In this document: positions 1 through 52,189 of the stretch, piece by piece | Position numbering within the stretch: position 1 is the stretch's first letter | How the letters are laid out: each line of letters starts with the position of its first letter | Source of the DNA: Actinomycetes bacterium | GTDB taxonomy: Bacteria > Actinomycetota > Thermoleophilia > BMS3ABIN01 | Assembly: GCA_024276735.1 (NCBI GenBank) | Contig: JAJRWQ010000068.1 | Coordinates: forward strand, 1 to 52,189 | Direction of reading: 5' to 3' | DNA length: 52,189 bases | Program-made: the position numbers and the translations under genes | Notes under the pieces: model-generated | Told to the model about the DNA's origin: nothing | Seen by the model: only the letters and a program-made list of their open reading frames with translations | Databases searched by the model: none

Positions 1-1131
1 AGCCCGGTCCAGGGGGCGGATCACCTCCGCGTCGGCCACGCGGGCGCCCGCCACCGCCTCGGCGATGGTGCCGCCGGCGACGCTGGGCGAGTCGCCGTCC
101 AGCTTGCCGGCATCGAGCAAAACCTTCATCAGCGCCGCCACGCCGCCGGCGCGGTGCAGGTCCTCCATGTGATGCGCGCCGGCAGGCGAGAGCGAACAGA
201 TGTGGGGAGTATCGCCGGCGATATCGTTGATCGCCGCCAGCTGGTAGTCGGCCTCCGCCTCGTGCGCCACCGCCGCCACGTGCAGCACGGTGTTGGTGGA
301 ACAGCCGAGGGCGGCGTCGACCGTGAGCGCGTTCCTCACCGCCGCGGCGCCGACGATGTCGCGGGGCCTGAGCCCTTCCTCCACCAGCTTCACCGCCCGG
401 CGGCCGCTCTCGCGCGCCAGCCGCAGGCGGGCGGCGTCCACGGCGGGAATGGTGCCGTTGCCGGGCAGCGCCAGCCCCAGCGCCTCGGTGAGGCAGTTCA
501 TGGAGTTGGCGGTGAAGAGGCCGGCGCAGGAGCCGCAGCCGGGGCAGGCGCAGGCTTCCAGCTCTGCCAGGCGCTCCGCCTCCATCCTGCCGGTGAGCCC
601 TGCTCCCACCGCCTCGAACACGTCGTGCAGGTCCACCTTCTCGCCGTCCAGGTCACCGGCGAGCATGGGACCGCCGCTGACGACGATGGCGGGCACGTTC
701 ACCCGCAGCGCCCCCATCATCATTCCCGGGACGATCTTGTCGCAGGTGGGCATCAGCACCAGGCCGTCGAAAGCGTGGGCGCGGGCCATGATCTCGATCT
801 CGTCGGCGATCACCTCGCGGCTCACCAGCGAGAAGCGCATGCCCTCGTGGTTCATGGCGATGCCGTCGCAGACGCCGATGCCGCCGAACTCGAAGGGCAC
901 GCCGCCGGCGTCGCGGATGCCGTCCTTGACCGCCTCCGCCAGCGAACGCAGGTGCAGGTGACCGGGAACCACCTCGCTGAAGGCGTTGGCGACGCCGATG
1001 AACGGCTTGTCCATGTCCTCGTCACCCAGCCCCAGCGCCCGCAGCAGCGAGCGGTGAGGCGCCCTGGCGATGCCCTTGGTAATCTCGTCGCTGGGGAGCT
1101 TCACTTCACCACCAAAACTTCGTCCGCCCAT
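1..1131 (-). CDS. ilvD: Dihydroxy-acid dehydratase (partial, C-terminus beyond left edge)
   Basis: IlvD dehydrates 2,3-dihydroxy acids in isoleucine, valine and pantothenate synthesis. The visible 377 residues are the N-terminal two thirds of a protein that is usually about 555 residues. The family opening KGIARAPHRSLLRALG is near the start. The iron-sulfur cluster cysteines appear in PTCDKIVPGMMMGA and CPGCGSCAGLFTANSMN, and GCSTNTVLH follows. The ATG at 1131 has no clear Shine-Dalgarno. A GTG at 1104 behind GGTGGTG would give the more typical short N-terminus, so the start is uncertain. The gene diverges from the histidine kinase to its right, and the reading frame is still open at base 1. 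Confidence 0.96.
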   Translation of the reverse strand, partial: MGGRSFGGEVKLPSDEITKGIARAPHRSLLRALGLGDEDMDKPFIGVANAFSEVVPGHLHLRSLAEAVKDGIRDAGGVPFEFGGIGVCDGIAMNHEGMRFSLVSREVIADEIEIMARAHAFDGLVLMPTCDKIVPGMMMGALRVNVPAIVVSGGPMLAGDLDGEKVDLHDVFEAVGAGLTGRMEAERLAELEACACPGCGSCAGLFTANSMNCLTEALGLALPGNGTIPAVDAARLRLARESGRRAVKLVEEGLRPRDIVGAAAVRNALTVDAALGCSTNTVLHVAAVAHEAEADYQLAAINDIAGDTPHICSLSPAGAHHMEDLHRAGGVAALMKVLLDAGKLDGDSPSVAGGTIAEAVAGARVADAEVIRPLDRA

Positions 1132-1137
1132 CTGAAA

Positions 1138-1178
1138 ACCCGCGTGACAAGCGGGTGAAATTTATACTATCATATTAG
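1138..1178 (-). promoter_or_regulatory. AT-rich promoter-like stretch and hairpin upstream of ilvD
   Basis: Read on the minus strand, an AT-rich island contains TATGAT (1169-1174), which could serve as a -10 box. I find no convincing -35 box 17 bases upstream. Between it and the ilvD start is a perfect 6-bp hairpin, ACCCGC/GCGGGT with a 7-nt loop (1138-1156), followed on the minus strand by TTTTC. The hairpin lies just ahead of the annotated ATG, so it could affect translation or act as a weak attenuator. This is inference from structure only. Confidence 0.35.
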
Positions 1179-1286
1179 TGCACGCCCATGGCGGGCAGCA
1201 CGGCGGGCAAACCCCCATTTCACCCATAGCTCCAGGATCGCTGCTCAACCGGGTCCCACCTCGAACCGATAAGCCTTGAAGAAACG

Positions 1287-1319
1287 GCCGGCGGAGTCCG
1301 CCCTTCAGGGACTCCCGGC
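1287..1319 (+). promoter_or_regulatory. Long hairpin in the histidine kinase leader
   Basis: The arms GCCG-gc-GGAGTCC and GGACTCC-CGGC are complementary, giving eleven paired bases with one two-base bulge and a nine-base loop. The structure ends 63 bases before the kinase ATG. It is not followed by a T tract, so a simple intrinsic terminator is unlikely. I could not match it to a riboswitch class. It could equally act on the minus strand, in the region upstream of ilvD. Confidence 0.4.
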
Positions 1320-1382
1320 GAAAAGGGGTCGCGCTTGGTGGGGGGCGTGACCCGGGGCAGGCGGGATCGACAGGGCAGAGGC

Positions 1383-4198
1383 ATGAAGCTGCAAAACAAG
1401 ATCCCTCTATACATCGTCTCCATCATCCTGGTGATCGGCGTGGTGGGCTCCATCGCCATCATCTCGGTCCAGAAACGCGCCAGCACGCGCCAGTTCGAGG
1501 ACACGGCGAGCGCCATCTCCATCAACATCCTCAACGGCCTCGAGCAGGACATGCTCAACCAGGACCGCAGCCACATCCAGCAGACGCTGGACGACCTGAG
1601 CCAGAACGACGCCATCAACGAGATCGACGTCGTCTCCCCCGACGGCAGCATCTGGGCCTCCACCGATCCCGGCGCCATCGATACCGCCACCGGCGAGGCG
1701 GCACGCAACCTGCTCGCCGGCAACACCGGCGACAAGTACGTGAGCGACTACGGGCTCGACCACCTGACCCTGATCACTCCCATCCCCGCCAAGCAGGAGT
1801 GCCTGCAGTGCCACGGCACCATCGCCGCGGCGCCCAACGCCCGGAACTCCCTGGGGGCCATCCGCGTGGACGTCAGCACCGCCTCGCTGGACGAGAGCGT
1901 CACCCGCAGCCAGCAGATCCTGATCATCGTCGGCCTGCTCACCTTCGTGCTGGTGACGGGAACCATCGTGTTCATGCTGCGCCGCTCGGTGCTGCGGCCG
2001 CTCTCGCGCCTCACCGACGCCGCCATGCGCATCAGCAACGGCGACTACTCCACGCGGGTGCCGGTGAAATCGGCGGAAAACGAGATCGGCGCCGTCTCCG
2101 TGGCCTTCAACGAGATGGTCGACGAGGTGGAGAGCCACACGCGCAAGCTGCAGGAAGCCAACCGCGAGCTGGAAAAGGCCAACCGGCTGAAGTCGGAGTT
2201 CCTGGCCAACATGAGCCACGAGCTGCGCACCCCGCTCAACGTGATCATCGGCTTCTCGGAGGTGCTCCGGGACACGCCGCCGGAGCAGCTCGGGGAAGAA
2301 GACCGGCGCGAGTTCGCCGAGAACATCGTCTCCAGCGGCTACCACCTGCTGGAGCTGATCAACGACGTGCTCGACCTGGCCAAGGTGGAGGCGGGCCAGA
2401 TGGAGATCGTGCCCGAGGAGTTCTTCGTGGGAAGCGTGCTCAAGGAGGTGGTGACCACCCTGCAGCCGCTGGCGGCGAAGAAGGGGCTCACCATCGACGT
2501 GGACCTCTCGGAACACCTCACCAGCGTCTACGCCGACCCGGGCAAGTTCCGGCAGATCCTGTACAACCTCCTGAGCAACGCCATCAAGTTCACCCCCGAG
2601 GGCGGCTCGGTGAACGTCTCGGGAGTGGTGATGGGCAACACCGCCCGCTTCGCCGTCGCCGACACCGGCATCGGCATCGCCGAGGACGACCAGGAAAGGA
2701 TCTTCTCCGAGTTCCAGCAGGTGGACGGCTCGGCCGCCCGCCAGTTCGAGGGCACCGGCCTGGGCCTGGCGCTGACGAAGAAGTTCGTGGAAATGCACGG
2801 CGGCCGCATCTGGGTGGAGAGCGAGCTGGGCGCCGGCAGCACCTTCTACTTCACCCTGCCGCTCCCCGCCGGCTCGTCGCTTCCGGCCGCCACCCCCGCG
2901 GAGCGGGAGGTGGGCAAGGGCGCCGCGGTGGCGCCCGCCGCCCCCCGGGACCGGGACGAGGAGGAGGCGGCCCCGGAGATCCTGGTGGTGGAGGACGACC
3001 GCGCCACCGCCGACCTGATCAGCGTCTGGCTGGAGAAGGAAGGTTACCGGGTGGACGTGGCCACCGACGGCGACGAGGCCCTGGAGAAGACCCGGCAAAA
3101 CCACCCCTTCGCCGTCTGCCTGGACATCATGCTTCCCCGCCGCGACGGCTGGCAGGTGCTCCACGACCTCAAGTCCGACCCGGAGACGGAGGACGTGGGG
3201 GTGATCATCTGCTCTGCCCTGAACAACCCGGACCTGGGCTTCGCCCTGGGGGCGGCGGACTACTGCGTCAAGCCCCTGAGCCGCCAGTCGCTGCTGGAGA
3301 AGCTGGATGGCCTGAAAAAGGTGCTCGACGGCCGGCGCTCGCAGCCGCAGGTGCTGATCGCCGATCCCGACGTCGAGGCCGCCCGCACCACCGCCGAGCT
3401 GCTGCAGCGCCAGGGCTACGGCGCCAAGACCGCCGCCAGCGGCGAGGAGGCCGTCAGCCTGGCGCTGGAGCTGTGCCCCGACATCGTCATTCTCGACCTG
3501 ATGCTGGAAGACACCGGCTGCTTCGACGCCGTCTCCTCCCTGAGGCGGCACCCCCTGACGGCGGACATCCCCATCATCGTCACCGCCGGCGGCAAGCCCG
3601 AGGACGAGGGCCTGCGCTTCCTGGAGAAGAACGTGCAGAAGGTAGTGAACAAGGGCGACGGCCGCGAGCTGCTGCTGGCGGAGATCTTCCGCCTGGAGAA
3701 ACTGGACCCCGACCGGGCGCGGCTGGTGGACGCGGAGACGCGGCTCTTCAACCGCCGCTACTTCCACAAGCGGCTGGCGGAGGAGATCCGGCGGGCGGAA
3801 CGCTACTCGCTCGACGTGTCGGCGATGCTGGTATCGCTGAGGCACGAAGACGGGCGGCCGCTCAGCGACGGCTCCGTGCTGCGCCGCGTCGCCGGCATCC
3901 TCCGGGGCAAGCTGCGCGCCGCCGATCCCGTGTCGCGGTACGACGAGAACCGCTTCGCGATCCTGCTGCCGGAGACGCCGCGGCGCTCGGGTCTCGCCGC
4001 CGCGGAAAAGTGGTACGCTACCTCGGCGGCGTCACCTTCACCGCCAGCGACGGCACCAGGATCAAGGCCTCGGTGAACGCGGCGATAACCGACTCCCCAA
4101 GTGGTAAAATCTCCTATGAGCAGGTAACGGCGAGACTGGAACAGGCGCTGGCCCAGGCAGAGGCGGCCGCCGGGGACAGCGTGCGACAGGTGGTATGA
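1383..4198 (+). CDS. Hybrid histidine kinase with CxxCH sensor, HAMP, two receivers and a degenerate GGDEF (frameshift near 4006-4012)
   Basis: A membrane-bound hybrid sensor kinase of about 938 residues if the frame is restored. Order: TM1 (about 8-28); an extracytoplasmic sensor holding CLQCHG (C140, C143, H144), a c-type heme motif; TM2 (about 180-200); HAMP; HisKA with H279 in SHELRTPLN; HATPase with [20 protein letters not shown] and [11 protein letters not shown]1 with D581; REC2 with D705; then a GGDEF-like fold in which the signature is YDENRF, so cyclase activity is unlikely. The zero frame stops at 4076. Homologous sequence continues in the -1 frame to a TGA at 4196-4198 that overlaps the next gene as ATGA, which suggests one G was lost after GAAAAG. 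I chose ATG 1383 because the hydrophobic segment follows directly. Confidence 0.9.
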
Positions 4199-4599
4199 GC
4201 AACATGGACGGCAACGAACAGGAAACAGGCGCAAAGGCAAGGATACTGCTGGTCGAGGACAACCACATGAACTCGCGGCTGACGGAGTTCGTGCTGGAGC
4301 GGGACGGCTACGCGGTGGAGATCGTCACCACCGGCGAGGACGCGCTGGTGGCCGCCCGCGAAAACAAGCCCGACCTGATCCTGATGGACATCCAGCTGCC
4401 GGGGATGGACGGGCTGGAGGCCACCCGCATCCTCAAGCAGGATCCCCAGACCGCCTCGGTGCCCATCGTGGCCATCACCGCCCACGCCATGCGCGGCGAC
4501 GAGGAGCGCATCATCGCCGCCGGCTGCGAAGGCTACATCCCCAAGCCGATCAACACCTGGAAGCTCGGGGAGACCCTGTCGCGTTACCTGCAGGACTGA
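4195..4599 (+). CDS. Single-domain response regulator, DivK/CheY-like
   Basis: A stand-alone receiver of 134 residues. ILLVEDN near the N-terminus supplies the acidic pocket, D65 in LILMDIQLPGMDG is the phospho-acceptor, T95 in AITAHAM and K117 in YIPKPI are the switch residues. There is no output domain, as in DivK, so it probably acts by protein-protein contact or as a phosphate shuttle. The start overlaps the restored stop of the hybrid kinase (ATGA), so the two are cotranslated and very likely form a cognate pair. A second ATG at 4204 is possible. Confidence 0.93.
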   Translation: MSNMDGNEQETGAKARILLVEDNHMNSRLTEFVLERDGYAVEIVTTGEDALVAARENKPDLILMDIQLPGMDGLEATRILKQDPQTASVPIVAITAHAMRGDEERIIAAGCEGYIPKPINTWKLGETLSRYLQD

Positions 4600-4629
4600 G
4601 CGGCGGGGACGCCCGCCCCGGCGGCCACC

Positions 4630-6288
4630 CTAGAGCCGGCCGGAACGAAGGATTCCCACCACCAGCCAAAGGCCGAAGAAACCCGAGGCCAGGTAACCAG
4701 CCAGGGCGAACACGGAAATGCCCGCCACCTGGGGCCCCTCGTGGGCAAAGAGGCCGATGATGGCCGATCCCATCAGCACCGCCGCCAGCACGATCGCCAC
4801 CACCAGGCGGTTGGCCATCACCATCAGGCGCCGCATCACCTCTTCCAGGTTGCGGTGGACGAAGTTCAGCTTGACCTCCCCCTGTCGCAGCTGCTCCAGC
4901 ACGTCGTGCACCTGGTAGGGATACTCCATCAGGATGCCGGCGTAGTCCCGCAGGCGCTCGCCGCCCCTGGCCGCCAGCGTCCCCGGCGCGTAGCGGCGGT
5001 ACATGAACTCCCGCGCGTAGGGCTCCACCACCTCCAGCACGTTGAAAGTGGGGCATAGCTCGCGGCCGATCCCCTCCAGCGTGGCCACGGCGCGGTCCAG
5101 CAGCAGGTACTGCACCGGCAGCTTCAGCTTCAGGCGGTAGATGGCCCCGAAGATGTCGCGGAAGACGTGCACCGGGTCGATCTCGTCGAGGCGAGCGCCA
5201 AAGTACTTGGCGAACATGTCCCGGGCCTCCGCTTCGAACTCCGCTTCCTTCTCCCGGGGGAACTCCACGCCCAGCGCCGCCAGGCGCCGGGGCAGGCGTT
5301 CTATCCTTTCGTTCATCACGTCCAGGAAGAGATCGATTATGCTCTGCCGCTCGCTGTCGGCGATGCGCCCGGCGATGCCGAAGTCCACCAGGCCGATGGC
5401 GCCGTCGTCGAGAACGATGATGTTTGCGGGATGGGGATCGCCGTGGAAGAAGCCGTCTTCGAAGATCTGCTTGAACCAGCACTGGGCGATGACCGTGGCC
5501 AGCCGCTGGCGCTCGCCGATGTCCATGGAGTCCAGGCGCAGCTCGTTCACATGGGTTCCCCCGATGTACTGGAGGGTCAGCACCCGCGAGGTGCTGTACT
5601 GCCAGTAAACTTTTGGTATCACCACCGAGTCGTCGTGGAGAAAATTTTTCCTGAACTTCTCGGCGTTGCGCGCCTCCACCCGGTAGTCGAGCTCGTTGCG
5701 GATGGCGCGGGCGAACTGGTCCACCACCCCCACGGGGTCGAAGAAGAGCTCGTGGTGCCAGTGGTCGGCGACCAGGTGGGCGATCTGGTACAGCAGGTCC
5801 ACGTCGGACTCGATCTGCTTCTCTGCCTCCGGGCGCCGTACCTTGATGATCACCAGGTCGCCGTTGGGAAGCAGCGCCCGGTGAACCTGGCCGATGGAGG
5901 CAGCGGCGAGGGGACGGTCCTCGAACTCGATGAACAGCCGTTCCACCGACAGCCCCAGCTCCTCCTCGATGTGCCGGCGGGCCACCTCGGCGGGAAATTC
6001 CTGGACGTCGTCCTGGAGCTTGCGCAGCTCGGCGATGATGTCGGGGGGAACCAGGTCCGGGCGGGTGCTGAGCAGCTGGCCGAACTTGACGAAGGTGGGG
6101 CCCAGCTCCTCCAGCATCTCCCGGATGTGCACTCCCCGGGCGCCGGGCTCCGCCATCTTCTTCCGGCGCCCCGGCACCAAGCGGCGCAGGCGCCGGCCCT
6201 CGAACAGGTACCCGAAACCGTGCTTGACCGCCACCTCGGTGATATGACGCATGCGGTCGACGTTGCGCACGCTGCGTACCAGCGGCAT
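4630..6288 (-). CDS. ABC1/UbiB family atypical kinase, membrane-anchored
   Basis: A 552-residue member of the ABC1/ADCK/UbiB protein-kinase-like family. The family KxGQ motif is in FVKFGQLLSTRPDLVP, the alanine-rich loop is AAASIGQVH, and the catalytic and metal sites are in FFHGDPHPANI and VDFGIAGRI. Two C-terminal hydrophobic helices (roughly 495-545) anchor it. Relatives support ubiquinone or other isoprenoid-quinone metabolism through ATPase activity; the quinone of this organism is unknown. I start at MPLVRSVRN because GAGAGGGG precedes that ATG. The gene follows the phasin-like gene by four bases, so they are coupled. Confidence 0.93.
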   Translation of the reverse strand: MPLVRSVRNVDRMRHITEVAVKHGFGYLFEGRRLRRLVPGRRKKMAEPGARGVHIREMLEELGPTFVKFGQLLSTRPDLVPPDIIAELRKLQDDVQEFPAEVARRHIEEELGLSVERLFIEFEDRPLAAASIGQVHRALLPNGDLVIIKVRRPEAEKQIESDVDLLYQIAHLVADHWHHELFFDPVGVVDQFARAIRNELDYRVEARNAEKFRKNFLHDDSVVIPKVYWQYSTSRVLTLQYIGGTHVNELRLDSMDIGERQRLATVIAQCWFKQIFEDGFFHGDPHPANIIVLDDGAIGLVDFGIAGRIADSERQSIIDLFLDVMNERIERLPRRLAALGVEFPREKEAEFEAEARDMFAKYFGARLDEIDPVHVFRDIFGAIYRLKLKLPVQYLLLDRAVATLEGIGRELCPTFNVLEVVEPYAREFMYRRYAPGTLAARGGERLRDYAGILMEYPYQVHDVLEQLRQGEVKLNFVHRNLEEVMRRLMVMANRLVVAIVLAAVLMGSAIIGLFAHEGPQVAGISVFALAGYLASGFFGLWLVVGILRSGRL

Positions 6289-6292
6289 CTGT

Positions 6293-6655
6293 CTACCCCT
6301 CTCCGCCCTTCCCGCCCGCGGCGGCATCACCCTCCGCGCCGGCGTCGGCCTGCTCCTCCAGCAGCTTCACCCGGTGCTCCAGCTGGGCCAGGCGCAGCTC
6401 CAGGTCCGAGAACTTCTCCCGGGTGGGCAGCGACATCTCGTCCAGGGTGCGCCGCACACTGCCGTCGAGGCCGTCCTTGAGCGAGCGGGCCTCGCCGCGG
6501 GCACGCTCCACCATCTCCTCCAGCAGCCGGCGCCCGTCCCCGGTGGATGCCTCGCCGCGCCGGAGCAGCTCCTCGGCCAGCGCCTCGATCGCCTCCAGGG
6601 CGATCGCGGCCGCGCCCACCGCCAGGAAGATACTGCGTTTACCCGTCTCGTTCAT
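6293..6655 (-). CDS. Phasin/PhaF-like coiled-coil protein
   Basis: A 120-residue, strongly helical protein. A short hydrophobic N-terminal helix is followed by a charged region with heptad character (about 40-105, ending LAQLEHRVKLLEEQ) and a low-complexity Gly/Ala/Glu tail. It resembles the small phasin-like or polyhydroxyalkanoate-granule-associated proteins often found next to ABC1/UbiB kinases. No PHA synthase is in the window, so a granule role is unproven. A Shine-Dalgarno GGGGAGG lies 8 bases before the ATG, and the stop is 4 bases from the UbiB-like start, which indicates one operon. Confidence 0.75.
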   Translation of the reverse strand: MNETGKRSIFLAVGAAAIALEAIEALAEELLRRGEASTGDGRRLLEEMVERARGEARSLKDGLDGSVRRTLDEMSLPTREKFSDLELRLAQLEHRVKLLEEQADAGAEGDAAAGGKGGEG

Positions 6656-6757
6656 CGGCGACCGCCTCCCCGGACAACTATTGAAACGGCAGACATGCAG
6701 AAAACATTATCACTTCTGTAACGGCAAACCGGGAGGAAGATGAGCCCACCCGCCGGC

Positions 6758-6785
6758 GGTAGAGATTCTACCCCCGCTCGCGGGG
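6758..6785 (-). terminator. Two adjoining hairpins downstream of secDF
   Basis: GGTAGA-gat-TCTACC (6758-6772) and CCCCG-ctcg-CGGGG (6772-6785) are perfect inverted repeats that touch each other. They lie between the secDF stop and the phasin-like start. Neither is followed by a T run, so they may slow transcription or protect a 3' end rather than terminate intrinsically. Nothing else recognisable is in 6656-6812. Confidence 0.35.
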
Positions 6786-6812
6786 ATTTGAACCTGGGGC
6801 GCGGCCGCCGCC

Positions 6813-9131
6813 TCAGGCGCGGGCGGCCTTCCGGCCGGCCTTGCGGCCGGCCTGCTTGCCGGAGCCGGGGCGGTAGCGCTTCTCGCGCTCCTTCCAGAAA
6901 GTGAGCAGCGGCGCCGCCACGAAGATGGAGGAGTAAGCACCGGAGGCGATCCCCACCAGCAGGGCGAAGGCGAAATCCTTCAGCGTCTGGCCGCCGAAGA
7001 CCAGCAGGCAGGCCACCGGCATCAGGGTGGCGAAGGAAGTGATCATCGACCTGACGATCACCTCGGCGATGGATTCGTTCACCATCTGCCCGTAGGTGCC
7101 CCGGCGGGCCCGGGGCGTGTTCTCGCGCACGCGGTCGAAGACGATGATGGTGTCGTACAGGGAGTAACCGAGGATGGTGAGCACCGCGGCCACGGTGGCG
7201 GTGGTGACCTCGCGACCGGTGAGCGAGTAGACGCCCACGGTGATCACCAGGTCGTGGATCAGCGCCACCAGGGTGGCGACGGCGAACTTGTACTCGAAGC
7301 GGAAGGAAACGTAGGCGATGATCAGGATCCAGGCGAAGACGATCGCCTGCACCATCGAGTTCAGTACCTGCCTGCCGAAGGTGGGGCCCACGATCTGCCA
7401 CTGCTTCTCGGAGACCCCCAGGGAGCCGTCCAGGGACTCGACCACCTTTGCCTGCTCCTGGTCGCCGAGCGTCGGCAGGGTCACCTGGTAACGCCCGTCG
7501 CCGGTGCTCTGCACCACGGCGTCGCCGTAGCCGGCGGCGTTCATCGCCTCGCGCACCCCATCGACGGAGGTGTCGCTCTCGAAGCCCACCGTGAGCTTGC
7601 TGCCGCCCTGGAAGTCGATCCCCAGGTTGAGCCCCTTGGTGGAGAGGCTGAAGATGCTGACGACGATGATCAGCCCCGAGAGGGCAAACCAGATCAGCTT
7701 GCGCCCCACGATGTCGAAGGTGAACCAGGGCTGGTACTCCTGGCCGGGCTTGAGACCCATCAGCACCGGGTGGCGGAAGATGCGCAGGTTGGAGAGCAGC
7801 CCCAGCATCGCCCGGGTGGCGAGCACGGCGGTGAACATGCTGATCACCACGCCGATCATCAGCGTCAGCGCGAAGCCCTTGACGCCGGCGGTGGCCACCC
7901 AGAAGATGATCAGGGCGGTGATGATGGTGACGGCGTTGGCGTCGAGGATGGTGCGGAAGCCCTTGCTGTAGCCGGAGCTCACCGCCGAGCGGATGGTCTT
8001 GCCGCTGCGCACCTCCTCCTTGATGCGCTCGAAGATGACCACGTTGGCGTCGGCGGCCATGCCGATGGTGAGGATCATGCCGGCGATGCCGGGAAGGGTC
8101 AGTGTCGCCGGGTACCAGGGATTCACCAGCACCGCCAGGTAGAAGATGCCGTAGATGATCATCGCCAGCACCGCCACCACGCCCAGCAGGCGGTAGTAGA
8201 CGATCATGAAGGCCATCACCAGGATGATGCCCACGGCGGCGGCAAAGAGCCCCTGCCGCAGCGAGTCCTCGCCCAGGGTGTCGCTGACCTCGTTCTTGTG
8301 AATCACCGAAAGCTCCACCGGCAGGGCACCGGTCTGCAGCACCAATACCGTGTTCTCCACTTCCTTGAAGGGGATCTTGCCGGTGATCTCGGCGCTGTCG
8401 CTGTCGATCTTCTCCTTCACCGTGGGCGCCGACTGCACCTCGTCGTCGAGCACGATGGCCATCTGCTGCACCTGGCCGCTGATGGCGCCCTCGGTGGCGA
8501 GCTCGTCGGTCACCTGGGCGAAGCGCTTGGCGCCCTCGCTGGTAAACTTCATGTCCACCTTGGCGTTACCGAGCTGGTCGTAGCCGACGCTGGCCCCCTC
8601 CAGGGCGTCGCCGGTCATCAGCGGCTCGCTGTCCACCACGAACGGCACCTGCAGCGGCTTCCCGGTCTCCTGGTCGCGCACGATCTCGCCGTTCTCGTCA
8701 CGCTGGGCCTGGTAGAGCAGCTGCTTGCCGGGGGGCAGCGTTTCCGCGGTCACCTCGCCCTGGCGGGCCTTCTGGGTGAGATCCTGGTCCACCTTCTTGA
8801 ACTCGAGGATGGCGGTCTTGCCGATGAGGTCCATGGCCTCGTCCACGTTGCTGACGCCGGCGAGGCTGACGGAGATCTGGTTCGTTCCCTGGCGGCTGAT
8901 GATGGGCTCGGCGATTCCCAGCTTGTCCACGCGGTTGCGGATCACCATCTCCGCCTGGTCCATCTTCTCGTCGGTGACGTCTCCCTGGGCCTGCAGCACC
9001 ACCTCCAGGCCCCCCTGCAGGTCCAGCCCCAGGTGAGCACTCTCGGAAAGGGGATAGATGAGGTAGAGGGACACGGCCACCAGGGCCAGCATCACGCCGA
9101 TGATGAGCAGGTTTCTTTGTTTCTCCGTCAA
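6813..9131 (-). CDS. secDF: Fused protein-export translocase subunit SecDF
   Basis: A 772-residue membrane protein that uses the proton gradient to complete Sec-dependent export. The SecD half opens with TM1 and the conserved HLGLDLQGGLEVVLQ, then a large periplasmic P1 region and the helix bundle with GMAADANVVIFERIKEE. The SecF half begins near residue 465 (YQPWFTFDIVGRKLIWFA), repeats NLGIDFQGGSKL and carries YSLYDTIIVFDRVREN. The tail is basic (KQAGRKAGRKAARA). SecD and SecF are separate in most Actinomycetota; here they are fused without a frame break. The start is a TTG at 9131 without a good ribosome-binding site. Confidence 0.96.
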   Translation of the reverse strand: MTEKQRNLLIIGVMLALVAVSLYLIYPLSESAHLGLDLQGGLEVVLQAQGDVTDEKMDQAEMVIRNRVDKLGIAEPIISRQGTNQISVSLAGVSNVDEAMDLIGKTAILEFKKVDQDLTQKARQGEVTAETLPPGKQLLYQAQRDENGEIVRDQETGKPLQVPFVVDSEPLMTGDALEGASVGYDQLGNAKVDMKFTSEGAKRFAQVTDELATEGAISGQVQQMAIVLDDEVQSAPTVKEKIDSDSAEITGKIPFKEVENTVLVLQTGALPVELSVIHKNEVSDTLGEDSLRQGLFAAAVGIILVMAFMIVYYRLLGVVAVLAMIIYGIFYLAVLVNPWYPATLTLPGIAGMILTIGMAADANVVIFERIKEEVRSGKTIRSAVSSGYSKGFRTILDANAVTIITALIIFWVATAGVKGFALTLMIGVVISMFTAVLATRAMLGLLSNLRIFRHPVLMGLKPGQEYQPWFTFDIVGRKLIWFALSGLIIVVSIFSLSTKGLNLGIDFQGGSKLTVGFESDTSVDGVREAMNAAGYGDAVVQSTGDGRYQVTLPTLGDQEQAKVVESLDGSLGVSEKQWQIVGPTFGRQVLNSMVQAIVFAWILIIAYVSFRFEYKFAVATLVALIHDLVITVGVYSLTGREVTTATVAAVLTILGYSLYDTIIVFDRVRENTPRARRGTYGQMVNESIAEVIVRSMITSFATLMPVACLLVFGGQTLKDFAFALLVGIASGAYSSIFVAAPLLTFWKEREKRYRPGSGKQAGRKAGRKAARA

Positions 9132-9239
9132 GCCAGTATCAAGTGGTAGGGATGTCGATGCCGGGGGGCGCTCTCCGGAAGGCGGCGTACCCGGGCAGTC
9201 ACACGCCAGCGAAAAGCATAAGTCATAAAGAGGGGGCTG

Positions 9240-9605
9240 TCAAAGCAGCCGGCGCAGCTGCTCCTCCACCCGCCGCACCAGTTCCCCGGCATCCAGGCCG
9301 TCGGTGGCCAGCACGATGTCCGCCTGCTGCCGGGCGCGGGCCAGCCGCCGGCGCTGCTCCGCCAGCTGGCGCGGCTCCCAGCCGGTCTGCTTGCGCCCGG
9401 CGACGGTCTCGTCGGAGGCCTCCAGGTAGATCACCACCCGCGGCCGCGTGCGCCGGAAGAGGTCCGGTACCAGCGAGTGTTCCTGCGATACCGAGCGGGC
9501 GCGGTAGCCGCGCCGCGCCAGCGCCTGCGCCAGCAGCGACTTGCCCGAGCCGCAGACGCCGACGATGACGATGCCGCCCTCGCGATCGCTTGCCGACTCT
9601 CCCAT
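9240..9605 (-). CDS. Small P-loop nucleotide-binding protein
   Basis: A 121-residue protein with a Walker A motif GVCGSGKS at about residues 17-24 and a short kinase-like fold. VVIYLEASDETVAGRK may carry the lid region. It resembles small ATP-binding proteins of the shikimate/adenylate kinase superfamily, but I cannot assign a substrate. GGGGG precedes the ATG by about six bases. The gene sits between a SpoIIE-type phosphatase and secDF on the same strand, with a 57-base gap upstream and a 108-base gap downstream. Confidence 0.75.
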   Translation of the reverse strand: MGESASDREGGIVIVGVCGSGKSLLAQALARRGYRARSVSQEHSLVPDLFRRTRPRVVIYLEASDETVAGRKQTGWEPRQLAEQRRRLARARQQADIVLATDGLDAGELVRRVEEQLRRLL

Positions 9606-9662
9606 GTCCGACCCCCGTGGATCATCAAGCTCCCGGCGCCGGCAGCCGGCGGTGCGACGAAG

Positions 9663-10370
9663 CTACAGCGGGTAGTGAACGGTCATCTCCCGCACCTGCC
9701 CCCCGTCACCGTCGCCGGCGACCTTCAGCGCCACCACGCTGATGTCGTCCCCGGCACGGCCGCCGTCCCGCTCCAGCGCCCAGCGCAGCATGCCCCGGCT
9801 CACCTCCGCCGCCGACCCCCGGGCCAGCGACGCCGCCACCGAGGCCAGCTCCGCGGGCGTCGCCGGCCGGCCGCTGCCCCTGCCCGCGGCGAGGATGCCG
9901 TCGGAGAAGGCCACCACCGTGCGCGGCTCCATCAGGGGAAACTGCTCTATCTGCGGCCGGATCATGCGCCGGGTGCCGATGGGCACCGCCTCCGCCTCCA
10001 GCAGCCGCGTCTCCCCCTCCCCTTCGATCACCAGCACCGGGCAATTGGAGTTGCGGGAGACCACCAGTTGCCCGTGGTTGGTGTCGGCGGAAATGATGGT
10101 CAGGGTCGCCGAGACCTGGGCCCGCCGCTGGGCGTAGAGGGCGTCGTGCACCGCCCGGGCGACGGCGCCGTCACGGGCACCCTCGGCGATCAGGGAGATG
10201 GCCCGGGAGACGACGAAGGAGCTGATGGCCTTGGCGGCGGCGCCGCTGCCTTGCCCGTCGGAGAGCACCACGCTCAGCCCCCCCGTGGGCCGCTCCGTCA
10301 CCTCGACGGTGTCCCCGCCGGGCGAAACCCCGAACTTGTCGGTCTTGCTGACGGCGATCTCGAGCTGCAA
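9663..10370 (-). CDS. SpoIIE/PP2C-type serine phosphatase
   Basis: A 235-residue PP2C-like phosphatase of the SpoIIE/RsbX type with no extra sensor domain. Metal-binding aspartates are visible in VLSDGQGSGAAA, VVAFSDGI and GDDISVVALK. Such enzymes dephosphorylate anti-sigma-factor antagonists or similar partners; the partner is not in this window. The start is TTG 10370, six bases after the yajC stop, with GAGGA in the yajC end as a possible ribosome site. Its place between yajC and secDF is unusual. Confidence 0.85.
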   Translation of the reverse strand: MQLEIAVSKTDKFGVSPGGDTVEVTERPTGGLSVVLSDGQGSGAAAKAISSFVVSRAISLIAEGARDGAVARAVHDALYAQRRAQVSATLTIISADTNHGQLVVSRNSNCPVLVIEGEGETRLLEAEAVPIGTRRMIRPQIEQFPLMEPRTVVAFSDGILAAGRGSGRPATPAELASVAASLARGSAAEVSRGMLRWALERDGGRAGDDISVVALKVAGDGDGGQVREMTVHYPL

Positions 10371-10376
10371 GGGAAG

Positions 10377-13352
<2,976 letters not shown>

Positions 13353-13430
13353 CGCCGCCTCCCTGTAGCCGCCGGGGCGCGGCCCATGCCGCCCGCCCGG
13401 CCGTACGCTACGCGAAGCCCCGCCGCATCA

Positions 13431-14453
13431 TCATAACAGCAACATGGCGTCACCGAAGCTGTAGAAGCGGTAGCGCTCGGCCACCGCCAGCCGGTAGAGC
13501 CGCCTCACTTCCCGGACCCCGGCGAAGGCCATCACCATCGCCAGCAGCGTGGAACGCGGCAGGTGAAAGTTGGTGAGCAGAGCATCGACGGCCCGGAAGC
13601 GGTAGCCGGGGGTGATGAAGAGATCCGTCTCGCCCGCCGGCGCCCCGCCGGCGCCGAAGACCGTCTCCAGCACCCGCACGCTGGTGCTGCCCACCGCCAC
13701 CACCCGCCGTCCCTCCCGGCGCGCCGCGGCCACGGCCGCGTACGAATCCCGCGGCAGGTGGTAGCGCTCGCGGTGAATCCGGTGCCGTTCCAGGTCGTCG
13801 GCGGCAACGGGACGAAAGGTGTCGAGGCCGATGTGCAGCGTCAGCGGCGCCGTGGCGATGCCGGCATCGCGCAGGCGCTCCAGCAGCCGCGGCGTGAAGT
13901 GCAGGCCGGCGGTGGGTGCCGCCGCCGAGCCCACCTCGCGGGCGTAGACCGTCTGGTACTCGTCCGGGCGTGCCAGCGGCTCGCGGATGTAGGGCGGCAG
14001 GGGCATCTCCCCGAATCGCTCCAGCAACCGCAGGGCATCGGCGCCGTCGTTTTCCGCCAGTAGCCAGCGGCCCTCGCCCAGGTGCTCCACCAGCGTGAAG
14101 GCGGGAATCGCGGCCGCGTCCGCCGCTGGCGCCAGGGGGGTGCCCGGCTTCAGCCTCGCCGAGGGCCGCGCCAGCACCTCCCACCTCTTTTCCCCGCGCC
14201 GGTCGAGGAAGAGCAGCTCCACGCGGCCGCCGGTGGGCTTCACCGCCCGCAGGCGCGCGGGCATCACCCGCGAATCGTTGTAGACCAGGAGGTCGCCCCG
14301 GCGGAGAAGCGACGGCAGCTCGTCCAGGCGCCGGTGATCCACGGCGCCGCTGCCGCGATCGTAGACCATCAGGCGACTGCTGTCCCGGGGGGAAGCCGGG
14401 CGCTGGGCGATCAGCTCCGGCGGCAGCTCGTATTCGAGCTCCGAGGTACGCAT
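13431..14453 (-). CDS. queA: S-adenosylmethionine:tRNA ribosyltransferase-isomerase
   Basis: QueA transfers and rearranges the ribosyl group of SAM onto preQ1-tRNA to make epoxyqueuosine. The 340 residues match the family length. Recognisable blocks are YELPPELIAQRPASPRDSSR at the N-terminus, GDLLVYNDSRVMPARL, PTAGLHFTPRLLERL and LTNFHLPRSTLLAMVMAFAG. The ATG lies eight bases after the queH stop with no clear Shine-Dalgarno, so it is probably translated by coupling to queH. Confidence 0.97.
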   Translation of the reverse strand: MRTSELEYELPPELIAQRPASPRDSSRLMVYDRGSGAVDHRRLDELPSLLRRGDLLVYNDSRVMPARLRAVKPTGGRVELLFLDRRGEKRWEVLARPSARLKPGTPLAPAADAAAIPAFTLVEHLGEGRWLLAENDGADALRLLERFGEMPLPPYIREPLARPDEYQTVYAREVGSAAAPTAGLHFTPRLLERLRDAGIATAPLTLHIGLDTFRPVAADDLERHRIHRERYHLPRDSYAAVAAARREGRRVVAVGSTSVRVLETVFGAGGAPAGETDLFITPGYRFRAVDALLTNFHLPRSTLLAMVMAFAGVREVRRLYRLAVAERYRFYSFGDAMLLL

Positions 14454-14461
14454 GGGCGGGT

Positions 14462-15010
14462 TCAGCGCCGCGCCCGCGCCAGCGCCGCCTCCTGCTCGCT
14501 GAAGATGCAGCCACAGTACTTCTGGCGGTAGAGGTCGGCCTCGCGGGAGAGCTCGACGCTGCGGCGGTAGCGGGGCCGCAGGTCCCGGTAGGCGAATTCC
14601 ACCCCGGCGTCCGCCGCTGCCTCCTCGCCCTGCTCGATGATGATGTCGTGATCCTGCCAGGGGCTCACCGAGAGGGTGGTGCTGAAACAGTCGAAGCCGC
14701 CGGCCGCCGCCAGCTCGGCGGTGTAACGCAGGCGCTGGCCGATGCAGAAGCGGCAGCGCTCACCCTTCTCCTCGCTGCCCCTGACCATGCGCAGCCACTC
14801 GCGCACGTCGTAGTGGGGCTCGCCCACCAGGGGCAGGCGCAGCTTGCTGGCGTAAGCCAGCAGGGTGTCGTAACGCCGGTGGTGCTCGGCAAAGGGATGG
14901 ATGTTGGGATTGAAGAAGGTGCCGGTCACCTCCGCCCCCTCGAGCTGCCAGGACTCGATGGTGGCGGTGGAGCAGGGAGCGCAACAGATGTGGAGAAGTA
15001 CCTTGAGCAT
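14462..15010 (-). CDS. queH: Epoxyqueuosine reductase QueH
   Basis: QueH (old DUF208) reduces epoxyqueuosine to queuosine, replacing the cobalamin enzyme QueG. The 182-residue protein shows the cysteine signatures HICCAPCS at the N-terminus, RCRFCIGQRLR in the middle and YCGCIFSEQE near the end, which bind an iron-sulfur cluster and a second metal in characterised members. It heads the queH-queA unit. An AT-richer gap of 147 bases separates it from the divergent DUF3048 gene. Confidence 0.95.
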   Translation of the reverse strand: MLKVLLHICCAPCSTATIESWQLEGAEVTGTFFNPNIHPFAEHHRRYDTLLAYASKLRLPLVGEPHYDVREWLRMVRGSEEKGERCRFCIGQRLRYTAELAAAGGFDCFSTTLSVSPWQDHDIIIEQGEEAAADAGVEFAYRDLRPRYRRSVELSREADLYRQKYCGCIFSEQEAALARARR

Positions 15011-15102
15011 AGAAGCAAATCCCGGGCGAACACAAACAGGATTCTAACAGATGCCGGCGGCAACGGGAACGCGCACCGCCGCGCCACGGTGGCAGCGCTG
15101 CT

Positions 15103-15131
15103 TTGACATGGCGATCCCGATCGGCTACTCT
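15103..15131 (+). promoter_or_regulatory. Sigma-A type promoter for the DUF3048 gene
   Basis: TTGACA (15103-15108) and TACTCT (15126-15131) are separated by exactly 17 bases. The -35 box is a perfect consensus and the -10 box matches at four of six positions. Transcription would start near 15138, giving a leader of about 20 bases before the ATG at 15158. Confidence 0.75.
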
Positions 15132-15157
15132 CGAATGAGTAAGAGAAAGCTCTACCG

Positions 15158-16279
15158 ATGACAAGACCCCCTTCAAGTTCCAGTTCCGGTTTTTCCCAGA
15201 CCACCGTGATCGTCCTGCTGGCGTTGCTGCTGTCCGGCTCGCTCGCGTTCGTGGGCTGGGCCGTCTACGACTCCTTCAAGGGCGACGACGTGGTGCCGGT
15301 GGTTACCACCGCCGAAGAAGAGGAAGCGGAGGAAGTGGTTCCGCCACCACCGCCGCCGCCGGATCCCAGGTATTACTGCACCCTCGACGGCACCGCCTAC
15401 GACGACCGCGGGCCCACGCGCAAGCGTCCCATCGTCATCCAGGTGGACAACGCGCCCGCCGCCAGGCCGCAGATCGGCCTTGGCCGCGCCGACATCGTCT
15501 ACGAGGCGATGGCCGAGGGCCAGGTGACCCGTTTCTCGGCGGTCTTCGGCTGCCGCGACGCGGAGACGGGGGGGCCGGTGCGCAGCGCCCGCCTCATCGA
15601 CCTGGAACTGGTGCCGGAATACCAGGCGCTGCTGGCCGACTCCGGCGCCAGCATCGGCGTCACCAACGAGCTGGCGGCAGCGCCGGACGTGCCCCGGATC
15701 AACCACGGCGCCTATCCCGCCGCCTACTGGCGCGTGGGCGACCGCGCCGCCCCCCACAACCTGATGACCAGCACCATCCTGCTGCGCCAGGTGGCAGCGG
15801 AAGCAGGCATTCCCATCGAGGTGGAGGTGGGTGACGGCCCCGCCTTCAAGGACGATTCGCCGGCGCCGGGCAACATCAGGCACATCGCCGTTCCCTACTC
15901 TCCCTGGGCGCAGGTGAGCTACGACTACGATCCCGGCAGCAACAGCTGGCTGCGCTCCATGCAGGGGAAGCCGCACCTGGACGCGGAGACGGGACGGCAG
16001 CTGGCGGCCAAGAACGTGATCGTCCAGTACGTGCCCTCCTACGATAGCAACATCATCGAGGACGCCAGCGGTGACCGGGGGCTGATCTTCGACCTCACCG
16101 GCTCCGGCCGGGTGCTGGTCTTCCGCGACGGCGAAGTGATCGGCGGCACCTGGTCACGGCCGGGCTCCAGCGCGGTCACCACCTACATGGACGACGCGGG
16201 CCGCACCATCCCCCTGGACCGCGGCCCCACCTGGATACAGCTGGTGCCCACCGAGTTTACCGCCGTCTCCTGGAACTGA
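15158..16279 (+). CDS. DUF3048 (YerB-like) exported protein
   Basis: A 373-residue protein with one N-terminal membrane helix (about 18-40), an acidic and proline-rich spacer (EEEEAEEVVPPPPPPP) and a DUF3048 domain. The domain shows IVIQVDNAPAARPQIGLG, ADIVYEAMAEGQVTRFSAVF and GPVRSARLIDLEL. The domain is common in Gram-positive bacteria; its function is not established. It probably stands outside the membrane as an anchored protein; no lipobox cysteine is present. It is a single-gene unit with its own promoter and converges on ruvB with 24 bases between the stops. Confidence 0.93.
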   Translation: MTRPPSSSSSGFSQTTVIVLLALLLSGSLAFVGWAVYDSFKGDDVVPVVTTAEEEEAEEVVPPPPPPPDPRYYCTLDGTAYDDRGPTRKRPIVIQVDNAPAARPQIGLGRADIVYEAMAEGQVTRFSAVFGCRDAETGGPVRSARLIDLELVPEYQALLADSGASIGVTNELAAAPDVPRINHGAYPAAYWRVGDRAAPHNLMTSTILLRQVAAEAGIPIEVEVGDGPAFKDDSPAPGNIRHIAVPYSPWAQVSYDYDPGSNSWLRSMQGKPHLDAETGRQLAAKNVIVQYVPSYDSNIIEDASGDRGLIFDLTGSGRVLVFRDGEVIGGTWSRPGSSAVTTYMDDAGRTIPLDRGPTWIQLVPTEFTAVSWN

Positions 16280-16303
16280 GCCGCCGCTTCCCGGGCGTGC
16301 CGG

Positions 16304-17326
16304 CTAGAACAGCTGCTCCTCGCCCCCGGGCTGGCTGATCCCCAGGTGCTCGTAGGCGAGGCGGGTGGCGATGCGCCCCCGCGGGGTGCGCTGGATGAGG
16401 CCCCGCTGGAGCAGGTAGGGCTCGTAGACGTCTTCGATGGTGTCGTGCTCCTCACCCATCGCCACCGCCAGCGTGCCCAGGCCCACCGGCCCGCCGCCGA
16501 ACTTCTCCACGATCAGGGTGAGTATCTCCCGGTCCACCTTGTCCAGCCCCTCGCTGTCCACCTCCAGCATGACCAGCGCCTGCGCCGCCACCTCCCGGGT
16601 GATGCGCCCGTCGTGCTTGACCTGCGCGTAGTCACGCACCCGCCTCAGCAGGCGGTTGGCCACCCGCGGCGTCCCCCGCGAGCGGCGGGCGATCTCCGCC
16701 AGGCCCTCCTCCTCGGCCTCGACGCCGAGGATGGCAGCGGCGCGGGACGTCACCTGCACCAGCTCTTCCTCGCCGTAGTAGTCTAGTCGGTGGGTGACCC
16801 CGAAGCGGTCTCTCAGCGGCGTGGTGATCAGCCCCGTGCGGGTGGTGGCGCCCACCAGCGTGAAGCGGGGCACGTCCAGGCGCAGGGTGCGGGCGCTGGG
16901 CCCCTCGCCGATGACGATGTCGAGCTGGAAATCCTCCATGGCCGGGTAGAGCACTTCCTCCACCGAGCGGTTCAGCCGGTGGATCTCGTCGATGAAGAGC
17001 ACGTCGCCCGCCTCCAGGTTGGTGAGGATGGCGGCGATGTCGCCCTTGCGTTCCAGCATCGGGCCCGAGGTGGTGCGGATGGCCACGCCCATCTCGTTGG
17101 CGATGATCCCCGCCAGGGTGGTCTTGCCCAGGCCGGGAGGCCCCACCAGCAGCACGTGGTCCAGGGCCTCGCCGCGCGAGCGGGCCGCCTCGATGAAGAT
17201 GCGCAGCTGGTCCTTGATCGCCTCCTGCCCCAGGAACTCGTCGAAGCTCCGGGGCCTGAGCGAGAGCTCCAGGTCCTGTTCCTCTTCGTGGACCGCCGGG
17301 TCGGCGAGGCGATACTCGTCGTTCAC
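16304..17326 (-). CDS. ruvB: Holliday junction branch migration ATPase RuvB
   Basis: RuvB is the hexameric AAA+ motor of the RuvAB complex. In 340 residues the Walker A motif GPPGLGKT is at 62-69, Walker B is [10 protein letters not shown], sensor 1 is GATTRTG, and the winged-helix end contains [14 protein letters not shown]. The start is GTG 17326 with GGGGGA upstream. It follows ruvA by 138 bases, longer than the gaps inside most such operons. I see no strong promoter in that gap. Confidence 0.98.
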
Positions 17327-17464
17327 GATAGCATTCCCCCCTGGTGCCGGTGCCCGCCAGGAAGATCAGCGCCGGTGGCAGCCGTTTCCACTCCCGGGGA
17401 CCAGCCCGGCAACGGGGCCGCTGCCGCCGGCCACGCCGCTTCCGTGCCGCGGCTGCCGCTCACC

Positions 17465-18058
17465 TCAGTCACCCCCGGCCTTGCCGGCCGCGTGCTTCAG
17501 GGCCTGCCGCACCATTTCCTCCACGCCGGCTCCCTCGTCGCTGCAGGCCGCCAGCGCCGCCTCGGCCTCGGCGAAGTTGAAGCCCAGGCCCACCAGGGCC
17601 TCGCGGGCGAGGTAGTAGTCGTCCTTGCCGCCGGCCACCGGCTCTTCCGGCGCCACCGCCCCCACCTTGTCCTTCAGCTCCAGCACCAGCCGCTCGGCGG
17701 TCTTCCTGCCGATGCCGCTGATACTCTGGAAGAGGGCCACGTCGCGATCCACCACCGCCCGGCGCAGGTCCTCCGGCGAATAAGCGGAAAGCACCGCCAT
17801 CGCCACCCGGGGGCCGACGCCGGAGACGCCGATCAGCACCTCGAAGAAGGCGCGCTCCTCGGGGTCGATGAAGCCGTAGAGGGACATGGCGTCCTCGCGC
17901 ACGTACATGTGCGTGTAGACGAAAGCCTCGTCGCCGGGGTCGCCGACGGCGTTGAGCGCCCGCGCCGACATGGCCAGCCGGTAGCCCACGCCCCCCACTT
18001 CCAGCACTATCCCCTCGGGGCTGCGGGCGCGTATGGTTCCCTTGAGAGTTGCAATCAT
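17465..18058 (-). CDS. ruvA: Holliday junction-binding protein RuvA
   Basis: RuvA binds the four-way junction and loads RuvB. The 197-residue protein has the N-terminal barrel (MIATLKGTIRAR, GGVGYRL), the central helix-hairpin-helix pair (LIGVSGVGPRVAMAVLSAYS and FQSISGIGRKTAERLVLELK) and the C-terminal RuvB-contact domain (EALVGLGFNFAEAEAAL). It lies between ruvC and ruvB in the usual order, 30 bases after ruvC. Confidence 0.98.
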   Translation of the reverse strand: MIATLKGTIRARSPEGIVLEVGGVGYRLAMSARALNAVGDPGDEAFVYTHMYVREDAMSLYGFIDPEERAFFEVLIGVSGVGPRVAMAVLSAYSPEDLRRAVVDRDVALFQSISGIGRKTAERLVLELKDKVGAVAPEEPVAGGKDDYYLAREALVGLGFNFAEAEAALAACSDEGAGVEEMVRQALKHAAGKAGGD

Positions 18059-18088
18059 CGCCTGTGCCCCCGGCGCCTGCCGGGACGT

Positions 18089-18595
18089 TCATCCATGGAT
18101 GCCCAGCTTCGCCTCCGTTCGCCGCGAGTGGGCGTGGCAGATGGCCACTCCCAGGGCGTCGGCCGCGTGGTCGGGGCGCGGCACCCGGTCCAGCCCCAGC
18201 AGGGACTTCACCATCTGCTGCACCTGTCCCTTGGAGGCCTGCCCGTATCCTACCACCGCCTGCTTGATCCTGAGCGGCGTGTAGCCGGCCGGGTGAATGC
18301 CCCTCTCGGCGCAGGCGAGAATGATGACGCCGCGCGCCTGTCCCACCGACAGCGCCGCCTTGAGGTTGGCGCCGCCGAAGAGCTCCTCAATGGCCGCCGC
18401 GGCGGGAGAGTAATCATCGATCACTGCCTGCACCCCTCGGTAGAGCGCCAGCAGCCGCTCGCTCTCCGGGTCCCGGGCCGAGGTGGTCACCGTGCCGCAA
18501 TCCACCAGCCGCGGCCGGGACCCCGCCACCTCGATGATTCCCCAGCCGGTGGCGGCGGTGCCGGGATCGAGGCCGAGGATGAGGTCGCCGCCCAT
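18089..18595 (-). CDS. ruvC: Crossover junction endodeoxyribonuclease RuvC
   Basis: RuvC resolves Holliday junctions as a dimer. The acidic residues are in LILGLDPGTAATGWGI (D10), AAIEELFGGANLKAAL and PDHAADALGVAICHAH. I start at ATG 18595, giving 168 residues, the usual length. A longer frame reaching 18721 adds an unrelated Gly/Arg-rich stretch and is not supported. Confidence 0.97.
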   Translation of the reverse strand: MGGDLILGLDPGTAATGWGIIEVAGSRPRLVDCGTVTTSARDPESERLLALYRGVQAVIDDYSPAAAAIEELFGGANLKAALSVGQARGVIILACAERGIHPAGYTPLRIKQAVVGYGQASKGQVQQMVKSLLGLDRVPRPDHAADALGVAICHAHSRRTEAKLGIHG

Positions 18596-18729
18596 CAGCA
18601 GCCGCCCGCCGGGGCGCCGCGCCGCCGCGGGGCCGCCCCGCAGTGGCCGAGCGGGTGCCTTGCTTTCAGAACCAGGCCGTTGCGTCCCATGTCCATTTCC
18701 TGCCGCCGGAACGGCGGCCACGGGATCTC

Positions 18730-19476
18730 CTAGGCGAGCGCCTCGAGGATCTCCTCGCTGATATCGAAGTTGGCGTGTACCTGCTGGACGTCGTCGGCGT
18801 CCTCCAGCGCGTCCATCAGCCGCAGCATCTTCTTGGCGTCGCTCTCGTCCAGCTTCACCGTGTTCTTGGGCTGCATGGCCAGCTCCGCGGACTGCAGCCG
18901 GATGCCCGCCTCCTCGAGCGCCCGGCGCACCGCCATCAGCTCGGTGGGGGCGGTGACGATCTCGTAGGTGCTCTCGTCCTGCGACACGTCCTCGGCGCCG
19001 CTCTCGATGGCCACCGTCATCAGTTCGTCCTCGTCTACCGATTCGGCGCCGACGATGATGATCCCTTTACGCTCGAATATCCAGGCCACGGAGCCGGTCT
19101 CGCCCAGCTTGCCGTTGTTGCGGGTGAAGATGTTGCGGATCTCCGCCGCCGTGCGGTTGCGGTTGTCGGTGGTGGCCTCCACGAAGACGGCGACGCCGCT
19201 GGGCCCGTAGCCCTCGTAGGTGACCGTCTCGTAGCTGGATCCCTCGCCGCCGCCGCTGCCCCGCTGGATCGCCTTCTCGATGTTGTCCTTGGGCATCGAG
19301 TTGTCCTTGGCCTTCTGGATGGCGTTGGCCAGGGCGGGATTGCCATCGGGGTCGGGCCCGCCTTCCTTGGCGGCCACGGTGATGGCCCGTGACAGCTTGC
19401 TGAAGAGCTTGCCCCGCTTGGCGTCGGTGGCCGCCTTCTTGTGCTTGATCGATGACCACTTGGAATGACCGGACAC
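18730..19476 (-). CDS. yebC: YebC/PmpR family transcriptional or translational factor
   Basis: A 248-residue YebC-family protein. It opens SGHSKWSSIKHKKAATDAKR and continues with NIEKAIQRGSGGG, YEGYGPSGVAVFVEATTDNR and GSVAWIFERKGII. Members act as DNA-binding regulators or, in recent work, as factors that help ribosomes pass proline stretches. The start is GTG 19476 with GGAGG seven bases upstream. About 60 bases further up an AT-rich run (19530-19544) contains TATTAT on the minus strand, a possible -10 box without a good -35. The next gene on the strand is ruvC. Confidence 0.96.
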   Translation of the reverse strand: MSGHSKWSSIKHKKAATDAKRGKLFSKLSRAITVAAKEGGPDPDGNPALANAIQKAKDNSMPKDNIEKAIQRGSGGGEGSSYETVTYEGYGPSGVAVFVEATTDNRNRTAAEIRNIFTRNNGKLGETGSVAWIFERKGIIIVGAESVDEDELMTVAIESGAEDVSQDESTYEIVTAPTELMAVRRALEEAGIRLQSAELAMQPKNTVKLDESDAKKMLRLMDALEDADDVQQVHANFDISEEILEALA

Positions 19477-19601
19477 TGCTTTCCCTCCGGGTTCGTGGTT
19501 TTTCCTGGCCGATCGGTGATTCCGTTCAACCAATAATAATACAACAGGGCGGGGATCGATGCTCGGGCGCCGGCGGCGCCGGGCCGGTGGCGGGAACGGG
19601 C

Positions 19602-20213
19602 TCAGGCGGTGCCGGCAGGGTGCCGGCCGGCGACCATTTCCAGGAACAGCCCGTGCAGCCGGACGTCGGCGGTGAGCTCGGGGTGAAAGGCGGTGACCAG
19701 CAGGTTGCCCTCGCGGGCGGCGACGGCGTGGCCGGCGTGCGTCGCCAGCACCTCCACGCCGGGCCCGGCCGACTCGATCCAGGGGGCGCGGATGAAGACC
19801 CCGGGGAAGGGCTTCCCGTCCAGCAGGGGAAGCTCCAGCTCCGCCTCGAAGCTGTGCACCTGGCGGCCGAAGGCGTTGCGACGCGCCTCGATGTCCATGA
19901 GACCGACCAGCGGCTGTTCCCCGCCGACGACGGCGCCCGCGAGCAGCACCAGGCCGGCGCAGGTGCCGAGAATTGGCATCCCCTCCCTGCCCAGGCCGCG
20001 CACCGCCTCCAGCAGGTCGTACTCCACCATCAGCTTGCCGATGGTGGTGCTCTCGCCACCGGGTATCACCAGCGCGTCCAGCCCCTCGAGCTGCCGGCGC
20101 CGGCGCACCTCCCGCGTGCGGGCACCGGTGCGCTCCAGGGCGCGCCGGTGCTCGCGGAAGGCTCCCTGCAGCGAGAGTACGCCTACTAGCGGTGTCTGGT
20201 GGTCGTCGTTCAT
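19602..20213 (-). CDS. pdxT: Pyridoxal 5'-phosphate synthase glutaminase subunit PdxT
   Basis: PdxT supplies ammonia from glutamine to PdxS. The 203 residues contain [25 protein letters not shown], the nucleophile C85 in [11 protein letters not shown], and the catalytic His and Glu in FHPELT (about 177 and 179). I start at ATG 20213 (MNDDHQTP); a TTG nine bases upstream is possible. There is no clear ribosome site. It lies 87 bases after pdxS on the same strand. Confidence 0.97.
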
Positions 20214-20300
20214 GGGTGCCAAATCATGCCGGGCGGCCGGCGCCGGGAACGCGGCCGGGCGTCCCCGGGACGGCGGAGGAGCCTTTACGTGGAAAGGGCG

Positions 20301-21191
20301 CTACCAGCCGCGGTGCTGGAGAAGGTTCTCCTCGCCGATCTCGCGGATGTCCATCCCGGCCATTGCCTCCTTGAGGCCGGTGGAGACCCGCGCCAGGATC
20401 TCGGGGTCGTCGTAGTGGGTGGTGGCCTCGACGATGGCCTTGCCGCGGGCGGCGGGGTCCTCGCTCTTGAAGATGCCGGAGCCCACGAAGACACCGTCAG
20501 CGCCCAGCTGCATCATCAGCGCCGCGTCGGCGGGCGTGGCCAGGCCGCCGGCGGAGAAGTTGACCACCGGGAGCCTGCCGTTCTCCGCCACCCACTTCAC
20601 CAGCTCCAGCGGTGCCCGCAGGTCCTTGGCGGCGGCGGAGAGCTCCGCCTGGTCCATGCCGGCGAGGCGCCGGATCTCGCCGGTGATGGCGCGCATGTGG
20701 CGCACCGCCTCCACCACGTTGCCGGTGCCCGCCTCGCCCTTGGTGCGGATCATCGCCGCCCCCTCGGCGATGCGCCGCAGCGCCTCGCCCAGGTTGATGG
20801 CGCCACAGACGAACGGTACCTTGAATCTCCACTTGTCGATGTGGTGCGCCTCGTCGGCGGGGGTGAGTACCTCGCTCTCGTCGATGTAGTCGACCTCCAG
20901 CGCCTCCAGTATCTGCGCCTCCACGAAGTGGCCGATACGCGCCTTGGCCATCACCGGGATGGAGACCGTCTCCTGGATCTCCCGGATCTTCTCCGGGTCG
21001 GCCATGCGGGCGACGCCGCCCGCGGCACGGATGTCGGAGGGCACGCGCTCCAGCGCCATCACCGCCACCGCGCCCGCCTCCTCGGCGATACGCGCCTGCC
21101 CGGCGTCGGTGACGTCCATGATCACGCCGCCCTTGAGCATCTCCGCCAGGCCCGACTTCACTGTCATGGTTCCGATCTTCATCGCTCTCAT
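20301..21191 (-). CDS. pdxS: Pyridoxal 5'-phosphate synthase lyase subunit PdxS
   Basis: PdxS condenses ribose 5-phosphate, glyceraldehyde 3-phosphate and ammonia to PLP, forming a 12-mer that binds PdxT. The 296 residues include [59 protein letters not shown] and [20 protein letters not shown]. Two closely spaced ATG codons (21191 and 21182) could serve as start; AAAGG precedes the first by two bases and the second by eleven. A good promoter lies just upstream. Confidence 0.98.
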
Positions 21192-21214
21192 CGCCTTTCT
21201 TCTCTGATGTATTC

Positions 21215-21243
21215 ATCATAACCGAGAGTGGGTGAGGGGACAA
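21215..21243 (-). promoter_or_regulatory. Sigma-A type promoter for pdxST
   Basis: On the minus strand TTGTCC (21238-21243) and TATGAT (21215-21220) are 17 bases apart. The predicted start is near 21208, giving a leader of about 16 bases. The -35 box is only eight bases from the heptamer repeat element at 21252-21353. Confidence 0.72.
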
Positions 21244-21251
21244 ATTGGGTT

Positions 21252-21353
21252 GGATGCTGGACACTGGATTCTGGATGCTGGAGAGGTGCATCGCGCCTCG
21301 TTCCCACTTGGAAAACCAGGCGATTTTGTCCAGCGTCCAGCGTCCAGCGTCCG
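21252..21353 (-). repeat. Heptamer-armed dispersed repeat, inverted copy
   Basis: Read on the minus strand this has three GGACGCT-type heptamers, TGGAC, a 45-base core and then TCCAGCA/TCCAGAA/TCCAGTG/TCCAGCA heptamers. The core contains AAATCGC and GTGGGAACG at exactly the offsets found in the array at 51611-52053 (20 bases, then GTGGGAACG, then 16 bases). It lies between the divergent promoters of pdxST and guaB3. The whole 21192-21494 gap (303 bases) therefore holds two promoters, this element and the guaB3 leader. Confidence 0.85.
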
Positions 21354-21361
21354 CCCCACGG

Positions 21362-21390
21362 TTGACGCCCGCCGACACAGGGTGTAGCAT
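21362..21390 (+). promoter_or_regulatory. Sigma-A type promoter for guaB3
   Basis: TTGACG (21362-21367) and TAGCAT (21385-21390) have a 17-base spacer. Transcription would begin near 21397, giving a leader of roughly 98 bases before the ATG at 21495. The -35 box begins nine bases from the right end of the repeat element. Confidence 0.65.
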
Positions 21391-21494
21391 TCGCCCAGCC
21401 TGGGGTGCCGGGCCGCGGCCGGGTGGCCGAAACGGTGTCGCCCGGCGTCCCGCGCCACTTGAAGAATCCAACACCGGATCCAACGGAGGGTCAG

Positions 21495-22652
21495 ATGGAA
21501 GTCGAGATAGGCCGAGGCAAGAAAGGGCGGCGGGCCTATGGTCTCGATGACATTGCCATAGTACCCAGCCGCCGCACCCGCGACAACGCCGACATCGACA
21601 TCAGCTGGTCCCTGGGGGACCTGAAACTCGACCTTCCCTGCCTGGCTTCCGCCATGGACGGCGTGGTCGATCCCAAGGTCGCCGGCATCATGGGCAAGCT
21701 GGGCGGCCTGGCGGTGCTCAACCTGGAGGGCATCCAGACCCGCTACGAGAACGCCGACGAGCAGCTGGAAAAGATCGCCTCCCTGCCGCGCGAGGAGGCG
21801 ACCGCCGGGCTGCAGGAGATCTACCGCGAGCCCATCAAGGAAGAACTGATCACCCGCCGCATCCGCGAGATCAAGGAACAGGGCGTCATCGCCGCCGCTT
21901 CCCTGACCCCGCAGCGGGTGACGCAGTACTACGAAACGGCCCTGGAGGCGGGCCTGGACGTGCTGGTGATCCAGGGCACGGTGGTCAGCGCCGAGCACGT
22001 GAGCACGGTGGTGGAGCCGCTGAACCTGAAGAAGTTCATCGCCGAGATCCCGGTGCCGGTGATCGTGGGCGGCTGCGCCTCCTACACCACCGCCCTGCAC
22101 CTGATGCGCACCGGCGCCGTGGGCGTGCTGGTGGGCGTGGGCCCGGGAGCGGCATGCACCACCCGCGGCGTCCTGGGCATCGGCGTTCCCCAGGCGACGG
22201 CGGTGGCCGACGCCGCTGCCGCCCGCGTGCAGCACCTGCTGGAGACCGGCAAGTACGTCAACGTGATCGCCGACGGCGGCATGCGCACCGGCGGCGACAT
22301 CGCCAAGGCCATCGCCTGCGGCGCCGACGCGGTGATGATCGGCTCGCCGCTCTCCCGCGCCAAGGAGGCGCCGGGACGCGGCTACCACTGGGGCATGGCG
22401 ACCTTCCACCCCGAGCTGCCGCGGGGCACGCGGGTGAAGACCAACCAGGTGGCGACGCTCGAGGAGATCCTGGTGGGGCCGGCGCGCGAGAACGACGGCA
22501 CCCTCAACCTCTTCGGGGCCCTGGTCACCTCGATGGCCACCTGCGGCTACGAGAACATACAGGCTTTCCAGAAGGCCGAGGTGATGGTGGCACCGGCCCT
22601 GCAAACCGAGGGCAAGAAGTTGCAGCGGGAGCAGGACGTGGGCATGGGGTGA
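21495..22652 (+). CDS. guaB3: GuaB3 family IMP dehydrogenase-related protein
   Basis: A 385-residue TIM-barrel protein of the GuaB3 group, related to IMP dehydrogenase but without the CBS pair and common in Actinomycetota and cyanobacteria. The active-site loop is GPGAACTTRGVLGIGVPQ with C221. The phosphate site is in VIADGGMRTGGDIAKAIACG, and MIGSPLSRAKEAPGRGYHWG follows. GGAGGG stands five bases before ATG 21495. A cyanobacterial GuaB3 has been reported to oxidise IMP to XMP; whether this one does is inference. Confidence 0.95.
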   Translation: MEVEIGRGKKGRRAYGLDDIAIVPSRRTRDNADIDISWSLGDLKLDLPCLASAMDGVVDPKVAGIMGKLGGLAVLNLEGIQTRYENADEQLEKIASLPREEATAGLQEIYREPIKEELITRRIREIKEQGVIAAASLTPQRVTQYYETALEAGLDVLVIQGTVVSAEHVSTVVEPLNLKKFIAEIPVPVIVGGCASYTTALHLMRTGAVGVLVGVGPGAACTTRGVLGIGVPQATAVADAAAARVQHLLETGKYVNVIADGGMRTGGDIAKAIACGADAVMIGSPLSRAKEAPGRGYHWGMATFHPELPRGTRVKTNQVATLEEILVGPARENDGTLNLFGALVTSMATCGYENIQAFQKAEVMVAPALQTEGKKLQREQDVGMG

Positions 22653-22661
22653 GAGGCAGAG

Positions 22662-22677
22662 GGCGGCGTCAGCCGCC
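22662..22677 (+). terminator. GC-rich hairpin after guaB3
   Basis: GGCGGC-gtca-GCCGCC is a perfect six-base-pair stem ten bases after the guaB3 stop. No T tract follows, so it is a weak terminator candidate. The rest of the 213-base gap to the RpiR gene is GC-rich, and I see no promoter in it. Confidence 0.4.
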
Positions 22678-22865
22678 GCGGCCCTGCAGCAGGAAGGACG
22701 AGACTTCGATCAGCCAGGCGGGACCGATGGAAACAGTGTCTTCCCTTTCAGGATCGGCCGCGGCCGGTCCCCGCACTTTCCCGGGCACCCGTCGCCCGAG
22801 CCGGCCCCGCGGGCCCGCCGCGGGAGCGAAGCCCGGCCCCGCACGCTCACTGACTGCCGGCAGCG

Positions 22866-23717
22866 ATGGCCAGGGATAAGGCCAATCCCGGGGGAAACCT
22901 CCTGCGGGCGCTCAAGGAAGGTTTCGACGGTTTTTCCCCCTCGCGCAAGGCCATCGCCCGCTACCTGATCGATCACTTCGACGAAGCACCCTTCCTCTCG
23001 GCCCAGGAACTGGCACAACGCACCAATACCACCAACTCCACCGTGGTGCGCTTCGCGCAGCACCTGGGCTACGCCGGCTACCCCGAGATGATGAAGGCCG
23101 CCTGGCACGAGCACCGCCTGAGCGTCGGCGGCCAGATGCATTTCCCGGTGGACGACGACTTCTCCGGCAGGGCGCTGCGCACCGACATCCACATCCTCAA
23201 CCAGACCATGGGCAGGAACGAGGCGGACGAGTTCCTGCGCATCGTGGAGCTGGTGGAGAAGGCGGGCACCATCCTGCTGGCGGGCATGTTCGAGGCGGCG
23301 CTGGTGGTCGATTACCTGCGCTACTTCCTGGCCATCATGGGGCTGCCGGTGACGGCGGTCACCGACGCCGCCGAGGATTCCGTCGCCGCCGTGCTCAACA
23401 TGGGACGGCGGCCGCTGGTGCTGGCGGTGGGCTTCGGCACCGCGCACCAGTTCCTGCTGCGGCTGATCAGGAGCGCCCGCGAGCGGGGCGCCACCATCGT
23501 CGGCATCAGTGACAACGAGTTCTCGGAGGTGGCGAAGCTGGCCGACGAGAACCTCTACTGCTACCTGGACAGCAGCTCCTTCGCCCCCTCGCTGGTGGGA
23601 GCCTTCAGCATCGCCAACGCGCTGGTCTCGTCCCTCTACACCCGCAACAAGGGTGACTACGACGCCCACTTCTCCCGCCTGCGCACCCTGCCCCTGAGCT
23701 CGGACTGGCTGGTTTGA
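22866..23717 (+). CDS. MurR/RpiR family transcriptional regulator
   Basis: A 283-residue DNA-binding regulator. The N-terminal RpiR helix-turn-helix spans about 1-80 (SPSRKAIARYLIDHFDEAPF, then NTTNSTVVRFAQHLGYAGYP). The C-terminal SIS sugar-phosphate domain spans about 115-265 (ILLAGMFEAALVVDYLRYFL, then GATIVGISDNEFSEVAKLAD). RpiR proteins usually control sugar-phosphate or amino-sugar genes near them, but no such catabolic gene is in this window, so the target is unknown. A strong hairpin terminator follows the stop. Confidence 0.93.
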   Translation: MARDKANPGGNLLRALKEGFDGFSPSRKAIARYLIDHFDEAPFLSAQELAQRTNTTNSTVVRFAQHLGYAGYPEMMKAAWHEHRLSVGGQMHFPVDDDFSGRALRTDIHILNQTMGRNEADEFLRIVELVEKAGTILLAGMFEAALVVDYLRYFLAIMGLPVTAVTDAAEDSVAAVLNMGRRPLVLAVGFGTAHQFLLRLIRSARERGATIVGISDNEFSEVAKLADENLYCYLDSSSFAPSLVGAFSIANALVSSLYTRNKGDYDAHFSRLRTLPLSSDWLV

Positions 23718-23744
23718 GCGCCGGCGGCGCCGGCCGGCAGGAAA

Positions 23745-23768
23745 AAGGGCCCGCGGGGGCGGGCCCTT
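23745..23768. terminator. Intrinsic terminator, bidirectional
   Basis: AAGGGCCCGC and GCGGGCCCTT form a perfect ten-pair stem around a four-base G-rich loop. Read on the plus strand, TTCTC follows; read on the minus strand, TTTTTCC follows. It lies between the RpiR gene and the converging small Cys-rich gene and can serve both. Confidence 0.8.
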
Positions 23769-23889
23769 CTCAACACTCGACACCGGACGACCGCCGGCGA
23801 CCTTCAGGGAGGCGCGCCGCGCGACCCCCGGGATATCCACCGGCCGCCCCGTTCTCCACGGGACGGAAATTGCCGATCGAAAGAAAGCC

Positions 23890-24099
23890 TCAGGAGGCCA
23901 GTAGCGTCTCGGTGCTGTCCGTGGACCAGGCGCCGTCGTTGACGCGGCGTTCGAAGCATTCCTTGCACACGTATGCGCCGCTGCCGTCCTCGAAACAAAC
24001 GTGTATTCCTGCCTCCCGCTCGCGGCCGATGAGCTTCTCGCTGCACTCGGCACCTACACCCGGTTCCACCTCGTAGACATACTTGACTACTTTCAGCAT
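23890..24099 (-). CDS. Small Cys-rich protein, possible zinc ribbon
   Basis: A 69-residue protein with four cysteines: C19, C35, C45 and C48. The last two form CKEC, spaced like a zinc knuckle. I do not recognise a family. AAAGGGG lies about nine bases before the ATG, and the stretch is less GC-rich than its surroundings, which supports a real small gene. Upstream, 24100-24336 is a 237-base gap with one weak GGGGGG/CCCCCC hairpin (24239-24259) and no recognisable RNA. Downstream, 23769-23889 shows nothing beyond GC-rich sequence. Confidence 0.65.
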   Translation of the reverse strand: MLKVVKYVYEVEPGVGAECSEKLIGREREAGIHVCFEDGSGAYVCKECFERRVNDGAWSTDSTETLLAS

Positions 24100-24336
24100 C
24101 TATACCAGCCCCTTTCCAGTAACACTTGCTTTTCCGGCGGATATAATTCTTTATCGGCAGCTGGACCTTTTCCCCCAGCCGCCGCGCCGCCGGCGGGCGC
24201 TCGGTCCTGCGCCTCCCTCTCGTAATTTGGATGCCGCCGGGGGGACAAGGATTCCCCCCGCTGCCTCGAATCAGGGACAACCCCTATGCCGCCGGGCGGG
24301 GGAAGGGGGGAAGCAGCTGCCGGCCGCGGCGCTGCC

Positions 24337-25218
24337 TCAGCCGGCCAGCTCTCTCAGGTCGCGCATGCGCCGGTCGTCGCTGGGATTGGTCTTCCCCGGC
24401 GTCTCCATCACCAGGGGAACCCGGCGCAGGCGGCGGATGCGGGCAAAGGCCCTGAGGCCGGCGACGGGAATGACGCCGGCGCCGGGATGTTCGTGGCGGT
24501 CACGCAGGGAGCCCCGCGCCACCGCGGAGTCGTTGAAGTGCACCAGGGCCAGGCGGTCGATACCCACGGCCTCGTCGAAGTCCGCCACCGTCCCGCGGGC
24601 GGCGGCCGGTGTCGCCAGGTCGTAGCCGGCGCCCCACATGTGCGCCGTGTCGAGGCAGACGCCCAGGGGGATGGCACCGCCTGCCTCTTCCACCGCCGCG
24701 ATCACCTCCGCCAGCTCCTCGAAGCGCGAGCCCACGAGGTCGCCGCCGCCGGCGCTGTTCTCCAGGAGCAGGAGGGGAGGCTCGCCGGCGGGCAGGGGGC
24801 CGCCCTCGCTCTCCAGCCGCAGGATGCCCGCCACCAGGGAGGCCCGCGCCTCCGCCGGCGTCTCCTGCTTCCTGCTTCCCAGGTGAAAGACCACGCCCGC
24901 GCAGCCCAGGGCCATGGCACGGTCGATGTTGGCCCTGAGCAGCTTCACCGACTTGGCATAGATGGGAGCGTTGCGGCCGCTGCGGCAGGAGAGGTTGATC
25001 AGGTAGCCGGCATGGAGAAAGACGGGGGCCAGGTCGTGCTCGGCGACGTACTCCCTGAACTTCGCCGCCGCCTCCAGGTCCAGCCGCCCGGGGTTCCAGG
25101 CGGAAGGATTGCCGGACATGATCTGGAAGGTGGTGCAGCCGATCTCGCGGGCGTGTCGCGCCCCTGCCAGCAGGCCGCCGCCGGTGCTGATGTGGATGCC
25201 CAGTCGCCGCGGCTGCAT
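24337..25218 (-). CDS. nfo: Endonuclease IV (AP endonuclease)
   Basis: Nfo cuts DNA 5' to abasic sites in base-excision repair using three zinc ions. The 293 residues show the family signatures PVFLHAGYLINLSC, LLLENSAGGGDLVG, GVCLDTAHMWGAGYD, LVHFNDS and RDRHEHPGAG. It starts 22 bases after lepB on the same strand, so the two are probably cotranscribed. Confidence 0.97.
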   Translation of the reverse strand: MQPRRLGIHISTGGGLLAGARHAREIGCTTFQIMSGNPSAWNPGRLDLEAAAKFREYVAEHDLAPVFLHAGYLINLSCRSGRNAPIYAKSVKLLRANIDRAMALGCAGVVFHLGSRKQETPAEARASLVAGILRLESEGGPLPAGEPPLLLLENSAGGGDLVGSRFEELAEVIAAVEEAGGAIPLGVCLDTAHMWGAGYDLATPAAARGTVADFDEAVGIDRLALVHFNDSAVARGSLRDRHEHPGAGVIPVAGLRAFARIRRLRRVPLVMETPGKTNPSDDRRMRDLRELAG

Positions 25219-25240
25219 CGCTACACCGCCGCCGGCGCCG

Positions 25241-26185
25241 CTAGAGCGTATCCATGTGCCGCGGCGGCCAGTAGATGAAATCGACGCGGCCGATGACGTT
25301 CTCGATGGGCACGTAACCCCAGATGTGGCTGTCGGAGCTCTCGTTGCGGTTGTCGCCGAGCACGAACAGCTGCCCCTCGGGCACCACCTGGGGCGGGCGC
25401 GTGTAACGGGGGCTGTCGGCTCCCTCGATGACGAACTCCTCGCCGTTCACCAGCACCTTGCCGCCGGTGATCTCCACCGTGTCCCCCGGCAGGCCGATCA
25501 CCCGCTTCACGAAGGGGATGCCCGGCTCGGCGCCGGTGTGCTCGGTGGGGGGCCTGAAGACGATCACGTCCCCCCGCTGGATATCGCGGAAATGGTAGAT
25601 GACCCGGTCGGCGATGATGCGGTCGTTGAGCCGGATGGTGGGCAGCATCGACCCGGAGGGAATCTTGTAGGGCTTGGCCAGCGTCGCCTGGGCGCACATC
25701 GCCACCCCGAAGGCGACGGTGATGGGAATGACCACGTCGCGGAAGAGCTTTCTCGCCCGCCGCCGCCAGCGTCCCTGCCTGGACGGCGCCGCCTCCGGCT
25801 CCAGTCCGGCGTAAGGGCTCCCGGTTGCGGGGACCCCCGGCGGCCGCGCTTCCATGCCGGCGTGGTAACCAGCCACGGGTACACGGGGGCTCCCGGTACC
25901 GGTGCCGCCGTCCGCGCCGCCCGGGCGCGGCTCGTGCCCGCACACCGGGGCAGTGCCGCCTTCCGCCGGGGCGTCCACCCCCCGGCCGGCCGGAGCTTCC
26001 GCGGCACCGCGGCCCGCCGGCTGCTCCCCGGTGTCACCAGCCGGGGCAACAGCATCATCCGGCCGGGGGCGCACCGGCGGCTGCCCGGTTTCACCCGCAG
26101 GGGGAAACGCGGGGGGCCGCTCGCTTCCAGGCCGATCTCCCGTTTCCTGGCGCTCCTGTTTTTCCCTGTCCGGTTCCTGTTCCAT
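25241..26185 (-). CDS. lepB: Signal peptidase I with long disordered N-terminus
   Basis: LepB removes signal peptides at the outer face of the membrane. The catalytic serine is S179 in KIPSGSMLPT and the general base is K227 in FVKRVIGLPGD; box E is GDNRNESSDSH. One membrane helix lies at about 150-170. The first 140 residues are Pro, Gly, Ala and Glu-rich with no obvious fold, ending in a basic run (RWRRRARK) before the helix; they should be cytoplasmic. The total of 314 residues is long for the family because of this extension. Confidence 0.95.
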   Translation of the reverse strand: MEQEPDREKQERQETGDRPGSERPPAFPPAGETGQPPVRPRPDDAVAPAGDTGEQPAGRGAAEAPAGRGVDAPAEGGTAPVCGHEPRPGGADGGTGTGSPRVPVAGYHAGMEARPPGVPATGSPYAGLEPEAAPSRQGRWRRRARKLFRDVVIPITVAFGVAMCAQATLAKPYKIPSGSMLPTIRLNDRIIADRVIYHFRDIQRGDVIVFRPPTEHTGAEPGIPFVKRVIGLPGDTVEITGGKVLVNGEEFVIEGADSPRYTRPPQVVPEGQLFVLGDNRNESSDSHIWGYVPIENVIGRVDFIYWPPRHMDTL

Positions 26186-26291
26186 GAAATGTTCCGCTGC
26201 CCGCCGTCACCGGGACGCCGGCGCGCGGAGATGGAGGGTTCCTGCATCCATGGTAGCGATTAACCGCAGCCGGGGCCAAGTCCCCGCCGGC

Positions 26292-27497
26292 TCAAATCGC
26301 CATCTTGCTGACGAACTCGTCCTGGAAAGTCTTGTCGAGGGGCAACGCCACGTGCCTGATGATGCCGCGGAGCTCTTCGAGCTGCTCTCGCCCTGCCTCG
26401 TCCAGCATCATCACCGCTCCCCGGCAGGCCGCGTCGTCCAGCACCTCCACCCGGTCGTTGGGCAGGTCGGGGAACATCTTCAGCAGCCGGGCGTTGTCCA
26501 GGTTGATGTAGCTGCCGAAAGTTCCGGTAATAAGCATGTGGTCGAGATCCTGCACGCCGCTCTTTGCCTGGAGCACGGCGATGGCCGCGTGCACCGATGC
26601 CTTCACCAGCTGGAAGGAGCGGATGTCGCGCTGGTCCAGGGTGATGGCGGTGTCGCCGTCCTCGGCAATCACCACCGGCCCCTCCCGCAGCAGCCGCCCG
26701 CCGGCATCGACCCAGTCGTTGCGCCGGAGCTCGGCGATGATATCGATCAGCCCGGAGCCGCAGATCCCCCGCGGCTCGCCGCCGCCCACCACTTCACACT
26801 GGAAGCGCTCGCCGTCGAGCCGCGCCTTGTAAATGGCGCCCTAGCTGGCCGAAACGCCGAAAGACATGTGCGTATCCTCGTAGGCGGGCCCGGCGGGGCT
26901 CGACGCCACCCATATCTTGCCGCGGCCGCCCAGGGTCATCTCGCAGTTGGTGCCCACGTCGATCACCAGCCGCGGCCGTTCGCTGGCCGCCATGTCCACC
27001 AGCAGGATGTCGGCCAGGGCGTCGGCGCCGACGAAGCCGAAGATGGGCCGGGGGACGAACAGGTTCGCATCCCCGAGCGCGATGCCGAGATCGGCGGCAG
27101 GCCCGTAGAAATCCTCTGCTCCCCTGAGGTTGAACGGCGTGCCGCAGAGAGGCGACGGATCGAGGTCGAGAAGGAAGGCGAACATGGCGGAGTTGCCCAC
27201 CACCACCAGCTCCCGCACCCGGCCGGGATCCACGCCGGCGCGCCGGCAAAGCTCGGCGGCGGACGAGCCCACGGCTTCGATCGCCTGGTTGTGCAGGGAA
27301 GCACGTACGCCCTCGTCCTCGGCCGCCTTTCCCAGGCGGCTGGCGATGTCGGCGCCATGTTCCTTCTGGGGATTGGGCACCACCAGCGTTTCCAGCGCCC
27401 GTTTTCCGGGCAGCTCCACCAGGCGGAGCCAGATACTCGAGGTCCCCAAGTCCACGGCGATGCCGTAGGACTCCTTGGCTTTGTGGTCGATACTCAT
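26292..27497 (-). pseudogene. RACo/RamA-like corrinoid-activating ASKHA ATPase, interrupted by in-frame TAG
   Basis: Relatives (DUF4445/RACo group) use ATP to reduce inactive Co(II) corrinoid proteins. The N-terminal part (start ATG 27497, GGGAG upstream) opens SYGIAVDLGTSSIWLRLVEL and holds the ATPase motif LVIDVGTNCEMTL and SSPAGPAYEDTHMSFGVSAS. Codon 219 (26843-26841) is TAG. Translation in the same frame resumes with GAIYKARLDG, GEPRGICGSGLIDIIAEL and LITGTFGSYINLDNARLLKM, exactly as in intact relatives, to a TGA at 26292. Both halves look unrelaxed. The usual N-terminal ferredoxin domain is missing. This may be a recent nonsense mutation, a sequence error or readthrough. Confidence 0.82.
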
Positions 27498-27846
27498 TTT
27501 CTCCCGTACAGGCGGAGTCGCCGCGCTCGAACCTGGAAAACCTTGCGTTCCCGGAGTGGAGGCGGGGGTCCGTTCCCAGTCGGCGGGCACCGGTGAAAAA
27601 AGGGTAGCAGAAAAGAAGCATGCAGACAAATCCTGCAAATCAACGATATTCCGTATCAGTACAAATACTGTGGAATTGGCCATATTCCTCTGGTAGACTT
27701 GAACCGGGTAGGGACCACGATGGGGTGGTAGTAACCGGCTGCGGCACTTCACGTCGTTGCCACCATGGTCTCCGCGCAGTAAATTCACTATATTTGTGGG
27801 CACGGGCGTGCCCTACCCTGGAAGAAAACGACGACAAGAGGCGTTC
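27498..27846. other. 349-base divergent intergenic region
   Basis: This gap separates the interrupted ATPase (minus) from the radical SAM/glycosyltransferase operon (plus). The ATPase-proximal 100 bases are GC-rich. From 27600 to 27700 it is AT-rich, with several TA-rich hexamers but no convincing -35/-10 pair on either strand. An inverted-repeat element fills 27706-27818. I could not match any riboswitch consensus here. Confidence 0.6.
27706..27818. repeat. Inverted-repeat element, MITE-like
   Basis: The ends GGGTAGGG (27706-27713) and CCCTACCC (27811-27818) are perfect inverted repeats bounding 113 bases. Inside, GGGCAC-gggc-GTGCCC (27798-27813) is a tight hairpin, and GACCA...TGG at the left pairs imperfectly with CCACCATGGTC in the middle. 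There is no coding capacity. It resembles a small non-autonomous mobile element or a decayed one. I see no second copy in this window. Confidence 0.5.
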
Positions 27847-29313
27847 ATGAAAGCAATGGTGATCCTGCCGGCCTGGCGGCCGGACGATATCTATCCCTCC
27901 AAGCTGGCCAAGTCGGCGGTGAGCTACCAGCATCCCCTGGGGCTGTTGTATATCGCCACCTGCATGCTGGAGGCGGGCCACGAGGTGGAACTGGTGGACG
28001 GCGCCTTCTGGACCCAGTCGCAGGTGCTGGAGAAGGTGAAGCGCTTCCGCCCCGATTTCGTGGGCATCTCCGCCAACGCCTCCATGTGGAAGAAGGCCTG
28101 CCGCACCGCCGCCGACATCAAGGAGCTGGACGCCGGCATCCACGTTTCCGCCGCCGGCCCCTATCCCACCGCGGTGGAAGAGAAATGCCTCGAGCAGTGC
28201 GAGCACCTGGACTCGGTGGTGATCGGCGAGGGCGAGGAGACGGTGCCGGAGCTGATGGAGCGGCTGGAGTCCGGCGGCGACCTGGCGGGGGTGGCCGGCG
28301 TGGCCTACCGCAACGGGGACGGCGAGATCGTCACCAACCAGCCGCGGCCACTGATCGAGGACCTGGATTCCATCCCCATCCCCCGCCGCGAGCTGCTGGG
28401 TGACTTCGACAAGTACGAATCACCGCCGGGCAGCTACAAGCAGAAGCCGATCGCCATCGTCATGACCTCCCGCGGCTGCAAGGCCCGCTGCATCTACTGC
28501 TTCCAGATGAAGGGCGAGCGGCGCATCCGCTTCCGCAGCGTGGAGAACGTGGTCCAGGAGGTGGAGGAGCTGGTCAACCACTACGGCTTCCGGGAGATCC
28601 GGTTCCTGGACGAGACCTTCACCGCCGACCGCGAGCGGGCGATGGAGATCGTCCGGCGCTTCCGGGAGAAGAAGCTAAAGTTCAGCTGGTACATCTCCTC
28701 GCGGGTCAACACCGTCGACTACGAGATGCTGCGCGAGTTCAAGAAGGCCGGCTGCTGGGCGGTGCTCTTCGGCGCCGAGAGCGGCGTGCAGAAGAACCTG
28801 AACACCATGCGCAAGGGCATCACCCTGGACCAGACGCGGGCGGCAGTAAAGGCAGCCAAGAAGGCCGGCCTCAAGGTCTACACCCCGTTCATCATCGGCA
28901 TCCCCGGCGAGACCTACGAGGAAGCGCTTAAGACCATCGACTTCGCCATCGAGCTCGATCCCCACTACGCCAACTTCCATTCCATGACTCCCTTCCCGGG
29001 AACCGAGCTCTACGAGAACATCGAGCAGTACGGCACCATGTCCGGTGACACCGACGACTACACCTTCGAGGGCGCCGCCTTCGTTCCCTATACCATGACC
29101 CGGGAGCAGATCGAGGAGCTGCGCACCATCGGCTTCCGCAAGTTCTACTCCCGGCCCCGCTTCATCCTCCGGCGCCTGTTCGAGGTACGCAACTGGTACG
29201 ACCTCAAGACCGTGGCCAAGGGCGCCGGCAGCTTCTTCTGGCTGTGGGTGAAGCGTGACTCGCTGAAGGTGGACCGCTCCGCCAAGGCCGCCTCGGAGAG
29301 CGAGGAAGGCTGA
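27847..29313 (+). CDS. B12-binding domain radical SAM protein
   Basis: A 488-residue protein. The N-terminal half (about 1-170) has the B12-binding fold of BchE/P-methylase-type enzymes (HPLGLLYIATCMLEAGHEVE, DSVVIGEGEETVPELMERL). The radical SAM domain carries C211-x3-C215-x2-C218 in GCKARCIYCF, then IRFLDETFTADRERAMEIV and FIIGIPGETYEEALKTIDFA. AAGAGG lies five bases before ATG 27847. The family methylates or rearranges unreactive carbons in lipids, chlorins and natural products. It overlaps the next glycosyltransferase by one base, which suggests a shared pathway. The substrate is unknown. Confidence 0.93.
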   Translation: MKAMVILPAWRPDDIYPSKLAKSAVSYQHPLGLLYIATCMLEAGHEVELVDGAFWTQSQVLEKVKRFRPDFVGISANASMWKKACRTAADIKELDAGIHVSAAGPYPTAVEEKCLEQCEHLDSVVIGEGEETVPELMERLESGGDLAGVAGVAYRNGDGEIVTNQPRPLIEDLDSIPIPRRELLGDFDKYESPPGSYKQKPIAIVMTSRGCKARCIYCFQMKGERRIRFRSVENVVQEVEELVNHYGFREIRFLDETFTADRERAMEIVRRFREKKLKFSWYISSRVNTVDYEMLREFKKAGCWAVLFGAESGVQKNLNTMRKGITLDQTRAAVKAAKKAGLKVYTPFIIGIPGETYEEALKTIDFAIELDPHYANFHSMTPFPGTELYENIEQYGTMSGDTDDYTFEGAAFVPYTMTREQIEELRTIGFRKFYSRPRFILRRLFEVRNWYDLKTVAKGAGSFFWLWVKRDSLKVDRSAKAASESEEG

Positions 29314-30452
29314 TGGCGAAGCAACAGCATCAGCGCGCGTCCGCCGCGCCGGAGCAGGCCGCCGCCCAGCAACGGGCGCCCGCCGGGAAGCCGGCCCGGG
29401 AGGCGGAGCCGCCGGCGGCCGCCGCGGTGGAGCAGCCGCGGGTGTCGGTGGTGATCCCGCTCTACAACGGCGCCCGCACCATCGAGGAAGTGCTGAAGGC
29501 GGTCTACGCCTCCACCTTCCGGGATTTCGAGGTGGTGATCGTCAACGACTGCTCCAGCGACGACAGCCTGGAGGTGCTGGCCTCGCTGGCCGACCGCTAT
29601 CCCCACCGGCTGGTCGACTTCGAGGAGAACCGCGGCGTATCCCGTGCCCGCAACGCCGGCGCCGAGGCCGCCCGCGGCGACATCATCTTCTTCATCGATG
29701 CCGACTGCCTGGTGCTGCCGCGCACCATCGAGCTCTGCGTCACCGAGCTCGAGCGCGGCGGCAGCATCTGCGTCGGCGGCGCCTACACCACCAAGCCCTG
29801 GGACGACGACTTCTTCAGCATCTTCCAGTCTCTCTACATCCACCACGTGGAAACCAAGGAAGAGCACCCCGATTACGTGGCCACCCACTGCATGGCCATC
29901 CGCAAGTCGACGTTCGAGGAATTCGGCGGCTTCATCACCGACTCGTTCATCGGCCATGCCGCCAGCGTGGAAGACGTGGAGCTCTCGCACCGCCTCATCG
30001 CCGCCGGCCACCAGCTCTCCCGGCCCCCGGGAATCCTGGTGCGGCACATGTTCGGCTTCAACTTCACCCGCTCCATCAGGAACGCCGTGAAGAAGAGCAA
30101 GTACTGGACCATGTACTCGCTCAAGAACCGCGACGTGATGCAGGACTCCGGCGCCGCCTCCCACGAGCTGAAGGTGAACGTCTTCACCCAGCTGCTCAAC
30201 CTGGGGCTGCTGGGAGTGGCCGCGGTAACCGGCCGCCGGTGGCCGCTGCTGCCGGCGGCGGCCCTGCTGGCGGTGAACCTGGCGGTGAACTCCCGCTTCC
30301 TGCTGCTGGTGAGGCGCGAGGAAGGCTGGGCGTTCCTGGCCAAGGCCATCGCCTATTACCTGCTCGTCTACCCCTTCGTGGTCGCGTACGGCTCCGGGAT
30401 CGGCACGCTCAAGTATGCCTGGGAGGTCAAGCTGCTCGGGCGCTACGCCTAG
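29313..30452 (+). CDS. Family 2 glycosyltransferase with C-terminal membrane helices
   Basis: A 379-residue GT2 enzyme. A 40-residue Ala/Gln/Pro-rich lead precedes VSVVIPLYNGARTIEEVL. The nucleotide-sugar site includes VVIVNDCSSDDS and the DAD metal motif at 129-131 (FFIDADCLVL). SVEDVELSHRLIAAGH fits the catalytic-base region. Two or three hydrophobic helices (about 290-350) place it at the membrane. It starts in the stop codon of the radical SAM gene (TGATG), so the two are coupled. Acceptor and sugar cannot be inferred. Confidence 0.92.
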   Translation: MAKQQHQRASAAPEQAAAQQRAPAGKPAREAEPPAAAAVEQPRVSVVIPLYNGARTIEEVLKAVYASTFRDFEVVIVNDCSSDDSLEVLASLADRYPHRLVDFEENRGVSRARNAGAEAARGDIIFFIDADCLVLPRTIELCVTELERGGSICVGGAYTTKPWDDDFFSIFQSLYIHHVETKEEHPDYVATHCMAIRKSTFEEFGGFITDSFIGHAASVEDVELSHRLIAAGHQLSRPPGILVRHMFGFNFTRSIRNAVKKSKYWTMYSLKNRDVMQDSGAASHELKVNVFTQLLNLGLLGVAAVTGRRWPLLPAAALLAVNLAVNSRFLLLVRREEGWAFLAKAIAYYLLVYPFVVAYGSGIGTLKYAWEVKLLGRYA

Positions 30453-30460
30453 CGGAAACG

Positions 30461-31573
30461 ATGGGGAGCATGCTCGCATACGCGCGCCACGTGCCGGCGA
30501 TCTTCGTCAAACGCAACGTGCTGCAGTTCACCTTCTTCATCACCTCGCGCTGTAACGCCCGCTGCCCCTTCTGCTTTTACTGGAAAGACCGCCACCGCAA
30601 GCGCGACGAGCTCTCGCTGGAAGAGATCGAGCGCTTTGCCGCCACCATGGACGACCTCCTCTGGCTGCTCTTCTCCGGCGGCGAGATCTTCCTGCGCCGG
30701 GACCTGCCCGCGATCGCCGCCGCCTTCTACCGCCACACGCGGCCGGCGATCATCACCCTGCCCACCAACGGCCTGTCGCCGCGACTGATCCTGCCCGCGG
30801 TGGAGGAGATCGCCGGTGCCTGTCCCGAGAGCGCGGTGGTAGTGAAGGTCTCGCTGGACGGCGTGGGCGAGGAACACGACCGCATCCGCAACACGCCCGG
30901 CAACTTCGAGAAGGCGATGGAGACCTGGGAGGGCCTGCGGCGGCTGGGGGAGCGGTACCCGAACCTGCAGATCGGCATCAACACCGTCTTCTGCCACGAG
31001 AACCAGGAGATGATGGACGAGATCATCGATTTCGTCAACACGCTTCCCGGCTGCGAGACGCACACCATCTCCCTGGTGCGCGGCGACCCCGCCGACGAGG
31101 AATACAAGCACATCGACCTGGAGAAGTACCGGCGGGCGGTGGAGCGGCTGGAGGTGGACCTCAAGGGCGGCGAGAACGCCAAGATGTATCACTTCGCCAT
31201 GGCGCGGCTGAAGTCGGCCCAGGACCTGGTGCAGCGGCGGCTGATCTACGAGACCGTGCGCAGCAGCCGCCGGCAGCTGCCCTGCTATGCCGGGCGGATA
31301 ACCGCGGTGATGAACGAGGTGGGCGACGTCTTTCCCTGCGAGATCCTGCCGGCGAAGATGGGAAACATCCGCGATTTCGCATATGATTTCGGGGAACTGA
31401 TGCGCTCGGCCGCCGCCGACGAGGTGCGGGCGCGGATACACCGGAGCCGCTGTTACTGTTCGCATGAGTGTTACTTCGTCACCAACATCCTCTTCAACCC
31501 CCTCATGTACGCCCGCGTCCTCAAGGAGTACTCCCAGCTCGGCGGCGGAAACACCGGCACCGTTGCCGGCTAG
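30461..31573 (+). CDS. Radical SAM protein with C-terminal Cys cluster (SPASM-like)
   Basis: A 370-residue radical SAM enzyme with the cluster motif C31-x3-C35-x2-C38 in RCNARCPFCFY and the GGE motif in LFSGGEIFLRRDL. The C-terminal third carries further cysteines (LPCYAGR, DVFPCEILP and RCYCSHECYF), as in SPASM or twitch domains that hold auxiliary clusters. ATG 30461 lies eight bases after the glycosyltransferase stop; a second ATG at 30470 is possible. It overlaps the start of the next membrane glycosyltransferase. Substrate unknown. Confidence 0.92.
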   Translation: MGSMLAYARHVPAIFVKRNVLQFTFFITSRCNARCPFCFYWKDRHRKRDELSLEEIERFAATMDDLLWLLFSGGEIFLRRDLPAIAAAFYRHTRPAIITLPTNGLSPRLILPAVEEIAGACPESAVVVKVSLDGVGEEHDRIRNTPGNFEKAMETWEGLRRLGERYPNLQIGINTVFCHENQEMMDEIIDFVNTLPGCETHTISLVRGDPADEEYKHIDLEKYRRAVERLEVDLKGGENAKMYHFAMARLKSAQDLVQRRLIYETVRSSRRQLPCYAGRITAVMNEVGDVFPCEILPAKMGNIRDFAYDFGELMRSAAADEVRARIHRSRCYCSHECYFVTNILFNPLMYARVLKEYSQLGGGNTGTVAG

Positions 31574-33221
31574 CCGGCGACGCACCCTCCTGCTGCTGGC
31601 GCTGGTCTGCGGCTTCACCCTGCTGCTGGCGCTGCCCTTCCTGGGCCAGGCCTTCCACATCGACGACGCCATCTTCTGGGACTTCGCCAAAAACAACCTG
31701 CGGCACCCCTTCAGCCTGCACCTGGACGACTACCACCTGATGGGAGAGGATTTCTCGCGCTGGCGGGACACGCACCCGCCCCTGGATTCGCTGTACCTGT
31801 CGCTGGTGATGGTCGTCACCGGCAGCGACTCCGAGGTGCCGCTGCACGCCGGCTTCCTGCTCTTCCCCCTGGTCGGCGGGGTGGCGATGGACTTCCTGGC
31901 GCGCCGCTTCACCCGCCGGCCGCCGGCGGCGGCGCTGGCGCTGCTGGCGACGCCGGCGGTGATGACGCTCTCCCACACGCTGATGGCGGACGTGCCGATG
32001 ATGTCCTTCTGGATCGCCGCCACCGCCTGCTACGTGCACGGCGTCGACCGCGGCGACCGCCGCCTGCTGGCGGCAGCCTCGCTGCTGGTCACCGTGGACC
32101 TCTTCACCGGCTACCAGGCGCTGGCGCTGCTGGTGCTGCTGCCACTCTACCCGCTGGCCAGGGGAAAGCTCTCCCGCGCCAGCCTGGTGCCGTTGCTGCT
32201 GCCGGTCCTGGCCTTTGGCCTCTACACCCTCTACAACCTGTATGCCTACGGCGAGCCACCGCGTTTCGCCCATGCCAACGGCACCAGCTTCAACTGGGGG
32301 CACGTGCTGGACCGCCTGCAGGGGATGCTGCTGCAGGTGGGCGGAACCTCGCTGTTTCCGCCGCTGCTGCTGGCGATCTTCTCCGCCCGGCGCCGCCGCT
32401 GGGTGCTGGCGCCCTTCATGCTGGCGCTGGCCGCCGCCTGCGGCTACTACGGCAACGGCCTCGCCGGCCTGCGGCTGGCCTTCTACACGGTGATGCTGGC
32501 CGCGGCGCTGGCAGTGATTGTGACGCTGGCCGGCGAGGGCGCCCGGCAGTTCGCCCGCGCCCGGCGCGGCAGGTCGGTGGACCTGGACTTCGTCTTCCTG
32601 TCCGCCTGGCTGGCATTCATGTTCGCAGCCACGGTGATGCTGCTGCCGCACGCGCCGGCCAAGTACACCCTGGTCTTCCTGCCGCCGCTGGTGTTGCTGG
32701 CTTTCCGGGAGCTCGACGCCCTGCCCCTGTCCCGCAGGGCCCTGGATGCCACCGCCGCCCTGGTGGTGGTCACCACCCTGGCGGCCGGCACCCTGGTCTC
32801 CGTCGCCGACTACCGGCTGGCCGCGTCCTACCGCGACTTCGCCGGCGAGGTCGCCGCCGCCCGGCAGTCGGGCGCGTACGGTGGCGAGGTGTGGTTCGTG
32901 GGCGAGTGGGGCTTTAGGCACTACATGGAGGCCGCGGGCTTTCACTACCTCTCCCGCGGAAACGAATCCCCGGCCGCCGGTGATATCATCGTGCGCCCCT
33001 CGGTGGCCGATTGGCCGCTGGCGCCCGCGGTGCGCGACCGCATGCAGGTGGCCGAAGTTCGGGAGGTGGAATGGGGCTTTCCCCTGCGGCTGATGGGCCG
33101 CGACGCCGACGCCGGCTTCTACGGCACCTACTGGGGTCTGCTGCCATACTCGCCGTCCCGGACGCCGCTGGAGCGCTTCACCGTCTACCGGGTGGGGGCC
33201 GCGGCGGGGGCGGAACGCTGA
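31563..33221 (+). CDS. GT39/ArnT-like membrane glycosyltransferase
   Basis: A polytopic membrane protein of about 552 residues with some ten to twelve hydrophobic helices. The first loop, AFHIDDAIFWDFAKNN followed by WRDTHPPL, matches the acidic active-site loop of lipid-phosphate-sugar-dependent glycosyltransferases such as ArnT and PMT. The C-terminal soluble part follows at about 440-552. I prefer TTG 31563, which overlaps the previous gene by 11 bases. ATG 31464 would add 33 Ser/Thr/Pro-rich residues read from the frame shadow of the radical SAM gene. It ends a four-gene plus-strand operon. Confidence 0.85.
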   Translation: MPASRRRTLLLLALVCGFTLLLALPFLGQAFHIDDAIFWDFAKNNLRHPFSLHLDDYHLMGEDFSRWRDTHPPLDSLYLSLVMVVTGSDSEVPLHAGFLLFPLVGGVAMDFLARRFTRRPPAAALALLATPAVMTLSHTLMADVPMMSFWIAATACYVHGVDRGDRRLLAAASLLVTVDLFTGYQALALLVLLPLYPLARGKLSRASLVPLLLPVLAFGLYTLYNLYAYGEPPRFAHANGTSFNWGHVLDRLQGMLLQVGGTSLFPPLLLAIFSARRRRWVLAPFMLALAAACGYYGNGLAGLRLAFYTVMLAAALAVIVTLAGEGARQFARARRGRSVDLDFVFLSAWLAFMFAATVMLLPHAPAKYTLVFLPPLVLLAFRELDALPLSRRALDATAALVVVTTLAAGTLVSVADYRLAASYRDFAGEVAAARQSGAYGGEVWFVGEWGFRHYMEAAGFHYLSRGNESPAAGDIIVRPSVADWPLAPAVRDRMQVAEVREVEWGFPLRLMGRDADAGFYGTYWGLLPYSPSRTPLERFTVYRVGAAAGAER

Positions 33222-33249
33222 GCCTCTTTTCGCCGCGGGCACCGTAGCA

Positions 33250-34664
33250 TCAGGGAAGAAAGATGATGCGGGCGCTGCGCAGGTAGTTGCGGGCGATGGC
33301 GGGGGTGGTGAACTTGCGCAAATGATGTACCAGCACGTCGGGCTGGAGGTAGAAGCGCAGGTAGGCGCGCCGGAGCGCACCCAGCAGCTCCCGGTGACTC
33401 AACTCCGGTGCCGGTACACCAGCCTGCCGCTGACGCTGTAATCCCGCCAGTCGTCGGTGAGCAGCAGGCCATGGCTCCGGCAGCGCTCGTACTCGGCGGT
33501 GCCCGGGAAGGGCACCATGGTGGCGAAGCCGGCACTGTTCAGGTCCAGTTGCCGGGAGAACTCCATCGTCTCCCGGATGGTCTCCCGGGTGTCCTCCAGG
33601 AAACCGAAGATGAAGTAGCCGTGGGCGGAGATCCCCGCGCGCCTGGTGGCGGTGACCGCCTCGGCCACCTCTTCGCGGGTGAGCCGCTTGATCTTCAGCA
33701 GCATTTCGGCGTTGCCCACCTCGATGCCGTACTGGATCAGGCGGCACCCCGCCGCTTTCATCGCTTCCAGTTTCTCGGCCCCAATCTCGTTGGCGCGGGC
33801 GTTGCAGGTCCAAGCGATCTTCATGCCGCTTTCCACGATCGCCTCGCACAGCTCCAGCAGCCGGCGGCGACTGCAGATCATGGACGGGTCGCGGAAAGAG
33901 AAGACGCTGACTCCGTACTCGCGGTAAAGCCATTCCATCTCGGCGAAGACGTTGTCGGCGCTGCGCAGGCGATAGCGCTTGCCCTGCTGCGAGGTGACTT
34001 CGCAGAAACAGCAATCGTACGGGCAGCCGCGGCCACTGACGATGGAAGAGAAAGTACCGCCGGTGCCCCACGAGGGGAAGGGATTGTAAGAGGACGGGTG
34101 TGGCAGCAGGTCGTGGGCGGGAAAGGGAACCGAATCCAGTTGCTGGTTCTTCTCCCGGGGCGGCGCCGCCGTCACCTCACCGCCGCGGCCGACGAAGGTC
34201 CCGGGGATCTCTTCAAGGGAAGACCCGCCCGCCACCGCGTCGCAGAGGTCGGCCATCACCGCCTCCCCCTCGCCTACCACCACCACGTCCACGCACGGCT
34301 TCGCCACGGTCTCCCGCGGCAGCGCCGAAACGTGCGGCCCCCCGGCCACGGTGACCACGCCGTGGTCGAGCTCCTTGACGAGCCCCAGCAGTGCCTCGGC
34401 ATCGGGCCACTGGGGAGTCAGTGCCGAGACCCCCACCACCCGGGGCCGGAACTCTTCCAGGTGCCGGCGAAGCTCCCGGCGCGGGATGCCCAGCGAGTAA
34501 GCATCGAGGATCGCCACCGTGTGCCCGCGCTCGCGCACCGCCGCCGCCACGTAGGCCAGTCCCAGCGGCTGGGTCCAGAGCAGCGGTTTCTCCACCCGGC
34601 CCCGCCAAAGCCCCCGCGGCGGCGTCAGCAGCAGGACCCTGCAACCGTTTCCGTTCTCGCTCAA
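33250..34664 (-). CDS. B12-binding radical SAM protein with frameshift near its 3' end
   Basis: Restored length is about 471 residues. The N-terminal half is a B12-binding-like fold (QPLGLAYVAAAVRERGHTV, VVTVAGGPHVSALP, VVVVGEGEAVMADL). The radical SAM motif is C214-x3-C218-x2-C221 in GCPYDCCFCE. GYFIFGFLEDTRETIRETME and MVPFPGTAEYERC follow. The zero frame stops at 33399 right after RLVYRH. The typical ending PELSHRELLGALRRAYLRFY and IFLP continues in a second frame to 33250, which fits one base missing at 33407-33408. The TTG start at 34664 has GGGAGGGGGG upstream. It converges on the plus-strand operon. Confidence 0.88.
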
Positions 34665-34776
34665 CTTCCCCCCTCCCGCGCCCGTCCGCGGGCGTTGCCA
34701 TCCCGGCGCGGGTACGCTCCGGCAGGCCCGGTGACCCGTGGTCACTGCGGTGAAGGTTGCCGCCGCCTGCGGGCAC

Positions 34777-35415
34777 TCACCCGCCCAGCAGCTCGCGGCA
34801 GACGGCGAGCGTGCCCTTGACGTCGGCGGCGAAGCCGTCGACGCCCACCTCGCTGGCCAGCTCCTGCGAGTGCGAGGCGCCGCCGGAGACCACCTTCACC
34901 CCTTCCCGGAGCCCCTCGGCCTCGAGGGTTTCCAGGATGTCCATCAGCGCCGGCTTGGTGGAAGTGGTGAAGGCCGAGAGCAGCAGCAGGTCGGCGCCGG
35001 TCTCCCTCACCTTGTCGATGAACTTGGCGGTGGAGACGTTGACGCCCAGGTCGTGCACCTCGTAACCGGCGGCCCTGAGGGCGGCGACGATGATGTTCTT
35101 GCCGATGTTGTGAATGTCTCCCTTGACGGTGCCGATGACCACCACCCCGCTCTGGTCGTGCCGCTGCTCGAAGAGGTAGGGTTCCAGGATCGCCATCGCC
35201 CGCTCCACGGCGTCGGCGCTGCGCAGCATCTCCGGGATGAAGTACTCGCCCGTCTCGTAGCGGCTGCCCACTTCCTCCATGGCCGCCGACAGGCTGGCGA
35301 AGACGTCTTCCGCCGCCACGGCGCCGTCGCCGGCGATCTCCCGCGCCAGCGCCTCCGTGCGCTCGCTGTCGCCGTCGATTATCGATTGTTGAAACTCTGC
35401 CAGGGTTTTTTCCAT
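34777..35415 (-). CDS. Corrinoid protein of a methyltransferase system (MtbC/MttC-like)
   Basis: A 212-residue corrinoid carrier. The N-terminal helical cap (about 1-85) is followed by a Rossmann-like cobalamin domain with the lower-ligand motif D100-x-H102-x2-G105 in GTVKGDIHNIGKN. ADLLLLSAFTTSTKPALMD and VKVVSGGASHSQELASEVGV follow. Such proteins accept a methyl group from a substrate-specific methyltransferase and pass it on. It begins three bases after the MtaA-like gene with GGGAG seven bases before the ATG. No MttB/MtmB-type enzyme is in the window, so the substrate is unknown. Confidence 0.95.
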   Translation of the reverse strand: MEKTLAEFQQSIIDGDSERTEALAREIAGDGAVAAEDVFASLSAAMEEVGSRYETGEYFIPEMLRSADAVERAMAILEPYLFEQRHDQSGVVVIGTVKGDIHNIGKNIIVAALRAAGYEVHDLGVNVSTAKFIDKVRETGADLLLLSAFTTSTKPALMDILETLEAEGLREGVKVVSGGASHSQELASEVGVDGFAADVKGTLAVCRELLGG

Positions 35416-35418
35416 GGT

Positions 35419-36420
35419 TCAGCTCCCGTATTTCCTGCCGTATTCTACCAGCGCCGCCAGGTTCTCGTCAGGGGTCTCGCGGGGAATGGAATCGCCGCTG
35501 CTGAGAATGAAGCGGCCGTCCGCCGCCGCCGCGGCCCGGCGTACCGCTGCCTCCACGTCGGCGACGGTGCCCTTTTCCAGGACCGCCACGGCGTCGATGT
35601 TGCCCTTGAGGGTGATCCCCGGCCCCACCGCCTCCCGGGCCGCCGCCAGGTCCACCAGCGAGTCCACCTCCAGGGCGTCGGCGCCCGTCTGCGCCATCTG
35701 CGCCAGGATGGGCCCGCTGTTGCGACAGATGTGGAGGATCACCGGCACTTCTCCCCCCAGCTCGGCGATCGCCTCCACCTCGTAGGGAAAGGCGAACTCG
35801 CGGTAGTGATCGGGCGAGATCACGCTGGAAGAAGCAAAGGAATCCTTGATCACCACGGCATCCACCCCCGCCTGCGCCAGCGCCTGCGCCGTCACCACCG
35901 TGGCAGGCAACATCGCCCTGATCAACCGGTGCACGAAATCGGGGTCGCGGTAGAAATCGGTCATGAACCCGGCCAGGCCGCGCACGGTGGCGGCGTACTC
36001 GAAGGGCGAGCGCACCGACCCGAGAACGGCGTGGCGGCCGGCCGCCGCTTCCACCACTTTCTGCACCGGCTCCATCTTGCCGCCGGCCCAGGGGTCCGGG
36101 GTCCCGATCTTCTCCAGGTCACCGGGGCCGTCGACCAGCGTCTCCACCACCAGGGGAACGTCGTTTCCCTGTACCTCCACCGGGCAGCCCAGCACCGACG
36201 GGGGATCGCCCAGCCCCATCTCGGCGAGGATGCCGTCGTAGCCGTACCGTTCCCGCGCCGCGGTGAGCGCCGCCGCCATGCAGTCGCCGTCGAGAAAGCA
36301 CTCGTCGTTGTCGCGGCCGATGACCTTGGGGGCATAGAAGCCGTCCACCACCGGCACGATGGGCAACGTGTCGGCGGGCTCCCCGGCCAGCGCCGCCAGG
36401 AACCGTTCGCGGCCGTTCAC
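35419..36420 (-). CDS. Uroporphyrinogen decarboxylase-family methyltransferase (MtaA/CmuA-like)
   Basis: A 333-residue barrel of the family that moves methyl groups between corrinoid proteins and thiols or folates. The zinc motif HxC is H230-I-C232 in VILHICRNSG. The third zinc ligand, normally Cys in a PGC or SGC turn, is replaced by D310 in ILSSGDSIPRETP. The start is GTG 36420, which overlaps the rsfS stop (GTGA) and has GGAGG seven bases upstream. The corrinoid protein follows immediately, so it is the likely partner. Biosynthetic HemE is less likely from the zinc motif and context. Confidence 0.93.
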   Translation of the reverse strand: MNGRERFLAALAGEPADTLPIVPVVDGFYAPKVIGRDNDECFLDGDCMAAALTAARERYGYDGILAEMGLGDPPSVLGCPVEVQGNDVPLVVETLVDGPGDLEKIGTPDPWAGGKMEPVQKVVEAAAGRHAVLGSVRSPFEYAATVRGLAGFMTDFYRDPDFVHRLIRAMLPATVVTAQALAQAGVDAVVIKDSFASSSVISPDHYREFAFPYEVEAIAELGGEVPVILHICRNSGPILAQMAQTGADALEVDSLVDLAAAREAVGPGITLKGNIDAVAVLEKGTVADVEAAVRRAAAAADGRFILSSGDSIPRETPDENLAALVEYGRKYGS

Positions 36421-36764
36421 GAGGCCGCCTCCACCCGCGGCGCCTCCTTCCACAGCGACTCCAGGCGGTAGAAATCACGGGCGGCGGGGGTAAAGACGTG
36501 CACCACCACTCCCAGGTAATCCATGAGAATCCATTCCCCTTCATCCTCGCCCTCGATGCTGAGGGCGGTTACCCCGTGCTGCTTCAGGCGGTAACGTACC
36601 TCGTCGACGATGGCCCGGGTCTGGCGGCTGGAGCGGCCCGAGCAGATGACGAAGTAATCCGTGTAACTGCAAACCGGCCGCATGTCGAGGATGACGATGT
36701 CCGCGGCCTTCTTGCCGCCGGCGATGCCGGCTATCTCCAATGCCAGGTCGTGGTTGTCCTTGAT
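36417..36764 (-). CDS. rsfS: Ribosome silencing factor RsfS, non-standard start likely
   Basis: RsfS binds ribosomal protein uL14 and blocks subunit joining when nutrients fall. The core AADIVILDMRPVCSYTDYFV, RQTRAIVDEVRYRL and ILMDYLGVVVHVF is intact. The family N-terminus (DLALEIAG) starts before the first standard codon, TTG 36740. An ATC at 36764-36762 with GAGGGG eight bases upstream would give KDNHDLALEIAG. A CTG at 36746 behind AAGGA is another option. It follows the LCP-like gene by 21 bases and overlaps the methyltransferase by GTGA. Confidence 0.92.
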   Translation of the reverse strand: MKDNHDLALEIAGIAGGKKAADIVILDMRPVCSYTDYFVICSGRSSRQTRAIVDEVRYRLKQHGVTALSIEGEDEGEWILMDYLGVVVHVFTPAARDFYRLESLWKEAPRVEAAS

Positions 36765-36785
36765 GGAAAAGACCCCTCGCTACGG

Positions 36786-37979
36786 TCACTCTGCGGGCGG
36801 CTGCGCCAGGTCGCGGCCGACGATGACCACGATCGCCCGCCGGTCGACCAGGTCGTCCTTGATCACCGTCCCCGTCCCCAGCGCGCCGCGGACGCGATCG
36901 CACTCGGCGAGCGCGTCGCTGCCGCACCTGATCTGGGTCTGGCTGTAATCGACCCCCGATACCTCGTCGTTCACGGTAATATTATAACGCAGCGGCTCCA
37001 GCAAGGCCGCCGCCATCGGCGCCGCGCCGCCGATGCCGGTGCCGTTCCTCACCTCGAGGGAGTAGGAAGCAGCGGCGTTCGAGCCCATAAGCAGCGCTTC
37101 CACCTGGTCCGGCAGCGGCTCCAGGTACCAGTCACCGCCCCCCACCAGCCGCACCGGCAGCGCCCAGGCCCCGAAGGGAGAGTCACCCGCCGTCACCGCC
37201 ATGATCAGCGCCGCCAGGTCCTCCTGGCCCAGGTTGCTCTCGGCGGCATCCGCCAGCTGCCGGGAGAGGGTATCCCGTCGCTCCGGCGGCAGCGATGCCA
37301 GGCCCTGGACGAGGCCGCGGTAGAAGAGGGGCGTAATGGCGGGCCCCGCCTGGGGATCGGCCGCCGCCGCCGCCAGCCAGGCAACCGCCTCGTCCGGCGA
37401 CGCCTGGGTGTCGCCGGCGTCCAGGCTCACCGCGCCGTCCGCCGTGGCCAGCGGCTCCTCGGCCCTGACATCGACCCCACCCGCAGCTTCAGCGGCGGTC
37501 CGCAGCAGCGACTCGTCGAATTCCACCCAGGCCCCCGGCTCCACCTGTAGCAGGCCGGCCACATATTCAACCAGCGCCTCCCGGCCACCCTCGGAATAGA
37601 CCTCGTCCAGGCGGCGGATCTCTCCGCCCGGGGCGGCGGCGACGGTGCGGGGGGGAATGGTGACCACCCCGTAGCCGCCCGCCTCGTCGGCCGAGAGCAG
37701 GAGCAGCTGCTGGAGGGAGCCGTCGTCGCCGCGGCCGACGAGCAGGACGTCGCCGGCGTCGGGGGTCTCCTCCGCGGCCACCACGCCGCTGCCGGCGCGG
37801 GAACGCTGGACCAGCACGATCGCCAGGAAGACCGTCGCGGCCACGATGACGCCCACCAGGAGAATGGCTGCGGCCAGCCGGCGGCGACGGCGCGCGGCCA
37901 GGGTCGCCTGGTAACGGCTGCCGCTGCGTCCGCGGCCGCGGCGCCCGGTGCTGCTAGCGGTATAATCCTTCTTTCTCAA
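36786..37979 (-). CDS. Degenerate LytR-CpsA-Psr (LCP) protein with LytR_C domain
   Basis: A 397-residue anchored protein: basic cytoplasmic lead, membrane helix (about 35-57), an LCP-like domain (about 75-165) and a C-terminal LytR_C domain (about 305-395, SLEVRNGTGIGG). LCP enzymes attach cell-wall glycopolymers. Here the catalytic RSDT-type stretch is replaced (GSLQQLLLL) and the IPRD motif reads IPPRTV, so the active-site Arg/Asp residues are missing. It is probably not a transferase. The TTG start overlaps nadD by 26 bases with AGAGG four bases upstream. LCP-type genes at this place beside nadD-rsfS are common. Confidence 0.85.
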   Translation of the reverse strand: MRKKDYTASSTGRRGRGRSGSRYQATLAARRRRRLAAAILLVGVIVAATVFLAIVLVQRSRAGSGVVAAEETPDAGDVLLVGRGDDGSLQQLLLLSADEAGGYGVVTIPPRTVAAAPGGEIRRLDEVYSEGGREALVEYVAGLLQVEPGAWVEFDESLLRTAAEAAGGVDVRAEEPLATADGAVSLDAGDTQASPDEAVAWLAAAAADPQAGPAITPLFYRGLVQGLASLPPERRDTLSRQLADAAESNLGQEDLAALIMAVTAGDSPFGAWALPVRLVGGGDWYLEPLPDQVEALLMGSNAAASYSLEVRNGTGIGGAAPMAAALLEPLRYNITVNDEVSGVDYSQTQIRCGSDALAECDRVRGALGTGTVIKDDLVDRRAIVVIVGRDLAQPPAE

Positions 37980-38556
37980 TGAACCTCTCGACGCCTTCCG
38001 GTACCAGGTATCGAATCGACATTCCCTGCGCCACCCGTTCCCGCACCATGCTCGAGGATACGCCGATCGCCGGGATCTCCATCAACTCCACCCGCCCCTC
38101 GCCGCCGATTCGCCCGGTGATCTCCGCCAGCCTGTCCAGCGGGTAGCCCGGCCGGGTGGCGGCGATCAGCGTCGCCAGGCGCAGCAGCTCCGCGGGATCC
38201 TTCCAGTCGAGAATCTCCAGCACGGCGTCGGCGCCGGTGATGAAGAAGAGTTTCGCCTGCGGGTGCTGCTCCGCCAGGTGGCGCATGGTATCAACCGTGT
38301 AGCAGACGCGCCCGCTGTCCACCTCGTGGCGCGAAACGTGGAAGCGGGGATTGCCGGCGGTGGCGATCACCGTCATCAGGTAACGGGCCCGGGCGCTGGT
38401 GCCGCCCTCGATCTCCTTGTGGGGCGGCAGCCCCGCGGGCATGAAGAGGATACGGTCCAGGGCGTACTGGGACAGGGCCTCCTCGGCGCACACCAGGTGG
38501 CCGATGTGGATGGGATTGAAGGTACCACCCATGATCCCCAGCCTGGAGGATTTCAT
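37954..38556 (-). CDS. nadD: Nicotinate-nucleotide adenylyltransferase
   Basis: NadD adenylates nicotinate mononucleotide on the way to NAD. The 200 residues show GIMGGTFNPIHIGHLVCAEE (the nucleotidyl-transferase GxFxPxHxGH motif), MPAGLPPHK, FITGADAVLEILDW and the second signature VSSSMVRERV. GGAGG lies nine bases before the ATG. Its end overlaps the LCP-like gene. Confidence 0.97.
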   Translation of the reverse strand: MKSSRLGIMGGTFNPIHIGHLVCAEEALSQYALDRILFMPAGLPPHKEIEGGTSARARYLMTVIATAGNPRFHVSRHEVDSGRVCYTVDTMRHLAEQHPQAKLFFITGADAVLEILDWKDPAELLRLATLIAATRPGYPLDRLAEITGRIGGEGRVELMEIPAIGVSSSMVRERVAQGMSIRYLVPEGVERFIEKEGLYR

Positions 38557-38583
38557 CGTTCCGGGCCTCCATCCGTTCCCCGG

Positions 38584-38599
38584 CTGCCGGCGCCGGCAG
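38584..38599. terminator. Perfect palindrome between proA and nadD
   Basis: CTGCCGGCGCCGGCAG is a 16-base perfect palindrome in the 78-base gap between proA and nadD. It could form a hairpin in either direction, but there is no T tract and the loop would be tight. A pause or processing site is as likely as a terminator. Confidence 0.3.
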
Positions 38600-38634
38600 G
38601 GGGCAGGGTCCCGGCGCCGCGTTCGCTTCGCCTG

Positions 38635-39894
38635 CTAGTTGCGCACCTGCCCGTCCCCGCTGACCACGTACTTCACCGAGGTCAGCTCCCGCAGCCCCAG
38701 GGGGCCGCGCGCGTGCAGCTTCTGGGTGCTGATGCCGATCTCGGCACCCATGCCGAACTCGCCGCCGTCGGTGAAACGGGTCGAAGCGTTGACGTAGACG
38801 CAGGCGGCATCCACGACAGCGGTGAAACGGCGCGAGCTGGCGAGATCGTTGGTGACGATCGCCTCCGAGTGGCCGGTGCCGAAACGGGCGATGTGGTCGA
38901 TGGCGGCCTCGATGTCGTCCACCACCCGCACCGCCATCTCCAGGTCCAGGAACTCGGTGGCGAAATGCTCGTCGGTCGCCTCCTTCACGCCACTGGTGCC
39001 GCCGCCGACGATCTCCAGCGTCCGCGGGCAGGCGTAGAGCTTCACCTTGCGGTCCAGCAGCTCCTTCACCACCCGCGGCAGGTAGTCGGGGGCGATCTGC
39101 CGGTGCACCAGCAGCGTCTCGGCGGCGTTGCAGACCCCCGGCCGCTGTACCTTGGCGTTCACCGCGATCTCCACCGCCATGTCGATATCGGCGCCGGCGT
39201 CCACGTACACGTGGCAGTTGCCGCCCGCGGCATAGATCACGGGGATGGTGGAGTTCTTCAGCAGGAACTCCTTCAGTGCCTCGCCGCCGCGGGGAATCAC
39301 CAGGTCCACGTATTCCTTCATATTCAGCAGCTGCTTCAGCGGCGCCCGGTCCCGCGACTCCACCAGCTGCACCGCCTTGCTGGGCAGGCCGGCGTCGATG
39401 AGGGCGCCGTTGATCACCTCGGTGAGCATGCGGATGGAATGCAGCGAGGCGCTGCCGCCGCGGAGGATCACCGCGTTGCCGGTCTTCAGCCCCAGGCCGG
39501 CGGCGTCCACGGTGACGTTGGGACGGGCCTCGTAGATGACGGCGATGACACCGAAGGGCACCCGCACCTTGCGGATCTCCAGCCCGTTGGGCAGGCGCCA
39601 GCCGTCCACCACCTCTCCCACCGGGTCCGGCAGCGCCGCGATCTTCCTCAGCGCCCGCGCCATGTCGGCGATGCGGTCCTCGTCAAAGAGCAGCCGGTCC
39701 ATGATGGCACTGGAGAGCTTGGCCTTCTTGCCGTCCCGGATGTCGTCCCGGTTCTCCCGCAGGATCTCGTCGGAGCGCCGCTCCAGCGCCGCCGCTATCT
39801 CCCTCAGCGCATGGTTCTTGTCCGCTGCGGGCATGTCCGCCAGCTGCCTCGATGCCTCCCTCGCGTCTTCACAAAGCTTTTCGATCTTTTTCAT
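38635..39894 (-). CDS. proA: Gamma-glutamyl phosphate reductase
   Basis: ProA reduces gamma-glutamyl phosphate to glutamate semialdehyde, the second step to proline. The 419 residues include VPFGVIAVIYEARPNVTVDA, the catalytic C255 in QRPGVCNAAETLLVH, and IGISTQKLHARGPLGL near the end. GGAAGGAAACG precedes the ATG. It follows proB by 46 bases. Confidence 0.98.
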   Translation of the reverse strand: MKKIEKLCEDAREASRQLADMPAADKNHALREIAAALERRSDEILRENRDDIRDGKKAKLSSAIMDRLLFDEDRIADMARALRKIAALPDPVGEVVDGWRLPNGLEIRKVRVPFGVIAVIYEARPNVTVDAAGLGLKTGNAVILRGGSASLHSIRMLTEVINGALIDAGLPSKAVQLVESRDRAPLKQLLNMKEYVDLVIPRGGEALKEFLLKNSTIPVIYAAGGNCHVYVDAGADIDMAVEIAVNAKVQRPGVCNAAETLLVHRQIAPDYLPRVVKELLDRKVKLYACPRTLEIVGGGTSGVKEATDEHFATEFLDLEMAVRVVDDIEAAIDHIARFGTGHSEAIVTNDLASSRRFTAVVDAACVYVNASTRFTDGGEFGMGAEIGISTQKLHARGPLGLRELTSVKYVVSGDGQVRN

Positions 39895-39940
39895 CGTTTC
39901 CTTCCTGCTCCAAGCTCGTATAACCGTACCAGCCGCCCCT

Positions 39941-41068
39941 TCATTCCGCCAGCACCAGGTAGTCGCGGTGAATGACCTCTTCCTCGCCGTGGGGGATCAG
40001 CTTCATCGCCTGGCGGCTCTGCATTCCCTTGATCGTCCGCAGCTCCTCGGCGGAGTAGTTGGTCTTGCCCTTGCCCACCAGCTCGCCGTCCGGCCCGCCG
40101 AGGACGATGTCCACGGCATCCCCGGCGGCGAAGTCGCCCTCGACCCCGGCCACGCCCGCGGGCAGCAGGCTCTTGCCACCCTCCCGCAGTGCCCTGGCGG
40201 CGCCGGCGTCGACGATGACGGCGCCGTGGCTGGGCAGGCCGTACTTGAGCCAGAGCTTGAAGCTGCTCAAGGACGACTCCAGGGGGCGGAAACGGGTGCC
40301 TACCTTTTCGCCGGCGACCACCGCGGCGATCACCCCCGGGCGTTTGCCGTTGGCGATCACCACCTCGGTGCCACCGGCGGTGGCCATCTCCGCGGCCACC
40401 ACCTTGCTGCGCATGCCGCCGGAACCGGCGGCGCTGCCGGCCCCGCCGGCTTCCACTGCCTCCAGCAGCGACCAGTCGTCCACTTCCTCGATCAGCCTGG
40501 CACCGGGATCAACGGCGGGGTCCTTAGTATACAATCCCTCGGTATCGGTCAACAATATCAGCAGGTCCGCGTGCACCAGGATGGCCACGTGGGCGGCCAG
40601 GAAATCGTTGTCGCCGTAGCGGATCTCCTCGGTGGAGGTGGTGTCGTTCTCGTTGATCACCGGCACCACGCCCCACTCCAGCAGCTTCAGCAGCGTGTTG
40701 CGGGCATTGAGATACTGGCTGCGGGCGGCGATGTCGAAGGAGGTGAGCAGGATCTGCGCCGCCAGCACCCCCTGGTCGCTGAACAGCCGCCAGTAGCGGT
40801 GGAAGAGCCGCCCCTGGCCGATGGCGGAGGTGGCCTGCAGCTCCACGGTGTCCCCGGCGCTCCGCGACCCGGGCAGCATGCCCAGGCCGGTGGAGATGGC
40901 CCCCGAGGAGACCAGCAGCACGCGGTGCCCCTCTTTCACCAGCCGCGCCGCTGCCTCCACGCGTGCCGCCATCACCTCTTCGCGGATGCGGCCCTCCGCG
41001 TCGGTGAGAACGTTGCTGCCGATTTTTATGACGATGACCGACGTGGCGATCCCGTCCCGGCGCTTCAG
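39941..41068 (-). CDS. proB: Glutamate 5-kinase with PUA domain, CTG start overlapping murA stop
   Basis: ProB phosphorylates glutamate in the first proline step. The kinase domain (about 1-255) shows VIVIKIGSNVLTD, VLLVSSGAISTGLGML, NENDTTSTEEIRYGDNDFLA and SGGMRSKVVAAEMA. A PUA domain follows (GAVIVDAGAARALREGGKSL). The first standard start, GTG 40975, would delete the conserved ATP-binding strand. The frame is open up to a CTG at 41068-41066 that overlaps the murA TGA as CTGA and gives KRRDGIATSVIVIKIGSNV, a normal ProB opening. I therefore take CTG as start (375 residues). No Shine-Dalgarno is close, so reinitiation after murA is likely. Confidence 0.92.
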   Translation of the reverse strand: MKRRDGIATSVIVIKIGSNVLTDAEGRIREEVMAARVEAAARLVKEGHRVLLVSSGAISTGLGMLPGSRSAGDTVELQATSAIGQGRLFHRYWRLFSDQGVLAAQILLTSFDIAARSQYLNARNTLLKLLEWGVVPVINENDTTSTEEIRYGDNDFLAAHVAILVHADLLILLTDTEGLYTKDPAVDPGARLIEEVDDWSLLEAVEAGGAGSAAGSGGMRSKVVAAEMATAGGTEVVIANGKRPGVIAAVVAGEKVGTRFRPLESSLSSFKLWLKYGLPSHGAVIVDAGAARALREGGKSLLPAGVAGVEGDFAAGDAVDIVLGGPDGELVGKGKTNYSAEELRTIKGMQSRQAMKLIPHGEEEVIHRDYLVLAE

Positions 41069-42351
41069 TTGAACGGTGTCGGCGAGGGAGCCGGCTCACC
41101 GGCTTCCACCCGGCGGATGTCCGCCCCCACCAGTTGCAGCTTCTGCTCGAAGTTCTCGTAGCCGCGGTCGATGTGGCCGATGCGTCTCACCTCGGTCACC
41201 CCCGACGCCGCCAGCCCCGCCAGCACCAGCGCCGCGCCGGCGCGCAGGTCGGGAGCCTCGACGATCGCCCCTTCCAGCCTGCAGTTTCCGTGGACCACCG
41301 CGTGGTGGCCGCTGGTGCGAATGTCGGCGCCGAGGCGATTGAGCTCGTCGACGAAGCTGAAGCGGTTCTCGAAAACGTTCTCGGTGACGATGCTGTGGAC
41401 GCGGGCCAGCGAGAGCAGCACCGTCATCGGCGCCTGCAGGTCGGTGGGAAAGCCCGGGTAGGGCAGGGTGGCGATGTCGGTGCCGCGGTAATCGTCGCCG
41501 CCGCGGCAGCGGATACCGCCCTCGTACTCGTCGACGCCGACGCCGATGGCCCGCATCTTGCTGATGAAGATCTCCAGGTGGCGCGGGTCGGCGCCGTCGA
41601 TCTCCAGCTCGCCGCCGGTGACCGCCGCCGCCAGCATGTAGGTTCCCGCCTCGATGCGGTCCGGCATCACCGTGTGGGTGGCACCACCCAGCTCGTCCAC
41701 ACCGTCGATGACGATGGTGTCGGTGCCGGCGCCGCTGATGCGCGCACCCATGGAAGTGAGAAACTTTACCAGGTCGATGAGCTCCGGCTCCCGCGCCGCG
41801 CTCTCGATCACCGTGCGGCCCTCGGCCAGGCAGGCGGCCATCACCAGGTTCTCGGTGGCGCCGACGCTGGGGTAGTCGAGGCTGATCACGTCGCCGGTGA
41901 GCCGGTTGGCGGCCACGTTGATGAAGCCGTGCTCCACGTTGATGCGCGCGCCCAGCTTCTCGAAGCCGCTGAAGTGGAAGTCCAGCTTGCGCGGCCCGAT
42001 GTTGCAGCCGCCGGGCATGGCCACCCGCGCGCGTCCCTGGCGCGCCAGTAGCGGGCCCATCACGGTGATGGAGGCGCGCATGCGGCGCACCAGCTCGTAG
42101 GGAGTAGTGTAGGAAAGGTCGCCGGAGGGATCGATCTCCACCCGGCCGGGGCTGATGATCACCGAGGCGCCGATCGCCCGCAGCACGTCCGCCATGGTAT
42201 AGACGTCCTGGATCAGGGGGACGTTGTAGAGAATGGTCTTCTCGGTGGTGAGCAGCGAGGCCGCCATCAGCTTCAGGGCGGAATTCTTCGCCCCGGAAAC
42301 CCTGACACTGCCCGCTAGCGGTATGCCTCCGGTTATCTCGAACTTCTGCAT
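41065..42351 (-). CDS. murA: UDP-N-acetylglucosamine 1-carboxyvinyltransferase
   Basis: MurA transfers enolpyruvate to UDP-GlcNAc, the first committed step of peptidoglycan synthesis. The 428-residue protein opens MQKFEITGGIPLAGSVRVSG and contains the PEP and fosfomycin-binding C116 in MPGGCNIGP, which predicts fosfomycin sensitivity at the target. A longer start at 42372 is possible but adds an atypical lead. It lies 79 bases after atpC, an order typical of Actinomycetota. The stop overlaps the proposed proB start. Confidence 0.97.
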   Translation of the reverse strand: MQKFEITGGIPLAGSVRVSGAKNSALKLMAASLLTTEKTILYNVPLIQDVYTMADVLRAIGASVIISPGRVEIDPSGDLSYTTPYELVRRMRASITVMGPLLARQGRARVAMPGGCNIGPRKLDFHFSGFEKLGARINVEHGFINVAANRLTGDVISLDYPSVGATENLVMAACLAEGRTVIESAAREPELIDLVKFLTSMGARISGAGTDTIVIDGVDELGGATHTVMPDRIEAGTYMLAAAVTGGELEIDGADPRHLEIFISKMRAIGVGVDEYEGGIRCRGGDDYRGTDIATLPYPGFPTDLQAPMTVLLSLARVHSIVTENVFENRFSFVDELNRLGADIRTSGHHAVVHGNCRLEGAIVEAPDLRAGAALVLAGLAASGVTEVRRIGHIDRGYENFEQKLQLVGADIRRVEAGEPAPSPTPFN

Positions 42352-42430
42352 CACAGCCCAGCTTCCCGGCATGCCCAGCGGCCGCCGACACCGCCCGCGC
42401 CACGAATCGGCGGCGCCGGCGGTCCCGGGA

Positions 42431-42859
42431 TCATTCCTCCCCGGCCACTTTCAGCCTGTTCAGCGCCCGCCGCATGGAATTGCGGGCACGGTTGACGTCG
42501 ATGCCCGACTCGCCGCTGCTGGCCTTATCGAGCCATTTCCGGGCACGTTCGAGCGCCCTACGGGAACGTTCGACGTCGATTTCGGAAGCCCTCTCGGCGG
42601 TATCCACCGTGAGCAGCAAGCGGTCGTACTGAACCTTAAGGTACCCGTCTCCCACGGCGAAGCGCTGGTGACCGCCGTCGAGGTCCGTCACCATCACCTT
42701 GCCGACGACCGTCCGCGAGACGATGGGTGCGTGGCGGGGCAGGATGCCCAGCTCGCCCACGGCACCGGGTACCACCACCATGGAGGCGCAATCATCGAAG
42801 ACCATCCCCTCGGGGGTGACGATCTCGCACTTGAGTCTGCATTTTTCCTCAGGCGCCAT
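42431..42859 (-). CDS. atpC: ATP synthase epsilon subunit
   Basis: The epsilon subunit (142 residues) sits on the central stalk and can inhibit the enzyme. The N-terminal beta domain reads CEIVTPEGMVFDDCASMVVV, GAVGELGILPRHAPIVSR and FAVGDGYLKVQYDRLLL. The C-terminal helical hairpin (about 95-140) is present. GGAGG lies nine bases before the ATG. It ends the atp operon proper. Confidence 0.97.
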   Translation of the reverse strand: MAPEEKCRLKCEIVTPEGMVFDDCASMVVVPGAVGELGILPRHAPIVSRTVVGKVMVTDLDGGHQRFAVGDGYLKVQYDRLLLTVDTAERASEIDVERSRRALERARKWLDKASSGESGIDVNRARNSMRRALNRLKVAGEE

Positions 42860-42897
42860 CCCTCATCTTCCTCCCGGAATGCCGGCCGTCACCGGCC

Positions 42898-44472
<1,575 letters not shown>

Positions 44473-45363
44473 TCATGCCAGCGCCTCCGCACCGGCCACC
44501 ACTTCCAGGATCTCCTGGGTGATGGCCGCCTGCCGCGCCCGGTTCATCATCAGCGTCAGGTGCTCGATCATCTCCTCGGCGTTCTCGGAGGCGTTGCGCA
44601 TCGCCGTCATGCGGGCGCCGTGCTCGCTGGCGGTCGACTCCAGGAGCGCCCGGTAGATGGCGGTCTCGGCGTAGGTGGGCAGCAGGTTCCGCAGGATCTC
44701 GGTGGCGCTGGGCTCGTAGATGAACTCGCCGCCCATCGCCCCCTCTTCCTCGGCCTGGGCGATGACGTCCGCCACCTCGTCGCCCAGCGGCAGCACCACC
44801 TGCTCGGGGACGATCTGCTCCATGGGGCTCTTGAAATGGTTGTAGACCAGGTGCACCCGGTCCAGCTCGTGGTTCTCGTACATGCGCACGATGTGCTGGG
44901 CGATGCCGGCGGCATCGGTGTACTTGGGCCTGTCGGTGATGCCCTCGATGGCCTCGGCCAGGGTATGGCCGCGGAAGCGCAGCGCCGAGACGCCCTTGCG
45001 GCCGATGACGATCCACACCGGCTCCTTGCCCTCGGACTTCACCTGCTCGTAGAGCTCCATGCCCCGCTTGAGGATGTTGGCGTTGAAGGCGCCGGCGAGG
45101 CCGCGGTCCCCGGTGAGCATGACGATGCCCACCCGCTTTTCCTCCTCGTGGACCTGCAGCAGGGGGAACTGCTCGCCGGTGTCGGCGTGGCGCGCCACCT
45201 CCTGCATCAGCTCGATCATGCGCTCGGCGTAAGGCCTCAGTGCCTCGATGCGCGCCTGGGCACGGCGCAGGCGGGCGCCGGCCACCATCTCCATCGCCCT
45301 GGTGGTCTTGTGGGTGTTGGTGACGGAGGCTATCCGCCGGGCTATGTCCTGCAGCTGGGCCAT
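44473..45363 (-). CDS. atpG: ATP synthase gamma subunit
   Basis: The rotating central-stalk subunit, 296 residues. The N-terminal helix is IARRIASVTNTHKTTRAMEM and the C-terminal helix MTAMRNASENAEEMIEHLTL; LTGDRGLAGAFNANILKR lies in the central domain. It begins 27 bases after atpA. Confidence 0.98.
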   Translation of the reverse strand: MAQLQDIARRIASVTNTHKTTRAMEMVAGARLRRAQARIEALRPYAERMIELMQEVARHADTGEQFPLLQVHEEEKRVGIVMLTGDRGLAGAFNANILKRGMELYEQVKSEGKEPVWIVIGRKGVSALRFRGHTLAEAIEGITDRPKYTDAAGIAQHIVRMYENHELDRVHLVYNHFKSPMEQIVPEQVVLPLGDEVADVIAQAEEEGAMGGEFIYEPSATEILRNLLPTYAETAIYRALLESTASEHGARMTAMRNASENAEEMIEHLTLMMNRARQAAITQEILEVVAGAEALA

Positions 45364-45390
45364 CTGTCAGTACCTGCTCGCCTTTCCCCC

Positions 45391-46933
<1,543 letters not shown>

Positions 46934-46950
<17 letters not shown>

Positions 46951-47506
46951 AGCTATCCTCACTCCCTATCTTCGCCTGGGCGAGCCTGGCGCGCAGCTGC
47001 TCCAGTTTCGCCCGCAGGCTCCCGTCCACGATTATGGCTCCGAACCTTAGCACCAGTCCGCCGATGATGTCTTCACGCACCGATTCCTTCATCTCCACCT
47101 GCTTGCTGGTGGCCTGCTCGATGCGCTTGCGGATGCCCTCCCTGGTCTTCTCGTCCAGTTCCACTGCCGAGGTGACTTCCACCTCGATCACTCCCTGCTG
47201 CTCCCGGAACAGCTCCTGGAAGCGTTCGTTGACCTCGGGGACGAGATCCGCATGCAGCTTGTCGATCAGCAGCTTGAGACCGTTGACGAAGATCTCGTCG
47301 CCGCCCTCGGTGAGCTCGGCGACGATCTTCTTCTTCACGGCCGAGTCCACCTGCGGGTTGCGCATCACCGCGGTGAGCTCCTTCGACGCGCGCATGGCCT
47401 CGGCAAACGCCGCCAGGTCCGCCGCGGTGGACTCCAGGGTCCCCGCGTCCTCGGCGGCCTCGAAGAGCGCCCGCGCGTAGACGGCTGCTATCTCGGACTC
47501 GGCCAA
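46934..47506 (-). CDS. atpH: ATP synthase delta subunit
   Basis: The peripheral-stalk cap (190 residues) joins F1 to the b subunits. It reads [20 protein letters not shown] at the N-terminus and [21 protein letters not shown] near the C-terminus (first 20 residues of that block are diagnostic for the family). TTG 47506 with GGAGG nine bases upstream is the best start. A CTG four codon positions earlier in sequence (overlapping the atpF stop as CTGA) is closer than ideal to the ribosome site. A longer frame to 47986 is a shadow of atpF. Confidence 0.95.
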
Positions 47507-47508
47507 GT

Positions 47509-48015
47509 TCAGTCGCCTCCGGAAGCCAGCTCGTCGAAGTCGACCTCTGCCAGCGCCTCGTTCACCAGCTGCAGATGGTCCTCGCGGTCGATGCTCTTGG
47601 AGGCCACCTTCCCCGCCGCCAGGATTGCCAGCTCGGCGATCTCGTCCTTGAGCTCCTGGATCGCCTTGCGCGTCTCCCGCTCCACCTGCTTGCGGGCGTC
47701 CTCGACTTCCTTGTGGGCCTGCTGCCGGGCCTCCTCGACGATCTCGGCCTTGGTGGACTCGCCCACCTTGTGGGCGCGCTCGATGATCTCCTCGGCCTCG
47801 CGCTTGGCGTTGGCGATGCTCTCGCGGTATTCCGCCAGCAGCCGCTCCGCCTCGCGGCGGGTCTCCTCCGCGGCCTCGATGCTCTCGGCAATGGCCTGGC
47901 GCCGCTGGTCGATCATGTTCTGGATGGGACCGAAGGCAAACTTCTTGAGCACCAGAAGCACGATCACGAACGTGATCACGGTCCAAATCATCAATCCAGG
48001 TACGATATCTAGCAT
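47509..48015 (-). CDS. atpF: ATP synthase b subunit
   Basis: The peripheral-stalk subunit, 168 residues: one N-terminal membrane helix (MIWTVITFVIVLLVLKKFAF) and a long charged coiled coil (about 35-150) that dimerises. The stop is two bases before the atpH start. GGGAGGTG lies about 16 bases before ATG 48015, with a second purine run nearer. Confidence 0.96.
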   Translation of the reverse strand: MLDIVPGLMIWTVITFVIVLLVLKKFAFGPIQNMIDQRRQAIAESIEAAEETRREAERLLAEYRESIANAKREAEEIIERAHKVGESTKAEIVEEARQQAHKEVEDARKQVERETRKAIQELKDEIAELAILAAGKVASKSIDREDHLQLVNEALAEVDFDELASGGD

Positions 48016-48108
48016 GTCTTCTTGGTTAGCACCTCCCGTAGACCGCCGGGGCGGTAACGTCTGCCGCGGCGGCCCGGCCGGACCGCCCGCGGGTGCTTCG
48101 CCACCTGC

Positions 48109-48429
<321 letters not shown>

Positions 48430-48433
48430 TTTG

Positions 48434-49273
48434 CTAGTGTTCCTGGTGGATCGCGCCACCAATATAGACAGCCGACAGGATGGCGAAGATGAACGCCTGG
48501 ATGCCGGCCACGAATATCTCGAACAGGCTCACTGCCACTACTCCCGCCTCGATGAACAGCGCCATGAAGGCCAGCTCGATCGAAAGCATGAAGATCAACG
48601 AGTAAAAGACGAGGATGACGATGTGCCCCGCCAGCATGTTTGCCCAGAGTCGTACCGAGAGCGAAACCACCTTGAAAATCTCGCTGAAGCCGTGAAGGAT
48701 GAACAGCAGCGGCTTCATTACCAGCGGCGCCGTCGTGGGCACCCAGTTCTTGAAGTACCTGAAGGCGCCGTTATGCTTGATCCCCGAGTAATGGGTGAGC
48801 ACGAAGGTCATCAGCGCCAGGGTCACCGTCACGTTGAGGTTGGAGGTGGCGGCGTAGGTCTTGAACTCGGGCAGGTTCTTGGCCCAGCCCTCGTCGATGA
48901 GCGAGAGGGGAAGGGGCACCAGCCCGATGAGGTTGTTGAAGAGAATGAAGGTGAAGAGCGTGGCAATGTACGGGAACCAGGTCTTGATCACCTCCGCAGG
49001 CATGGCCGCGCCCACCAGCCCGTCGCGAATGAACTCGTAGAAGGACTCGATGATCACCTGCTTGCGGTCGGGCATCAGCTTGGCCACCCGCGCCAGGCCC
49101 ACGAACAGTACCACCACCAGCGCCGCGGCGATCCAGAGGTAGAGCACCACCGTGGTGATGGACATGTCGATGGGACCCACGTGGAAGCTGAGCTCGTGGC
49201 CGCCGATGCTGATGGGGTGTACGGCGTGCTCGAATTCGTCCGCCGGGTTGAGGTTTCCGCCCTCCGCGCTCAT
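48434..49273 (-). CDS. atpB: ATP synthase a subunit
   Basis: The Fo stator channel, 279 residues with five or six membrane helices. The essential arginine is R208 in SLSVRLWANMLAGH. TWFPYIATLFTFILFNNLIG and FEIFVAGIQAFIFAILSAVY are family blocks. The ATG overlaps the atpI stop (ATGA) with GGAGG six bases upstream. Confidence 0.98.
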   Translation of the reverse strand: MSAEGGNLNPADEFEHAVHPISIGGHELSFHVGPIDMSITTVVLYLWIAAALVVVLFVGLARVAKLMPDRKQVIIESFYEFIRDGLVGAAMPAEVIKTWFPYIATLFTFILFNNLIGLVPLPLSLIDEGWAKNLPEFKTYAATSNLNVTVTLALMTFVLTHYSGIKHNGAFRYFKNWVPTTAPLVMKPLLFILHGFSEIFKVVSLSVRLWANMLAGHIVILVFYSLIFMLSIELAFMALFIEAGVVAVSLFEIFVAGIQAFIFAILSAVYIGGAIHQEH

Positions 49274-49650
49274 GCCTCACCTCCCTGCGCCGTGGAATCA
49301 CCCTTGCTGCTGCGAAGATTGACCGCCGTCTCCAGGGCGAAGAACAGGGTATAGATCACCAGGAAGCTCACCGCCGTCATCACCAGGCGGTCGGGCCACA
49401 CCAGCGCCACCGCCACCAGCGATGCCCCCAGCAACACGAAGCGCAGGAGGAAGCTCACCACCGCCAGGCCGGCGGCCGCACCCGTTCCCAGCCGGGTCAT
49501 GCCCTTGAGGAAGAGCAGCGACGCGGCATAGTTGAAGAGAAACAGGCCCGACGCCAGCAGCCAGGGCACCAACAGCGGCCGGTAGAGGATGCCGGCCAGC
49601 ATGCCGGATGCGAGCAACAACATCATTACTGTCGTAATCTTGCCGCTGAT
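49270..49650 (-). CDS. atpI: ATP synthase protein I, probable ATC start
   Basis: A small membrane protein with four hydrophobic helices that helps assemble the c ring or handle magnesium in some bacteria. The sequence is divergent, so the call rests on helices, size and place between atpZ and atpB. The longest frame begins at GTG 49704, inside atpZ and without a ribosome site. An ATC at 49650-49648 has AAGGAAGG exactly five bases upstream and gives SGKITTVMMLLLASG, leading straight into helix 1. I use ATC (126 residues); ATG 49626 is another choice. Confidence 0.8.
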   Translation of the reverse strand: MSGKITTVMMLLLASGMLAGILYRPLLVPWLLASGLFLFNYAASLLFLKGMTRLGTGAAAGLAVVSFLLRFVLLGASLVAVALVWPDRLVMTAVSFLVIYTLFFALETAVNLRSSKGDSTAQGGEA

Positions 49651-49684
49651 GGCAGCCTTCCTTTCGCCTCTCGAGGCATCTACC

Positions 49685-49897
49685 CTACATGCGCTTGTAC
49701 ACACCGTAGAGGCCCAACGCGAACCCCGCGAAGATGCCCACTATCAGGAAGAGCGGGACGGTGCCGACCAGGTAGTCGATGCCAAACCCGCAAGCGGTGC
49801 CTAAAAAAACCCCTCCGAGCAGATAGAAAGTTATCCACTCCCATCCAGAGGAGCTTCTCCCCCACCCGATTTTCTTTCCTGCCTTCTTGTCAGGCAA
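49685..49897 (-). CDS. atpZ: AtpZ/AtpI-type small membrane protein
   Basis: A 70-residue protein with a basic lead (KKAGKKIGWG) and two membrane helices (WITFYLLGGVFLGTACGFGI and LFLIVGIFAGFALGLYGVY), typical of the small protein at the head of atp operons. The start is TTG 49897. The predicted transcription start is only about 8-10 bases upstream, so the mRNA is nearly leaderless and lacks a Shine-Dalgarno. Confidence 0.87.
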   Translation of the reverse strand: MPDKKAGKKIGWGRSSSGWEWITFYLLGGVFLGTACGFGIDYLVGTVPLFLIVGIFAGFALGLYGVYKRM

Positions 49898-49912
49898 ATT
49901 AAAAACCGCGTC

Positions 49913-49941
49913 AGTATATCATGCTCTCTTCGCGGCGTAAA
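49913..49941 (-). promoter_or_regulatory. Promoter of the atp operon
   Basis: On the minus strand TTTACG (49936-49941) and TATACT (49913-49918) are 17 bases apart. The -10 box is near consensus, the -35 is moderate. The predicted start near 49906 leaves a very short leader before atpZ. It likely drives atpZ through atpC and possibly murA and proBA. Confidence 0.68.
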
Positions 49942-49966
49942 GAGCCCCCCGGGGTATGCGCAAATA

Positions 49967-51037
49967 CTATCGCAAACGGGCGCTCCGACGCGTGCGAATC
50001 TTTAATATCTCCAGTAAGTAAACCAGATAGAGGCTGGTGGCGATCACCACCACGGTGAGGATCACGGTCACGAAACGGGGAGCGAAGCGCATGGAGAGCG
50101 CCAGCGAGCTGGTGAGCAGGCACCAGCCGTAGAGCACCAGCACCGCCTCCTTCTGGGAGAAGCCGATGTTGAAGAGGCGATGGTGCAGGTGGCCCCGGTC
50201 GGGCTGGAAGATGGAGCGCTTGTTCTTGGCCCGCCTGAGAATGGCGAGCGCCAGGTCGAAGATGGGGATGCCCAGGATCAGCAGCGGCAGGATCAGGGTG
50301 ACGGTGGCCACGCTCTTGAGCACGCCGCCCACGGTCACCGCCGCCATCACGAAGCCCAGGAGCATGGAGCCGGAATCGCCCATGAAGATCGAGGCCGGGT
50401 GGAAGTTGTAGCGCAGGAAGCCGGTGGTGGTGCCGGCGAGCACCGCCGCCAGGATGGCCGCCTCCGAGCGCCCCAGGGAGATGGCGATGATGGAGAAGGT
50501 GACGGCGGCGATGGTGGCCACGCCGGCGGCCAGCCCGTCCATGCCGTCGATGAAGTTGAAGATGTTCACCAGCACCACCACCCAGAGCAGCGTCAGCAGT
50601 ACCGCCAATGCCGGCGCCAGCTCCACGGTGCCCAAGAAGGGCAGGGTGAGGTAGTCGATGCGGATGCCGTAGTAGACCAGGAAGCCGGCGGCGATGAACT
50701 GGCCGGTGAACTTCACCAGCGGCCCCGTGCCCCGGAAATCGTCCACGGCGCCGAAGAGGGTCACCACCGTGGCCCCCAGCAGCACTCCCTTCATCTGGTT
50801 GGTGAGCGGCAGGAAGAGCAGCGCCGGGATGATGAAGCCGAAGTAGATGGCCAGGCCTCCCAGGCGCGGCACCGGGTCCTCGTGGATCTTGCGCCGGTCG
50901 GGCTCGTCCATGGCGCCCACGCGGCGGGCGATGTTGGTCACCGTGGGGGTGATGAAGAGCACGATCACCGCCGCCAGCACGAAGGCGAAGACGGCGGCGG
51001 CCTCGTCGCGGACGAAGAATTCGATCAGGGTGCCCAT
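49967..51037 (-). CDS. WecA/TagO-like polyprenyl-phosphate N-acetylhexosamine-1-phosphate transferase
   Basis: A 356-residue membrane enzyme with about eleven helices that loads a sugar phosphate onto undecaprenyl phosphate. Signature loops are VPRLGGLAIYFGF, GAVDDFRGTG, NIFNFIDGMDGLAAG, FMGDSGSMLLGF and RGHLHHRLF; the HxHH motif marks the WecA/TagO branch rather than MraY. In Actinomycetota this gene commonly precedes the ATP synthase operon. It follows the deaminase by seven bases. Confidence 0.95.
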   Translation of the reverse strand: MGTLIEFFVRDEAAAVFAFVLAAVIVLFITPTVTNIARRVGAMDEPDRRKIHEDPVPRLGGLAIYFGFIIPALLFLPLTNQMKGVLLGATVVTLFGAVDDFRGTGPLVKFTGQFIAAGFLVYYGIRIDYLTLPFLGTVELAPALAVLLTLLWVVVLVNIFNFIDGMDGLAAGVATIAAVTFSIIAISLGRSEAAILAAVLAGTTTGFLRYNFHPASIFMGDSGSMLLGFVMAAVTVGGVLKSVATVTLILPLLILGIPIFDLALAILRRAKNKRSIFQPDRGHLHHRLFNIGFSQKEAVLVLYGWCLLTSSLALSMRFAPRFVTVILTVVVIATSLYLVYLLEILKIRTRRSARLR

Positions 51038-51044
51038 GCCCGTC

Positions 51045-51545
51045 TCAGACCTCCATGCGATGCAGCTCCACGCCCGCCTCGTCCAGCAGCGACGACGCCA
51101 GCTCGTCCGGGTACCCCTCGTCGAAGTAGACGGCGACGATGCCGGCGTTGATGATCATCTTGGCACAGAGGGAACAGGGCTGGTGCGTGCAGTAGATGGA
51201 TGCGCCCTCGATCTTCACCCCGTGCAGCGCCGCCTGGGCGATGGCGTTCTGCTCCGCGTGCAGCGCCCGGCAGAGCTCGTGCCGCTCGCCGGAGGGCACG
51301 CCCAGCTGCTCGCGCAGGCAGCCCACGTCGATGCAGTGGCGAATGCCCCGGGGAGCGCCGTTGTAGCCGGTGGCCAGGATGCGCTTCTCCTTCACCAGCA
51401 CCGCCCCCACCTGCCGGCGCAGGCAGGTGGAACGCGTCGCCACCTGGCGGGCGATCTGGAAGAAGTACTCGTCCCAGGAGGGTCGCGAAGGGTGTTGCGG
51501 CGGGACCGACAGCAGGGATTCCTCTTTCTGGTGGTCGCGGCTCAT
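51045..51545 (-). CDS. dCMP deaminase family protein (ComEB-like)
   Basis: A zinc deaminase of about 166 residues that probably makes dUMP from dCMP. Zinc and catalytic residues are in [13 protein letters not shown] (His and Glu) and [14 protein letters not shown] (two Cys). [20 protein letters not shown] and APRGIRHC are family blocks. I choose ATG 51545 because GGGGA lies six bases upstream; ATG 51551 is the alternative. It is first in a same-strand run that leads through wecA to the ATP synthase. Confidence 0.95.
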
Positions 51546-51575
51546 GACCATCCCCGTCGTTGCTTGCGTTACCCT

Positions 51576-51604
51576 AGGTTAGACGCAAGGAGGCGGGTTT
51601 GCAA
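51576..51604 (-). promoter_or_regulatory. Weak promoter candidate for the deaminase
   Basis: On the minus strand TTGCAA (51599-51604) and TAACCT (51576-51581) are 17 bases apart. Both boxes are only partial matches. The repeat array begins a few bases further upstream, as the inverted copy at 21252 also does near a promoter. Confidence 0.35.
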
Positions 51605-51610
51605 GAAAGC

Positions 51611-52053
51611 GGATGCTGGATTCTGGATGCTGGACACTGGACCAAATCGCTCGGGTCTCGTTGTGGGAACGGGAGTTGGGGGTTTTATCCAAAGTCCACC
51701 ATCCACCATCCACCATCCAACTCAGACCCTGCCCCTGGACAGTGGATCTGGATTCCGGATGCTGGATTCTGGATGCTGGATGTTGGACTCTGGATGCTGG
51801 ACCAAATCGCTCGGGTCTCGTTGTGGGAACGGGAGTTGGGGGTTTTATCCAAAGTCCACCATCCACCATCCACCATCCAACTCAGACCCTGCCCCTGGAC
51901 AGTGGGTCTGGATTCCGGATGCTGGATTCTGGACTCTGGATGCTGGACCAAAACGTTCGTGTCTTCGTGTGGAAACGAGAGTAGAAGGTTTTATCCAGCG
52001 TCCAGCGTCCAGCGTCCAGCGTCCAGAGTCCAGAGTCTGTTGTTATCCAGCGT
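51611..52053 (+). repeat. Array of three heptamer-armed repeat elements
   Basis: This 508-base gap (51546-52053) is almost entirely repeat. Unit 1 is 51611-51756 (146 bases), unit 2 is 51757-51916 (160 bases) and unit 3 begins at 51917. Each starts with GGATGCT/GGATTCT heptamers (4, 6 and 4), then TGGAC, a 45-base core with GTGG(G/A)AACG and ending GGTTTTA, then TCCA heptamers (TCCACCA in units 1-2, TCCAGCG and TCCAGAG in unit 3). Bases 51637-51756 and 51797-51916 match at 119 of 120 positions. The array ends at the stop codon of the right-edge gene. It has no credible gene of its own. Confidence 0.95.
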
Positions 52054-52189
52054 CTAGAATCCGGTCCCCACCACCTCGTTGAAGTAATCGTAGTAGAGCA
52101 CCCGCTGGGAGGCGATCACCTGGCGGCGGTCGGCGGGATTGGACCAGCTGCCGCTCTGGACGTAGGCCTTCACCTCCACCGGGCCGCCG
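52054..52189 (-). CDS. C-terminus of an unidentified protein (cut by right edge)
   Basis: An open frame enters from the right edge and ends at TAG 52056-52054. The visible 44 residues include VEVKAYVQSGSWSNPADRRQ and VLYYDYFNEVVGTGF. This is too little to name a family. The codon use matches a real high-GC gene, and the stop lies where the heptamer repeat begins, so the last few residues may derive from the repeat. Confidence 0.6.
   Translation of the reverse strand, partial: GGPVEVKAYVQSGSWSNPADRRQVIASQRVLYYDYFNEVVGTGF

Follow-up and report, generated by a model that had tools for sequence, protein, structure and literature searches.

Heptameric repeats have long been noticed in bacteria without a function or mechanism. 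In Xanthomonas, G-rich arrays of GGGAATC or (GGGANTN)n units, usually four to an array, occur in convergent pairs that make up inverted repeats, in 70 and 75 cases (Rehm et al. 2015, PMC4692102). They are intergenic, lie on average 28 nt from the 5' neighbouring ORF versus 160 nt from the one downstream, and no function has been found for them (PMC4692102). Other heptamer arrays are those of TAACTGA in Beggiatoaceae and of GGGACCG and MTYCTGA in Geobacter metallireducens, both described, in the sections cited here, as multicopy and of unknown function, the former direct and mostly upstream of start codons (PMC4679880) and the latter partly within genes (PMC2700814). Two classes of dispersed palindrome are also relevant. 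REPs and BIMEs are short, multicopy, intergenic palindromes, mostly downstream of genes and clustered, that are presumed to be moved in trans by RAYT/TIRYT proteins (Di Nocera et al. 2013, PMC3733652), and bacterial MITEs are non-coding, palindromic, dispersed elements with conserved ends and a variable interior (reviewed in PMC10969869).

The 52,189-nt window, by which we mean the whole stretch of DNA analysed, carries three tandem units with opposite heptamer arms at 51611-52053, as the original prediction had described. TGGAC and TCCA are separated by exactly 45 nt in 3/3 units (46 nt from TGGA to TCCA), GTGG(G/A)AACG occupies the same place in all three cores, and the arms differ by whole heptamers, the left arm of unit 2 exceeding that of unit 1 by 14 nt; all of this agrees with the prediction. 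Although all three units are present, the site provides two independent cores rather than three, since units 1 and 2 are near-identical duplicates. They form a recent tandem duplication of 160 bp, detected by TRF at 51611-51948 (period 160, 94% matches). The predicted list of copies was right for the three units but missed three further features of the window (Table 1): a copy in a divergent spacer, a degenerate copy between atpB and atpE whose core is unlike the amplified one (similarity p 0.475 versus shuffles), and a half-element, an arrangement that recurs at paralogous genes on contigs C20 and C102.

Table 1. Heptamer-armed elements in the window, and sites in the same genome where a heptamer contains a stop codon.
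Feature	Position	Strand	Covariance-model match (E)	Description
Unit 1	51606..51720	+	51631-51698 (5.5e-19)	AAAG-CGGATGC end unit, left TGGANNC arm, core 51642-51687, right TCCA arm
Unit 2	51743..51880	+	51791-51858 (7.7e-19)	Core 51802-51847; nearly identical copy of unit 1 with 14 nt more in the left arm
Unit 3	51907..52039	+	51937-52004 (2.8e-17)	Diverged core 51948-51993; right arm of TCCAGCG/TCCAGAG units
Half-element TCCAGCGTCTAGAATCCGG	52044..52062	+		Includes stop codon 52054-52056 of the right-hand minus-strand gene; read from the sequence
Further copy	21251..21353 (about)	-	21272-21339 (9.3e-14)	Divergent pdxS-guaB-type spacer; core 21283-21328 is the family core on the minus strand
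Degenerate copy	48363..48428	-		Between atpB and atpE; AAAGCGGATGCTGGA - 44 nt - TCCAACTTCC
TAGACGC-stop sites	Window 52044-52062; G000:C37 near 2436; C20 near 31630; C102 near 19270			Genes: transketolase-like on C37; paralogous genes on C20, C24 and C102 ending FNEVVGxGx

The element is not a chance occurrence in the source genome G000, an assembly of 1.61 Mb in 120 contigs with a completeness of 89.6%. The pattern TGGANNNTGGAN{30,60}TCCANNNTCCA gave 42 overlapping matches in the 1.61-Mb genome versus 0 for the reversed control, and the same pattern with spacers of 1-29 nt had no match there. A covariance model, which the prediction had suggested building, was constructed from 16 copies and located 37 places on 13 contigs at E<=1 after merging of strands, 33 of them at E<=0.01, so that the proposed genome-wide search for further copies did find them. 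Of the 21 spacers with elements, 8 are found no more than 1 kb from the end of a contig, compared to ~15% expected at random placement; the assembly therefore probably breaks at these repeats, which makes 37 a lower bound. No Rfam family matched the element, and a search for carriage on plasmids or phages gave no match under a low-complexity filter that may hide heptamers. At G000:C78:11300-12800 (L175), beside tRNA-Ser/Arg genes, a 122-nt tandem unit combines one core and a right arm with GGACTTCCTACGGTGGCCAGCAGATGCTTGATGATG; the left arm of this composite has given way to other sequence; at L180:270-490 (contig C98), TCCACCA arrays followed by CCATCCTCATAAAACCCCTCGATGAGGCAAGAGCGCC occur in two direct copies, as a longer repeat unit that lacks the family core.

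In its usual form the element reads CGGAYNC-(TGGAYNC)3-TGGA-(46-nt core)-TCCA-(GNRTCCA)3-GNRTCCG; it is ~110 bp long, palindromic and has no gene of its own. This architecture is closed, with four heptamers per arm of which the outermost is usually CGGA. Arm copy number had been described as varying by whole heptamers, but it is not free: 27/52 arms number exactly four units, counted outward from the innermost TGGA. The 143 outer units follow the pattern YGGAYNS, any base being accepted at position 6, with G at position 3 in 141 and A at position 4 in 139; arm recognition needed three of the four TGGA bases, which favours conserved arms but does not alone make positions 3-4 differ from positions 1-2. 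Neighbouring units within an arm are just 63% identical at positions 5-7.

Among the 27 cores measured in the source genome, 15 are exactly 46 nt long and 22 fall within 44-47 nt, and most are homologous (p<=0.005 against shuffles). The consensus of the core with one heptamer on each side is TGGACGCTGGATAAAATCGCTCGGGTnTCGTnGTGGnAACGAGACTTGAnGGTTTTATCCAGCATCCA. This consensus is nearly palindromic, GTCTCGTT and AACGAGAC flanking GTGGN and AAAATC standing opposite GGTTTT, and the GTGG(G/A)AACG motif singled out earlier is the apex of this palindrome. The core tree requires between 139 (parsimony) and 177 (ML) substitutions versus about six indels. We considered a rule on core length as such; indels on the tree are few, but no length rule is required. 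By eye, the outlier cores of 66, 53 and 51 nt hold internal tandem duplications of ~19, 7 and 4 nt. The prediction of a fixed core length describes the source genome, while lengths vary freely across related genera and other phyla. Fixed length reflects inheritance of one amplified palindromic core rather than a general rule, because loops of 0, 7, 11 and more nt stand at the same gene junction in other genera.

Each copy folds strongly as RNA (z-scores -5 to -11), as expected from the original prediction, because the fixed bases of the two arms are complementary. The hairpin is under no pairing selection, either in the core or at the variable arm positions. Across the 16 copies, core pairs were kept in 74.7% of cells versus 76.0% with shuffled partners, and 6 double changes were observed in the core versus 12.0 in shuffles. 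At the variable arm positions, left and right matched at 0.615 within an element versus 0.625 between elements (P 0.62). Pairing is not maintained, and the motif YGGAYNS is kept. With core pairs at the level of shuffles and arms without covariation, the palindrome is an ancestral feature that is being lost from the core, in contrast to the heptamer motif, which is preserved.

The measured copies are intergenic or overlap the last codons of a gene, and the distance to stop codons or tRNA 3' ends has a median of about 26-28 nt. In the source genome the modelled part lies mostly 1-28 nt from the nearest 3' end; in relatives, median distances are 27.5 nt for 3' ends and 120 nt for 5' ends, and the element is nearer the 3' end in 19/28 tandem spacers. 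Gene calls for these distances, in the source genome and relatives, came from a simple codon-position model and are not curated. Two element-bearing spacers lie between divergent genes, and the orientation of the core relative to the neighbouring gene is mixed. Many of the 38 matches in relatives adjoin a tRNA, and on contig C41 of the source genome tRNA-Tyr, tRNA-Thr and tRNA-Met each have one element behind them, with the same core subtype in these three successive spacers. By eye, four genes have their TAG stop within a TAGACGC heptamer, and the element may thus encode the final residues of these proteins.

Weaker matches are found in other genera of the family (9/19 genomes including the source), which have the arms in common but not the core. 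Between atpB and atpE, genera g1 (that of the window), g2, g3 and g4 have heptamer hairpins, whose loops measure 44 nt in g1, 11 nt in g2, none or more in g3 and 7 nt in g4; in g6 this junction has short spacers without heptamer arrays, most of them with an ordinary hairpin or no hairpin at all. In several genera some sort of hairpin thus separates the two genes, built from heptamer arms in four and from other sequence elsewhere. In the Tyr-Thr-Met tRNA cluster, elements occupy spacers in g1 and three g3 genomes, among the genomes with elements being G010 and G002, and spacers of 3-110 nt without heptamer arms are found in g6, G003 and G007. In G016 the second spacer of the cluster holds an element and the first no more than TCTGCTTTTAT; arm types seem to be swapped between sides in G010 and G016. 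The prediction had proposed to look for empty sites; at the same tRNA spacers other genera lack the element, a comparison at the level of genera. Some sites are common to genera with the element sequence there replaced, and positions shared at atpB-atpE and in some tRNA spacers imply that many copies are old. A complete element splits one copy of the GGGGACGTTCTTT repeat on contig C111, ACT preceding the element and CACT following it. This is an insertion, possibly with a 3-bp duplication; of the target duplications that had been suggested as a check, this one was seen once only and, at 3 bp, is not proof. These sites favour dispersal of whole elements together with sequence turnover at old sites.

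A scan of species genomes for TGGANNCTGGA-N44-47-TCCAGNNTCCA returned at least 113 stretches, where ~15 were estimated by chance, and 101 of the 113 matches listed had at least one further heptamer in phase. The matches listed include Acidobacteria, Chitinophagaceae, Saprospiraceae, Desulfobacterales, Methylomirabilota, Chloroflexi, Stutzerimonas, Halomonas and others, and the arrays in other phyla have lineage-specific units (TGGAGTC, TGGAAGC, TGGAAAC, TGGATAC) and varying core lengths. Heptamer-armed elements similar in form, though not necessarily by descent, occur in many bacterial phyla. By eye, the matches in OM182/Pseudomonadales (L105, L129) resemble integron attC sites, and four others (L055, L065, L113, L124) look like chance. 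The genome of Chitinophagaceae bacterium CP_BM_RX_R9_32 (G073) has many inverted TGGAGTC/TGGAGTT arrays with short, non-homologous loops.

We give slightly better than even chances to the reading that the units are a non-autonomous, dispersed mobile palindrome of MITE/REP-like type whose arrays are recognised by a putative protein. This reading rests on the 37 places on 13 contigs, the mostly homologous cores, the four-unit arms with a CGGA end unit, the placement at 3' ends, the tRNA spacers with the element in g1/g3 and without it in g6 and G007, the interrupted repeat on C111, and the shared core subtype in the C41 spacers. Motif conservation without covariation in core or arms, together with mixed core orientation, is as expected for a DNA element with recognised ends. 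A putative enzyme or recombination system would recognise two opposed heptamer arrays, through the constant YGGAYNS positions at a 7-nt period, and insert copies in trans. Arms would stay intact in active copies, while the core, palindromic when the family spread, would only decay; tandem copies would arise by later duplication, and arms would change by whole heptamers. Once transcribed, the element would form a strong hairpin behind the upstream gene, probably as a harmless or mildly useful 3' spacer, and would be retained for long at some places such as the atpB-atpE junction. We consider it doubtful, though conceivable, that these elements belong to an undescribed class of mobile palindromes spanning many phyla, with degenerate (N)GGANNC inverted terminal arrays at a strict 7-nt period and a putative transposase or recombinase that targets gene and tRNA ends.

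In the loci examined, there was no transposase gene enclosed by heptamer arrays. Two long array enclosures contain frames of 484 and 474 aa that by eye look like glycosyl hydrolase and SelA. The one Y1_Tnp gene detected in the genome (G000:C100:4993-5958; L032:1471-2436; 321 aa) scores above the cut-off for Pfam Y1_Tnp and below it for the NCBIfam REP-associated transposase, with a weak DnaA-C-like match at its C terminus. It is flanked by GGGGACGTTCTTTCC / GGGGACGTTCTTTCCTAATATT repeats unrelated to the heptamer arms, and as an owner of the arms it was rejected because its terminal repeats do not match. Solo copies of those repeats adjoin heptamer elements on C111, C37 and C18; the Y1 repeats and the heptamer elements share sites, with no sign in the sequences compared of the Y1 enzyme acting on the arms.

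Against the mobile reading stand the lack of a transposase with these ends in the loci examined and the single 3-bp target duplication; concerted change at old sites could also mimic spread. An explanation that dispenses with recognition altogether is that of passive simple-sequence repeats, in which slippage grows the arrays, template switching inverts them, and exchange through the arms, be it recombination or gene conversion, spreads one core among existing arrays. Among the long simple-sequence repeats of bacteria, heptamers are the most frequent, and slippage has been put forward for them (see PMC4692102 and PMC4679880); the whole-heptamer differences between arms, the local tandem duplications and the apparent swaps of arm type in G010 and G016 would all fit. 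Slippage, however, predicts neither four units per arm, nor the CGGA end unit, nor five conserved positions with a free sixth; the low identity of adjacent units argues that the arrays are not freshly slipped, and placement just behind genes is unpredicted as well. We therefore regard this explanation as unlikely.

A position 12-28 nt past stop codons and tRNA 3' ends is what would speak for a functional RNA hairpin, be it a stabiliser of mRNA 3' ends, a cistron or tRNA processing site or a terminator, kept by selection. The atpB-atpE hairpins of several genera, the strong folding and the copies in relatives that end in ATCCGCTTTTT point the same way. A structured RNA with conserved secondary structure was nevertheless rejected, since neither core nor arms have compensatory changes at paired positions and core double changes are fewer than in shuffles. 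Core orientation to the upstream gene is mixed, two spacers separate divergent genes, Rfam has no match, and the GC-rich hairpin plus T run of an intrinsic terminator is absent at the window copies (51400-52189), all of which leaves a role as selected RNA decidedly improbable. The heptamers bear a loose resemblance to sites of a GGA-binding RNA regulator of the CsrA type. A strict 7-nt period with YGGAYNS conserved free of pairing constraint would also suit non-mobile arrays of binding sites for a chromosomal DNA-binding protein or regulator, and four is the usual count in Xanthomonas too (PMC4692102). Such stationary arrays would have no need of a homologous core, their presence would not be expected to differ between genera, and no candidate protein is known here; we think them very unlikely.

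Compared with the systems described so far, the family supplies testable handles in its closed architecture, a motif kept without pairing, tRNA spacers with and without the element, and its position behind genes. Should the arms be read by a protein, proteins of that class may also account for the inverted arrays that the scan detected in Acidobacteria, Bacteroidetes, Desulfobacterales, Methylomirabilota, Chloroflexi and Stutzerimonas/Halomonas. That the family was not recognised in the original prediction was largely justified, although convergent heptamer arrays had been reported in Xanthomonas (PMC4692102) and the wider MITE/REP-like class is known. The Xanthomonas arrays are the closest published description that we found in the open-access literature, sharing opposed GGA-centred 7-nt units, an intergenic position near the end of the upstream gene and a usual count of four (PMC4692102). 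Their units, however, contain GGG and can form quadruplexes, and many arrays are single, whereas the units here are YGGAYNS with two G only, and CGGA end units close the arms around a homologous 46-nt core of a kind not described in Xanthomonas (PMC4692102). The TAACTGA and Geobacter arrays have other units and, in the sections cited here, no core between opposite arms (PMC4679880, PMC2700814). As an intergenic, clustered multicopy palindrome behind genes the element is REP-like, but a REP measures 20-40 bp and carries an unpaired GTAG or CGTC tag (PMC3733652), compared to ~110 bp, CGGAYNC ends and no tag here, and a REP transposase is flanked by its own repeat while the Y1 gene has other terminal repeats. 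Its length, lack of coding sequence, inverted arms, conserved ends around a variable interior and 37 places are MITE-like; unlike a MITE, it ends in arrays of degenerate heptamers where a MITE has a single terminal inverted repeat. A target duplication is suggested at one element, and no parent transposase with the same ends turned up in the loci examined. Motif conservation without pairing, the closed end-unit architecture, placement in tRNA spacers and the spread across phyla appear to be undescribed, and also new are a homologous palindromic core amplified in one genome and sites with and without the element between genera.
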